A stretch of DNA of 53,846 nucleotides from NCBI GenBank assembly GCA_017694295.1, contig JADINA010000011.1:1-53846 (forward strand). The letters run 5' to 3'. The notes under the pieces are model-generated. The model saw only the letters and a list, made by a program, of their open reading frames with translations, had not been told where the DNA came from and did not search any database. The position numbers were made by a program, and so were the translations under genes. Source of the stretch: Candidatus Alloenteromonas pullistercoris (lineage in GTDB: Bacteria > Bacillota_I > Bacilli_A > RFN20 > CAG-826). Of this stretch, positions 1 to 53,846 are shown piece by piece. How positions within the stretch are numbered: position 1 is the stretch's first letter; each line of letters begins with the position of its first letter.

Positions 1-593
1 GATTTGTAGTTATTAAAAAGTTTAAAGCAAAAAAGTACCAAAGAAAAAATATCGATGGTTTTTCGTTACTTTTTTCCTAACAAAAAGCATCCTCTGAAAT
101 GCTGGCATTTTGCCTTTTGAAATTCCACATAAATCAGTTTGATATCAGCTAGAACGTTTTGGCGAACGATCAGCTTTAAAAACCAAATCGTTTCCGCGCT
201 TTTCTCGTTGGTCGTTTCAATCGTTGTTGATTAACCAAGTTCCGTCTCGCCTTCTACCCCAAGTTCATAGGCATTCGCCTTTCTTGTTGTTATTTCGCCA
301 TCCAAACAACGTAAAGTTCATTCAAAGTTCACTCAAAGTTCACTCAAAGTTCATTCAAAGTTCACTCAAAGTTCATTTCAAAGTTCACTCAAAGTTCATT
401 TCCGAATGTATTATGTGGCTCTTAAATAGTTGTTGTCGTAATTGTTTGCCTCTGTTTTGTTTTCTTTTTTTTCATCAAACGCCTTCGAGGAATCCGAAAA
501 TTAATGGTTGCCTTGCAAATCATGCTATTGCCCGCTCAAAAGCTCACCGCCGTTTGCTTTTTTCTCTCTTTTAATAAATGAGCGTTTTAGAGA
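1..593. other. Non-coding AT-rich stretch with tandem repeat
   Basis: No convincing gene lies in these 593 bases. The one longer open frame on the plus strand (224-574) runs through the tandem repeat at 313-401, has low-complexity sequence and no ribosome binding site, and is probably not translated. The segment follows the minus-strand stop of the RlmCD gene. I see no clear rho-independent terminator immediately after that stop. Confidence 0.6.
313..401. repeat. Eight-copy 11-bp tandem repeat
   Basis: Eight head-to-tail copies of AAAGTTCAYTC, where Y is C or T. Units begin at 313, 324, 335, 346, 357, 368, 380 and 391. The sixth copy has one extra T, which shifts the phase by one base. The unit is close to one helical turn, so all copies face the same side of the DNA. 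It could be a slipped-strand minisatellite or an array of protein-binding sites; the sequence does not decide. Confidence 0.9.
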
Positions 594-1970
594 TTAGAGG
601 ATTCTATCGTTGTTTTTAAGCGTCAAAGTTGCAACCGTCTCTACATGGAAGGTTTGGGGGAACATATCGAAAGGGCGCACGGAATCAACCTGATAATCGG
701 AAGTCAAAAAGGCAACGTCCCTTGCTAAGGTCGATGGATCGCACGATACGTAAACGACCTTTGTTGGTTTAAGCTTCCGAACGGCTTTTAAAAACCTTTC
801 ATCGGATCCCTTGCGGGGAGGGTCCATAAACAGGACGTCGATTTTCTCGTTGGCTTTGGCCATTTTGTTTATGAAAGAGGTCGCGTCGTCGCAATACATC
901 CGGAAGTTGGTTATGCCGTTTCTCTTGCTGTTTTTGATTCCGTCTTTGACTGCACTAGGGACGATTTCGACGGAGATGACTTCCTTGGCTTTTCGGCTAG
1001 CGATAAGCCCGATCGTGCCGATGCCGGAATAAGCGTCGAACACAATCTCGTTTCCTGTTAGCCCCGCCGCTTCCATGGCGTAGGAATAAAGCTTCTCCGT
1101 CATAATGGGGTTGGTTTGATAAAAGGACTTCGACGAAATTTGAAAGCTAACCCCGCAAAGGCAGTCCTCGATATAGCCCTTCCCAAATAGGACACGCTCT
1201 TTTTCGCCAAGGATAACCGATGTATCCCGGGTGTTGACGTTTTGGATCACGGTTGTGATCTCCGGATGGCGCTTAGTCAGTTCCTTCACCAATTCGCCGC
1301 GTCTAGGAAAAGAATCGCAGGCCGTCACCAAAACGACCATTATCTGCTCGCGGTAATAGGAGGTCTTGATAAGGACATGCCTAATTACCCCGCGCCTTTC
1401 GTCTTCGCGGTATGGCTCAATCCGCATCGAGGTGAAAAGGCTTTTGCACTCATCGATGATCGGCTTTGCCCTTTTGTCCTCGATGAAGCATTCCTCAACC
1501 GGGACGATGACGTGGGTTTGAGGCTTGTAAAAGCCACAATAAACGCGCCCGCGGGAATCTTTGGCAAACGGCATTTGGATTTTGTTTCGATACCAATATG
1601 GTTCATCCATGCCAACGCATTCATCGACCTCGACGTCTAGCTTCGCGATCTTCCTAAATTGCTCCTTCACCTTCCGCGCTTTGAAGGAAAGCTGAGCTTC
1701 ATAAGAAAGCTGTTGGAAGCAGCAACCGCCGCAACTGTGGCATATTTTGCACAAAGGTTGGATCCGTTTATCGGACTTTTGCGTTAATTTCCGCAGTTCG
1801 CCAAAATAAGCGCCGTTCCTTTTGTAGGCAATTTCGATATCGCCTCCCTCGCCGATGAACATGCCGTCGACGAAAACGGTAAGGCCGCCAGCTTTGCACA
1901 CACCTTTGCCTTCGAAAGACAAATCGACGCAGCGGGCATGCACTAATTGTTTGGAAGGCGCTTTTCTCAT
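594..1970 (-). CDS. rlmCD: 23S rRNA (uracil-C5)-methyltransferase, RlmCD/RumA family
   Basis: A SAM-dependent enzyme that makes 5-methyluridine in 23S rRNA. In Bacilli a single RlmCD usually does both U747 and U1939. This 458-residue protein shows an N-terminal TRAM-like domain, a cysteine cluster CKICHSCGGCC for a 4Fe-4S centre, the SAM motif DAYSGIGTIGL, the DPPRKGSD motif, and the catalytic cysteine motif SCDPSTLARD near the C-terminus. The start ATG shares its A with the metG stop (TAATG), so translation is probably coupled. It is the last gene of the metG unit. Whether it modifies one or both uridines cannot be told from sequence. Confidence 0.88.
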   Translation of the reverse strand: MRKAPSKQLVHARCVDLSFEGKGVCKAGGLTVFVDGMFIGEGGDIEIAYKRNGAYFGELRKLTQKSDKRIQPLCKICHSCGGCCFQQLSYEAQLSFKARKVKEQFRKIAKLDVEVDECVGMDEPYWYRNKIQMPFAKDSRGRVYCGFYKPQTHVIVPVEECFIEDKRAKPIIDECKSLFTSMRIEPYREDERRGVIRHVLIKTSYYREQIMVVLVTACDSFPRRGELVKELTKRHPEITTVIQNVNTRDTSVILGEKERVLFGKGYIEDCLCGVSFQISSKSFYQTNPIMTEKLYSYAMEAAGLTGNEIVFDAYSGIGTIGLIASRKAKEVISVEIVPSAVKDGIKNSKRNGITNFRMYCDDATSFINKMAKANEKIDVLFMDPPRKGSDERFLKAVRKLKPTKVVYVSCDPSTLARDVAFLTSDYQVDSVRPFDMFPQTFHVETVATLTLKNNDRIL

Positions 1971-3577
1971 TAAGCCGCCGCCTTCTCTTTCGGGGCAGCC
2001 ATCATCATCTTGATGGCCTCGACTTCCTTCTCGGCGTCAAGACGAGGGAAAAGCTGCTCCCCTTTGTTGGTCTTCAAGCCATTTAGCAAGCCGAACTTCG
2101 AGGCGTTTTCGTAAACCCTGTCCTCCGCCTTGATCCCAAGGGCATCGAATATCTTCTCCGCCTTGGTGACCAAAACCGGCTTAAGCATGATGCCGGCGGC
2201 AAACAAGACGGCCGCCAAATGGGCCATGCAGGATTTAAGCTGCTCTTTCTTAGTTTCGTCTTTAGCCAAGGCCCAAGGGGCGTTGTCCTCGATGAATTTG
2301 TTGGCCGCCGAGACCAAGTCCATGACCTTGGCATAGGCCTCGGTGATCTTCAAATCGTCGTTGAGGACTTCGTAATCCTTGATGGCCTTCACACACAAAT
2401 CGCTTAGAGTTTGATCGAAGGGCCCGACGCTCCCGACGTATTCGGGGATGACGCCGTCAAAGTATTTGGCAATCATCGAGACGGTCCGGTTAAGCAGGTT
2501 GCCGAGGTTATTGGCCAAATCCTGATTGATGCGCATGACAAACTGCTCCGGGGTGAAAACGCCATCCGAGCCAAAGGCGATTTCCGAGACCATGTAATAA
2601 CGGACAGCATCAACGCCATACCTCTCGATAAGCGGATAAGCCGAGATCGTGTTGCCCCGCGACTTCGACATCTTCCCGTCTTTCATAAGCAATAAGCCGT
2701 GGACGAAGACTCGGTTGGGCTGCCTTAAGCCAAGGCTATTGAGGAACATCGGCCAGTAGATTGTGTGGAACCTGGTGATGTCGGCTCCGACGACATGGAC
2801 GATCTCTGTCTCCTCGTCGCCCCAGAAATAGTCGAATTTCGAGTGGTCTTCCTGCAAATAGCCAAGGGCGGATATGTAGTTGGTGAGGGCATCAAGCCAA
2901 ACGTAGACGACGTGCTCGGGGTTTTCGTTAACCTGGATCCCCCAATCGAAGCTCGTCCGGGAAACGCACAAATCCAGTAGCCCGGGCTTGATGAAGGTGT
3001 TGATCATCTCGTTCTTCCGGGTTTCCGGGGTGATGAAAGACGGGTTGGCCTGATAGAAATCCAAAAGCCAATCGCTATAGGCCCCGCAGCGATAGAAATA
3101 GGCTTCCTCGTCTTTTTTCTCGACCGGGCGATGGCATTCAGGACAAAGATGCTCCGGCCCCACTTGGGTTTCGGTCCAATACGATTCCTCGTGGACGCAA
3201 TACCAGCCGGAATAAGTCGAAAGGTAGATGTCGCCTTTTTCGACCATCTTGGAGAAAACGCTTTGGACGGTCTTGACGTGGCGTGGTTGGGTGGTGCGGA
3301 TGAAATCGTCGTTGCTTATCTTCATCGCGTCCCAAAGCGAATAGAAGCTTTCGGCGACGTTATCGACGAATTGTTGGGGGGTCACCCCTTTCGCGGCGGC
3401 GTTCTTCTCTATTTTCTCGCCATGCTCATCAAGCCCAGTGAGGAAAAACACGTCATACCCCCGTAGCCTTTTCATGCGGGCGATGACGTCGCACATGGTC
3501 GTGCAATAGGCGTGCCCGAGGTGCGGGGATGCCGATGGATAGTAAATTGGGGTTGAGATATAGAACTTCTTCTTCAT
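1970..3577 (-). CDS. metG: Methionyl-tRNA synthetase
   Basis: Charges elongator and initiator tRNAMet in the cytoplasm. The 535-residue protein has the class I signature HLGH at residues 19-22 and KMSKS at 302-306. Cysteines at 127, 145, 148 and 164 fit a zinc knuckle in the connective peptide. It lacks the C-terminal EMAP/tRNA-binding domain found in some bacterial MetRS. I chose the ATG at 3577 because AGGAGAAGG (3581-3589) sits just upstream and the protein then begins MKKKFYISTPIYY, as is usual; an earlier ATG at 3607 has no such site. A terminator lies immediately upstream (3608-3638), so its own promoter is unclear and it may depend on read-through. No T-box leader is visible. The stop overlaps the RlmCD start. 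Confidence 0.96.
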   Translation of the reverse strand: MKKKFYISTPIYYPSASPHLGHAYCTTMCDVIARMKRLRGYDVFFLTGLDEHGEKIEKNAAAKGVTPQQFVDNVAESFYSLWDAMKISNDDFIRTTQPRHVKTVQSVFSKMVEKGDIYLSTYSGWYCVHEESYWTETQVGPEHLCPECHRPVEKKDEEAYFYRCGAYSDWLLDFYQANPSFITPETRKNEMINTFIKPGLLDLCVSRTSFDWGIQVNENPEHVVYVWLDALTNYISALGYLQEDHSKFDYFWGDEETEIVHVVGADITRFHTIYWPMFLNSLGLRQPNRVFVHGLLLMKDGKMSKSRGNTISAYPLIERYGVDAVRYYMVSEIAFGSDGVFTPEQFVMRINQDLANNLGNLLNRTVSMIAKYFDGVIPEYVGSVGPFDQTLSDLCVKAIKDYEVLNDDLKITEAYAKVMDLVSAANKFIEDNAPWALAKDETKKEQLKSCMAHLAAVLFAAGIMLKPVLVTKAEKIFDALGIKAEDRVYENASKFGLLNGLKTNKGEQLFPRLDAEKEVEAIKMMMAAPKEKAAA

Positions 3578-3607
3578 TTTCCTTCTCCTAACGCCTAATG
3601 GTGGCAA

Positions 3608-3638
3608 GCAAAAGAAAAGCCGCAGCTGATCCGCGGCT
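3608..3638 (-). terminator. Rho-independent terminator after rpmE
   Basis: On the minus strand the stem AGCCGC...GCGGCT (3618-3623 with 3633-3638) is followed by the T-rich run TTTTCTTTT. It lies 24 bases past the rpmE stop and ends about 20 bases before the metG ribosome binding site. Confidence 0.85.
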
Positions 3639-3661
3639 ATTGTAGCAAATTCCCTAAGGTT

Positions 3662-3892
3662 TTATTTGCTCTTTTTGTCGCTCTCGGCAGCAACCTTGGC
3701 CAGCTTCTTGTTGAAGCGATCGATACGGCCGTCGGCCATGACGAAGCGCTGCTTCCCGGTGTAGAAGGGATGGCAGTTCGAGCAGGTGTCGACCTTGATT
3801 TCGGGCAGGGTCGATCCAGTCTCGAAGGTCGAGCCGCAGGTGGTGCAGGTGACGGTGCACTTGTGGTAGGCCGGATGGATGTCTTTCTTCAT
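3662..3892 (-). CDS. rpmE: Ribosomal protein L31, zinc-binding type
   Basis: A 76-residue L31 of the large ribosomal subunit. It begins [12 protein letters not shown] and carries four cysteines in two CxxC pairs (CTTC and CSNC), the zinc-ribbon form, followed by the conserved HPFYTGKQ segment. The start at 3892 is set by AAAGGAG at 3901-3907, eight bases upstream; a longer reading to 4036 adds 48 residues that do not resemble L31. It appears to be a single-gene transcript with a promoter at 3947-3975 and a terminator at 3608-3638. The zinc form is normally used in zinc-replete cells; no zinc-free paralogue is in this window. Confidence 0.95.
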
Positions 3893-3946
3893 TTTTCTCA
3901 CTCCTTTCGCCGTGCGGCTATCGCTCGCACAGAGAGTCCAAGGCAA

Positions 3947-3975
3947 ACGATACACAAAAGCGCGCCCCAAAGCAA
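3947..3975 (-). promoter_or_regulatory. Predicted rpmE promoter
   Basis: On the minus strand TTGCTT (3970-3975), a 17-base spacer and TATCGT (3947-3952) preceded by TGTG form a sigma-A-like promoter. The leader of about 50 bases before the rpmE ATG contains a short GTGCG/CGCAC stem. Prediction from sequence only. Confidence 0.5.
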
Positions 3976-4124
3976 ACAAAGTTTTCCCTTTCCAATGAAA
4001 TTGGACCTTTCCGATGCAAACCCAAAGAGGCGGCAACCGGCCGTTGTATTTTCCGTTGACTGGCGTTCAATGAAAATTCAACCCGGTTTATTAGCCAATT
4101 TTCTAGCGACAAGGAAAACGTCAA

Positions 4125-4727
4125 TCAATGGCTTCCGACCAATTCGATGAGGTCGTTTGGCCTTACCAGCATCGCCCCAATGTAGGACACCTTCATATCC
4201 TGGCGCATGTCGAATAGGCAGCCGGGCTTCATGTGATAGGGGATGAGGTGCTTGGGCTTGATGATCTCCGCGCACCTCGTCGCCTCCTCCGGTCCCATGT
4301 TGAAGACGCCGTCGATTGGGAGAAAGCAATAATCGATATTCAATTCGGAAAGCTTATCCATGCTCGGCAGGTAATCGGTGTCCCCGGCAACGTAAAGCAA
4401 AGCCCCATCGACGGTGATGAGATAGCCGACGCATTCGGATATCGGGTGGTTTTTGTTCGCAGCCGGGACCGCCTGCACGTGGACCCCAAAATAATCGAAG
4501 TCGAGGTATTGGCCGTTGATAAGCGCGTCTTTGGCCCTTATGACGACGCTTGTCTCCTTAAGGGTGACCAGGTTGATGCCGTTATGGTCGTAATGCTCAT
4601 GGGTTATAAGGACCATGTCGGCCGGAACCGAATACCCCTCGCCGGCAAAAGGATCGATGAAGATCGTCTTATCATCGTTGGTCGTGATCCTTAGCGAAGC
4701 GTGTCCTTGGTAAAATAGCTTAGCCAT
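4125..4727 (-). CDS. MBL-fold metal-dependent hydrolase (UlaG/UPF0173-like)
   Basis: A 200-residue single-domain metallo-beta-lactamase-fold protein. It shows the metal-binding motif HEHYDH in the expected place, an early DPF motif, a later VAGDTDY and a C-terminal PYH, which together give the usual two-metal site. Family members include UlaG-type and YtkL-type hydrolases; the substrate cannot be named. The ATG at 4727 is preceded by AAGGAG (4735-4740), and the gene overlaps the upstream unknown gene by 8 bases, so the two are co-transcribed. No signal peptide is visible, so it should be cytoplasmic. Confidence 0.8.
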   Translation of the reverse strand: MAKLFYQGHASLRITTNDDKTIFIDPFAGEGYSVPADMVLITHEHYDHNGINLVTLKETSVVIRAKDALINGQYLDFDYFGVHVQAVPAANKNHPISECVGYLITVDGALLYVAGDTDYLPSMDKLSELNIDYCFLPIDGVFNMGPEEATRCAEIIKPKHLIPYHMKPGCLFDMRQDMKVSYIGAMLVRPNDLIELVGSH

Positions 4728-5352
4728 CTTTTTGCTCCTTCTCGTTTTTTGAATAATAGGCGCTCCATTCGCTGCAATGAAAGCGTTTTGGCAATAGCCA
4801 TATCTCCGGGCTGATCGACTTGGAGGCGAAGAAGATATTAAGCCCAAGGTGGAACTCCGGATACTCCTCGATCCTCCTCTCGAAGATGCAAAGATAGAGC
4901 AGTTTGCCGGAATAGGCGGGAGGGATTTCGAAATAGGAAGCCTTCGCCAGTGAATCGCGCATCTTCCAGTAAAGCTGGTTATGGCGGTTCGGCTTGACCG
5001 GCTCATGGGCCAAATCAAGCAATTTGCCGGCCGCCTCCTTCACCGCGGCGAAATCGAAATCGGCAAGGGAGGGGGAAAGCAAAACCCAAGTCGGGATGAC
5101 CGGATCGCCTCCGGAAATCAGGCATTCCTTAAAACAATACCCATAAACCAATTGGCCTTGCCGCAATAGCTTTTCCCGCTTTGCCCGGGCTTTGGTGAAA
5201 ACATCCAGCCAGGCCAAATGCCCTTTTTTGCCCGCGAGGGCTTTCCATTCCTCTTCGCCGATCGAGGGCTTTTGCCCCTCCCAAAAGGCGTTTTGCCCTT
5301 TAAGCAGCTCCAGCAAGGCGGCGTTTTCGTTTAACTTCCCATTATCCGACAT
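4720..5352 (-). CDS. Hypothetical protein, no recognised family
   Basis: About 210 residues with no domain I recognise. It is rich in Trp, Tyr, Leu and Lys, has no signal peptide and no clear membrane segment, and has scattered cysteines without a metal-binding pattern. The ATG at 5352 is chosen; a TTG six bases upstream (5358) is possible. Neither has a good Shine-Dalgarno sequence. It overlaps the MBL hydrolase by 8 bases and is divergent from tldD. The first half is charged and probably helical; the second half, with motifs such as PPAYSGKLLY and FHLGLNIFF, looks more beta-rich. Context suggests only that it is expressed with the hydrolase. Confidence 0.6.
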   Translation of the reverse strand: MSDNGKLNENAALLELLKGQNAFWEGQKPSIGEEEWKALAGKKGHLAWLDVFTKARAKREKLLRQGQLVYGYCFKECLISGGDPVIPTWVLLSPSLADFDFAAVKEAAGKLLDLAHEPVKPNRHNQLYWKMRDSLAKASYFEIPPAYSGKLLYLCIFERRIEEYPEFHLGLNIFFASKSISPEIWLLPKRFHCSEWSAYYSKNEKEQKDG

Positions 5353-5365
5353 AAGCAAAATATGG

Positions 5366-5393
5366 TTGTATTGATGCGTTTAAAAGATACACT
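5366..5393 (+). promoter_or_regulatory. Predicted tldD promoter
   Basis: TTGTAT (5366-5371), a 16-base spacer and TACACT (5388-5393), followed by about 47 bases of leader before the tldD ATG. An AAAGGAA ribosome binding site precedes the start. Prediction from sequence only. Confidence 0.45.
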
Positions 5394-5440
5394 ATTTAGC
5401 GTTTTCCTTGAATATGACGGGAAAAGAAAGGAAATAGCGA

Positions 5441-6856
5441 ATGAGTCAGATAATCAGCAAGAAACTGGCTATCGATGTGATGAACGCCGCTTTGTCTACC
5501 GGCGCCGACTACGCCGAGATATACGCCGAATCAAGCCGGCCTTCGAGCATCTCCATCGATAACGGGAAAGTCGATTCGATCTCCACCCCAATTAGCGAAG
5601 GGGCCGGCATCCGGCTTCTAAAAGGAGTGAAGTCCGCTTACGGATACACCTCCGACCTAAGCCGGAAGAACCTGCTTGCCCTAGCCGGAAAAGTCGCCAA
5701 AAGCTTTGAGGGGGAAAGGCTATTCGAGGTTAAGGAGATAAAGAAGGAACGGGTCAAGGCCATAAGCCCAATAGAAACTCACCTCAACGACGTCTCGGCT
5801 GAGGAGAAAATCGCCTACCTGAAGAAAGCCCACGAGGCGGCAAGCTCGGTCGATCCGCGCATCGTCAGGGTCACCGCTTCCTTCATAAGCAAATACAAAA
5901 CCACGCAAACCTTCGTCGCCGAAAACGAAATCGGGCACCAATACGACAACGTTGAGGAACGCGGACGGGTCGGCATCGTCTGCATCGCCAAGGAAGGCGA
6001 GAAAATCGAAAGCGCCTTCACCGGGCCAGCCCGCTACGCCGGATGGGAATGGTTCACCCAAACCCTAAACGTCGAAGAGGAGGCAAAGGAGACGGCGAAA
6101 AAGGCCTTGATGCTATTAGACGCCAAGGAATGCCCCTCGGGCCGCTTCACCGTCGTCGTCAAAAACGGCTGGGGCGGCGTGCTCTTCCACGAAGCCTGCG
6201 GTCATTCCCTTGAGGCGACCGCGACCGCCAAAGGGCTAAGTGTCTTCTCCAAAAGCATCGGCAAGCAAATCGCCTCGCCGGTCGTCTCCGCCTATGACGA
6301 TGGGACCCTACCCAACGAATGGGGCAGCAACAACATCGACAGCGAAGGCCACAAGACACAGAAGAACCAGCTGATCAAAGACGGCATCTGCGTCGGCTTC
6401 CTCGTCGATAAGCTAGGCGGAAGGCGGCTTGGCATGGAGCCAAACGGCTGCTCGAGGCGGGAAGACTATTCCTACGCCCCGACCTCGCGCATGTCCAACA
6501 CCTACATCGCCCCTGGGAAAGACGACCCGGAGGACATAATCAAAGACACGAAGCTAGGCATATACGTCGCCAATTTCGGCGGAGGGTCGGTTGAGCCGAC
6601 GACCGGGGAATTCAACTTCTCGGCCAGCGAGGCCTATATCATAAGAGACGGCAAAATCTGCGAGCCGGTCAAAGGCTGCACCCTCATCGGAACCGGGGCC
6701 GAGGTGCTTATGAACATCGACCGCGTCGGCAACGACTTGGCCTTCGGCGAAGGCAACTGCGGATCCCTTTCCGGCTCAATCCCGGTCGACGTTGGGCAGC
6801 CAACGGTCCGCATTAAGGAGATCACCGTCGGCGGCAGAGGAGGCAAACTCGAATGA
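5441..6856 (+). CDS. tldD: TldD-family zinc metalloprotease
   Basis: The catalytic half of the TldD/TldE heterodimer, which degrades unfolded peptides and, in bacteria that make them, trims RiPP leader peptides such as microcin B17 and also processes CcdA. The 471-residue protein carries the zinc motif HEACGHSLE at residues 250-258 (HExxxH, with E258), followed by a glycine-rich C-terminal region. The start is preceded by AAAGGAA. It overlaps tldE by 4 bases (ATGA), as expected for two subunits needed in equal amounts. Unlike most genes left of the origin it runs on the plus strand, against replication. No RiPP precursor is visible nearby, so general peptide turnover is the safer reading. Confidence 0.9.
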   Translation: MSQIISKKLAIDVMNAALSTGADYAEIYAESSRPSSISIDNGKVDSISTPISEGAGIRLLKGVKSAYGYTSDLSRKNLLALAGKVAKSFEGERLFEVKEIKKERVKAISPIETHLNDVSAEEKIAYLKKAHEAASSVDPRIVRVTASFISKYKTTQTFVAENEIGHQYDNVEERGRVGIVCIAKEGEKIESAFTGPARYAGWEWFTQTLNVEEEAKETAKKALMLLDAKECPSGRFTVVVKNGWGGVLFHEACGHSLEATATAKGLSVFSKSIGKQIASPVVSAYDDGTLPNEWGSNNIDSEGHKTQKNQLIKDGICVGFLVDKLGGRRLGMEPNGCSRREDYSYAPTSRMSNTYIAPGKDDPEDIIKDTKLGIYVANFGGGSVEPTTGEFNFSASEAYIIRDGKICEPVKGCTLIGTGAEVLMNIDRVGNDLAFGEGNCGSLSGSIPVDVGQPTVRIKEITVGGRGGKLE

Positions 6857-8175
6857 ACTTCAGCAAATTTTTCCAAGAAGCTGAAAAACAAGGGCTCGAG
6901 CAGGCCCAAATCAGCTATTACCTCAACAAAGAGACGAGGATAAAGCTCTTCGAAGGGGAGATCGACTCCTTCGACGTCATGGAAAACTTCACCATCAGGG
7001 CCTCGGGCATCTACCAGGGGAAATATGGCTCAACCGTCGCCGACAAGCCCAAAGACGACATCTTCCCGGAACTAGTCGCCAACATAAAAAGGAACGCCTC
7101 TTTGTCGGAGGAGAAAAGCGAAGTCGGCATCTTCCCCGGTTCCCCAAAATACGTTAACAAAAACGTCTTTTGCAAGGATTTGGCCGAAGAAAGCCTAAGC
7201 GAGAAAATCGCCAACCTCAAAGTTTTGAACCAATGCATCGTCGGCTTCGACGAAAGGATAAAAAAGGCTTACGGCCCCACTTACACCGAATCGGAAACGA
7301 CCTACCGCTTCGCCAATTCGTTTGGGCTGAACCTCAAGCGGAAATACAACTTCGCCTATTACACCGCCGGGGCCATCGCCGAGGAAAACGGGGAAACGAA
7401 GACCTTCTCCGATTTCGTAAGCTACACCGGCAAAGGATCGGTGGACTTCAAAGCCTTTGGCGAAGAGGTCGCCAAGAAGGCGGTATCGAAGTTCACCCCG
7501 CTTGGACTCAAATCCGGCAAATACCCAACCGTCATCAACAAAGACATCATGGGGGACTTCATCTCCTATTTCCTCTCCTCCACCATCGCCGACGAAGTCC
7601 AAAGGCACTCAAGCTTTTTGGAGGGAAAACTAAACGAGCGAGTCGTTTCAAGGAAGCTCACGATCAAGGAACTGCCTTTGGAGAAAGGGCCTTGCTTCGT
7701 CAACTTCGATGACGAAGGGGTGGCGACTAAAAACAAAACCATCATCGATAAAGGCGTCCTCAAAACCTATCTCTACAACCGGTCGACCGCCCTTAAAGAT
7801 AGGGTCGAATCGACGGGCAACGGCTCTAGCGAGGGCGGTAAGATCAAAACCGCCGTCTTCTTCACCCGGGTAAAGAAGGGGAAGAAGGGCTTTGCCGAGA
7901 TGATCGCCCCGATTCAGGAAGGGGTCTACATCACCGAGATCGCCGGCTTGGGGACTGGGATGAACGCCAAATCAGGCAACTTCTCCTGCCAGGCGGAAGG
8001 CTACCTTATCAAAGACGGACGCCTCGACAAGCCGCTTAACCTCATCACCTTGTCCGGCAACCTCCTATCGATGCTAAAGGACGTCAAGGACCTCGATAAC
8101 GCATCGTGCGATCCGTTATCTAGCGTCGATTGCCCGAACGTCTACATCAAGAAGATGTCGATTGGCGGGGAATAA
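6853..8175 (+). CDS. tldE: TldE/PmbA-family metalloprotease partner
   Basis: The 440-residue non-catalytic partner of TldD. It has the same overall TldD/PmbA fold but no HExxxH motif, as is normal for TldE, whose role is to complete the substrate tunnel. Recognisable segments include an N-terminal YLNKETRIKLFEGEIDSF stretch like that around the TldD N-terminal strand, and a glycine-rich GLGTGMNAKSGNFS loop near the C-terminus. Translation is coupled to tldD through an ATGA overlap. The pair ends at a strong bidirectional hairpin. Confidence 0.88.
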   Translation: MNFSKFFQEAEKQGLEQAQISYYLNKETRIKLFEGEIDSFDVMENFTIRASGIYQGKYGSTVADKPKDDIFPELVANIKRNASLSEEKSEVGIFPGSPKYVNKNVFCKDLAEESLSEKIANLKVLNQCIVGFDERIKKAYGPTYTESETTYRFANSFGLNLKRKYNFAYYTAGAIAEENGETKTFSDFVSYTGKGSVDFKAFGEEVAKKAVSKFTPLGLKSGKYPTVINKDIMGDFISYFLSSTIADEVQRHSSFLEGKLNERVVSRKLTIKELPLEKGPCFVNFDDEGVATKNKTIIDKGVLKTYLYNRSTALKDRVESTGNGSSEGGKIKTAVFFTRVKKGKKGFAEMIAPIQEGVYITEIAGLGTGMNAKSGNFSCQAEGYLIKDGRLDKPLNLITLSGNLLSMLKDVKDLDNASCDPLSSVDCPNVYIKKMSIGGE

Positions 8176-8181
8176 GACACA

Positions 8182-8210
8182 AAAACCGGGAGCAATCCCG
8201 GTTTTGCTTT
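8182..8210. terminator. Bidirectional terminator between tldE and the M50-like gene
   Basis: A near-perfect hairpin with arms AAAACCGGGA (8182-8191) and TCCCGGTTTT (8196-8205) and a GCAA tetraloop. It has T-runs on both strands and sits between two convergent genes, so it should stop transcription from either side. Confidence 0.9.
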
Positions 8211-8222
8211 GCCTTTATAGCC

Positions 8223-9491
8223 TTATTTGGATTCGTCTTCGCCTTGTTTTGGCTCTTCCGGCTTTTCTTCGGTTAGCTTAGTTTCCGTAGGCTTTGCAGA
8301 GGCGTCCTTAGCTTCGCTTGCTTCTGCTTTGGGCTCCTCCTTTTTGGCGGCCCAAGGCAAATCGGGCAGCTCCCAAGTCGGGTGGGCTTTCTTAACGGAG
8401 GCAATAGCAAGCTCAAGGGATTTCCGTTCGTAATCGAGGTTTTCCTTCTCGACCTGCTTATAGACCTTCTCGACCTTGTCGAGGGCAAAGTTGGCTTCGG
8501 TCTCGCTTTCCTCAAGCAATCCGGAGATTAAGACGTAGCAGCGGAGGGCGGAGGGCGAGGAGACATTGCTTATGTACTTCTTCGCCGAATCCTTTAGTTC
8601 GGAATACATGTCGACGCCCTCTTTCTTGTTGCTGCGGCTAAGGAGCAATGAAAGCTTCATCGAAGTCGCTTCGCAAACCGAGGAGTTGGAAAGCTTATCC
8701 GACTCGATGGCTTTGTTCAAAATGGCGATGGCTTGGGCTTCCGATCCCTTTTTAAGGAGGGAATAGGCGCAGGCGAGGTTGAGGGTGAAGGTCAAATCGG
8801 TTAGTTCATCGTAGACAACCGGCTCCGGAAGCGGCTTCTCGTAGAAGCGGGCCTCCTCGGCCAAAAGGATGTCGTTGTAGGCCTTTTTGTTTATCCGCTT
8901 GGAAAGGAGGATCATCAAATAGCCGTCGGTTGGGGAATCGAGGTGGGCCGGGATGTAATCGTAGATGTAAACCATCCCGCCGACGACGAGGCAGCAGGCG
9001 GCGAATAAAGGCAGCCATCCGGCGGTCGCCTGCCCCGATTCGACGGCGCGGCCCCCGACAGCGAAGAGGACGACCATCAAGACGACCTCAACCAGGAATA
9101 AAAGCAAGGGCATGACGATGTAAGAGCCCAAAGAGGACTTCTCGGCGTCTTTCGGGGCGACTTTGGTCTCCCCGGTCAGCCCGTTGAAGGTTTGGAAGCC
9201 GAATTTCTTCTTCCCGTCCTCTTTCCGCTTAAAGCCGAAATAGAGCACGACGAAGGTCAAAACGCGGTAATGGCCGATTTTGGCCCCAAGCAAATGCCCA
9301 AGCTCAAGAAGAAGCGAATTGAGCAATATGCCCGCGACGATCGAAAGGATGATGACGAGCACCGGGCTCACGCCGCCTTCGACGCCGGAATAGTCGCCAG
9401 CCAGGTCGCGGATCCAAAACAAGCCCGCGCACAAGGCCAAAACGAACATGATGACATAGGTTAAGAATGTAGCAAAATCGTTTCTTTTCAT
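8223..9491 (-). CDS. M50-like membrane protein with degenerate active site and helical-repeat tail
   Basis: A 422-residue protein with about five membrane segments (near 8-27, 43-62, 77-90, 122-145 and 158-178), then a soluble helical region (roughly 205-360) that looks TPR-like, and a low-complexity Lys/Glu/Ala/Pro tail. Residues 62-66 read LELGH within LLLELGHLLGAKIGHY, the position and context of the HExGH zinc motif of M50/site-2-protease-like proteins of Bacillota, but the first metal-binding His is Leu. Such a protein is unlikely to be an active protease. AGGAG precedes the ATG. It is the last gene of the six-gene operon, 10 bases after the alcohol dehydrogenase. Family assignment is by motif context, not by search. 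Confidence 0.55.
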   Translation of the reverse strand: MKRNDFATFLTYVIMFVLALCAGLFWIRDLAGDYSGVEGGVSPVLVIILSIVAGILLNSLLLELGHLLGAKIGHYRVLTFVVLYFGFKRKEDGKKKFGFQTFNGLTGETKVAPKDAEKSSLGSYIVMPLLLFLVEVVLMVVLFAVGGRAVESGQATAGWLPLFAACCLVVGGMVYIYDYIPAHLDSPTDGYLMILLSKRINKKAYNDILLAEEARFYEKPLPEPVVYDELTDLTFTLNLACAYSLLKKGSEAQAIAILNKAIESDKLSNSSVCEATSMKLSLLLSRSNKKEGVDMYSELKDSAKKYISNVSSPSALRCYVLISGLLEESETEANFALDKVEKVYKQVEKENLDYERKSLELAIASVKKAHPTWELPDLPWAAKKEEPKAEASEAKDASAKPTETKLTEEKPEEPKQGEDESK

Positions 9492-9501
9492 CTTTTCTCC
9501 T

Positions 9502-10680
9502 TCATTTGGTCAATAGACTCGCAAATATCTTTCTCATATCCTCCGTGTCCAGTGATTGGGGGTAACAGCCAATCACACGTGTTCCGTTACCGCTCGCTAG
9601 GGCCACTAGAGGCTCGATGTCTTTTTGAGTCAATCCAAGCTCATTTAGGGAGCCTGGCATCCCAATGGAGGAGAAGAAATCCCTTATCGACTCGATGGCT
9701 ATTATAGACGCTTCTTCGTCGAAAGGGGAAAGAATATTGAATAGCCGGCGGCCCATCTTGGCCAATTTGGCCTCGTTTTCCTTTCTTTTGACCTTCGCCC
9801 AAGCCGGGAAAAGCAAGGCGACGCCGGCCCCATGGGTAATCGATGGCAAGTAGCCGCTTAAAGCGTGCTCAAGCGGATGGACCACGAAGAAAAACGGCTT
9901 TCCAAGGCCGGTGAGGCCGTTATGGGAAAGGGTGCTATTGAGCATGACGCGGGCCCTAGCCTCATAATTAAGCGGGTCATTAAGCAAAACCTTGGCCGCC
10001 TCCATCGTCGATTTGACTAGGTCAAGCGCCCATTCGTCGGCTAACTCGTTGTCCCCGCTAGGATCGAAATAGCGTTCAAGCGAATGCATCATGATGTCGG
10101 AAATCCCGGCAAAAGTCTGGTATTTGGGCAAAGAAAAGGACAACTCCGGGTTTTCTATGACAAAACGCGGGCGGACGAGATCGGAATTGAATCCCTGCTT
10201 TATCTTCGCCTCGTCGTCTTGGATGACGCAAGAGGAGGAAGCCTCGGATCCAGCTGAGCCGAAGGTGAGGATGACCCCAACGGGAAGCGCCTTCTCAGGA
10301 ACCGCCTTCTTCAAATTGAAATCGAAGGGGTCGCCTTGATGATAAAACCCGACTGCGATGGATTTGGCGGTGTCGATAACCGATCCCCCGCCGATGGCGA
10401 GGATGAAATCAACCCCTTCTTTCCTAGATAAGGCGACGCCTTCGCGGACTTTCTCGGCAACCGGGTTGGCCCTTATGCCGCTAAGCTCGCGATAGCTTAT
10501 GCCCTTCGCCAAAATGGAAGCCTCGACCTTCGGCAAAAGCCCCTCGCGCCTTATGCGGTCGGAACCGTAGACTATCAAAACCGTCTTGGCGCCTTCTTTA
10601 GACAAAATGTCCCCGATGAGGTCTTCCTTTCCCCGCCCAAAATATATCTTAGTTGGGGACACAAAATCGAAATCGATCAT
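9502..10680 (-). CDS. Iron-containing alcohol dehydrogenase
   Basis: A 392-residue group III (Fe-dependent) alcohol dehydrogenase of the YqhD/BdhA type, probably reducing aldehydes or oxidising short alcohols with NAD(P)H. It has the cofactor loop GGGSVID at residues 97-103 and the metal ligands in the expected order: D and H in DIMMHSLERYF, H in HPLEHALSG and H in HGAGVALLF. The substrate cannot be named; butanol or other short-chain aldehydes are common. Its ATG overlaps the stop of the upstream TetR regulator by 4 bases, so the two are co-translated, and the regulator may control it. Confidence 0.88.
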   Translation of the reverse strand: MIDFDFVSPTKIYFGRGKEDLIGDILSKEGAKTVLIVYGSDRIRREGLLPKVEASILAKGISYRELSGIRANPVAEKVREGVALSRKEGVDFILAIGGGSVIDTAKSIAVGFYHQGDPFDFNLKKAVPEKALPVGVILTFGSAGSEASSSCVIQDDEAKIKQGFNSDLVRPRFVIENPELSFSLPKYQTFAGISDIMMHSLERYFDPSGDNELADEWALDLVKSTMEAAKVLLNDPLNYEARARVMLNSTLSHNGLTGLGKPFFFVVHPLEHALSGYLPSITHGAGVALLFPAWAKVKRKENEAKLAKMGRRLFNILSPFDEEASIIAIESIRDFFSSIGMPGSLNELGLTQKDIEPLVALASGNGTRVIGCYPQSLDTEDMRKIFASLLTK

Positions 10681-11234
10681 TTGGCCTCCTCCTTTTTGGA
10701 TAAGGCGAATAGCTCAGGCAATATGATGGTTACGGCCGAATCGGCGAATTTGCTCATCCTCCGTGAAAACTTCTCGGGGGTCAGTTTCGGGTCTTTGAAG
10801 CAATACCCGAATTCGTCGGCCACGAAATGGGCGAAGCGCCTGGCGACGCTGCGCTTCCCCTCTATTTTGAGGTCAAGCGTTTCGTCTTTCCCCCAAAGGC
10901 TAAGAAGCTTGGCGTTTATCTTCCCAAAAAGGAAATCGTCGGTTAGGTCGCGGGCGGCGGAATTGTAGGTTGAGCGGAGGAAGGCGAAGTTCTCCTTCAC
11001 GTAGTTGAGCAGGGCCTTTATCGATTCCTTGGCCGATTTGGCCTTGTCGAGCAACCGCATGCTTTCGTTTAGGAAGATGGCGGCGATCAAATCGTAAATG
11101 TCCTGAAAATGGTAATAGAAAGTCTGGCGGTGGCAGTCGCAGCGCTTGCAAAGGGAGGTGACGTTGATGTCCTCTAAGGGCATCTCGGCCATCATCTCCT
11201 TCAAGGCGTGTTTGAATTTAGCTTCGGTGACCAT
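10677..11234 (-). CDS. TetR/AcrR-family regulator (DhaS-like)
   Basis: A 185-residue one-component repressor or activator. The N-terminal helix-turn-helix spans about residues 8-50 and ends in the typical TFYYHFQDIYDLIAAIF segment. The DNA-facing part contains LCKRCDCHRQ, three cysteines where most relatives have none, which might make binding redox- or metal-sensitive (speculative). The C-terminal ligand domain is short, as in the DhaS/TetR_C_7 group. It lies inside the operon, one base after psuG and overlapping the alcohol dehydrogenase by 4 bases, so autoregulation of the operon is plausible. Confidence 0.8.
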   Translation of the reverse strand: MVTEAKFKHALKEMMAEMPLEDINVTSLCKRCDCHRQTFYYHFQDIYDLIAAIFLNESMRLLDKAKSAKESIKALLNYVKENFAFLRSTYNSAARDLTDDFLFGKINAKLLSLWGKDETLDLKIEGKRSVARRFAHFVADEFGYCFKDPKLTPEKFSRRMSKFADSAVTIILPELFALSKKEEAK

Positions 11235-11235
11235 T

Positions 11236-12135
11236 TTATAGTTTTGATAGTTCCAGTGCGATCTGCGCGCCCAAAACGGCGTTGTTCAAAACCAAATCGA
11301 TATTGGTGTCAAGCGACTTGCCCCCGCTTAGCTCGACGACGCGCTTAAGAAGGAACGGGGTGACGTCCTTCCCCTTCACGCCCGCCTCATCGGCTTCCCT
11401 AACCGCCTGATCGATGATTTTGTCGATGAACTCGTGGGGAAGAGAGAACTCCTCGGGGACGGGGTTGGAAATCAAGATGCCGCCGGAAAGGTTTAAATCC
11501 TTTTTGGCTTTGATGATGGTGGCTGCCTCCTGCGGGGTGGAGAACACATAATCGACCGGACAGCCCGAGGAGGAGGAATAGAAGGAGGCAAAGCATTCGC
11601 CTTTATTGGACAAGACGGTGACCCCTTTGGTCTCTAGGTATTCAAGGGTCTTTGGGATGTCGAGGATGGCTTTGGCGCCGGAGCAGATGACGCTGACGGG
11701 GCAGCTGGCAAGCTCCTCGAGGTCGCGCGAGACGTCAAACGTCTTCTCAGCCTCGCGGTGGACCCCGCCGATACCCCCGGTCACAAAGACGTCGATCCCC
11801 GCCATGTTGGCGCAAAGCATGGTGGCGGAAACCGTTGTCGCGCCCCACATCTTTTTGGCGACGACGATAGGCAAATCGCGCTTCGAAACCTTGCAAATCC
11901 CTTTCCTTTTGCCGAATTCCTCGATTTCCTCTTCATTCATCCCGATGACGATTTCCCCGTCTATTATGCCAATAGTCGCCGGGATGGCGCCCGAATCGCG
12001 GACCGTCTTCTCGACCCGAAGGGCCGTTTCGACGTTGCGCGGATAGGGCATGCCATGGCTGATGATGGTTGATTCAAGGGCCACAACCGGCTTTTTGCCA
12101 GCGATCGCCTGCGCGACTTCAAATTTGATTCTCAT
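11236..12135 (-). CDS. psuG: Pseudouridine-5'-phosphate glycosidase
   Basis: Reversibly splits pseudouridine 5'-phosphate into uracil and ribose 5-phosphate, part of the breakdown of modified RNA. The 299-residue protein is of standard length and shows the family start VALESTIISHGMPYP, the lysine-containing segment KKMWGATTVSATM, the VFVTGGIGGVHR motif and SSSGCPVDYVF. The partner kinase PsuK, usually adjacent or fused, is not in this window, and there is no obvious nucleoside transporter. It overlaps the P-type ATPase gene by 4 bases and is followed by the TetR gene after one base, so it is made as part of the transporter operon. Confidence 0.93.
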   Translation of the reverse strand: MRIKFEVAQAIAGKKPVVALESTIISHGMPYPRNVETALRVEKTVRDSGAIPATIGIIDGEIVIGMNEEEIEEFGKRKGICKVSKRDLPIVVAKKMWGATTVSATMLCANMAGIDVFVTGGIGGVHREAEKTFDVSRDLEELASCPVSVICSGAKAILDIPKTLEYLETKGVTVLSNKGECFASFYSSSSGCPVDYVFSTPQEAATIIKAKKDLNLSGGILISNPVPEEFSLPHEFIDKIIDQAVREADEAGVKGKDVTPFLLKRVVELSGGKSLDTNIDLVLNNAVLGAQIALELSKL

Positions 12136-14642
12136 TTGCTTACCTCCGCCTCTTTGGGCAAAAACATATCAAGAAGATAATTGAGGGCAAAGTATATCCC
12201 CCCAACGATGATAAGCGCCAAAGGCAACGCGATGAAAACGCCCCAATTGAACCCAGACCAATATAGGTTGAGCAGGAAGTGCCCTCCGGTAAACCCATCG
12301 GCCATCAAAACCCCGATCCCGGCGATCACGGCGGCGATGAAGACGGAAATGCGGTAACGGTTAAAGGGCACGCACACCCAGAACAAGACGAAATAAGAGA
12401 AGATGGTGAAGTTCAAGACGGCAAAGGTTTTGGTCACCTCCATCACGGCGGCTTCGTTCCCGGCGTCGGCGCAGAATAGGCTGGGGTTGATCATCATAAG
12501 CAAATAGGGGATCAAGGTGATGACGACCGCGCATATGCCGGCCGGGAACGCTTTTAAAAGAATGTTCTTCAAAAACGATCCGCGCAGCCTGTCCTTCGAT
12601 GGCTGAAGGGCCAAGAAGAAGGCCGACCCGCCGATGGTGACTATTTCCCAGATTATCAAATTGGCGGTCGAGAACGGGTAATGGTACTCCGGCCCGAGGA
12701 AATAGTTTAGCAAGGTGAAGAAGAAGGTGAGCAAAACGGCAAAGAGGGTTTTGGTTAGGAAAAGGGAGCAAGTCCGCTGAAGGTTGTTGATAACCCGCCT
12801 CCCTTGGGCCACGACATCAGGCAATTTGGAAAAATCGGAATCGAGGGTCACGAGGTGGGAGACGTTTTTCGCCGCGTCGGAGCCGCTGGCCATGGCGATT
12901 GAGCAATCGGCGACCTTCAAAGCCAGGATGTCGTTGACCCCATCCCCTGTCATGGCGACTTTATGCCCTTGCTTCTTGAACGTTTCGACCAATACCGCCT
13001 TTTGCTCGGGATTGACCCGGCCAAAGACCGCGTAATACGGGGCGAGGCGGGCGGTTTCCTCGACGCTTTTGCCTTCAAGCGAGACGAATTGGTCGGCATG
13101 GTCGACCCCAACCCGCTTGGCGATCTCGCTTACCGTCATCGGGTCGTCCCCGGATATGATCCGCACGTCGACCCCATTGCTCTTGAACCACTCGATGTTT
13201 TCCTTGGCGTCGTCTTTTATGTGGTCGGAAAGGACGAGGATACCAAGCAGTTCGCAGCCGTTAGGCACCTTTTTGTCGGATATCGGCTTTTTGTTCCGCC
13301 CCACCACCAAGCAGCGGTACCCTTCCGAGCTTTTCGAATGGATGATACGCTTAATTCTTTCCGATCCGCGGGCCGGCACGAACCCATAAGCCCCGAAGAC
13401 ATAGGTCTCGCCGTCCATCAAGGTAACCGCCGAATACTTTAATTCCGAATCAAAGGGGATGACCTCTTGCATGATGGCGGATACGTCGCTTCCGAAATAG
13501 GCCTTAAGCGCGTTGGCGGTCGCGTTGGAATCCTGGGTGAAATGCAAGACGGAAGCCACGGCTTTCTTTATATCAAGCTCGCTTGCCCTATTGAGGGCGA
13601 TGACGTCGGCCACCGCCATCGTCCCATCGGTCAAAGTCCCGGTTTTGTCAAGGCAAAGGACATCGACCCTGGCTAACATCTCAATGCAATAAAGCTGCTG
13701 AACCAAAACCCGCTTCCTGGCCAAGGCGATGACGCCGACGGTGAGGGAAAGGCTGGTGAGCAAGAACATGCCGGCCGGCAACATGGCGATCAATGAGCCG
13801 GACAGGCTTTCGACGAAATCGACGTAAGAGGCGTTGTTTTTGTCGAAGAAGACCTCGCCAAAGCTCGCCCCGTTTTGGAATAGGGGGAAGGAATAGATGA
13901 CGGTGGTCATGATCCCGAAGACGATGGCCAAGACGCAGCAGACGACCATGATGACGGAAATGGACTTCTTTATTTCCGACCTCGGGCGGTTGAATTGCTT
14001 GGCCGTCGCCTGAATGGACTCGACGTAATTGGCCGAGCCGACTTTCTCGACCCTTGCCCGGCAAAGGCCTTTGGTCAAATAAGTCCCGGAAAGTATTTGA
14101 TCGCCTTTTCCCTTGGGGATGGCGACCGATTCGCCGGTGAGCATCGACTCATCGACGGCGATCTCACCCTCAAGAACAAGGCAGTCGGCCGGGATGGCGT
14201 CGCCACTTTTAAGCTCGATTATGTCGCTTAAGACGATTTCCTTGGCCGAAAGGTCGATGGCCTTGCCACCCCGGATGACCTTGACCCGGGGATCGACGGA
14301 AACGCGCAGCTTATCAACCAAAAGACGGGCTTTGACGTCTTGGATGAGGCCGATGGTTATGTTGGCTATGAGGATGACCATGAAGACGTAATGGGAAAGG
14401 GAAAGCCCGGCCGCCCACATGATCGCGAACAGGAAAAAGAGGATGATGTTAAGGAAGTTGACGAGGTTGTCGAAAACGATCCGCCCATAGGATTTGGTGA
14501 CTTGCTTTTTCGTTTTGTTGACAAGCCCAGCCTCCTTGCGGCTTTCGACTTGCTCGGCGGTGAGCCCAAAAGACGGGTCGGCTTCATAAATCGGGGCCGC
14601 CCCGATTTTGTTGTTGGTCCGCGCCCTCTTGCCCATGGTCAT
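12132..14642 (-). CDS. Cation-transporting P-type ATPase, CtpE-like
   Basis: An 836-residue P-type ATPase. Motifs in order: actuator TGES (169-172), a membrane motif PAGM (289-292), the phosphorylation site DKTGTLTDG with Asp332, and the hinge TGDGVND. About ten membrane helices are present, six of them after the catalytic domains. The membrane context of PAGM and the ARVDVLCLDKTGT segment resemble the CtpE group, which moves Ca2+ in mycobacteria; no CPC copper motif or N-terminal metal domain is present. Calcium is therefore the likely but unproven ion. The gene overlaps both neighbours by 4 bases (MacB-like upstream, psuG downstream). A second in-frame ATG lies two codons later. Confidence 0.85.
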   Translation of the reverse strand: MTMGKRARTNNKIGAAPIYEADPSFGLTAEQVESRKEAGLVNKTKKQVTKSYGRIVFDNLVNFLNIILFFLFAIMWAAGLSLSHYVFMVILIANITIGLIQDVKARLLVDKLRVSVDPRVKVIRGGKAIDLSAKEIVLSDIIELKSGDAIPADCLVLEGEIAVDESMLTGESVAIPKGKGDQILSGTYLTKGLCRARVEKVGSANYVESIQATAKQFNRPRSEIKKSISVIMVVCCVLAIVFGIMTTVIYSFPLFQNGASFGEVFFDKNNASYVDFVESLSGSLIAMLPAGMFLLTSLSLTVGVIALARKRVLVQQLYCIEMLARVDVLCLDKTGTLTDGTMAVADVIALNRASELDIKKAVASVLHFTQDSNATANALKAYFGSDVSAIMQEVIPFDSELKYSAVTLMDGETYVFGAYGFVPARGSERIKRIIHSKSSEGYRCLVVGRNKKPISDKKVPNGCELLGILVLSDHIKDDAKENIEWFKSNGVDVRIISGDDPMTVSEIAKRVGVDHADQFVSLEGKSVEETARLAPYYAVFGRVNPEQKAVLVETFKKQGHKVAMTGDGVNDILALKVADCSIAMASGSDAAKNVSHLVTLDSDFSKLPDVVAQGRRVINNLQRTCSLFLTKTLFAVLLTFFFTLLNYFLGPEYHYPFSTANLIIWEIVTIGGSAFFLALQPSKDRLRGSFLKNILLKAFPAGICAVVITLIPYLLMMINPSLFCADAGNEAAVMEVTKTFAVLNFTIFSYFVLFWVCVPFNRYRISVFIAAVIAGIGVLMADGFTGGHFLLNLYWSGFNWGVFIALPLALIIVGGIYFALNYLLDMFLPKEAEVSK

Positions 14643-17590
14643 TCAGCCCTCAAGCAGGTGACGGGATCGCGCTTGGCGGCGATCCGCGATGGAACGAAGC
14701 CGCTAAGGAAGGCCAGCAAAATGGCCAAGGCGACCAATATGATGGCATGCCACCAGGCAAGCGAGGCGATGGAACCAAGCCCATTGCCCGGGAAAAGCGA
14801 ATCGATTATCAAATTGATGGGGATGCAAAGAAGCAGCGTCATCAATATCCCAATAAGTCCGGCGACCGCACCGATGAGGACACATTCAGCCTCAAACAAT
14901 CGCCCAACGTCGCGCTTCCTTGCCCCACAAGCCCGCAAAACCCCGATTTCCTTCGTCCTTTCCACGACCGAAACATAGGTGATGATCGAGGTCATGACGG
15001 AGGAGACGACAAGGGAAATGGAGGCAAAAACGATCAAGACCGCCGAGATGACGTCGATCATGGTCGCGATGGTGTCGGTGAAGTCGGACATGACGTCGCT
15101 ATAGATTATCTGGTCGGCATCGGTTTTGCCTTCATTAAGACTATCGAGGTAATCGGTGATGATTGGTTTACCCACCAATGTCTTGGGGAAGATGATGATC
15201 GAGGAGATGGTCGAATACGAATTGGCAGCCGCCAAAACATCGACGATGTTGGGGTCGGATTCCTGAAGGAAGAAATCGCCGGAAGCCAAGGAAAGGAAGA
15301 GTTGGGTTATCCCGGAGGAGTCGGTTAAATCGTCTAAGGGGATGGCATGGAACTCCGACCCGAGGGAGCCGCACCAGCTAAGGTAACTCGACGGATGGGA
15401 GCTATAGGTATAGACGGTCCCCTCCTCCGTAAAGTCCCCATAAGCCCGGATGTAGGTAAGCGCCGAGCCGAAGAGGTCGTTGATGGTCGAGGAATTGAAG
15501 GCCGAGGTCAGATCATCGGATTCGCCGGCCAAGGCGATTAAGGTCGCCAAAGCCTCGTTGAGCTGTTGAAGCCCATCGACAACATCGGAATCCTCCCCGC
15601 TCGACCTAGGCAAGTACCAGTTTTCCAACTGGGCTTGGGCAAGGCTGACGCCCGGGCCCGTTTGGTAATCTTCGACCATCAGGTTGGTGAGGTCGGAGGT
15701 ATAGGCGATCGAAGTCGGCATCAAAGCCAGCATCGAATCGGGGTTCGGGCGAAGGACCCCGACGATCTTTAAGTCAACCGCGTCATACCCCTGGTCATCG
15801 GCGAAAACCTCCTCGGGATCGGGGGAATCGTAAATCGTCATCTGCTTGGTCGAGGGGGTGCCGATGAATTTCGAGGCGGTCACATCGGAGGTGTCGATCT
15901 CGAGCTTGACGTCGTCATAGGTTTCCATCTCGATGACCCGAGGCTCGGAATGCATGAAATAGTCGCTGTTGCGGTAGCACTTATATTCCTTATAGGAGGA
16001 GTCCCCCTCGCCTTCATAGACGATGTCGGCGAAATCGATGAGCTTTTGCTCGTCGGTCATGTAATCGTAATCGGCTTTCGAGCTGACCAAGCCAATCGCC
16101 TGCATGGTGCTCATGTCAATGCGATTGTAGTTATCGACCACGAGGACCATCTCGTTGGCGGAAGTCGGGAAGCGGCCATAGATGACGTCGTAAAGGCCTT
16201 CCATCGCCTCTTCGTCGCCATAGATCTCATGGAAGACGGTCGTCGGAAGCGAGGTGACGGCGGACACGGCCGAGGAAAGCATCCCGGCCTGCTGGAACTG
16301 GTTATATTCTACGATGTCGCCATCAGGACCATCGCTCCCAAGGAAGTGGAAGTTAAGCGAATCATGGTTCTCCATGATGGTGAGAACCTCGCCGTAAGCC
16401 GGGTTGTTCTCGTCTTCGAGCATGGCGTATAAAGCGTCAATATACTCCTGGGTTAAGTTGTTCTGATGGGCGACGAACATTGACGATGAGGAATCATAGA
16501 TGTGGACTTGGTCGTCGTCTGGGTAGAGATCGTCTTTCCCATAGCTATTCTCGGCATTGGTTCTAAAGGAAATGACGGTTGGGCTTATTGTGATGGGGAC
16601 GGTGGAGGCGACTGAGGTTTCGACGTCGCTCACGTAATTGGAAAAGCCGTTGCTGGTTGCCAAAACCAAGGCAACGCCGATAATACCGATTGAGCAAGCC
16701 ACCGACGTGAGGACGGTCCGGCCCTTTTTGGTCAAGACGTTTTGGGCCGACGATCTGAGGGCGGTCAGGAAGCTCATCGAGGTTTTCTTCTCCCTGCGTT
16801 TCTTCTTAACGCTTTCCATCGTCACGCTTTCCGGCTCGGCGATTTCCTCTTCCGCCTTTTGCGGCGTTTCCGGTTCAGCTGAAATCGGGTTGGAGTCGCT
16901 TATGATCTCGCCATCGCGCATAACGATGATGCGGTCGGAGTATTTTTGGGCGAGCCGCTCATTGTGGGTGACCATGATGACGCAACGGTCCTCCGCCATC
17001 TCCTTGATGAGGTCCATGACTTGGGCGCTGGTCTCCGAATCCAAAGCCCCGGTCGGCTCATCGGCCAAGATTATTTCCGGGGAGTTGACCAAGGCCCTGG
17101 CGATGGCAACGCGCTGCATTTGGCCGCCGCTAAGCTCGTTGGGCTTTTTCTTCACGAATTCCCCTAGCCCCACTTTCTCAAGCACTTCCCTCGCCCGGCT
17201 CTCCCTTTCGGAAGCGCTCACCCCGGCTAGCTGCAAGGGGGTTTCGACGTTTTGGAGCAAATTGAGATGGGGGATGAGGTTGTAGGATTGGAAAACGAAG
17301 CCGATGCGTTTGTTCCGGTAATTGTCCCAATCCTGGTCTTTGAATTCCTTGGTGGAGACGCCGTTGATTAGCAAATCGCCATCGGTGTAGCGATCGAGGC
17401 CGCCGATGATGTTGAGCAAAGTGGTCTTGCCTGAACCGGACTCGCCAAGGATCGAAACGAACCCGACTTTGGGGAAGGCGACCGAAAGGTTTTTGATGGC
17501 CGTGAAAGGCTGCTTATCGACGTAATAGTCCTTTTTGATGTTGCGGAGTTCAACGGATATCCCGTTGGGGTAGATGATGTCTTCGCTCAT
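14639..17590 (-). CDS. MacB-like ABC transporter, fused ATPase-FtsX permease
   Basis: A 983-residue protein. The ATPase domain occupies about 10-235: Walker A GESGSGKTT (49-57), signature LSGGQ (153-157), Walker B ILADEP (174-179). After a charged linker comes a first membrane helix (about 293-314), an extracellular region of about 520 residues, then three membrane helices in the last 140 residues with the FtsX/MacB signature ERTKEIGVLRACGARKRDV. MacB-type mechanotransmission transporters export peptides or act on envelope processes rather than moving small solutes through a pore. The ectodomain is far longer than in MacB. GAGGA precedes the ATG. First gene of the six-gene operon, behind a TGCTATAAT promoter element. 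Confidence 0.85.
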   Translation of the reverse strand: MSEDIIYPNGISVELRNIKKDYYVDKQPFTAIKNLSVAFPKVGFVSILGESGSGKTTLLNIIGGLDRYTDGDLLINGVSTKEFKDQDWDNYRNKRIGFVFQSYNLIPHLNLLQNVETPLQLAGVSASERESRAREVLEKVGLGEFVKKKPNELSGGQMQRVAIARALVNSPEIILADEPTGALDSETSAQVMDLIKEMAEDRCVIMVTHNERLAQKYSDRIIVMRDGEIISDSNPISAEPETPQKAEEEIAEPESVTMESVKKKRREKKTSMSFLTALRSSAQNVLTKKGRTVLTSVACSIGIIGVALVLATSNGFSNYVSDVETSVASTVPITISPTVISFRTNAENSYGKDDLYPDDDQVHIYDSSSSMFVAHQNNLTQEYIDALYAMLEDENNPAYGEVLTIMENHDSLNFHFLGSDGPDGDIVEYNQFQQAGMLSSAVSAVTSLPTTVFHEIYGDEEAMEGLYDVIYGRFPTSANEMVLVVDNYNRIDMSTMQAIGLVSSKADYDYMTDEQKLIDFADIVYEGEGDSSYKEYKCYRNSDYFMHSEPRVIEMETYDDVKLEIDTSDVTASKFIGTPSTKQMTIYDSPDPEEVFADDQGYDAVDLKIVGVLRPNPDSMLALMPTSIAYTSDLTNLMVEDYQTGPGVSLAQAQLENWYLPRSSGEDSDVVDGLQQLNEALATLIALAGESDDLTSAFNSSTINDLFGSALTYIRAYGDFTEEGTVYTYSSHPSSYLSWCGSLGSEFHAIPLDDLTDSSGITQLFLSLASGDFFLQESDPNIVDVLAAANSYSTISSIIIFPKTLVGKPIITDYLDSLNEGKTDADQIIYSDVMSDFTDTIATMIDVISAVLIVFASISLVVSSVMTSIITYVSVVERTKEIGVLRACGARKRDVGRLFEAECVLIGAVAGLIGILMTLLLCIPINLIIDSLFPGNGLGSIASLAWWHAIILVALAILLAFLSGFVPSRIAAKRDPVTCLRAE

Positions 17591-17611
17591 GTCTTTGTCC
17601 TCGACTGGCCA

Positions 17612-17620
17612 ATTATAGCA
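17612..17620 (-). promoter_or_regulatory. Extended -10 promoter of the MacB-like operon
   Basis: On the minus strand TGCTATAAT is a consensus extended -10, about 20 bases upstream of the MacB-like ATG. The -35 is weak, as is common with an extended -10. It leaves a short leader with GAGGA as ribosome binding site. The surrounding 231 bases between the MacB-like gene and tadA contain only AT-rich sequence and weak hairpins. Confidence 0.65.
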
Positions 17621-17821
17621 AAAGGAAAAGGGGTTTTTGCTTAACTTTTTTTGCCTTTTTAATACAATGTATAACCAAAGGCGTCACTGGAAACCGGATA
17701 AAGAAAACCGCGCAAAACCAAGCTATGCATAAAAATAGTTTTAAACCGCCGGCAATCTTTTGCCGCTTGTTTAGTTTTTTGAAAAACTGCGGATTATTTT
17801 TTGGCGCAAGGCCGCTTTGCC

Positions 17822-18274
17822 TTATTCGTTTTTCCCTTCCCGCTTGGAAGCGAAAAAGTCACCGAGGATGGCTTTCGCCTCCTCCTCATGTTCCCTTACA
17901 TAGGCCAGTATGCCCCCATAGGCATCTATAGAAGAGAAAAGCCCATAACGGCTTTCGGCGCCGTAAAGGGGGTCTAAGGCCCCAATGTGAAGCGAGGATA
18001 GCCGGGATTGCTTAATGGCCCCAGCGCACATTAGGCAAGGCTCCAGGGTCACATATAAAGAGCACCCGTCCATCCGCCAAGTCCCAAGGAAGGCACTAGC
18101 TTGCTTTAAGGCCTCGATCTCGGCGTGCGACGATATGTCGAGCTTGGCTTCCCGTCGGTTATGCCCGCGGCCGATTATCTTTCCGCCCTTTACGACGACC
18201 GCCCCAACCGGGACCTCGCCCTCCGAATAGGCTTTCCTCGCCTCGAGCAAGGCTTCCGCCATGAAATCATCCAT
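17822..18274 (-). CDS. tadA: tRNA-specific adenosine deaminase
   Basis: Converts adenosine 34 to inosine in the anticodon of tRNAArg(ACG). The 150-residue cytidine-deaminase-fold protein has the zinc ligand and proton shuttle pair H50/E52 in SHAEIEAL, and the two zinc cysteines C80 and C83 in EPCLMC. These and the length fit TadA rather than a free-base deaminase. It follows the SRP RNA gene by about 20 bases on the same strand, the arrangement seen in many Bacilli. I see no separate strong promoter. Confidence 0.9.
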   Translation of the reverse strand: MDDFMAEALLEARKAYSEGEVPVGAVVVKGGKIIGRGHNRREAKLDISSHAEIEALKQASAFLGTWRMDGCSLYVTLEPCLMCAGAIKQSRLSSLHIGALDPLYGAESRYGLFSSIDAYGGILAYVREHEEEAKAILGDFFASKREGKNE

Positions 18275-18293
18275 ACCTTTTTATAATAAGAAA

Positions 18294-18374
18294 AACCACC
18301 GCACAGGAGCAAGACGCTTAAGGCTGCTTGGTTCCCCACCTGACCTGGTTCACGCCCCGCCCCTCGCGATGGCA
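18294..18374 (-). ncRNA. ffs: Small signal recognition particle RNA
   Basis: The SRP domain IV core is present on the minus strand: CAGGTCAGG, the GGAA tetraloop, then AAGCAGCC. The tetraloop is closed by GG/CC, where E. coli has CC/GG, a compensatory change that keeps pairing. The ends pair (CCATCGC with GCGGTGG, then GGGGC with GCTCC and a GU-rich stem), giving a single hairpin of about 80 nt. A T-rich run follows the 3' end. A TGGTATAAT element lies about 7 bases upstream of the inferred 5' end. The RNA works with Ffh in co-translational membrane targeting. Exact ends are estimated. Confidence 0.9.
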
Positions 18375-18380
18375 ATGGCG

Positions 18381-18389
18381 ATTATACCA
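18381..18389 (-). promoter_or_regulatory. Extended -10 promoter of the SRP RNA
   Basis: TGGTATAAT on the minus strand, an exact TATAAT with an upstream TG, placed correctly for a start near 18374. No strong -35 is visible. Confidence 0.7.
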
Positions 18390-18404
18390 CCATAACCGTC
18401 ATAT

Positions 18405-18447
18405 AAAAGAAAAAAGGGCGGCGTAGCCAATAGGCTCGCCTCGCCCT
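18405..18447 (-). terminator. Rho-independent terminator of serS
   Basis: On the minus strand a GC-rich stem (arms AGGGCGAGGCGAGCC and GGCTACGCCGCCCT, with one bulge and an ATT loop) is followed by TTTTTTCTTTT. It lies 18 bases past the serS stop and insulates the SRP RNA promoter. Confidence 0.92.
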
Positions 18448-18464
18448 CTTTGGTTGCAGGATTC

Positions 18465-19742
18465 CTATTTAATCGGCTTAAGCACCTCGAGGCCGCCTAG
18501 GTATTTCCTAAGCACCTCCGGGACGATGACCGACCCATCCGCTTGCTGGAACTGTTCGACTATAGCCGGGAAAACGCGGCTGGTCGCAAGCCCCGATCCG
18601 TTAAGGGTGTGGCAGAACTTGGTCTTGCCGTTTTCGTCTTTGTAGCGGATCATGCCGCGGCGGGCTTGGTAATCGCGGGCATTGGACACGGAGGAAACCT
18701 CCTTGTAAATGCCCATCGAGGGGATCCAAACCTCGATGTCATAGGTCCTGGCCATCGAATGGGAGCAATCGCCGGCGGCCAGCTTATCGATTTGGTAGGT
18801 GAGGCCAAGGCCCTCAACGAGCCTTTTGGCCTTTTCAACCATTTCCTCGAAAGCGGCATCCGACCCTTCCTGGGTGGTGTATTGGACCATCTCGACCTTA
18901 TTGAACTGATAGCCCCTGATCATGCCGCGTTCCTCGGTGCGGTAGGAACCGGCTTCCTTGCGGTAGCAGGGGGTGTAGGCGAAGTATTTCCGCGGCAACT
19001 CGGAAAGGGGCAGGATCTCGTTGCGGTGCAAATTGACCAAGGCGGTCTCGGCGGTGGGAAGGAGGAACTTCCTCGGCTCGGTTCCCTCAAGCCAAAACAC
19101 CTCGTTTTGGAACTTGGGGAATTGCCCGGCGGTATAGCCGGAATCGTAATTGAGCAAATGAGGGGGCAAGATCATCTCGTAGCCGTCTTGAAGGTGGTTT
19201 TCGATGAAGTAATTCAGAAGCGCCCACTCAAGCCTCGCGCCCAGGTTGGTGTAAACCCAGGTTCCGGTTCCGGAGATCTTGGCGGCCCGCTTATAGTCGA
19301 TGAGGCCAAGCGATTCGCAAAGCTCGACGTGGTTTTTCGGGGTGAAGCCGAAATCCCTTTCCTCGCCATAATGGTATATTGGGTGGTTGTTTTCCTTCGA
19401 CCCGGCGGCCAAATCGTCGTCGGGGAGGTTGGGAAGCTCCTCGAGGATGGCTTTTATTTGCCCCTCGACCTTGGTGAGTTCTTCCTCGGCCGCCTTGTTT
19501 TGGCTGCCAAGCTCCTTGACCTTGGCGAAAACCGGCTTAACGTCCTCCCCGGCCTTCTTCAAGGCGGGGACGGAGGCGCTTAGCCTATTTTGCTCGGCTT
19601 TGTTGGCTTCGACTGACTTAAGCAAGTCAAGCCGTTTGGCCGAAAGCTCGATGACCGGCTTCGGGTCGAAGTCCCAAAGCTTCTTGGCCAACGCTTCCTT
19701 CACATATTCCGGTTTCTCAAGAATCAGCTTTACGTCGATCAT
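18465..19742 (-). CDS. serS: Seryl-tRNA synthetase
   Basis: Class II aminoacyl-tRNA synthetase that charges tRNASer. The 425-residue protein has an N-terminal antiparallel coiled coil (about 30-100, rich in Lys/Glu/Leu), motif 2 around CYRKEAGSYRTEERG and motif 3 around NGSGLATSRVFPAI. Length is standard. GGAGG precedes the ATG, 15 bases after the glycosyltransferase stop, so serS is probably read from the gyrase operon as well as ended by its own terminator. No T-box is present upstream. Confidence 0.96.
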   Translation of the reverse strand: MIDVKLILEKPEYVKEALAKKLWDFDPKPVIELSAKRLDLLKSVEANKAEQNRLSASVPALKKAGEDVKPVFAKVKELGSQNKAAEEELTKVEGQIKAILEELPNLPDDDLAAGSKENNHPIYHYGEERDFGFTPKNHVELCESLGLIDYKRAAKISGTGTWVYTNLGARLEWALLNYFIENHLQDGYEMILPPHLLNYDSGYTAGQFPKFQNEVFWLEGTEPRKFLLPTAETALVNLHRNEILPLSELPRKYFAYTPCYRKEAGSYRTEERGMIRGYQFNKVEMVQYTTQEGSDAAFEEMVEKAKRLVEGLGLTYQIDKLAAGDCSHSMARTYDIEVWIPSMGIYKEVSSVSNARDYQARRGMIRYKDENGKTKFCHTLNGSGLATSRVFPAIVEQFQQADGSVIVPEVLRKYLGGLEVLKPIK

Positions 19743-19757
19743 GGATAGATCCTCCGT

Positions 19758-20783
19758 TTATTCGTTTTCGTGGGTGTTTTCCCCAAGCAATGAGCCATAT
19801 AGCTCAGACAGCCTAGCGGCCCCGCGGGCGACGCTTTGGCTTTTCGCGCTTTTGGCCGCTTGCATTATAGACTCCTCACATTCGAGGTTGTAGACGGCTT
19901 GCAATAAGACGGCAGCCTCTTTCGCATCCTTGGCAAAGGAACAGACAAGGCCCTCGTCGTAAAGCGAGGCTTCCTTGCTCCCGATGACCACGACCGAGGA
20001 AGAGGAGGCCATCGCCTCGCCCATGCCGATGAAATCGGGGGCGGGGTCGGTCACCAAATAGGCCTTGGCGGAGCTAAGCAATGAGCGGAACAAGTCGCCG
20101 GAAGTGAGGCGATAGACATGCATATTGCTTAAGGAGCGCGATACCGCGAGGTTGTAGGAGGCAGAGAAGGCGTGCTTGGTGGCCCCAAAGAAGTAGAAGC
20201 GGACATCGGGCAATAGCCTGGCGGTCTCTTCAAGGCCTTTAAGCCCCTCGCGGTTTTTAAACGAGCCGAGGCAGACGCATACCTTGTCCCCCGGCATGAT
20301 CGCGAAATAGGATTCGCCGGCCTTTCTTTTGTGAGGCGGCTCTTGCGTCATATAAGGCAACAAAGGCATAAGGAGGACCTCAATCCTCCCGGAAACTCCG
20401 CAAAAGCGGAGGAAATCGACGGCTTTTTGACTGGGTACCGTGATTAGGTCGGCTTTAGCGAGCATCCGCTTGGCTTTTCGGCTCAAGGTGAGCTTCCCCT
20501 TTCTTCCGACGTGGAGGAAGCGGGCGTCCGGGTCATGCTCGGCGTAGAAGGCCGAGACGACGGTTTTGACGCCCGACTCCTTGAAATCGTTTAGCTTCGA
20601 TTCGTCTTTTGGCGAAAGGAAGTGGGCGATGTCGGGTTTGGAAAGGGAGGTGTCAAGCCAGACGATCCCGGCCTGCTCGCAACACGCCTTAAGCGTTTTC
20701 CTAAGCCTCGCCCCCTCAAACACCTCAAGGCGCGGAGAGGGCGAGTAATGGATCAAAGCTTTAATGGGTTGGGCCTCTATCAA
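19758..20783 (-). CDS. GT-B glycosyltransferase-like protein (GT4-like)
   Basis: A 341-residue protein resembling GT-B fold, family 4-type glycosyltransferases. Supporting features are the central [15 protein letters not shown] segment typical of the start of the second Rossmann domain, [16 protein letters not shown], and the C-terminal [14 protein letters not shown] segment with the donor-binding Glu. No membrane helix is obvious; members often sit on the inner face of the membrane and glycosylate lipids or teichoic-acid-like polymers. Its first four bases overlap the end of gyrA, which ties it to the gyrase operon. Acceptor and sugar cannot be inferred. Confidence 0.7.
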
Positions 20784-23524
20784 TCGTCAAGAGCATCGGG
20801 GGTCACAACCGGTTCGGACTCCGCGGATGCGGGGGATTCCTCCTCGGCGGCCTCGTCTATGGCCTCATCTTCTTCCGGTTCGTCGGAATGCGGGATGATG
20901 GCTATGGAAGCGACCTTGGTCCGATCGTCGACGGCGATGATCTTGACGCCTTGGGTGTTGCGCCCGGCGATCTTGATCTCCGAGATAGGGGTCCTGATCA
21001 CGATGCCGCTTTGGGTGACGACGAGGAGGTCCTCTTCGCCGTTGACCGCCCTAACGGCGCATAGATCGCCTGTTTTGGAAGTGGTCTTGATGGTGATGAC
21101 GCCTTTGGCCCCACGCGAGGTAAGGCGATATCCATCATAGGTCCTGGTTGAGCCGTCTTCCATGGTGATGGTCGTGTCTTTGGCATAGGAGATCTTCCCG
21201 TAGCCATGGGTGGTGAGGACGAGGATCTTGTCGCCTTCTAGCGATGAGGTGGCGCCGACGATCTCGGAGCCGTCATCGAGGTTCATGCCCTTGACGCCGG
21301 CGGCGTTGCGGCCCATGTCGCGGACATCGCCTTCCATAAAGGAGACGAGTTTCCCGTTGCTCGAGGCGAGCGAGATGATGGCTTGCCCATCGGTCCGCTT
21401 GACGTCGAATAGGTCATCGCCGTCCTTCAAGCCGACGGCAATTTTGCCATTGCTGTGGATCGAGGCGAATTGACGAAGCGAAGTCCGCTTAACGATGCCT
21501 TTCTTCGAAACGAAGAGAAGGTAGTTGTCCTCGGGGTAGTCGTCGCAGGAGACGATGGCCACGACCTTTTCCTCCTTATCGAGGTTAAGGAAGTTTTGGG
21601 CCGGCATCCCTTTGCCGACGCGTCCGGAATCGGGGACTTGATAGCCGCGGAGGCGGTATACGCGCCCAAGCGAGGAGAAGAAGAGGATATCGGTGTGGGT
21701 CTTGGTGTGGACGATGAGTTTGACGATATCCCCGCCGACCGTCTTCATACCGGTTATGCCGCGGCCTCCGCGGTGCTGGGCGGAGAAGGTGTCGTCGTCA
21801 ACCCGCTTGATATAGCCGTTTTTGGTTAGGGCGATGATGATGTTCTTCTGCGGGATGAGGTCCTCGTTTTCGATATCGGCGGCCGCGTCGCTTATCTCGG
21901 TAAGGCGGCGATCGCCGAACTTCTCCTTCAGCTCGGTTAGCTCGGTTATGAGCAAATCGACGATGTTGTCGCGAGAGGAAAGAAGGCGGTTATACTCGGC
22001 GATGTTGGCCTCGAGTTTCTGCTTTTCGGCTTCGAGCTTATCCTGCTCAATGCCTTGGAGGCGGCGAAGCGTCATGGCGAGAATCGCCTGGCATTGAACC
22101 TCGCTTAGGCCGAAGGCTTCGTTGAGCCTGGCAGTCGATTCGGCATCGTCTTTCGAGGAACGGATGATGGCGATGACCTGGTCGATGTTGTCGTGGGCCA
22201 GTATGAGGCCGATGACAATATGGTGGCGATCGGTGTCTTTCTTCAAAAGGAAGCGGGTTCTGCGGGTCAAAACCTCGACTTGGAAATCCGAATAGTCGCG
22301 CAGCAAGGCGTTGATCGGAAGTGTTTTGGGCTCGCCGTTTTCCAAGCAAAGGTTGATGATGCCGAAGTTGACTTGGAGGTCGGTGTGCTTAAGAAGGTTG
22401 TTGGCCACGACCTCGGGGATGCAATCGCGGCGAATCTCGATGACGACGCGAACCCCCTCTTTGTTGGATTCGTCGCGGACGTCGGTGATTCCGTCGACGA
22501 TCTTGTCGCGCACCAACTGCCCGATTTGGGTGACCATATTGGCCTTGTTGACCTGATAGGGGATCTCGGTGACGACGATGCGGGATTTGTCGTTTTCCAT
22601 CTCCTCGATGTGGTATTTGGAGCGGATGGTGATGGTCCCGGTCCCGGTTTGATAGGCATCCAATATCCCTTGGCGGCCCAAGATGACGCCGCCGGTCGGG
22701 AAATCGGGGCCCGGCAAATAGCTTTGCATGATCTCAGCCGGGGTGAGGTCGGGGTTTTTGGCGATGGCGATGACCGCGTCGATCGTTTCCGAAAGGTTAT
22801 GCGGGGCCATGTTGGTGGCCATGCCGACCGCGATGCCCTGGGAGCCGTTGACCAGCAGGTTCGGGAAGCGGCAAGGCAAAACCTCGGGCTCGACTTCCGA
22901 GCCATCATAGTTGCCGTTGAAGTTGACGGTGTCGCAATTGATGTCGCGGACCATCTCCATGGCGAGTTTGTTGAGCCTGGCCTCGGTGTAACGCATGGCA
23001 GCGGCTTCGTCGCCGTCGACCGAACCGAAGTTGCCGTGCCCGTCGACAAGCGGGTAGCGGAGCGAGAAAGGCTGGGCCAAACGGACCAAAGTGCCATAGA
23101 TCGCGGAGTCGCCGTGAGGGTGGTATTTACCCATGACGTCGCCGACGATGCGGGCGCACTTCTTATAGGGGGAGGTGGGATACATCCCCATCTCGTTCAT
23201 GCCGTAGATGATGCGGCGCTGAACCGGTTTGAAGCCGTCGCGGACGTCGGGGATGGCGCGGGAGACGATGACCGACATCGAATAGTCGAGGAAGGCTGTC
23301 CTGACTTCGTCGGTGATCTCGCGGTCGGTCAAGCCGGGGATGATGCCGCTGACGGCCGCTTCCTGGCCAAACATCGCGTCGGCCGATTGCATCCCCTCGT
23401 GGGAGAAGCGGGGGGCTTCGTCCTTCTCCGCTTCGCTAGAAGGGGTTTCGATCTCTTCGCCTTGCTGAGATTCGGCGTTTTCCTCGGCCTCTTCGCCAAG
23501 GTTCTTCTTGTCTTCGTTGTCCAT
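20780..23524 (-). CDS. gyrA: DNA gyrase subunit A
   Basis: Breakage-reunion subunit of gyrase. The 914-residue protein has the catalytic Tyr179 in MRYTEARL, the QRRIIYGM segment, and a C-terminal beta-pinwheel with the GyrA box QHRGGRG, which identifies it as GyrA rather than ParC. It has an acidic N-terminal extension of about 57 residues and an acidic Glu/Asp-rich tail of about 30. In the quinolone pocket HGDSAIYG, Ser140 (E. coli Ser83) is kept but the residue matching E. coli Asp87 is Gly144. A GGAGG site precedes the ATG, 20 bases after gyrB. Confidence 0.97.
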
Positions 23525-23544
23525 GTTATCTTATCCTCCGCTTT

Positions 23545-25590
<2,046 letters not shown>

Positions 25591-26664
25591 TTAGTTCCTC
25601 CTGGTGGCGTTATTCGCGGAAACGTCGATGTACGACGCCCCTTCGATATCTGGTAAGTCGGTGGCGGTCACGAAGACCTGCCCCATTTTCCGCAGCAAGC
25701 CGAATAGCCTGGCTTGCCTTTCGGCATCGAGCTCGCTGGTCACGTCGTCTAAGACGGCAACCGGCTTCTTCGCCTCATCGTCGGCCATGAAGTAGGGGGC
25801 GATTTTGATGGCGATGGCCGCCGTGCGGTTCTCCCCTTGCGACCCGTGGGAAGAAATATCCTTCCCGTTAAGGAAGATGGAGAAGTCCTCGCGATGGGGG
25901 CCGACGCTGGTCGAACGATGCGCCAAATCGCCATCTAAGGCTCCCTCGAAGGCTTTCTCGACGTCATCGGGCGATATGCCATCCCCCTTGATAAACGGCC
26001 TGTAGATGGCTTTGCAGACGTTTTTTTGCCCACTTAGCTCATCATAGACCGGACCAAGGACGTCGTTGAGCGTTCCGAAGAACATCCGGCGGTAGGAGAG
26101 GATGACCGGAACGAGCTCGCTCATCTGGCGCGACAGCACGCGGATGAGGGCGAGATCGGGGCGCGTTTCCTTCAAGGCGGCGTTCCTTTCCTTGAGCAGC
26201 CTCGCATACTTCGAGATCTGGGCAAGGTAATCGGGGGATTGCTTGGAGATGGCCACGTCGACGAAGGAGCGGCGTTCTCCCGGGGAGCCGGTGAACAAGG
26301 CGGCGTCGGAGGGGGAGAAGAGCAACACGTTGATGACCCGAAGCAAATCGGAGAGGCGGCGGACGGGCTTTTGGTTGACTTGCCCTCTTTTCCGGCCTTT
26401 CTCGATCTCGATTCGCGCCAGACGATGCAGTTGCCCTTCAAACACATCGGCCTCGATGCAGGCGAGCCGCTCGCCGTCTTTTATGACGGCTGCGTCGTCA
26501 GGCGCGCGCCAGCTTCTGGCAAGGGAAAGGTAGTGGATGGCCTCCGCCAAATTGGTCTTGCCCGATCCGTTGGGTCCAACTATCAGGTTGAGCCCTGACC
26601 CGAAGCGCAAGTCCAGCGATTCGTAATTGCGGAATTTTCTTAGAACGAGGCGGTCGAGGATCAT
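25591..26664 (-). CDS. recF: DNA replication/repair protein RecF
   Basis: Loads RecA at single-strand gaps with RecO and RecR. The 357-residue SMC-like ATPase has Walker A GPNGSGKTN (30-38), a signature segment GSQGENRTAAIAIK and Walker B VAVLDDVTSELD near the C-terminus. Its ATG overlaps the end of the S4-domain gene by 4 bases and its stop is 3 bases before the gyrB start, so yaaA-recF-gyrB-gyrA form one unit. Confidence 0.95.
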   Translation of the reverse strand: MILDRLVLRKFRNYESLDLRFGSGLNLIVGPNGSGKTNLAEAIHYLSLARSWRAPDDAAVIKDGERLACIEADVFEGQLHRLARIEIEKGRKRGQVNQKPVRRLSDLLRVINVLLFSPSDAALFTGSPGERRSFVDVAISKQSPDYLAQISKYARLLKERNAALKETRPDLALIRVLSRQMSELVPVILSYRRMFFGTLNDVLGPVYDELSGQKNVCKAIYRPFIKGDGISPDDVEKAFEGALDGDLAHRSTSVGPHREDFSIFLNGKDISSHGSQGENRTAAIAIKIAPYFMADDEAKKPVAVLDDVTSELDAERQARLFGLLRKMGQVFVTATDLPDIEGASYIDVSANNATRRN

Positions 26665-26879
26665 TGGGCGATGACGTAGCTTTGCCCCTCGACGGCTATT
26701 TGGTCGCCGGGATAGAGCTTGCGGCCGCGACGCGACTCCGGCTCCCCGTTGACCAAGACTTCGTGATCGGCCAAAAAACCTTTCGCCAAGCCGCCAAAAT
26801 CGACGATCTGGGCGAACTTGAGGAATTGGCCGAGGGTGATGTACTCGGTCTTGATGGCGATGCTTGTTGGCGCTTTCAT
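26661..26879 (-). CDS. yaaA: S4-domain RNA-binding protein YaaA/RlbA
   Basis: A 72-residue S4-like protein found between dnaN and recF in most Bacilli. The S4 core is visible in FLKFAQIVDFGGLAKGFL and VLVNGEPESRRGRKLYPGD. It is thought to bind ribosomal RNA or act in ribosome assembly; the exact role is unsettled. There is no Shine-Dalgarno sequence; instead TTATAT (26886-26891) ends six bases before the ATG, which suggests a leaderless transcript. A terminator separates it from dnaN. Confidence 0.88.
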   Translation of the reverse strand: MKAPTSIAIKTEYITLGQFLKFAQIVDFGGLAKGFLADHEVLVNGEPESRRGRKLYPGDQIAVEGQSYVIAQ

Positions 26880-26885
26880 ATCACG

Positions 26886-26891
26886 ATATAA
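26886..26891 (-). promoter_or_regulatory. Possible -10 placing transcription start at the yaaA ATG
   Basis: TTATAT on the minus strand lies exactly six bases before the ATG at 26879, so a transcript would start at or next to the start codon. The 12-bp perfect palindrome TACTACGTAGTA (26898-26909) lies between this hexamer and the dnaN terminator and could be an operator. The -35 is poor. Low-confidence prediction. Confidence 0.35.
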
Positions 26892-26904
26892 GTTTACTAC
26901 TACG

Positions 26905-26937
26905 TAGTAAAAAGCGGTAGAGTTTTCTACCGCTTTT
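26905..26937 (-). terminator. Rho-independent terminator of dnaN
   Basis: A perfect 11-bp stem AAAAGCGGTAG/CTACCGCTTTT (26910-26920 and 26927-26937) followed on the minus strand by TTTTTAC. It separates dnaA-dnaN from the yaaA-recF-gyrBA unit. Confidence 0.9.
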
Positions 26938-26964
26938 CCGAAACATTTTTACCGATTGCGTCTA

Positions 26965-28089
26965 TCAATACGCGTGAATCGGCGTGATGAGCTCGATGGC
27001 CGATTCGTCTTGGGGGTTTTTCACCACAAAGGGCTTGCTCTCCGAGTAGAAGCAAAGGATGACGTCGTCGGATTTAAGAACCTTGATGGCGTCGGCGACC
27101 AAAACCGGATTGATGGGGACCTCGACGCGGCTGCCGACGAAGCGGAAGTTGTCGATGGATTCGCTGGCCGAGCCGTTTTCGCGGTTTTTGGCGGAAAGTT
27201 CAACCCTCTCGTCCGACATAAGGAGCCGGACGCTTGAAGTCGCCTCGTTGGAGATGAAGGCAACGCGATCGAGGGCGGCCAAGAACTCCTGGGCGCTCAC
27301 CTGAAGCGTGTAGTTGAACGTCTTCGGGAAAGCGGCAGACAGATTCGGATAAGCTCCGGAGACGAGGCGCGTGGAAATGACGGAATTGTCGAAGCTGAAT
27401 AGGGCCTGCTTATTGGAGATGCAGACATCGATCTTGGTCGCGGTTTGCAAAAGCGACAAAATGCTTTGGAGGCTGCGGGCTGGGATGTTGGCGGTTATGC
27501 GCTCTTCAGAGTTGACGTCGATGACCTTGGTGGCGACTCGGGCGGTATCGGTCGCGACCGCCTTAAGCTTGCCATCGGCCAAAGTGAAGTTGATGGCAAC
27601 CAACGTCGGTTCCTTGGTGACTTTCGTATCGGCGGCGTAAACGCAACTTTCGATCAAAGAGCAGAAATCCCCCTGATCGACGGTGAAGCTTTGCCCTACT
27701 GGCGTAAGCGCGATATCGGGATATTCATCGGCCGAAAGGCAATTCGGGGTGTAATGGGTTTTGCCGTCGGTGATTTTGGCCACGGTGTCATCTATGACGT
27801 CGAGGGTTATGGTTTCACCTTGCATTTTGCCAATGGCTTTGCAAAGGTAGTCGGCATTTATCAAGACGGCCCCAGGGACGGGATTGGTGATTATATTGCG
27901 TTCCCCGATCATGTAAGGAACAGTCGTCTTAATCGTTATCGCGCCGTCAGTTCCAGTGATTTCCAATCCCTTTTCGTTTAGATCCAGCTTGAAATTGGAA
28001 AGAACCGGCATTGGGCTGCGGGAGGAGATGGCTTTGTTGGTGTTGAGCAAGGCTTTGGCGAATTGAATTCTGTCTATATTGAATCTCAT
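26965..28089 (-). CDS. dnaN: DNA polymerase III beta sliding clamp
   Basis: Ring-shaped processivity clamp of the replicative polymerase, 374 residues, three clamp domains. It begins MRFNIDRIQFAKALLNTNKAIS and ends with the usual hydrophobic segment ELITPIHAY, where the C-terminus lines the protein-binding pocket. A GAAAGGAAAG site precedes the ATG. It is transcribed from its own promoter at 28203-28230 and perhaps also by read-through from dnaA. The leader contains the DnaA-trio unwinding element, so DnaA binding could affect dnaN expression. Confidence 0.97.
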   Translation of the reverse strand: MRFNIDRIQFAKALLNTNKAISSRSPMPVLSNFKLDLNEKGLEITGTDGAITIKTTVPYMIGERNIITNPVPGAVLINADYLCKAIGKMQGETITLDVIDDTVAKITDGKTHYTPNCLSADEYPDIALTPVGQSFTVDQGDFCSLIESCVYAADTKVTKEPTLVAINFTLADGKLKAVATDTARVATKVIDVNSEERITANIPARSLQSILSLLQTATKIDVCISNKQALFSFDNSVISTRLVSGAYPNLSAAFPKTFNYTLQVSAQEFLAALDRVAFISNEATSSVRLLMSDERVELSAKNRENGSASESIDNFRFVGSRVEVPINPVLVADAIKVLKSDDVILCFYSESKPFVVKNPQDESAIELITPIHAY

Positions 28090-28107
28090 TGGCTCTTTCC
28101 TTTCTTC

Positions 28108-28169
28108 TTCGTTTTAATTTTTATTTATTAATTAATAGTAATAGTAGAGGCTGTGGAAACTGTGGATAA
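28108..28169 (-). other. Basal origin unwinding element: DnaA boxes, GC spacer, DnaA-trios, AT-rich DUE
   Basis: Read on the minus strand from dnaA towards dnaN there are, in order, a perfect DnaA box TTATCCACA (28169-28161), an abutting second box GTTTCCACA (28160-28152), a short GC-rich spacer GCCT, then five triplets CTA CTA TTA CTA TTA (28147-28133), which read 3'-GAT/AAT-5' on the other strand, then an AT-only run to about 28108. This is the arrangement of the Bacillus subtilis basal unwinding system, where DnaA filaments grow from the boxes onto the trios to melt the origin. It is the likely melting site of this chromosome. Confidence 0.85.
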
Positions 28170-28202
28170 CTTTTGTTTGTCCGCTTTCTTTGGCGCCTGC
28201 TT

Positions 28203-28230
28203 ATTCTACCATGGCGAACCTCTCACTTAA
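28203..28230 (-). promoter_or_regulatory. Predicted dnaN promoter
   Basis: TTAAGT (28225-28230), a 16-base spacer and TAGAAT (28203-28208) preceded by TGG, an extended -10. Transcription would run through the DnaA boxes and trios just downstream. Confidence 0.5.
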
Positions 28231-28258
28231 ACCTTTTATTTTTATAAAATAAATCTTC

Positions 28259-29626
28259 TTAGCTTAAGCGCTTTTTTAGGTCGGAAATCGCGATTGCCAT
28301 GTCCGGATCGGAGGCTAGGGAGTTTTCCACTTTCTTTACACCGTTAATCACAGTCGCGTGGTCTTTTCCACCAAAGGCCTCGCCGATTTTGGAGAACGGG
28401 GCATCGAGGAGGTCGCGTATCAGGTACATGGCGATGTGTCGCGCCATGGCGATGCGGGCAACGCGGATTCGGCCCGTCAATTGAGAAGGCGTCATCGAGT
28501 AGTAATCGGCGACTTTTGCGATTATCTTGTCGATGGTCAGCTCTGATTTGTCGCTCTTGGTCCCGCTGAGGTCTTTTAAGGCTTTTTGGGCGGATTCGAC
28601 GGTTATCCGCTTGTCTTGGCTCATGTTGATCGTGTAGAAGACAAGGCGATTGAGCGTTCCTTCAAGCTCACGAACGTTTTTGGAGAAGTTCTTGGCAAGA
28701 AGCGTCAATACTTCGTCGTCGAAGTCGTCAACGCTTAGCCCGTTTCCCTCGATTTTCATCTTCAGGATCCTTTTAGCTGTTTCGACGTCGGGTTTTTGCA
28801 TCTCCAGGACCAAGCCTTGGGTAAACCTGGTTTTGAGCCTTTCGTCTAAGCCGTCAAGCTTCTCGGGAGGCTGGTCGCTGGTGAGGACGATTTGCTTTTC
28901 CTTGTTGACCAGGCTTTGGAAGACGGTGAAGAACATCTCCATCGTCCCTTTTTTCCCAACGATGTATTGAATATCGTCAACCAAAAACACATCGACATCG
29001 TTTTTGAAATATTTGGAAAGCGAGGAGTTTTCCTTTGACCCGCTTGCGTATTGGACGAATTCCTCAACGAAATCAGAACCGGAAGCGCAAAGAACCCTCA
29101 TGGTTGGGTATTTGGCCTTTATGGCGTTTCCGATGGCGTGGAGCAAGTGGGTTTTCCCCATCCCGGATTCGCTATGGATCAGTAGCGGGTTGAACATGCG
29201 CCCGGGGGTCGAGGCAATCATGACTCCTGCCTGAAACGCCGCATTATTAGAGTTTCCTACCACGAAATTGTCAAAAGTGTAGTTGGGGTTTAAGTAGGCG
29301 TCTGGGAAGAATTTTTTCGTCGGATCCTCTTTTTCCTCGGTTGAATCGACTTCGTCTTTTGTGACGAAGACAAGGTCATAATCTGTGCCGGTGACCTTAT
29401 TGGTGATACGCTCAAGATCCTCTTTGTAATTCTTTTCCAGCACCATTGCCGCCACCTTTGTGGAGACTAGGACCGTGATGGTTTTGTTCTCAATCGAAAT
29501 GATTCTCGACTTGGTGAAAAAAGAGTCAATGATCAACTGACCGTCTGGCTGGTTTTTGAGCTTTTCGGTCATCTTTTCGAGGATGACTGACCAGATATCG
29601 CCTATTTGCGTTAGCGTTTGCTGCAT
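28259..29626 (-). CDS. dnaA: Chromosomal replication initiator DnaA
   Basis: AAA+ initiator that binds DnaA boxes and melts oriC. The 455-residue protein has domain I (about 1-80), a short linker, the AAA+ domain with Walker A SESGMGKTH (152-160) and Walker B VFLVDDIQ, and a C-terminal DNA-binding domain ending with the signature GGKDHATVINGVKKV. The usual first glycine of the P-loop region is Ser/Glu here (SESGMGKTH rather than GGSGLGKTH). The start ATG at 29626 has only a weak ribosome binding site (GCGGGGTAAAACC). Boxes upstream and downstream allow autoregulation. Confidence 0.97.
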   Translation of the reverse strand: MQQTLTQIGDIWSVILEKMTEKLKNQPDGQLIIDSFFTKSRIISIENKTITVLVSTKVAAMVLEKNYKEDLERITNKVTGTDYDLVFVTKDEVDSTEEKEDPTKKFFPDAYLNPNYTFDNFVVGNSNNAAFQAGVMIASTPGRMFNPLLIHSESGMGKTHLLHAIGNAIKAKYPTMRVLCASGSDFVEEFVQYASGSKENSSLSKYFKNDVDVFLVDDIQYIVGKKGTMEMFFTVFQSLVNKEKQIVLTSDQPPEKLDGLDERLKTRFTQGLVLEMQKPDVETAKRILKMKIEGNGLSVDDFDDEVLTLLAKNFSKNVRELEGTLNRLVFYTINMSQDKRITVESAQKALKDLSGTKSDKSELTIDKIIAKVADYYSMTPSQLTGRIRVARIAMARHIAMYLIRDLLDAPFSKIGEAFGGKDHATVINGVKKVENSLASDPDMAIAISDLKKRLS

Positions 29627-29659
29627 GGTTTTACCCCGCTTAATTTACCTGCGCGCCCG

Positions 29660-29665
29660 ATTATA
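29660..29665 (-). promoter_or_regulatory. Predicted dnaA promoter -10
   Basis: An exact TATAAT on the minus strand, 34 bases before the dnaA ATG. The -35 region is weak. A DnaA-box-like site (29694-29702) lies just upstream, consistent with autoregulation. Confidence 0.5.
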
Positions 29666-29693
29666 TTCAACCTCTTTTACATCGCTCGTTGCA

Positions 29694-29968
29694 TTTTCCA
29701 CAATTATTATTGAAAAAAATGGCTTAGCAACGCGATTTTTAAAGTTATCCACATATCCACAAACTGGGGTCTTGGTGGATAACTTTTTGCCGAAAAAATC
29801 AGTGGAAAACCTTAAAAATTCCATAGTTATCCACCGCTTAATTAGTTAATATTATGCCGATTATTACTACATAATTTTGTTTTGTCCACACTTTTCCACA
29901 ATTCAAATTCACAAAGCCTGTGAAAAACGCGTTTCCCAGCGACTTTTCCACCGCTTTATTGTGGATAA
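29694..29968. other. oriC upstream DnaA-box cluster
   Basis: Between dnaA and rpmH there are two perfect DnaA boxes, TTATCCACA at 29745-29753 (plus) and 29960-29968 (minus). One-mismatch sites lie at 29694-29702, 29753-29761 (sharing one base with the perfect box), 29774-29782 (minus), 29827-29835, 29882-29890 and 29892-29900, and a two-mismatch site at 29944-29952. The stretch 29836-29880 is very AT-rich. Together with the element at 28108-28169 this gives a Bacillus-like bipartite origin. No other gene lies in the 456 bases between dnaA and rpmH. Confidence 0.92.
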
Positions 29969-30025
29969 CTTTTTGACGTGGTGTTTGCTTGTTTTGCCCT
30001 TTTGCGTATGTGCGCGAATATTTTA

Positions 30026-30054
30026 TTGCCCCGCCTAGCCCCCGTCCGTATAAT
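30026..30054 (+). promoter_or_regulatory. rpmH operon promoter
   Basis: TTGCCC (30026-30031), a 17-base spacer and exact TATAAT (30049-30054), 28 bases before the rpmH ATG with AGGAG at 30071-30075. Confidence 0.75.
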
Positions 30055-30082
30055 AGCGGTTGCTTACGCTAGGAGACCGATT

Positions 30083-30217
30083 ATGAAGAAAACCTATCAA
30101 CCTTCGAAGAAGAAACACCAGAATAAAGCCGGGTTCCGTGCCCGCATGGCCACCCCGACCGGCCGCGCCGTTTTGGCTCGCCGCCGCGCTAAGGGACGCG
30201 CCAAGATCGCCGACTAA
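30083..30217 (+). CDS. rpmH: Ribosomal protein L34
   Basis: A 44-residue, highly basic L34 of the large ribosomal subunit. It begins [19 protein letters not shown] and contains the conserved [19 protein letters not shown] core. The start is set by AGGAG seven bases upstream; a longer in-frame reading begins before the promoter and is not plausible. First gene of the rpmH-rnpA-yidC-khpB operon, the classic neighbour of dnaA. Confidence 0.97.
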
Positions 30218-30220
30218 CCC

Positions 30221-30592
30221 ATGAAACGGGCGTTTCGCGTCAAGGCCCATCGCGATTTCGATCGCATCATCAAAAACGGGTCGAAGGTCAAAACAAAGAA
30301 CTTCGCCCTCAGCTTCCTGCCCGCCGCTTCGAATACCAATACCAGAATCGGCATTGCCGTCGGCAAAAACAACGGCAAAGCCGTAACCCGCGTTAAGGAG
30401 AAAAGGCAGGTACGGGCCATGCTTGCGAAACGAGGCGACTACACGCTCCCAATCGATCTGATAATCGTTATTCGGCCCTGCTATAAAACCGAGCGCTTCG
30501 CCGAAAACGAAATCGAATTGAATCAAGCCCTCGACGAGATCCGATCCAGGGTCCTTGATAAAAACAAAAGCGCAGGACAAAGCATTGAATAA
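30221..30592 (+). CDS. rnpA: Ribonuclease P protein component
   Basis: Protein subunit of RNase P, which matures tRNA 5' ends; 123 residues, basic. The N-terminus MKRAFRVKAHRDFDRIIKNG matches the family. The central signature usually reads A-V-x-R-N-R-x-K-R, but here it is AVTRVKEKRQVR (54-65), so the Asn and second Arg of the RNR motif are replaced. The start is three bases after the rpmH stop with no separate Shine-Dalgarno sequence, so translation is probably coupled. The end overlaps the start of yidC. Confidence 0.92.
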   Translation: MKRAFRVKAHRDFDRIIKNGSKVKTKNFALSFLPAASNTNTRIGIAVGKNNGKAVTRVKEKRQVRAMLAKRGDYTLPIDLIIVIRPCYKTERFAENEIELNQALDEIRSRVLDKNKSAGQSIE

Positions 30593-32294
30593 GAAAACCA
30601 AGAAAACGATATTAGGCGCGGCAGCCCTTGGCATTGGCGCTATCGTTTTGACCGGATGCACCGGCAATTTTTGCAATTCCGAAGACAAAGCCCATATGGC
30701 TTATCCATATGAGCAAGGCGTCACCATCTACGTCTCGGCTGCCGAATACCAAGAGCTTAAGGCCAGCGAGGACCTAAGCGCCCTCATCGCCGACGAGGAG
30801 GAGCGCGGCATCGCCGGCCCCGCTTTCGTCGACGAGGAAGGAAACGCCCGCAACACCCAAATCTATAAGTACGTTCCCTATGAGCTGAGCGAGAACGGGA
30901 AAATCACCTTCACCGCCAACAAAGCCGACGCCTTGCTTCAGCCAAGCGTCATCGACCGGGCCTTCTCCTCCGGCTACCAAATCCCGAGCCTTGAATATTT
31001 CGCCGCCATCGACGACTACGTCTTGAACGCCACCGCCTATTTGGCGGAAAACGAAGAGGAAGGCTTAACCGATTACGATTTGGCCAACTCCTCCAAAAAC
31101 ACCGGGACCGACGGCTATATCGAAAGTTTGGATGTCAATGACATCAATCCGTATGCCGCACCAGACGAATACGGCGAGGACAACACCCTTTCCGAGCCAA
31201 ATAACGATTCGATCCTTAGGAACTTCGGCTATATAAAGTTCTCCGGCCCCGATGACGAGCTTTTCGGCTATTACGAGCGCTGGAACGCCGCCCTCTATTC
31301 CTCCGACGAGCCCGGCTTGGGCATGGATAATTGCCCCACCCAGGATTTCCAGGACCTTTACGAAAACGCCGTCAACTCCCAGGTTAATACCATCCGTTCC
31401 TGCATCGCGACCCAGGATGGCCACTTCGGCCATTATGGCGAGCACGCCGACTGGGAAGTCGACATCAGCAAGAAGTCTTGGGGCTATGCTTGGGGAGTTG
31501 GCTTCCTTGAAGGCCTCCTTGTCTACCCGGTCGCCTGGCTGGTCGACACCTTCGCCTTTGGCATGGACCCGGCCTTGACCGGCTTTGGGCAAATCCTCGC
31601 CCTCGTCTTCGTCACCTTGATCGTCCGCGGCGTTTTGCTCTTGCTCACCTTCAAGAGCACCATGGACAGCCAGAAGATGCAGGCTTTGCAGCCCGAACTG
31701 AGCAAACTCCAAGCCAAATACCCCAATTCCGACAAGAACCAGGCCGAGAAGACGCGCCTTGCCCAGGAGCAGATGGCTTTGTATAAGCGAAACAAAATCC
31801 ATCCGTTTAGGCAAATCCTCGTCCTCATCATCCAATTCCCGGTCTTCATCTGCGTTTGGTCCGGCTTGCAAGGCTCGGCCGCCTTGTCCTCGGGCGAGTT
31901 CCTCTCCATGCGTCTTTCCGACACCATTTCATCGATTCTGTTCGATGTAAGCGGCGCTTGGTATTACAACCTCAACGGGTGGTGGACGGCCCTTGTCCTA
32001 TTCATTTTGATGGCCGGGGTCCAGATTATGGCGATGATGCTGCCTCGCATCATAGCCAAAGCCCAGTCCAAGAAGCTTCCTAAGCTTGGCAAGAACCCCG
32101 CCCAATCCAGCGCTCAAAAGCAAATGAAATGGGTTTCGATATTCATGATGATCTTCACCATCATCATGGGCTTCTTCCTGCCCTCGGCCATGGCTGTTTA
32201 CTGGTTGATCGGCGGCTTGATTTCGATCGCGCAGACCGGCATCACCCAAGCCATCATCGCCCACTCCAAGAAGAAAGCCAAACATTCCAAGTAA
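30585..32294 (+). CDS. yidC: YidC/Oxa1 membrane insertase, lipoprotein with large ectodomain
   Basis: Inserts membrane proteins with or without Sec. I chose the TTG at 30585, with AGGA at 30574-30577, because it gives a textbook lipoprotein signal: MNKKTKK, a hydrophobic core and lipobox LTGC with Cys25. Another TTG at 30555 is possible. Residues 26 to about 298 form an acidic, Tyr/Asn-rich extracellular region, absent from Bacillus SpoIIIJ and YqjG, which are about 260-290 residues in all. From about 300 comes the Oxa1 core: five membrane segments, the groove Arg348, and a Lys-rich tail. The coding frame overlaps rnpA by 8 bases. Total 569 residues. Confidence 0.93.
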   Translation: MNKKTKKTILGAAALGIGAIVLTGCTGNFCNSEDKAHMAYPYEQGVTIYVSAAEYQELKASEDLSALIADEEERGIAGPAFVDEEGNARNTQIYKYVPYELSENGKITFTANKADALLQPSVIDRAFSSGYQIPSLEYFAAIDDYVLNATAYLAENEEEGLTDYDLANSSKNTGTDGYIESLDVNDINPYAAPDEYGEDNTLSEPNNDSILRNFGYIKFSGPDDELFGYYERWNAALYSSDEPGLGMDNCPTQDFQDLYENAVNSQVNTIRSCIATQDGHFGHYGEHADWEVDISKKSWGYAWGVGFLEGLLVYPVAWLVDTFAFGMDPALTGFGQILALVFVTLIVRGVLLLLTFKSTMDSQKMQALQPELSKLQAKYPNSDKNQAEKTRLAQEQMALYKRNKIHPFRQILVLIIQFPVFICVWSGLQGSAALSSGEFLSMRLSDTISSILFDVSGAWYYNLNGWWTALVLFILMAGVQIMAMMLPRIIAKAQSKKLPKLGKNPAQSSAQKQMKWVSIFMMIFTIIMGFFLPSAMAVYWLIGGLISIAQTGITQAIIAHSKKKAKHSK

Positions 32295-32316
32295 CGCGAT
32301 TTGAAGGAGATAAAAC

Positions 32317-32937
32317 ATGAAGGAATTCACCGCGAAAACCCTTGAGGAGGCCATTGCCCAGGCCTGCGAAGCCCTCGGCGTCAAAGAGAACGCCTTGGTC
32401 TACGAGGTCAAAGAGGAGAAGAAAGGCCTATTCAAGAAAACCGCCACCATCGGCGTCTACCAAATCGAGGACGCCGCCGATTACATTGAATCCTACCTCA
32501 AAGGCGCCCTTAAGGCACTAGGCGTCGAGGTCACCACCACCTCCACCATCGAGGAGGACGTGATCAAGGTCGTCATCGATTCCCCGCGCAACCCGATTAT
32601 CATCGGTAAAAACGGGAAAACCCTGCAAGCCCTTAACGAAATCGCGAAAATCGCCCTCTCCACCAGGTTCCGCCACCGTTACAGAATCGCCCTTGACGTC
32701 GGCGGGTACAAAGAGGATCGCTATTCCCGCATCACCCGCATCGCCCGCCGCGCGGCCCATGATGTCCAGCGCAGCCACGTCGATGTCTCGCTAGACCCGA
32801 TGACCCCAGACGAAAGGCGCGTCGTCCACAATGCCCTCGCCGGCTTCCGCAACATCAAAACCGAATCGTTTGGCGAAGGCCAAGACAGAGCCGTCACCAT
32901 CGAATACGTCGAAGACGGGGAAGAAAGCGAACAATGA
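32317..32937 (+). CDS. khpB: RNA-binding protein KhpB/Jag
   Basis: A 206-residue RNA-binding regulator linked with cell division and elongation in Gram-positives, usually paired with KhpA (not in this window). Domains in order: Jag_N (about 1-50, with the KGLFKKTA segment), a KH domain (about 85-150, with the IIIGKNGKTLQAL loop) and R3H (about 150-206, with RRAAHDVQRSH and the RRVVHNAL core). GGAG precedes the ATG. Last gene of the rpmH operon; a terminator follows after five bases. Confidence 0.93.
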   Translation: MKEFTAKTLEEAIAQACEALGVKENALVYEVKEEKKGLFKKTATIGVYQIEDAADYIESYLKGALKALGVEVTTTSTIEEDVIKVVIDSPRNPIIIGKNGKTLQALNEIAKIALSTRFRHRYRIALDVGGYKEDRYSRITRIARRAAHDVQRSHVDVSLDPMTPDERRVVHNALAGFRNIKTESFGEGQDRAVTIEYVEDGEESEQ

Positions 32938-32941
32938 CGCC

Positions 32942-32966
32942 AAGGCCGCAACCGCGGCCTTTTCTT
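32942..32966 (+). terminator. Terminator after khpB, abutting the mnmE start
   Basis: A perfect 8-bp stem AAGGCCGC/GCGGCCTT with an AACC loop, followed by TTTTCTT. The tail ends only four bases before the mnmE ATG. Confidence 0.88.
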
Positions 32967-32970
32967 GAAC

Positions 32971-34296
32971 ATGGAACCGATAATAGCCTTGGCCACCCCG
33001 CCTTTGAAAGGGGCGCTTGCCTTGATCCGGGTTTCCGGAGATGGGGTTTTCGCTTTGGCCCAAAAGCTGTTCGACAAGCCGTTTGGCCCTCTTGAAAAAC
33101 CTTCCCTCCTCCATGGGCGGATAATGGGGAAGGACGGCCCGATCGACGATGTCGTCTTGCTTTGCTATCCCCAAGGCAAATCCATGACGGGCGAGGAGGC
33201 GGTTGAGGTTTCCTGCCACGGCTCAATGCTCATCGCCAACCAAATCGTCGAGGCTTTCACTTCACTTGGGGCCCGTTATGCCAACCCCGGGGAATTTACG
33301 ATGCGTTCCTATTTAAATGGGAAAATGGATTTGGTTGAGGCCGAAGCGGTAAACGATTTGATCAACGCCCAAACCGAGGCTGGCAAAAAACTGGCTTTGC
33401 TTTCTCTTTCCGGGGAAGCCTCAAAGGCCTTTAAGCCGGTTTTGGAGAGAATCGCCTCTTTAATGGCTTTGCTTGAGACCAACATCGATTTCCCCGAATA
33501 CGAGGATATCGAGGTGGCCTCGATTGAAAAGGTGATCGCCGAGTGTTCCGCGATTCAAAAAGAGCTAAGCCGCCTTATAAAGGAAGGACAAGAGGGGCGA
33601 TATGTGAAAGAGGGTTTGAAAATCGCGATTCTCGGCGAGCCAAACGTTGGGAAATCATCGATTTTGAATGCGCTTCTTGGCGAAGAGAAAGCCATTGTGA
33701 CCGCCCTTCCCGGGACTACCCGGGATATCGTCGAAGGAGAGCTTTCCATTCGCGGTATACCGGTTAGGCTGCTTGACACCGCCGGCCTTCGCGACTCGGA
33801 GGACGTCATCGAAAGGATCGGCATCGAAAAATCGATGAAGGCCAAAGAAGAGGCTGATTTGGTATTGGTTGTCCTTGATGCATCCAAGCCTCTTAACGAA
33901 GAGGAGAAGGCTTTGCTTGAAAGCTGCGATGAGGGCAAAACGATCGTCTGCTACAACAAATCCGACAAGCTTTCCGACAAAGACGGCGACAAGCTTTACA
34001 TATCCGCTTTAAACGGGCAGGTGGAACCTTTGCGGGAGGCGATAGTCGAGAAGATCGGTTTAAACGATTTCTCCTTTTCCACCCCTTCCTTATCCAACAA
34101 TAGGCAGCTTGGCCTCCTTAAGGCGATTTATGAGGATTTGACTGCGGCAATAGAGGGAGCCAAATCCGGAATTGGCATCGCCTTGGTTTCCTCAAGCCTT
34201 CTTCACGCCTACAACAAAGGGAGGGCCTTGCTTGGCCTTGACCCGACCTTGGACCTGGCCGAGGAGATATTTTCGCGTTTCTGCGTAGGGAAATAA
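32971..34296 (+). CDS. mnmE: tRNA modification GTPase MnmE
   Basis: With MnmG makes the cmnm5 group on wobble U34 of several tRNAs. The 441-residue protein has an N-terminal folate-binding domain, a helical domain, and an inserted Ras-like G domain with G1 GEPNVGKSS (222-230) and DTAGLRDS. It ends with the FCVGK motif (C-x-GK), whose Cys is required for activity. The ATG at 32971 gives the usual short N-terminus MEPIIALATPP; a TTG two codons earlier (32965) lies inside the terminator tail. There is no Shine-Dalgarno sequence, because the terminator hairpin occupies that space. Confidence 0.94.
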   Translation: MEPIIALATPPLKGALALIRVSGDGVFALAQKLFDKPFGPLEKPSLLHGRIMGKDGPIDDVVLLCYPQGKSMTGEEAVEVSCHGSMLIANQIVEAFTSLGARYANPGEFTMRSYLNGKMDLVEAEAVNDLINAQTEAGKKLALLSLSGEASKAFKPVLERIASLMALLETNIDFPEYEDIEVASIEKVIAECSAIQKELSRLIKEGQEGRYVKEGLKIAILGEPNVGKSSILNALLGEEKAIVTALPGTTRDIVEGELSIRGIPVRLLDTAGLRDSEDVIERIGIEKSMKAKEEADLVLVVLDASKPLNEEEKALLESCDEGKTIVCYNKSDKLSDKDGDKLYISALNGQVEPLREAIVEKIGLNDFSFSTPSLSNNRQLGLLKAIYEDLTAAIEGAKSGIGIALVSSSLLHAYNKGRALLGLDPTLDLAEEIFSRFCVGK

Positions 34297-34298
34297 CC

Positions 34299-35075
34299 AT
34301 GTTTTTGCTCGATTCCCATTGCCATTTGAACGACGACCGCCTTTTTCCTGAGGCCGAAACGTTGATAAGGGAAGCCTATGACGAAGGCGTCAAATCCCTG
34401 CTTGTCATCGGGTGGGATTTGCAATCGTCTATTAAGGCGGTTGAGATAGCTTCCTTGCATGATGGGGTTTATGCAGCCGTCGGATATCAACCGGAAAACA
34501 CCGAAGGGGCCGATATTGACGATTTGGACAAAATCGCTGAGCTCGCCAAAAACGAAAAAGTCATCGCCATTGGCGAAATCGGTCTTGATTACCATTGGGA
34601 CAAACAAGAGGAAACCAAGGTTAGGCAGAAAAGGTGGTTCAGGAAGCAATTGGAATTGGCGGCTAAGCTTGATTTGCCTGTTTCCATCCATTCCCGCGAT
34701 GCCTCGGAAGACGTCTTTGAAATCCTTAGTGAGGTAAGTCTACCCAGGAAAGGGGTCCTCCACTGCTATTCCGGGTCGCCGGAGATGCTGCAGCGATTCG
34801 CCGCCCTTGGGTATTATTTCGGATTCGACGGGCCCATTACTTACAAAAACGCCAAAACACCCAAGGAGTGCGTCGTCCAATGCCCGCTTGATCGCCTTCT
34901 TTCCGAAACCGACAGCCCATACTTGCCTCCGACTCCGCATCGCGGGGAAACCAATTACCCAAAATATATACCGCTCATAGTGAATCAAATCGCCGAATTA
35001 AGGGGAGATTCAGCGGAAAACATTGCTTTAGCAATAAAAAGCAATTTCGAAAGATTGTTCCACGTGAAACTATGA
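34299..35075 (+). CDS. tatD: TatD-family metal-dependent deoxyribonuclease
   Basis: A 258-residue amidohydrolase-fold nuclease thought to work in DNA quality control. It has the first metal pair HCH in DSHCHLND, the Glu in AIGEIGLDYHW, the His in SIHSRDA, HCYSG and the C-terminal Asp in SETDSPYLPP. The start is 2 bases after mnmE; the last four bases overlap rnmV. tatD-rnmV-rsmA is the standard Bacilli order. Confidence 0.92.
   Translation: MFLLDSHCHLNDDRLFPEAETLIREAYDEGVKSLLVIGWDLQSSIKAVEIASLHDGVYAAVGYQPENTEGADIDDLDKIAELAKNEKVIAIGEIGLDYHWDKQEETKVRQKRWFRKQLELAAKLDLPVSIHSRDASEDVFEILSEVSLPRKGVLHCYSGSPEMLQRFAALGYYFGFDGPITYKNAKTPKECVVQCPLDRLLSETDSPYLPPTPHRGETNYPKYIPLIVNQIAELRGDSAENIALAIKSNFERLFHVKL
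35056..35071. other. parS centromere site 1
   Basis: TGTTCCACGTGAAACT matches 15 of 16 positions of the Bacilli ParB (Spo0J) site TGTTNCACGTGAAACA. It lies at the very end of tatD, just before the rnmV start. Confidence 0.85.
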
Positions 35076-35602
35076 AGAAGGATCGTTATTCGGCCATAAT
35101 CGTCGTCGAAGGCCAAACGGATAAAGCGCTTATCGCCTCTTTTCTCGATGCCGAGGTCGTAACGGTCAACGGCTCTGCTGTTTCACGTGAAACATTAGAA
35201 TATTTGCAGGAGGCCTCGGAAACCCGCGAGATCGTTGTCTTGACCGATCCCGATAGCCCCGGGAAAAGGATAAGGGACGTCATTGCCTCTTTTGTCCCTG
35301 GCGTCAAACACGCCTTCATCCCAAAGGAGAAAGCGATAAAACGGGGGAAAGTCGGCGTCGCCGAAAGCGATAAAGACACCATTTTGGATGCTTTGAGGAA
35401 TTTGGTCCCCAACAATCCGAAAAGCCAGGGAACGCTGGTTTATTCCGATTTGCTATCCCTTTCCTTGGCCGGTCCGGGATCAAGGGAAAACCGCGAGAAG
35501 ATCGCCGAAAAATTCCATTTGGGGCATTGCAACGGAAAAACCTTGTTGCAAAGGCTCAACGCCCTTAATATTTCTATTCAAGAGCTGAAAGAAGCTCTTT
35601 GA
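35072..35602 (+). CDS. rnmV: Ribonuclease M5
   Basis: Matures 5S rRNA by double-strand cleavage of its precursor together with L18. The 176-residue protein begins with a TOPRIM domain: Glu13 in VVEGQTDKA and the DPDSPGKRIR metal motif, followed by the IPKEKAIKRGKVGVAES segment. Coupled to tatD by ATGA overlap. A perfect parS site is embedded in its coding sequence. Confidence 0.93.
   Translation: MKKDRYSAIIVVEGQTDKALIASFLDAEVVTVNGSAVSRETLEYLQEASETREIVVLTDPDSPGKRIRDVIASFVPGVKHAFIPKEKAIKRGKVGVAESDKDTILDALRNLVPNNPKSQGTLVYSDLLSLSLAGPGSRENREKIAEKFHLGHCNGKTLLQRLNALNISIQELKEAL
35179..35194. other. parS centromere site 2 (perfect palindrome)
   Basis: TGTTTCACGTGAAACA, a perfect 16-bp palindrome identical to the Bacilli parS consensus. 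It is inside the rnmV coding sequence, 108 bases after the first site and about 5 kb from dnaA. ParB bound here would spread and recruit SMC/condensin to the origin region. parA and parB are not in this window. Confidence 0.95.
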
Positions 35603-35605
35603 CCA

Positions 35606-36403
35606 ATGGTTGACCCCAAAGCGTATTTCCAACGGATATCGGAGTTCAAACTGCTCGCCAAAAAGGAAGTCGGGCAAAACTTCCTTCTCGATATAAACGT
35701 GGCCAAAAGCATCGTCGCCCTATTGGAAGCGACAGGAGAAGACAAGGTTTTGGAAATTGGCTGCGGCGCCGGCTCCCTTACCTACTTTTTGGCTCAGGAG
35801 GGATTCGATGCGACAGCCATCGACATCGATCCGTCGATGGTTGGCAAACTCGAGCAGGATTTCGCCTCAGTCCAAAACATCAAGATCGTCCAAGCCAACG
35901 GGATGAGATTTGATTATTCCCCCTATACGAAAATCATCGGCAACCTGCCCTACTACATAACATCCGGATTGGTGGAGAAGGCTTTGCTTGGCGGAACGAA
36001 TTGCTCGACCTTCGTTTTCATGGTCCAAAAGGAAGCGGCTGAGCGCCTATTGTCTAAACCAAACACCAAGGACTATTCCCCGTTGTCTATATTGATATCC
36101 TTGTCCTCCGAGGCTAAAACGGCCTTGAAGGTAAGCAGGAACTGCTTCTCCCCAGCGCCCCACGTCGATTCCTCGGTTATCGTCTTAAAGCGGAAGGCAA
36201 TTGAAGTTTCCAAAATAGAAAAAACCTATCGATTTGCGCTCCAATGCTTCAAACAACGGCGCAAAACCCTTGCAAATAATCTGAAATCGATGGGAAAGAG
36301 TCAGCAGGAAATCGCAAGGCTGCTCTCTTTGATAGGCTTTGATTCCTCCGCTCGCCCTGAGCAACTTAGCCCAGAGCAATATTTCGCCATCGCCAATATA
36401 TGA
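35606..36403 (+). CDS. rsmA: 16S rRNA dimethyladenosine transferase RsmA/KsgA
   Basis: Dimethylates two adjacent adenosines in helix 45 of 16S rRNA, a late checkpoint of small-subunit assembly. The 265-residue protein has QNFLLD near the start, SAM motif I LEIGCGAGSLT (49-59) and the catalytic NLPYY motif (113-117). Starts three bases after the rnmV stop, so translation is probably coupled. Loss of this enzyme gives kasugamycin resistance in many bacteria. Confidence 0.95.
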   Translation: MVDPKAYFQRISEFKLLAKKEVGQNFLLDINVAKSIVALLEATGEDKVLEIGCGAGSLTYFLAQEGFDATAIDIDPSMVGKLEQDFASVQNIKIVQANGMRFDYSPYTKIIGNLPYYITSGLVEKALLGGTNCSTFVFMVQKEAAERLLSKPNTKDYSPLSILISLSSEAKTALKVSRNCFSPAPHVDSSVIVLKRKAIEVSKIEKTYRFALQCFKQRRKTLANNLKSMGKSQQEIARLLSLIGFDSSARPEQLSPEQYFAIANI

Positions 36404-36430
36404 AACCCTTGTACAATAGAGGAGATCGCT

Positions 36431-37303
36431 ATGGATATTAAGTCTTTCGCCAAAATCAACGTCTCGCTTCAAGTCAAAGGACGCAGGGAAGACGGGTATC
36501 ACGAACTCGACATGGTCAACCTGCCGCTTGAGCTTCACGACGTCATCAGCATCGACAAGCTTTCTGGCGGCGACACCTACATCATATGCGATGACCTCCG
36601 CCTAATGGGTTTAAGGACCAACCTTTGCCAAAAGGCCGTCGAAGCGATGCGCAATCGCTTTGGGTTCAAAGAAAATTTCATGATCCACATTCACAAGGAA
36701 ATCCCTTTTGCCGCCGGGCTTGGCGGAGGCTCAAGCAACGCCGCGACCGTCATGTTGGCGATCAATAAGATGCTTAAGCTGCAAGCTAGCGCGGATGATC
36801 TTAAAGAGGTTGCTGGGAAAATAGGCTCCGACATCCCCTACTTCCTCCGTCTCACCCCAGCCCGGGTCGGCGGGATTGGGGAGATCGTCAACCCGATTGA
36901 GGTAAGGAAAAACTATTTCTGCCTTCTAATCAAGCCAAGCAAAGGCCTTTCAACCAAAGACGTTTACGCCGTTTGCGATAACTTCCCCAAAAAGGACATC
37001 AACACCGATCTGGTTGTTAAGGCGTTGCAGGAAGGGGATGACGAGGCGTTGGCCAATTGCATCGGCAACGATTTGCAACCGGCCTCCGCAAGCCTGCTTC
37101 CCGAAATCGAAAGCCTAATCGCGATGATGAAGGGCGATGGGTTCAAGATTTGCCAAATGACCGGTTCCGGATCGACCGTTTTCGCCCTATCAAGCGAATT
37201 AAAAAAGTGCAAAGAAGCCCATAAGAAGTATTTAAAACTCGGCTATAACGCCATTTTGACGAAAACTTTAAGCGGAATCGATTGCCAAAGGAGAAAGATA
37301 TGA
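36431..37303 (+). CDS. ispE: 4-diphosphocytidyl-2-C-methyl-D-erythritol kinase
   Basis: ATP-dependent kinase of the non-mevalonate (MEP) isoprenoid pathway. The 290-residue GHMP kinase begins with KINVSLQVKGRREDGYHEL and has the phosphate loop AAGLGGGSSNAA. A GGAGA site precedes the ATG. It ends in TGA, which overlaps the glmU ATG (ATGA). Its presence implies that this organism makes isoprenoids by the MEP route. Confidence 0.94.
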   Translation: MDIKSFAKINVSLQVKGRREDGYHELDMVNLPLELHDVISIDKLSGGDTYIICDDLRLMGLRTNLCQKAVEAMRNRFGFKENFMIHIHKEIPFAAGLGGGSSNAATVMLAINKMLKLQASADDLKEVAGKIGSDIPYFLRLTPARVGGIGEIVNPIEVRKNYFCLLIKPSKGLSTKDVYAVCDNFPKKDINTDLVVKALQEGDDEALANCIGNDLQPASASLLPEIESLIAMMKGDGFKICQMTGSGSTVFALSSELKKCKEAHKKYLKLGYNAILTKTLSGIDCQRRKI

Positions 37304-38694
37304 ACAAATACGCCATCATCCTTGCCGCCGGCAAGGGAACGAGAATGAAAAGCCTTCGCAGCGACGTCTCGAAGGTGTCTTTCCCGATTCTGGGCCGCCC
37401 GATGGTCCGTTATGTCCTTGAGGCCTTAAAGCCTTTGGGGATGGAGAAAATAGTCACAATCGTCGGATTTGGTGGCGAAATGACCAAATCCGTCGTCGAG
37501 GATAGCTCTGAAGTTGTTTGGCAAACCGAGCAAAAGGGAACCGGCCATGCCGTCATGATGGCCGCCCCGGTTTTGGAAGGCAAAGAAGGCGAGACCATAA
37601 TCTGCTGCGGCGATACCCCTTTGCTTACGGAAAAAAGCCTCGCTGCCCTACTTTCGAGCCACGAAACGAACCATAACGCCTTGACCATCATGACCTCGAT
37701 CCTCGAACATCCCCACGGGTATGGGAGGATCGTTAAAAGCAACGGCCGCGTTGAAAGGATCGTGGAGCAAAAGGAATGCACCCCAGACGAAGAGCTTATC
37801 AAAGAGGTCAACGCCGGTGTTTATGTATTCGATAACGTCGAGCTATTCAATGATTTGAAGAAGCTGACCCCGAATAACGCCGCCGGGGAATACTATTTGA
37901 CCGATGTCATCGCCATGTTCGTCGAATCCGGCAAAAAGGTTTCGACTTTCTCCGTCGCCGACGTCAACGAGACCATGGGTGTCAACGACCGTTATGCCCT
38001 CTCGAAAGCGGCCAAAATCATCCAGCATCGGATAAATAAGAAGCTGATGCTTTCCGGCGTCACCATCGAAGATCCTGATACGGCTTACATTTCACCCAAT
38101 TCCATCATAGGCCAAGACACCATAATCCGGGCCAACACCCACGTTTTGGATCATTCGGTCATCGGCCAAGGAAACGTAATCGGCCCCAATTCCTATTTGG
38201 AGAGGGTCGTTGTCGGAGATGACAATATCGTTGATTCCTGCCATCTAACCGATGTGAAAATCGGAAACAAGACTACTCTTGGCCCTTATTTCCGCGCCAG
38301 GAAGAACGCGAAGATCGATGATGAAGCCCATATCGGGAACTTCAACGAACTCAAGAACGCTGAGTTCGGCAAAGGCTCAAAATGCGCGCATTTATCGTAT
38401 TTAGGAGACGCCGACATCGGCGAGAACGTCAATGTTGGCTGTGGAACCATAATCGCCAATTACGACGGAGTTAACAAATTCCATACGACTATTGGGGATA
38501 ATGTGTTTATTGGCTCGGGAACAACGATAATTTCGCCAATAACCATCGGCGAAGGCGCGTTTACGGCCGCCGGGTCGACCATTAACAAGGACGTTCCGCC
38601 CCACGATATGGCGATTGCCCGCGAAAGGCAAACCAACAAAGCCGGATATTCCGACGTGCTGCACAAAATGGCTTTGGAGAAGAAAGGAAAATAA
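37300..38694 (+). CDS. glmU: Bifunctional UDP-GlcNAc synthase GlmU
   Basis: Acetylates glucosamine 1-phosphate and couples it to UTP to make UDP-GlcNAc for cell wall and glycolipids. The 464-residue protein has the N-terminal uridylyltransferase motif LAAGKGTRM (8-16) and a C-terminal left-handed beta-helix with hexapeptide repeats (for example IGENVNVGCGTIIANYDG). The ATG at 37300 follows AGGAG; an ATG six codons upstream lies inside ispE. In Bacillus purR and spoVG sit between ispE and glmU; here the two genes overlap by 4 bases. The presence of GlmU argues that the cell makes peptidoglycan. Confidence 0.95.
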   Translation: MNKYAIILAAGKGTRMKSLRSDVSKVSFPILGRPMVRYVLEALKPLGMEKIVTIVGFGGEMTKSVVEDSSEVVWQTEQKGTGHAVMMAAPVLEGKEGETIICCGDTPLLTEKSLAALLSSHETNHNALTIMTSILEHPHGYGRIVKSNGRVERIVEQKECTPDEELIKEVNAGVYVFDNVELFNDLKKLTPNNAAGEYYLTDVIAMFVESGKKVSTFSVADVNETMGVNDRYALSKAAKIIQHRINKKLMLSGVTIEDPDTAYISPNSIIGQDTIIRANTHVLDHSVIGQGNVIGPNSYLERVVVGDDNIVDSCHLTDVKIGNKTTLGPYFRARKNAKIDDEAHIGNFNELKNAEFGKGSKCAHLSYLGDADIGENVNVGCGTIIANYDGVNKFHTTIGDNVFIGSGTTIISPITIGEGAFTAAGSTINKDVPPHDMAIARERQTNKAGYSDVLHKMALEKKGK

Positions 38695-38712
38695 CCTTTT
38701 GGGAGGCGCGAA

Positions 38713-38970
38713 ATGATCGTAACCGAAAGCTATGGCAAGAACATATTCCTCAACGACGAGCAAGTAGGGTATGTTTCCCGTCGCCCTGACGGCGATTCCG
38801 AATGGTATATCATGGGCCGGAAAGTCGCTCGGATGACTTATGACGGCAAGATCGCTATCTCCGGTCGCCAGATAGGTTACATTGACGATAACGGGGATAT
38901 ATTCCTTAACGGCGAGAAGCGGGGCGAGCTTGGACCTAACTACGAGCTCTATTTAACCTCTCTAAATTGA
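38713..38970 (+). CDS. Small beta-repeat protein of unknown function
   Basis: An 85-residue protein made of short repeats of the pattern G-x-I-x-x-N/S-G-x-x-(V/I)-G-Y, visible as KNIFLNDEQVGYV, GKIAISGRQIGYI and GDIFLNGEKRGEL. The pattern suggests a small all-beta flower or propeller-like fold. It has no signal peptide and no cysteines. GGGAGG precedes the ATG, 18 bases after glmU, and a terminator follows, so it belongs to the ispE-glmU operon. I do not recognise a function. Confidence 0.7.
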   Translation: MIVTESYGKNIFLNDEQVGYVSRRPDGDSEWYIMGRKVARMTYDGKIAISGRQIGYIDDNGDIFLNGEKRGELGPNYELYLTSLN

Positions 38971-39031
38971 TAGACAAGGCCCAAAGAGAGCCTTGCTTCC
39001 GACTTCAAGACTGCTGAAAACCCATTGAAAC

Positions 39032-39066
39032 ACGCCAAGCTAAGCCCTTGGCGTTTTCATTTTGTT
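39032..39066 (+). terminator. Terminator of the glmU operon
   Basis: An 8-bp stem ACGCCAAG/CTTGGCGT (39032-39039 and 39047-39054) with a 7-base loop, followed by TTTTCATTTTG. A weaker CAAGGC/GCCTTG hairpin lies upstream at 38975-38995. Confidence 0.85.
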
Positions 39067-39560
39067 TGCAAAGCTCAAAATTGCTTTATAAGTTTTGAAA
39101 TTTAAGTTTTGTTCGATAGAACCTTACTTTTTATTTTCTTTATCACAAAGAATTTGATAATGAAAACGCTATGAAAATGGCCTTGAAAACTATTCGTTTG
39201 CTTTCAACGCTTTCTCAGATGATCAAAATGAAATCCATTTCGATTTTTTCGGCCAGGTCTCGGGATTTTTAAGGCTTTTAGAGGCAAACACCCGCCTTCT
39301 TGTTTGCTCCTATTAGATTCGCGCCCAATTACGCGTTTCCTTTAGATTGACGTAATTATTTCTTTGCTGCCATCGAAGGAATCCGCCATTTAGCTCGCTT
39401 GTGGGGAGAAGTGCAAATGGACTAATTGCCTAAAATTGGCCGCCTTCTAGTTTTTAAAAGTCCGATGCAAGGCCATTTTTTCTTCGGTATTTATAGTTGC
39501 ATTTTTAGTTATAGATTTTTTCTTAATAACCACAACAAGAATTTCGTTTCTTATATGTTT
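39067..39560. other. AT-rich intergenic stretch, no gene seen
   Basis: About 490 bases between two terminators (plus-strand glmU operon and minus-strand ppdK). I see no open frame with a ribosome binding site, no tRNA and no repeat array. It could be a decayed gene or simply a spacer between convergent operons. Confidence 0.6.
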
Positions 39561-39599
39561 GCTTATAAAAAAACCGCCTAAGGCAAGCTTAGACGGTTT
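39561..39599 (-). terminator. Rho-independent terminator of ppdK
   Basis: On the minus strand AAACCGTCTAAGC...GCCTTAGGCGGTTT forms a stem with one mismatch, followed by TTTTTTTATAAGC. It lies 20 bases past the ppdK stop. Confidence 0.9.
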
Positions 39600-39618
39600 G
39601 TGAGTTGAAGCAGGCTAA

Positions 39619-42276
39619 TTACTTCTTGGCGGCACGCTCATGGAGTATGGCGGCTTGAGCAGCGGCCAAACGGGCGAGCGGGACGCGGAAGGGCGAGCAG
39701 GAGACGTAGTCGAGGCCGCAGGCATCATAGAAGTAGATGGAAGCGGTGTCGCCGCCGGTCTCGCCGCAGACGCCGATGGTGAGGTCCTTGCGAGTCGCGC
39801 GGCCGCGATCGCAAGCGATCTTAACGAGTTCGCCAACACCCTCTTGGTCGATGGTTTGGAACGGATCGAACTCATAGATCTTCTTCTCGTAGTAGTTCGG
39901 GAGGAATTGGCCGGAGTCATCACGGGAGAAGCCCATGGTGAGCTGGGTCAAGTCGTTGGTGCCGAAGGAGAAGAACTCAGCCTCTTTGGCGATGTTGCCG
40001 GCCTGGAGGGCGCCTCTCGGGACTTCGATCATGGTGCCAACGTGGTAGACAAGCTTCTTGCCTTCCTTGGCCATTTCCTTTTCAACGGCTTCGACAACGA
40101 CGTTCTTGGCGTACTTGAACTCTTTGAGTTCGCCGGTGAGAGGAATCATGATCTCGGGCTCGACGTCCTTGCCAAGCTCCTTGCTCGCCTTGATGGCGGC
40201 TTGGATGATGGCAGTGGCCTGCATGCGATAGATTTCCGGATAGGCGACGCAGAGACGGACGCCACGGAAGCCCATCATCGGGTTGGCCTGGTGGAGCTGG
40301 TTGATCCGATCGCGGACCTTCTGCTCGGAAACATTGAGCTTCTCGGCGAGATCTTTGATGTTCTTGGCATCATCGATGGTCGGGAGGAACTCGTGTAGAG
40401 GCGGATCGAGGAGACGGATGCAAACCATTTCGTCCGGTGCCGACATATACATCTTATAGAAGTCGTCGACCTGGTACGGACGGATCCTCTCGAGGGCGGC
40501 TTCGCGCTGCTCGGTGGTCTCGGAAAGGATCATGGAACGCATGTTGAGGATGCGGTCATCCGCGAAGAACATACGCTCGGTGCGGCAGAGGCCGATGCCC
40601 TCAGAGCCGAAGCGGTGGGCGTTTTCGGCGTCAAGCGGGGTGTTGCAGTTGGCGCGGATCTTGAGGCGACGATATTTGTCGGCCCAGCCCATGAGGCGGC
40701 CGAAGTTCCCGCCGAGGTCAGCCGGGACCATTTTGATCTCGCCGTCATAGACATAGCCGGTGGAGCCGTCGACGGAGACAACGTCGCCATCGTGATAGAC
40801 CTTGTCGCCGATGGTCATGGTGCGGGCGGTTTCGTCGATGATGGCAGCGGTGCAGCCGGCAACGCAGCATTTGCCCATGGAGCGGGCGACGACGGCTGCG
40901 TGCGAGGTCATGCCGCCGCGGGCGGTGATGATGGCCTCGGAGTTGACCATGCCGATGATGTCCTCAGGGGAGGTTTCGGCGCGGCAGAGAACGACTTTGA
41001 TGCCGGCATCATGCTTTTCTTTGCACTCTTCGGCGTCAAAGACGAGGTGGCCGGTGCCGGCACCCGGGGAAGCGGGGAGGCCGGTGAGGACCGGGGTGTG
41101 CTTCTTAAGCTCGGCCGGATCGAAGGTCGGGTGGAGCAAGTCGTTCAAGCGGACGGGCTCGACGCGGAGGCAGGCTTCCTTCTCGTCGATGAGGCCTTCG
41201 TCGACCAAGTCGCAGGCGATTTGGAGAGCGGCACGGGCGGTGCGCTTGCCGTTGCGGGCCTGGAGGAAGAAGAGTTTGCCCTTTTCGATGGTGTACTCCA
41301 TGTCTTGCATATCATGGAAGTAGTTCTCCATGCGCTTGATGGTCGCCATGAATTCCTCATAGACTTCCGGCATGCGCCTCTTGAGCTCATCGATGTGGAG
41401 CGGGGTGCGGATGCCAGCGACGACGTCCTCGCCCTGGGCGTTGGGGAGGAATTCGGCGTAGATCTTCTTTTCGCCGGTCGAGGGGTCGCGGGAGAAGGCG
41501 ACGCCGGTGCCGGAATCTTCGCCCATGTTGCCGAAGACCATGGTCTGGACGTTGACGGCGGTGCCCCATTCATAGGGGATGCCGTTCATCTGACGATAGA
41601 CGTTGGCGCGCGGGTTGTCCCAGCTGCGGAAGACGGCGGCAACCGCCTCTTTGAGCTGGACGTAGGGATCGGTCGGGAAGTCTTCGCCGAAGGTCTTCTT
41701 GTAATACTCTTTGTATTCCTTGACCAAGGTCTTGAGCTGGTCGGTGGTGACTTCGGTGTCGAGCTTGTAGCCGTTCTCTTCTTTGATCTTGTCGAGCATC
41801 GCGTCCATATCGGTGCGCGGATGCCCTTTGGCGATGTTGGTGAACATCAAGATGAAGCGGCGATAGGAGTCCCAAGCGAAACGCTCGTTCCCGGTGGCTT
41901 CCGCCAACTCGACGACGGTCTTGTCGTTGAGGCCGAGGTTGAGGATGGTGTCCATCATACCCGGCATGGAGACGCGGGCGCCCGAACGGACGGAGACGAG
42001 AAGGGGAGTGCCCTTTCCGCCGCCGAAGGACTTGTTGTTGATCTTTTCGACATCGTGCACGTGGGCGACGATATCATCCCAGACCGAATCGGGGATCATC
42101 TTGCCCGATTCATAGTAAAGGTTGCAGGCTTCGGTGGTGACGGTGAAGCCTTGGGGGATGTTGACCCCGGCGGCGGTCATCTCGACCAAGCCTTTGCCTT
42201 TTCCGCCAAGAAGCTCTTTCCCGAGGTTAGCCTCGTGGGCTTCTTTGAAGGAATAGACGTACTTCTTTTCTGCCAT
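39619..42276 (-). CDS. ppdK: Pyruvate, phosphate dikinase
   Basis: Interconverts pyruvate/ATP/phosphate and phosphoenolpyruvate/AMP/pyrophosphate; in fermenting Bacillota it often works in glycolysis as a pyrophosphate-saving pyruvate kinase substitute. The 885-residue protein has the N-terminal ATP-grasp domain (LLGGKGKGLVEM), the swivelling phospho-histidine domain with His459 in GGMTSHAAVVARSMGK, and the C-terminal PEP-binding barrel ending in GVCGETGGDTASIYF. AGGAGG precedes the ATG. No PDRP-type regulatory protein is adjacent. It runs against replication on the right arm and is divergent from the FGGY kinase. Confidence 0.97.
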   Translation of the reverse strand: MAEKKYVYSFKEAHEANLGKELLGGKGKGLVEMTAAGVNIPQGFTVTTEACNLYYESGKMIPDSVWDDIVAHVHDVEKINNKSFGGGKGTPLLVSVRSGARVSMPGMMDTILNLGLNDKTVVELAEATGNERFAWDSYRRFILMFTNIAKGHPRTDMDAMLDKIKEENGYKLDTEVTTDQLKTLVKEYKEYYKKTFGEDFPTDPYVQLKEAVAAVFRSWDNPRANVYRQMNGIPYEWGTAVNVQTMVFGNMGEDSGTGVAFSRDPSTGEKKIYAEFLPNAQGEDVVAGIRTPLHIDELKRRMPEVYEEFMATIKRMENYFHDMQDMEYTIEKGKLFFLQARNGKRTARAALQIACDLVDEGLIDEKEACLRVEPVRLNDLLHPTFDPAELKKHTPVLTGLPASPGAGTGHLVFDAEECKEKHDAGIKVVLCRAETSPEDIIGMVNSEAIITARGGMTSHAAVVARSMGKCCVAGCTAAIIDETARTMTIGDKVYHDGDVVSVDGSTGYVYDGEIKMVPADLGGNFGRLMGWADKYRRLKIRANCNTPLDAENAHRFGSEGIGLCRTERMFFADDRILNMRSMILSETTEQREAALERIRPYQVDDFYKMYMSAPDEMVCIRLLDPPLHEFLPTIDDAKNIKDLAEKLNVSEQKVRDRINQLHQANPMMGFRGVRLCVAYPEIYRMQATAIIQAAIKASKELGKDVEPEIMIPLTGELKEFKYAKNVVVEAVEKEMAKEGKKLVYHVGTMIEVPRGALQAGNIAKEAEFFSFGTNDLTQLTMGFSRDDSGQFLPNYYEKKIYEFDPFQTIDQEGVGELVKIACDRGRATRKDLTIGVCGETGGDTASIYFYDACGLDYVSCSPFRVPLARLAAAQAAILHERAAKK

Positions 42277-42298
42277 TTTTTCCTCCTAATGACATTAT

Positions 42299-42314
42299 TG
42301 GGTGTATAAACCCA
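42299..42314. promoter_or_regulatory. Inverted repeat in the ppdK promoter region
   Basis: TGGGT, six bases, ACCCA (TGGGTGTATAAACCCA), about 25 bases upstream of the ppdK ATG and overlapping possible -10 sequences. It could be an operator for a regulator of ppdK, or chance. Confidence 0.3.
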
Positions 42315-42452
42315 GCGGTAAAATGTTATCACAAGGCGTCTTATTCTTTGAATAAGCAATTGTCAAATGACGGGCTCGGCCCAAACTTCTTTACGAAAAG
42401 CCCGCGATTGGTAATAGAATACTTTCCATCGAAGCTCCGACAAACGAAAACA

Positions 42453-44042
42453 ATGGGAAACAACAAAGACAGCAAACCTGGGCGCGGTTCGCCTCTGATC
42501 CTCACCATAGATTTCGGCACCCAGTCAGTCCGAGCCGCCATATTCGACGACAAAGGGGAGTGCCTGGCCGGGGAGAAAAAGGAATACGAACCTCCCTATT
42601 TCTCAAGTAAGCCTGGTTATGCCGAGCAAGATCCAGATTACTATTTCGCCTGCTTATGCGAATGCACCAAGCACCTATCCTCGACCTATCCCGAATTGAT
42701 TAAGCGTGTTGCCGGGTTGACTATGACCTGCTTCCGTGATTCCGCCGTTTTACTTGATAAGGATCTGAACGTCATCCGACCGATGATCCTTTGGCTCGAT
42801 CAGCGTTACGCCAAATGCGAAGATCCGCTTCCGCTTTGGTCGAGGGCCCTTTTCCGCCTTGTCGGCATGACGGGTGCCATCAACTTGAATAGGCGGCGCA
42901 CAATCGCCAACTGGATCAAGGAAAACGAGCCGGAGAATTTTGCAAAAATACACAAATACGTCGCAATCTCCACATATTTTATCTACAAATTGACGGGAAA
43001 ACTCGTCGATTCACCTTCCGATTACACCGGCCATTACCCAATCAATTACCGAAAGAAAAAGTGGTATAAGCACCCAACCAAACACTACCAAGGGCAAATA
43101 TTCTCCATCCGCCGCGACCAGCTTTGCGAACTCGTGGATCCGGAAAAGCCTTTGGGGGAGATAACGAAACAGGCCTCGGAGATCACCGGATTGCCGCTTG
43201 GGCTCACCTTATATGCCGCCGGATCGGATAAGTCCTGCGAAACCCTCGGCTCAGGGGTCATCGACGAGACGATGGCCTCGTTGTCTTACGGGACTGCCTG
43301 CTCAATCGAATCGACTTCGAGGAAATTCGCCCACCCAGCCCCTTTCCTCCCTTCCTATCCAAGCGTCCTCCCGTCTTGCTATAACATCGATTTGCAGGTG
43401 TATCGCGGCTATTGGACCATCAACTGGTTCCTAAAGGAATTCGGGGCCATGAACATCAACGACCTGATCGTCGATATCGTCGACCCCGCCGAATACGACA
43501 AAAGGCTTTTGGAGATTCCGCCGGGAAGCGACGGTTTGATACTCCAGCCTTTCTGGGGTTCGCAACTTGATAAGCCGGAAGTAAAGGGCTCGATCATCGG
43601 CTTCTCCGATTCGACGACGAAGTTCCACGTCTACAAAGCCTTAGTCGAAGGCATCGCCTATGAGCTTCGGGTCGGTTTTGAAAGATTTGAAAAGAAACTG
43701 AACACCAAGTTCGATTCGCTTCGAATCGCCGGGGGCGGTTCGAAATCCGACGCCGTTTGCCAAGTGACCGCCGATATATTTGGCGTTCCGGTGACCAGGG
43801 TCCAAACCAATGAGACGAGCTCCCTTGGCGCGGCCATGATCGGATTTTTGTCCATCGGCCATTTCAAAGACGAGAAAGAAGCGGTGGAGGCGATGGTCCA
43901 TGAGAGCAAAACCTTCATCCCGAATAAAGAAAAGCACGCCGTGTACGACGAGCTTTTCTATGGTGTTTATTGCAAGCTATACAAGAGGCTTAAGAAGACC
44001 TATAAGTTCCTCTTCGACTTCACGGCCGGTAAAAGGAATTAA
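42453..44042 (+). CDS. FGGY-family carbohydrate kinase
   Basis: ATP-dependent sugar kinase of the glycerol/xylulose/gluconate kinase family, about 529 residues from the ATG at 42453. The N-terminal phosphate motif TIDFGTQSVRAAIFD, the MILWLDQR segment, and the C-terminal signature RIAGGGSKSD with TNETSSLGAAMIG identify the FGGY fold. I cannot tell the substrate. The upstream frame continues to a TTG at 42348, but those 35 residues look non-homologous; neither start has a good Shine-Dalgarno sequence. Its stop codon overlaps the stop of the convergent tetR gene. No transporter is adjacent. Confidence 0.82.
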   Translation: MGNNKDSKPGRGSPLILTIDFGTQSVRAAIFDDKGECLAGEKKEYEPPYFSSKPGYAEQDPDYYFACLCECTKHLSSTYPELIKRVAGLTMTCFRDSAVLLDKDLNVIRPMILWLDQRYAKCEDPLPLWSRALFRLVGMTGAINLNRRRTIANWIKENEPENFAKIHKYVAISTYFIYKLTGKLVDSPSDYTGHYPINYRKKKWYKHPTKHYQGQIFSIRRDQLCELVDPEKPLGEITKQASEITGLPLGLTLYAAGSDKSCETLGSGVIDETMASLSYGTACSIESTSRKFAHPAPFLPSYPSVLPSCYNIDLQVYRGYWTINWFLKEFGAMNINDLIVDIVDPAEYDKRLLEIPPGSDGLILQPFWGSQLDKPEVKGSIIGFSDSTTKFHVYKALVEGIAYELRVGFERFEKKLNTKFDSLRIAGGGSKSDAVCQVTADIFGVPVTRVQTNETSSLGAAMIGFLSIGHFKDEKEAVEAMVHESKTFIPNKEKHAVYDELFYGVYCKLYKRLKKTYKFLFDFTAGKRN

Positions 44043-44662
44043 TAGCCTTTTATTTCGTCTAGCGGCTTTTTCATCATCAATCCGAGCATCACGTCGCCGG
44101 AAGTGAACTTTTTGTCGGAGCGCGGAAGGCAGGCGTTGCGGAGCTCGGAATCGAAGATCTTACCAATGGCTTCGGCGATTTCCTTTGGATTGCCGGCGAT
44201 GGCGTTTCCTTCTTCCTGGGCCTGGGCGATTAGTTTCTCAAGCGGCTTAATGACATCGTATTTGGCGGCTTTGGATTTAGTCGGCTCCAACAACTCATCC
44301 GAAAGGTGGGCCCTGATGGCAATCGAGCCGGCATAAAGGGTTTTGGTTTCGGCGCCGGCGAATTTGTTGTAGCTGGAAGTCAGCAAGACGAGCCCTTTTG
44401 TTCCGCCTAGGGATAACGCCGCCTCTATCGGCGGGACGATGTCCTCTTTCTCCACAAGCGCATCCCAGAGGGCGTCAAAGACCTCCTCTTTGGAATCGAA
44501 GTAGTGGTAGAAAAGGCCGTGGGAGCAGCGGGCTGCCTTGGTAATCGAGTCGATGGAGGTGTTTGAATAGCCTTTAATGGCGAAAACCTTCAATGCGTTA
44601 TCAAGCAATTTGGCCTTCCGCCTGTCCTTGACAATCTGGTTTTGCTCTGGTGATCTTGGCAT
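44039..44662 (-). CDS. TetR/AcrR-family regulator
   Basis: A 207-residue transcription factor. The helix-turn-helix spans about 20-65 with the typical SIDSITKAARCSHGLFYHYFDSKEEVFDALW segment broken here into its two halves: recognition helix ARCSHGLFYHYF and support helix SKEEVFDAL. The C-terminal ligand domain is not specific to any known subgroup. AGGAGG precedes the ATG. It is divergent from the flavodoxin gene and convergent with the FGGY kinase; palindromes in its promoter suggest autoregulation and possible control of the flavodoxin. Confidence 0.85.
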   Translation of the reverse strand: MPRSPEQNQIVKDRRKAKLLDNALKVFAIKGYSNTSIDSITKAARCSHGLFYHYFDSKEEVFDALWDALVEKEDIVPPIEAALSLGGTKGLVLLTSSYNKFAGAETKTLYAGSIAIRAHLSDELLEPTKSKAAKYDVIKPLEKLIAQAQEEGNAIAGNPKEIAEAIGKIFDSELRNACLPRSDKKFTSGDVMLGLMMKKPLDEIKGY

Positions 44663-44712
44663 AACGTTACCTCCTCTAAGCCCTAAGAATATTTTCGCTC
44701 AGGGCCCGGCGT

Positions 44713-44740
44713 ATAGTAAATGGGTATTTAAATAAATCAA
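44713..44740 (-). promoter_or_regulatory. tetR promoter with embedded palindrome
   Basis: TTGATT (44735-44740), a 16-base spacer and TACTAT (44713-44718). The spacer contains the palindrome TATTTAAATA (44725-44734), whose right edge reaches the first base of the -35. A second perfect palindrome, TTTCCGGAAA, lies at 44796-44805. Either could be a TetR operator. The rest of the 286-base gap is AT-rich and otherwise featureless. Confidence 0.5.
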
Positions 44741-44908
44741 TAGCAAAAATGAAAAATAGGCAAATTAGTTTAAAATGGCGTAAAAAGCCAATACTTTTCC
44801 GGAAATTGTTAGAAAAACGGCAATAATTCAGTTTTGTAAACATACTTTCGTTGACCAAACAAAAAGCAACAAATGTTTATTTTCCGAACAGTTTTGACAT
44901 AAAGATGA

Positions 44909-44938
44909 CTTGGCTAACGCAAGGCCTGTTTGCTATTA
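44909..44938 (+). promoter_or_regulatory. Predicted flavodoxin promoter
   Basis: TTGGCT (44909-44914), an 18-base spacer and TATTAT (44933-44938) with an upstream TG (TGCTATTAT). Transcription would start near 44945, only about four bases before the ATG. A good TTGACA at 44893-44898 has no -10 at the right distance. Confidence 0.45.
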
Positions 44939-44948
44939 TTCACTTGCT

Positions 44949-45515
44949 ATGCAAACTTTGGTTTTATACACATCGAACACCGGTTCCGCGAAACGTTACG
45001 CGGAGGATATCGCCTCCTCGCTTGGCGCCGACGTGATGCCGTTAAAGAAATTCAAATGGAAGAACATCGACGATTACGGCCTTGTCATTTATGGTGGCTG
45101 GATCATGGGCGGGAAGATCAAGGGGGTTGACGACTTCCTCTCCCATTACGATAGCCTTGAAGGCAAAAACGTCATCATCTTCTCCACCGGCATGGTCATC
45201 CCCTCCAAGGAAGGGCGCGACGTCATCATAAACGCCAATATTCTTGATATATATCACGTCCGTTATTACCAGCTCCGCGGCAACTTCGACATCAACAAGC
45301 TCGGCTTTTTCCAGAAAGCCATGATCAAGATGTACATGAAGCAGATCGAGGCCGACCCCGAAGCCAACCAAGGCTATAAGGCTTTGCTATCCTTCCTCGA
45401 CGAGCCGCTTGAATATTACGATCGCGATGGCGTGGATAAGATCATCAACGTCTCCAAGAAAATCCTTTCCTCTCCAGTCGAGGTCGAAGCCACCCCGGGC
45501 GAGGAAGGAAAATGA
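44949..45515 (+). CDS. Flavodoxin-domain protein (HemG-like)
   Basis: A 188-residue flavodoxin-fold protein that should bind FMN. The N-terminal phosphate loop TSNTGSAKRYA and the GLVIYGGWIMGGKI segment resemble menaquinone-dependent protoporphyrinogen oxidase/flavodoxin_5 proteins. I chose the ATG at 44949 because it gives the normal beta-1 strand MQTLVLYTSNTGS; a TTG at 44910 adds 13 unlike residues. There is no Shine-Dalgarno sequence and the predicted promoter is too close for a normal leader. No other haem genes are nearby, so a haem role is not supported. Overlaps pth by 4 bases. Confidence 0.78.
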   Translation: MQTLVLYTSNTGSAKRYAEDIASSLGADVMPLKKFKWKNIDDYGLVIYGGWIMGGKIKGVDDFLSHYDSLEGKNVIIFSTGMVIPSKEGRDVIINANILDIYHVRYYQLRGNFDINKLGFFQKAMIKMYMKQIEADPEANQGYKALLSFLDEPLEYYDRDGVDKIINVSKKILSSPVEVEATPGEEGK

Positions 45516-46090
45516 AGCTCGTCGTCGGGCTTGGCAACCCTGGCATCCAATACGAGGGCACGAGGCATAACGTCGGTTTCGACGTCCTCGACCTTTTCGC
45601 CGATATGTGCCGGGTTGAGTTTGACAAATCCGGCTTTAAAGGATCCTATTGCCTCGTCAATAACCCATCTTTGCCAGATAAGGTCATTTTGCTTAAGCCG
45701 CAGACCTTCATGAACCTTTCCGGGGAAGCGGTTCAGCCGTTGATGGCTTTTTACAAAATTGACGTCGACGATCTGCTCGTCGTTTATGACGATATGGCCT
45801 TAGCCCCCGGATCGATTCGCCTTCGCCCCTCGGGCTCAAGCGGGTCCCATAAGGGGATGCAAAACATCATCGATAGGCTTGGCAGCGAGAAGATCAAACG
45901 CATCCGCGTTGGCATTGGCGAGCCGCCTCATGGTGGGGCCGATTATGTTTTGTCGAAGCCAAGCGGGGAGGAAAAGCGCCTTCTCGAGCTAGCGAAGCAG
46001 GAGGCCGCTTTGGCCATACGCGACTATCTCCTCCATGGCTTTCCTTTCGCCATGAACGCCCACAACCAGGGAAAGAAATCGGCCGGTTAG
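45512..46090 (+). CDS. pth: Peptidyl-tRNA hydrolase
   Basis: Releases peptides from prematurely dropped peptidyl-tRNAs. The 192-residue protein has the VVGLGNPG start, the catalytic His in GTRHNVGFDVLD, and the FMNLSG and GSSGSHKG motifs. Its ATG overlaps the flavodoxin stop by 4 bases. mfd follows at once, as in other Bacilli (pth-mfd). Confidence 0.95.
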   Translation: MKLVVGLGNPGIQYEGTRHNVGFDVLDLFADMCRVEFDKSGFKGSYCLVNNPSLPDKVILLKPQTFMNLSGEAVQPLMAFYKIDVDDLLVVYDDMALAPGSIRLRPSGSSGSHKGMQNIIDRLGSEKIKRIRVGIGEPPHGGADYVLSKPSGEEKRLLELAKQEAALAIRDYLLHGFPFAMNAHNQGKKSAG

Positions 46091-46173
46091 AGGGAAAGAG
46101 TACGGAACTTCTCGATTTAATAAGAAAAAGCGAGGCCTACCGCCGCCTAAAGGAGGGCAAAGGCCGCTTTGTC

Positions 46174-49100
46174 GTGGAGGACACCTTAGGGAGCGGGCTT
46201 CTATTCGCCTCTTTGTATTTGGAGGAAAAGGCTGATTACGCCTTGGTGGCCGCCAACCAATACGCCGCCCAGCGGCTTTATGAGTTCCTCCTCAACTTCC
46301 TAAACGAGGACCAAGTCGTCTTCTTCCCCTCCGACGAATTGCTCCGGGCCGAGGCGTTATCGAGTTCCCGGGAGTTGCTTTCCCAACGGATATACGCGCT
46401 TTACCGCCTTTTGGAGAAGGGCCCGAAAATACTCATCACCCACCCAAGCGCCCTCCTCCGTTTCCTGCCGAGCAGGGAAAACTTCGCCTCCGCCGTCTTG
46501 AAGCTGAAAAAAGGCGACAGCTTTGATCTTGGGGAGCTCAAAAGGCGTCTTGTGGGGTTGGGCTATGAAGGCGTCAACAAGGTCGACCATTCTTTGCAGT
46601 TTGCCTCCCGCGGTGACATTTTGGATGTTTATACCGTCTCCTCCTCGCTGCCTATCCGCATCGAGTTTTGGGGCGATGAGGTCGATTCGATCCGCCGCTT
46701 CGACCCAAGCACCCAGCAGACGATAGAGGAAATAGGCGAAGCCGCCATCCTCCCCTCTTCCGATATATTCCTGAGCGACCTTGAAAAGGAGAGGCTATTC
46801 GAAAGGATAGACGAGGAAAAGAAAAAGACGCTGCAGGTCCTTAAGCCTGAATTAGGCTCGTCGGTAGAGGCGCTTGTAAGCGACGTCAAGGCCCGTTTCT
46901 CCGACCACGATTACCGTCCATCGCTATACAAATACTTAAGCTACTTAGAACCTCATCATTCGGTGTTGGAGTATTTTTCGCCAAAAACAGTTTATATTTG
47001 CAACGATTCCTCTTTCCTTTCCTCCTATGAATTGCTGCAAAAAGAAGCTTCGAACTACTTATCCGATTTGCTTTTGCAAGGGCTTTGCCTAACCAACGTC
47101 CATCAATATATGTCGTTTAAGGAGGCGGTCCCGCCTTCTTTGAAACTGCTTAGGGGCGAATCCTTCTCCACCAGCTCCTCCGACGTCGTTTTCCAAGCCC
47201 ATAAAATCGCCATAACCGGGAAGTCGCTTTCTAGCGTTTTGCCTAGCATCCAAAGCTATTTGACCTCTAACGACAAGGTCCTCCTTTGCCTGCCCGAGGC
47301 CCATCAGGAGAAGGTGGTCAAGCAATTCCTCGACGAAGCCAAAATCGCTTACGAAGACGTCGAGGGACTTTCCTTGCCTGTTGGCCGGGTTGGCTTTTCC
47401 CGTTCGGCGTTAAGCGAAGGCTTCGAGGTGCCAAGCCTTTCCGTCGCCTGTCTTTCCTCCAACGAGCTTTTCGGCAAGCGGATAGTTGCCTCGCGCTTCA
47501 CCTCCAGATTCAAAGACGCGACCATCCTCCGTTCCTATGAGGACCTTCGCCCCGGAGACTATGTAGTCCATGAATACCACGGCATTGGCCAGTTCCTCGA
47601 TATCCAAACCTTGGAAACCGACCCCGGGATCCATCGCGATTTTCTCCACATTGCCTACGCCAACAATGAATACCTTTATGTTCCGCTTGAGCAATTCCGG
47701 CTCGTTAGGAAATACGCCGGGCGCGAGGGGGCGGTTCCTAAGCTTTCCCATCTTTCCTCCAAGGAATGGGAGAAAAAGAAGAAGCGGATCAAGGAAAGGA
47801 TCAACGAGCTGGCCGACCGCCTTCTTACCCTTTATGGGGAAAGGGCCAAGCAACGCGGCTTCGCCTTTTCCAAAGACGACGAGATGCAACGCCAATTCGA
47901 GTCGGAGTTCCCCCATCAGCTAACCGACGACCAGCAAAAGGCGGTTGATGCCATTAAGGATGACATGGAAAGCCCGGTCATCATGGATCGCCTTATATGC
48001 GGGGACGTCGGCTTTGGCAAAACCGAAGTCGCCTTCCGGGCCGCCTTCAAGGCCATCGACTCCGGCAAACAGGTCGCTTTGCTTTGCCCAACCACCCTTT
48101 TGGCCAGGCAGCATTATGAGGTGGCCTTGGAAAGGTTTTCCTCCTTCGGGGTCAGGATCGCCTTGTTCAGCCGCCTCGTCCCCGAATCGATCCAAAAGCA
48201 AAACATCAAGAAGATAGCCGACGGGGATATTGACTTGATAATCGGCACCCATCGCCTCCTTTCAAAGGACTTCGTCTTCAAAGACCTTGGCTTGCTTATA
48301 GTCGATGAGGAGCAGCGGTTTGGGGTTGAGCAGAAGGAACGGATCAAGGAGATGAAGAAGGACGTCGACGTCTTGACGCTTTCCGCCACCCCGATCCCGA
48401 GGACGCTTCAGATGTCGCTTGTCGGGATAAGGCCGATGTCGGAAATCAACACCGCCCCATCCTCAAGGATGCCGATACAAACTTACGTTACCCCTTATTC
48501 CCCCTCCGTCGTCGACGAGCTGATCGGACGCGAACTCGCTAGGGGAGGGCAGGTTTTCTACGTCCACAACAAAGTCATGACCATCTACTCGACGGCTTAT
48601 AAAATCAGCTCGCGCAACCCCGAGGCCAACGTCGGGGTGGTCCACGGGCAAATGGACAAGGACCAGATCGAGGAGGTGATGGAGAAGTTCTACGATGGCC
48701 AATTGAACGTCTTGGTTTGTACCTCCATCGTCGAAAACGGCATCGACATACCAAACGCCAACATGATCATCGTCGAGGACGCCGACACCTTCGGCCTTTC
48801 CCAGCTTTACCAAATAAAGGGAAGGGTGGGGCGAGGTGAAAGGATCGCCTATGCCTGTTTGATGTATCGGCCCCGCAAAACGATGAACGAGGACGCCCAC
48901 AAAAGGCTTCAGGCCATCCAGGAATTCACCGAACTCGGCTCAGGTTATAAAATCGCCCAAAGGGATTTGATGATCCGGGGGGCCGGGGACATATTGGGCC
49001 CAGAGCAAGCCGGCTTCATCGATTCGGTCGGCCTCGATTTGTATTTGAAGATGCTCAACGAAGCCGTCGAAAGCAAAAAAGAGGGCAAGGAAGAGGAGCC

Positions 49101-49575
49101 GGTTAAGCCGAAGAAGCTATTCAACATCGACGCCTACATCCCCAAGGAATACGCCAACCAATCGGATAAGCTTGAGCTATACCAGGAACTTGAAAAGATC
49201 AAAGACGAAAAGTCGCTTGCCCGCTTTGGCAAAAAGCTCCGCGACATATACGGGCGGCTTCCCGACGAGGTTTCCTTACTTCTTCTTAAGGCGAGAGTCG
49301 ACATCCTCGCCTCCTCGGAGGAGTTTCTCTCGGTTAAGGAGGAGGGTAGCACCATCTACGTCACCCTCTCCGATCGCTTTTCCAGGATTTCCGGAATCGG
49401 GACGGAGCTATTCAATGCCTTAGCCCCGCATTTGAACTACCTTTCGGTTTCCTTCGTCGACAAAAAACTCGTCATCCGCGTCTACAAAAAAGGCAAAACC
49501 GACCTCGAATGGATCCAATTGCTCGAGAAGGTCGTGACCCTCATTGGCAAAGTATATCGTTCGCACGTCAATTGA
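46174..49575 (+). CDS. mfd: Transcription-repair coupling factor Mfd
   Basis: Superfamily 2 translocase that removes stalled RNA polymerase and recruits UvrA. Domains in order: UvrB-like N-terminal region, the RNA polymerase interaction domain with RPGDYVVHEYHGIGQF, the RecG-like helicase with Walker A GDVGFGKTEVA and DEEQRFGVEQKE, and the C-terminal TRCF domain. From the GTG at 46174 the protein has 1,133 residues, but the open frame continues upstream into pth with Mfd-like residues (LLDLIRKSEAYRRLKEGKG) and no ATG, GTG or TTG. The natural start may be the ACG at 46102, with GAGGGAAAG just upstream. I give the GTG as the first conventional start. Confidence 0.93.
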   Translation: MEDTLGSGLLFASLYLEEKADYALVAANQYAAQRLYEFLLNFLNEDQVVFFPSDELLRAEALSSSRELLSQRIYALYRLLEKGPKILITHPSALLRFLPSRENFASAVLKLKKGDSFDLGELKRRLVGLGYEGVNKVDHSLQFASRGDILDVYTVSSSLPIRIEFWGDEVDSIRRFDPSTQQTIEEIGEAAILPSSDIFLSDLEKERLFERIDEEKKKTLQVLKPELGSSVEALVSDVKARFSDHDYRPSLYKYLSYLEPHHSVLEYFSPKTVYICNDSSFLSSYELLQKEASNYLSDLLLQGLCLTNVHQYMSFKEAVPPSLKLLRGESFSTSSSDVVFQAHKIAITGKSLSSVLPSIQSYLTSNDKVLLCLPEAHQEKVVKQFLDEAKIAYEDVEGLSLPVGRVGFSRSALSEGFEVPSLSVACLSSNELFGKRIVASRFTSRFKDATILRSYEDLRPGDYVVHEYHGIGQFLDIQTLETDPGIHRDFLHIAYANNEYLYVPLEQFRLVRKYAGREGAVPKLSHLSSKEWEKKKKRIKERINELADRLLTLYGERAKQRGFAFSKDDEMQRQFESEFPHQLTDDQQKAVDAIKDDMESPVIMDRLICGDVGFGKTEVAFRAAFKAIDSGKQVALLCPTTLLARQHYEVALERFSSFGVRIALFSRLVPESIQKQNIKKIADGDIDLIIGTHRLLSKDFVFKDLGLLIVDEEQRFGVEQKERIKEMKKDVDVLTLSATPIPRTLQMSLVGIRPMSEINTAPSSRMPIQTYVTPYSPSVVDELIGRELARGGQVFYVHNKVMTIYSTAYKISSRNPEANVGVVHGQMDKDQIEEVMEKFYDGQLNVLVCTSIVENGIDIPNANMIIVEDADTFGLSQLYQIKGRVGRGERIAYACLMYRPRKTMNEDAHKRLQAIQEFTELGSGYKIAQRDLMIRGAGDILGPEQAGFIDSVGLDLYLKMLNEAVESKKEGKEEEPVKPKKLFNIDAYIPKEYANQSDKLELYQELEKIKDEKSLARFGKKLRDIYGRLPDEVSLLLLKARVDILASSEEFLSVKEEGSTIYVTLSDRFSRISGIGTELFNALAPHLNYLSVSFVDKKLVIRVYKKGKTDLEWIQLLEKVVTLIGKVYRSHVN

Positions 49576-49686
49576 TTTTCGATAAAAGCATCCGCTTTTT
49601 GCGCGGTTTATTTATTTTTTCGAAAGTCTTTTGCCTCTTTTATGGCAACTTTTCCCTTCTTCGGTTCCCTTTTACCAAAGGGAATG

Positions 49687-49695
49687 TGGTAAACT
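49687..49695 (+). promoter_or_regulatory. Predicted extended -10 of rqcP
   Basis: TGGTAAACT, with the -10 hexamer ending seven bases before the rqcP ATG, so transcription would start at about the start codon. A TCCCTTTTACCAAAGGGA hairpin overlaps it and may end mfd transcription. Confidence 0.4.
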
Positions 49696-49702
49696 ATTTC
49701 CG

Positions 49703-49966
49703 ATGCGGATCGATAAGTTTCTCAAGGTGTCGCGCCTAATCAAACGTCGGGAGTTGGCCAAAGCCCTTTGCGAGGCCGGCGACGTCAAAATCAACGGCAA
49801 GGCGGCCAAGCCCAGCAGCGAGGTCAAAGAAGGCGATGTCCTCGAAATCCATATCGGTCGGCACATTATCGAAGCCCGGGCGAAGGAGCTAAGGATGTCC
49901 GCCCTCAAATCCCAGGCCGAGAGCATGTACGAGATAACCAAAGACCAGATCGTCGGTTTGGCTTAA
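49703..49966 (+). CDS. rqcP: RqcP, S4-domain ribosome quality-control factor
   Basis: An 87-residue S4 (Hsp15/YabO-like) protein. In Bacillus RqcP works with RqcH on stalled 50S subunits, helping add C-terminal alanine tails. The S4 core MRIDKFLKVSRLIKRRELAK...AGDVKINGKAAKPS is clear. The ATG at 49703 gives the normal N-terminus; a longer frame from 49631 does not. There is no Shine-Dalgarno sequence. It lies between mfd and tilS, the conserved yabO position. Confidence 0.88.
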   Translation: MRIDKFLKVSRLIKRRELAKALCEAGDVKINGKAAKPSSEVKEGDVLEIHIGRHIIEARAKELRMSALKSQAESMYEITKDQIVGLA

Positions 49967-49981
49967 ATCGGAGGAAGAACA

Positions 49982-51241
49982 ATGCTTGATTACAAATTCG
50001 AGAAAAACGCGACCTACCTCGTCGCCGGGACCTATGGGCCCGATTCGATGGCTTTGATCGATATGCTTCGCCATGAGGCGGGGCGTTTCGTAGTCTGCGC
50101 GGTCAATTACCACAAATTCGACGAATCCAACGCCGACTTCTCCTCGCTTGAGGCCTATTGCCGCGAAAACGGACTTGAATTCCGCGGGCTCGACACCGAC
50201 GTGCTGTCGGAGAAGCTCCGTTACCACGATGGCGACGACTTCAAGGAATGGGCCCGTAACACCCGTTATCGCTTCTTCAAGGAAATCTATGCCCGGGAAA
50301 ACGCCGCCGCCTTGTTTTTGGCCCATCAGCAAGACGACCTCATTGAGACCTATTTGCTCCAGAAGCAGCGCAAGGCCGACCTCGCCCATTATGGCTTAGC
50401 CCCGGTTTCGACGGTCGAGGGGATGATCGTCGTCAGGCCGCTTCTAAATTTCTCGAAGCAGGATCTATTGGATTACAACGCCGAAAACCGCGTTCCCTAT
50501 TCCTCCTTCGATTCCTCCTTCCAAGACCAGTTCACCCGCAACCCGATTCGGCGCGACGTCATTTCCAAGCTTTCCGAGATCGATCGCGACAATATCCTTG
50601 AGGAGATGAGGGCGGCCAATGACGAGACCATCCGCCTCGCCCAAAACATCAAAGAAAAGGTCGACGAGGGGGAGGAACTCGACATCCGCGGGCTCATCGC
50701 CCTTCCGAAAGACGAGTTCGTCTCAACCTTGGTCCGCTTTGTCTCGAAAACGGACTCGGCGGTCAACCTGAAGGCCGAGGATATTGCCGGCATCCGGAAG
50801 ATGTGCCTCGCCCCCCAGCCCAATTTGACCTACAAGCTTTCCCCAACCACCTTCGTCATCAAGGAATACGACGTCATCACCATCGGCCACGATCCCGACG
50901 AATTGCCTTATTCCTATACTTTGGAAAAGCCCGGAGTCCTCGACGTCGACGCCTTCTACCTCGATTTCTCGATGGGCGCGGAGGATCGCAACATCCACGC
51001 CGAGGATTATCCGTTGACGATCCGCTCGGTTTTGCCCGCCGACACCTATGTCGTCCATGGCTATCTTGAGCCGATCCGCCGCCTGTATTCGGTTTGGAAA
51101 ATGCCCTTGGCCCTAAGGTCTATTTGGCCGGTTTTCCTCAATAAGGAAGGGAAGGTCATATACGTCCCGACTTTCCGGGCCGACTTCCGCGAATACCACA
51201 CCTCCGTCCTCCGCATCAAAATTGCCGAAAACAAGAAATAA
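49982..51241 (+). CDS. tilS: tRNA(Ile) lysidine synthetase-like protein, divergent PP-loop
   Basis: TilS converts C34 to lysidine in tRNAIle(CAU), needed to read AUA. The 419-residue protein has the N-terminal PP-loop ATPase fold, the HQQDDLIETYLL segment (canonical HHADDQAET), and a C-terminal domain with YTLEKPGVL. The PP-loop, usually SGGxDS, reads GTYGPDSM (residues 16-23): the first Ser and one Gly are replaced. Gene order mfd-rqcP-tilS-ftsH supports the call. GGAGG precedes the ATG. The altered motif may still bind ATP through the Gly-Pro-Asp-Ser part. Confidence 0.82.
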   Translation: MLDYKFEKNATYLVAGTYGPDSMALIDMLRHEAGRFVVCAVNYHKFDESNADFSSLEAYCRENGLEFRGLDTDVLSEKLRYHDGDDFKEWARNTRYRFFKEIYARENAAALFLAHQQDDLIETYLLQKQRKADLAHYGLAPVSTVEGMIVVRPLLNFSKQDLLDYNAENRVPYSSFDSSFQDQFTRNPIRRDVISKLSEIDRDNILEEMRAANDETIRLAQNIKEKVDEGEELDIRGLIALPKDEFVSTLVRFVSKTDSAVNLKAEDIAGIRKMCLAPQPNLTYKLSPTTFVIKEYDVITIGHDPDELPYSYTLEKPGVLDVDAFYLDFSMGAEDRNIHAEDYPLTIRSVLPADTYVVHGYLEPIRRLYSVWKMPLALRSIWPVFLNKEGKVIYVPTFRADFREYHTSVLRIKIAENKK

Positions 51242-51255
51242 GCAAGCCTTTCGCT

Positions 51256-51283
51256 TTGACAAAACCATTCAATGTAGTAATTT
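51256..51283 (+). promoter_or_regulatory. Predicted ftsH promoter
   Basis: Consensus TTGACA (51256-51261), a 16-base spacer and TAATTT (51278-51283). The leader of about 60 bases holds a stable hairpin (51293-51316) and then AAGGAG (51335-51340). Confidence 0.6.
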
Positions 51284-51292
51284 CCCCTTCGT

Positions 51293-51316
51293 AAGGCCCG
51301 CAAGTCAACGGGCCTT
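51293..51316 (+). other. Hairpin in the ftsH leader
   Basis: A perfect 8-bp stem AAGGCCCG/CGGGCCTT with loop CAAGTCAA, followed by TTGGC rather than a T-run. It may be a weak terminator for tilS or a 5' stabilising structure for ftsH mRNA. Confidence 0.5.
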
Positions 51317-51346
51317 TGGCGAACCAACCCCTTCAAGGAGTAAGCA

Positions 51347-53524
51347 ATGAACGACGGACCAGCACCAAAAAAACGCAGCATATTCAGCGTCATCCTGCCC
51401 TATATCCTCATGGCGGCGACGATCGGCATTTTCATTTGGCTTATCGTTGACAATATGACGGGCAGACCGGTTGAATGGGCTCGCGACTCTTTAGACGATC
51501 GCCTTGGCTATTCCTATAACATCAATGAGGAAACCGGGGAGGCCGAAGGCGACTATCAGCCAAGCGAATCCCTTCCATATCGGGTATACGCCATTGAGGT
51601 GAGCCAAGGCTATAAAGCCGTATCCGTCAATGGCGTCGCCCTCGATTCCAATAACCGCACGACCTATTTCACGGTCATGATCGAGGAGAACCTTTGGTCG
51701 GGCGAGGGCGAAGGCTTCAGCTTCACTTACGATGGCGTCGAAACCACCCACGCCTACTATCAAGACATTTTCACCTACCGGATCGATGAGATAAGGACCA
51801 TCGCTCAGGAACAGGCCCAAGCCGGCCAGCAACCCCTTATCAACCCGAACAACTGCTATGTCCGGATAGTCGATGGCTTCCAGGTGTCCTGGTGGGACTC
51901 CTGGGGACCGACGATCATCATGGTCGGCATCACCTTGCTGCTGGCGCTTTGGCTCATGTCGAGGCTCAACAAGTCGGTTTCGGGGATGAACAACTCCGCC
52001 TTCTCCTTCAATAAATCGCCGGCTAGGAAGGCAAATTCCAAAGTCCGTTTCTCCGATGTCGCAGGCTGCGATGAGGAGAAAGCCGAGATGGTTGAGCTAG
52101 TCGAATATTTGAAGGACCCGCATAAGTACTCCAAATTCGGCGCAAGGCTTCCCAAGGGCGTCTTGCTCATCGGCCCGCCAGGCACCGGCAAAACCTTGCT
52201 TGCCAAGGCCGTCGCCGGGGAAGCGGGGGTTCCCTTCTATTCGATTTCGGGCTCCGACTTTGTCGAGATGTACGTCGGCGTCGGCGCCGGGCGCGTCCGC
52301 GATTTGTTCCGCCGGGCCAAGGAAACGGCCCCCTGCCTTATCTTCATCGACGAAATCGATGCCGTCGGCCGCCAAAGGGGCGCCGGCTTAGGCGGAGGCA
52401 ACGACGAACGCGAGCAAACCCTCAACCAGCTGTTGGTCGAGATGGATGGCTTCGAAGCCAATTCCGGCATCCTCGTCATAGCCGCCACCAACCGCGACGA
52501 CGTCTTGGATCCGGCTCTTCGCCGGGCCGGGCGCTTTGATAGGACCATCACGGTCTCCTTGCCCGATAGGGCTGGCCGGGAAGCCATCTTCAAAGTCCAT
52601 GCTCGCAACAAGATGATCGATCCAAGCGTGGATTTCGGGGCCTTGGCGAAAAGGACCACCGGCTTCTCCGGGGCCGATATCGATAACGTCCTCAACGAGG
52701 CCGCGATCCTGGCCGTTAGGGAAAATAAGCCGCTTATCGACATAAAAGATATCGATGAAGCCATCGATCGGCGCATTTCCGGCCCAGCCAAATCGTCTCG
52801 TTCGATGTCCTCTGAAGAGAGGAAGGAAGTGGCCTACCACGAAGCCGGCCATGCCGTCATCGGCATCAACCTCCCCTTTTCCGACAAAGTGCAGAAGATC
52901 ACTATCATCCCCCGCGGCAACACCGGCGGCCATGTCCTCATGACCCCGGAAGACGACCGTTTCCTGCTTACCAAAAACGAGCTCATCGCCCGCATTACCG
53001 GTTTGCTCGGCGGCCGCACTTCCGAGGAGATATTCTTCCAAGACGTCACCACCGGGGCGAGCAACGACATCGAGCGGGCCACCCGCTTGGCCCGATTGAT
53101 GGTCACCGAGTTCGGCATGTCCGACCTTGGCCCGATCCAATATGAAAAGGATACGGGGTCGGTGTTCCTAGGGCGCGACTACAATTCCACCCAGCGCAAC
53201 TTCTCCACCCAGATCGCCTTCGAGATCGACAAGGCCGTCCGCCGCATCATCGAAGACGCGCATGAGAAGGCCAGGGCGTTGCTGCTTGAGCATAAAGACC
53301 AAGTCATCCTCATCGCCGAGACCCTTCTTGAGAAGGAGACCATCACGGCCGAGGAAATCGAATATCTTTGCGCCCACGGCACTTTGCCCAAAGCCAAACA
53401 AGAATCGGTTATCGTGGCCCCGGTCGTCAAAAACGAGGAAAAACCCGCCATTGCGACAAACGGCCAAGACGAAAAGTCCGAAGCCCCCTCGACAAAAGGG
53501 GACGATGACGGGCACAAAGCCTAA
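51347..53524 (+). CDS. ftsH: ATP-dependent zinc metalloprotease FtsH
   Basis: Membrane-anchored AAA+ protease that removes damaged membrane proteins and short-lived regulators. The 725-residue protein has two membrane helices (about 13-33 and 187-206), Walker A GPPGTGKT (276-283), Walker B IFIDEID, the second region of homology (about 381-399) and the zinc motif HEAGH (498-502) with the third ligand in the ASNDIERA region. The extracellular domain of about 150 residues is longer than in Bacillus. The Lys/Glu/Asp-rich tail is low complexity. AAGGAG precedes the ATG. tilS-ftsH order is conserved in Bacilli, here without hpt between them. Confidence 0.96.
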
Positions 53525-53555
53525 TCGAGCAAAGAACCGCCGCCTCAACTAATGC

Positions 53556-53658
53556 GGACCCCATGTCAAGGACACATTAAGAAAACCTCAAATCGCATTG
53601 TAATCGGAGACAATCTTTTGGCCACGGTTTTTTCTAGACTGTCCGAATTACGGGGTCC
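53556..53658. mobile_element. Inverted-repeat element, probable IS3-family remnant or MITE
   Basis: The left end begins GGACCCCATGTCAAGGACA (53556-53574); the right end, read in reverse, begins GGACCCCGTAATTCGGACA (53640-53658). They match at 13 of 19 positions, including GGACCCC and GGACA. The pattern GACCCC...GGACA resembles ends of IS3-family (IS150-group) elements. The 103-bp interior has no open frame. The flanking 30 bases after ftsH and the AT-rich stretch 53659-53846 contain nothing else I can support. Confidence 0.55.
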
Positions 53659-53846
53659 AGTTTAATTTGATCGTTATTCTAATCAAAAAACTTTTGTCGA
53701 TTATCGCGATTTTTCGGCTGCTTCCGATTTCTGCTTTCTAATTTCAACAGAATGATCTGAAACCAAGGTAGAACAAGACAATTAATATAAGAACCATCTG
53801 TTCAGATATTTCGCTTTTTCCGGTTTGATTTTTTCTGATTCAATGG

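Follow-up and report, generated by a model that had tools for sequence, protein, structure and literature searches.

The P1 domain of Escherichia coli YidC is a beta-supersandwich which follows an uncleaved TM1. Contacts of P1 with both client proteins and SecF have been reported, and its residues 215-265 bind SecF, yet Sec-dependent proteins are still inserted when a large P1 deletion blocks the binding of SecF (PMC7618853). Because this deletion is tolerated, the ectodomain of a YidC need not be important (PMC7618853), and, with contacts on one side and a tolerated deletion on the other, the role of the extracytoplasmic domains of YidC is unsettled even in E. coli. YidC proteins in the form of lipoproteins are already well known (PMC7530257, PMC8595059, PMC4136701). 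Here we analyzed a lipoprotein-type YidC with a large region ahead of the core from Candidatus Alloenteromonas pullistercoris, whose gene lies in a stretch of 53,846 nucleotides (the window).

The yidC gene is located at positions 30585-32294 on the plus strand of the window, and encodes 569 amino acid residues from a TTG start codon to a stop codon at 32292-32294. The gene order is that of an origin region, in which the minus strand carries gyrB, recF, dnaN and dnaA and the plus strand rpmH, rnpA, yidC, jag and mnmE; the genes of the window outside the family searches are named by position and sequence; rpmH-rnpA-yidC-jag-mnmE is the usual context of the yidC operon. An rpmH-like frame ends at 30217, 5' of rnpA (RNase P protein; 30221-30592, plus strand), the stop codon of which (30590-30592) overlaps the start of yidC by 8 nt, and a jag-like gene (32317-32937, plus strand) is found 3' of yidC; both genes were taken from the list of open reading frames. 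The TTG start proposed in the initial annotation is supported by a Shine-Dalgarno-like AGGA, read from the sequence 7 nt upstream (30574-30577, plus strand), and by a similar AGGA...ATTGAAA layout in several relatives (L008, L009, L010, L015 and L016). The protein matched the Pfam family PF02096 (60KD_IMP) at residues 338-554 (E = 1.8e-32, 113 bits against a gathering score of 35), and it is the sole PF02096 protein detected in its own genome, which has a size of 1.42 Mb and is 87% complete, so that absences from this genome are provisional. A YidC match was found in 139 of the 146 genomes of the same family, and the closest named record was that of Candidatus Alloenteromonas pullicola (71% identity). 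Note that the YidC frame of one relative (L026; G083:C1:196144-197757) contains one TGA and one TAA, indicating a frameshift or an assembly error. Judging from its sequence, the gene encodes the housekeeping YidC insertase of a gut bacterium, with the insertase activity assigned by homology.

The N-terminal 24 residues (30585-30656, plus strand) form a predicted lipoprotein signal peptide with a hydrophobic stretch and a lipobox, a layout which is alike in the homologues of the family. The lipobox LTGC (L22-T23-G24-C25; 30648-30659, plus strand), noticed in the initial annotation as a perfect one, was seen as described, and its lipid-accepting residue Cys25 (codon 30657-30659) is invariant in all 66 aligned family members. 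Since signal peptidase II (LspA) and Lgt are encoded in the same genome (PF01252, 5.5e-31; PF01790, 2.3e-46), lipidation of Cys25 is expected. Two Lgt homologues (G000:C31:13035-13823 and G000:C20:5591-6268) are present despite the small size of the genome. The YidC/Oxa1 core, which had been recognized behind the acidic region and is confirmed by the position of the PF02096 match, corresponds to residues 299-569 (31479-32291, plus strand); a Foldseek search of the model placed it on the YidC structures 3wo6 and 3wo7 with target TM scores of 0.75-0.77 (0.77 for 3wo6, from Bacillus halodurans). The core keeps Arg348 (31626-31628, plus strand; found in all 66 family members), which we take to be the groove arginine from what is known of the B. 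halodurans protein.

Between the signal peptide and the core lies the ectodomain, residues 25-298 (274 residues; 30657-31478, plus strand). It contains 52 acidic and 15 basic residues from C25 to S298, giving a net charge of -37, in agreement with the large acidic region pointed out earlier. AlphaFold2 predicted a confidently folded domain for the ectodomain alone (pLDDT 94.1, pTM 0.92), which consists mostly of helices and contains a few short strands, and for the whole protein the pLDDT was 92.7. Searches with the ectodomain gave no significant fold match in the PDB, including a second look with VIA-align, no PDB sequence match of note, no consistent Pfam family and no match in a library of viral models and folds. 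The model thus predicts a folded domain for which no counterpart was found in the solved structures, where a new fold means one with no solved relative in a comparison set of PDB structures and viral models; if the fold is new, the ectodomain would be a small structural target of interest.

The lipid cysteine, Phe29 and Asp143 are invariant across the 66 family homologues, and Cys30, Gly45, Pro134, Tyr259, Cys273 and others are conserved in at least 90% of them. In one pair of close relatives (L003 and L004), dN and dS were 0.07 and 1.02 for the ectodomain (dN/dS about 0.07) and 0.015 and 1.14 for the core (dN/dS 0.013), and among close relatives the dN of the ectodomain is about 5-9 times that of the core. 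The ectodomain is therefore coding and constrained by purifying selection, yet faster-evolving than the core.

Two of the conserved cysteines bracket the ectodomain: Cys30 in the CTxxFC motif near the lipid (30672-30674, plus strand) and Cys273 in the RSCIAT motif ahead of the membrane core (31401-31403, plus strand), its putative partner, each present in 64 of the 66 family members. When members of the order were checked, 90 of 97 kept both, three in two lineages had lost both, and four, all from genus g9 (L029, L044, L047 and L056), had lost one; in these counts the 97 rows are related by descent, and two members of family f3 (L201 and L202), in which the FC cysteine is replaced, were counted as keeping it on account of a nearby cysteine. 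Even ectodomains shortened to about 80 residues, in families f2 and f4, keep both bracketing cysteines. The pattern is suggestive of a disulfide bond across the ectodomain's base, a reading which is weakened by the single cysteine of the g9 members. Other cysteines are present in the ectodomains of these g9 members.

Ectodomains of the same family (f1) range from 162 to 329 residues, and with several members of families f2 and f4, in which the ectodomain has about 80 residues, the span in the order is about 80 to 330 residues. The profile of the ectodomain matched 52 of 57 family genomes, including all 41 of good quality, and nearly every YidC in 33 of the 35 genera of the family keeps the domain. 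All matches in the 57 genomes lie in the YidC frame except for a marginal one (E = 0.004), which was the only candidate for a free-standing domain. In 392 genomes covering the phylum, the profile was found only in the same order (families f1 and f3). Comparison between profiles linked the ectodomains of f1, f3 and f5 to one another (99.9-100%) and that of f1 to the group of f2, f4, f6 and f7 (90.5%), whereas that of f8 was linked solely through the latter group (87%). We defined the ectodomain family of the order by the CTxxFC motif, a second cysteine ahead of the core and a match to the profile, and all three are found in this YidC. By these sequence comparisons the ectodomain is a trait of the whole order, essentially confined to fusions with YidC. 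The ectodomain is thus lineage-specific, having been found in one order only among the 392 genomes, but it is not peculiar to this gene, since the whole order carries it in lengths of about 80-329 residues.

The initial annotation also assumed that Gram-positive YidC proteins have almost no ectodomain, and this does not hold in general, because several other lineages of Bacilli carry ectodomains of no detectable homology at the same place and NCBIfam contains PRK02201 YidC models of 380-715 positions. In the ectodomain-free families of Bacilli that were examined, the whole segment ahead of the core, including the signal peptide, has about 30-85 residues. The YidC of f22, a TGA-decoding, Mycoplasma-like family, has a lipobox-type start and 270-440 residues ahead of the core; lipoprotein YidC proteins of f12, f16 and f26 have about 170-245 residues, and some of f28 have about 125. 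Homology of the f22 ectodomain to the present one was not detected (hhalign probability 3.5%), nor was any found between those of f12, f16 and f26 and the present one or with each other (at most 0.5% in all profile comparisons of these three families). A shared ancestry of the ectodomains across orders was considered, and it was not detected in the profile comparisons. On the maximum-likelihood tree of the core, which has moderate support for the deep branches, no fewer than seven changes, gains and losses being pooled, are required to explain which YidC proteins have a long ectodomain, and the nearest neighbor of the order is the clade of f22 and f11 (SH-aLRT 87, not starred). Three sequences (L253 in f12, and L254 and L255 in f28) have no long ectodomain though their kin have one, and would represent natural deletions or separate gains. 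It is a tentative view, to which we give somewhat less than an even chance, that the ectodomain is an undescribed fold confined to a single order of Bacilli and a standing part of its only insertase, that unrelated domains were independently gained in other Bacilli, and that such domains are a recurrent solution and not a proteobacterial speciality.

As for the function, a chaperone or docking role, as had been proposed, is plausible by analogy. Lgt would lipidate Cys25 and signal peptidase II would then cleave before it, so that in the mature protein the lipid would tether one end of the ectodomain and the first helices of the core the other; because of this double anchoring, the ectodomain is expected to lie just above the outer opening of the groove, probably closed at its base by Cys30 and Cys273. 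Such a platform might hold or shield those segments and loops of client membrane proteins that have been translocated, might contact SecYEG-SecDF, or both, in cells in which neither peptidoglycan-synthesis genes nor a PrsA-type foldase were detected (for the PrsA-type rotamase, the search covered the 87% complete genome). Taken as a whole, the balance leans modestly toward this reading, a housekeeping lipoprotein YidC with an ectodomain acting as a client-holding and/or Sec-contacting platform. With only one YidC detected in this order, natural ectodomain sizes from about 80 to 330 residues offer a natural comparison between client holding and Sec docking, to which the parallel, unrelated domains of other Bacilli add.

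The strongest of the alternatives, itself unlikely, is that the ectodomain mainly docks the Sec translocon, especially a divergent SecDF, and makes no contact with clients. The genome retains a divergent SecDF of 937 residues (L263:308-3121, G000:C9; SecDF_plasm 5.9e-33, below the cut-off), and the binding of SecF by a short segment of E. coli P1 (PMC7618853) points in the same direction, but families f19 and f21 have weak matches to a divergent SecDF together with a YidC that lacks a long ectodomain. Absence of SecDF had been considered as a reason for the ectodomain, and was dropped with the presence of the divergent protein.

It is rather doubtful that YidC could largely do without the ectodomain, in this view an ornament which would influence the folding or stability of the protein mildly at most. 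This could be argued from the members of f2 and f4 that manage with about 80 residues and from the tolerance of E. coli P1 to a large deletion (PMC7618853). Fast dN and the wide span of sizes do fit a loosely constrained accessory role, but retention in nearly all genera of the family, the conserved motifs and purifying selection speak against an ornament.

Regarding the cell surface, no PF00905 transpeptidase was found among the listed genomes of the family, and FtsW/RodA exceeded the cut-off in one of 57; therefore, the cells of this family are probably wall-less, judging from their gene content, and the ectodomain would face outward directly. The exception (G005:C48:11439-12476, f1) is a strong FtsW/RodA match, which could be a retained wall gene or contamination. 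This setting, the acidic character of the domain, its variable size and its rate of evolution above that of the core would also accommodate an exposed surface or binding domain of wall-less, host-associated cells that faces the environment and is carried by YidC by chance. We regard this as quite improbable, since the ectodomain also occurs in members of the order with transpeptidases (G154 and G164 of f3), its dN/dS of about 0.07 indicates purifying selection, and anchoring at both ends near the membrane limits its reach. A strict link between the ectodomain and wall loss was likewise dropped, because f12 and some members of f3 have transpeptidases as well as an ectodomain; families f11, f19 and f21, with unlisted genomes counted as having no match, show neither a transpeptidase match nor a long ectodomain. 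Within f3, PF00905 was found in G154 and G164 and not in G147 and G159, suggesting recent wall loss.

Finally, a beta-supersandwich like that of E. coli P1, or translation from a later start such that no domain is made, has nothing in its favor beyond the shared position and is scarcely credible. The model is mainly helical and a search with the isolated domain matched no YidC chain, so that homology to P1 is rejected as far as the sequence and fold searches reach, and the signal peptide, the lipobox and the domain are all conserved under purifying selection, which makes the downstream start very unlikely.

A search of open-access literature, which misses most subscription journals, yielded no papers on the ectodomain, and this ectodomain family, its conservation throughout the order and the unrelated ectodomains of other Bacilli appear to be undescribed. 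Against the NCBIfam PRK02201 models, the core alone aligns (best 153.9 bits against a cut-off of 452). The long YidC proteins of f22 share the lipobox-type start and the long segment ahead of the core, but the ectodomains have no detectable homology. E. coli YidC (3WVF, 6AL2, 3BS6 and 3BLC) likewise has a large extracytoplasmic domain directly ahead of the core, whereas the present protein has a lipobox and a predicted, mainly helical domain without a match to P1 in sequence or fold, so that the initial view of the ectodomain as not of the E. coli type is borne out: in Foldseek, the matches of the full-length model to the YidC proteins of E. coli and Bacillus span roughly the core length, and with the ectodomain alone no YidC chain, and hence no P1 chain, was among the matches in the PDB. 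The lipoprotein YidC proteins of Gram-positive bacteria (Bacillus subtilis SpoIIIJ, B. halodurans YidC2 (3WO6) and Streptococcus mutans YidC1 and YidC2) have the lipoprotein signal peptide, the core fold and the groove arginine in common with this YidC, which differs from them in having about 274 residues between the lipid cysteine and the core.
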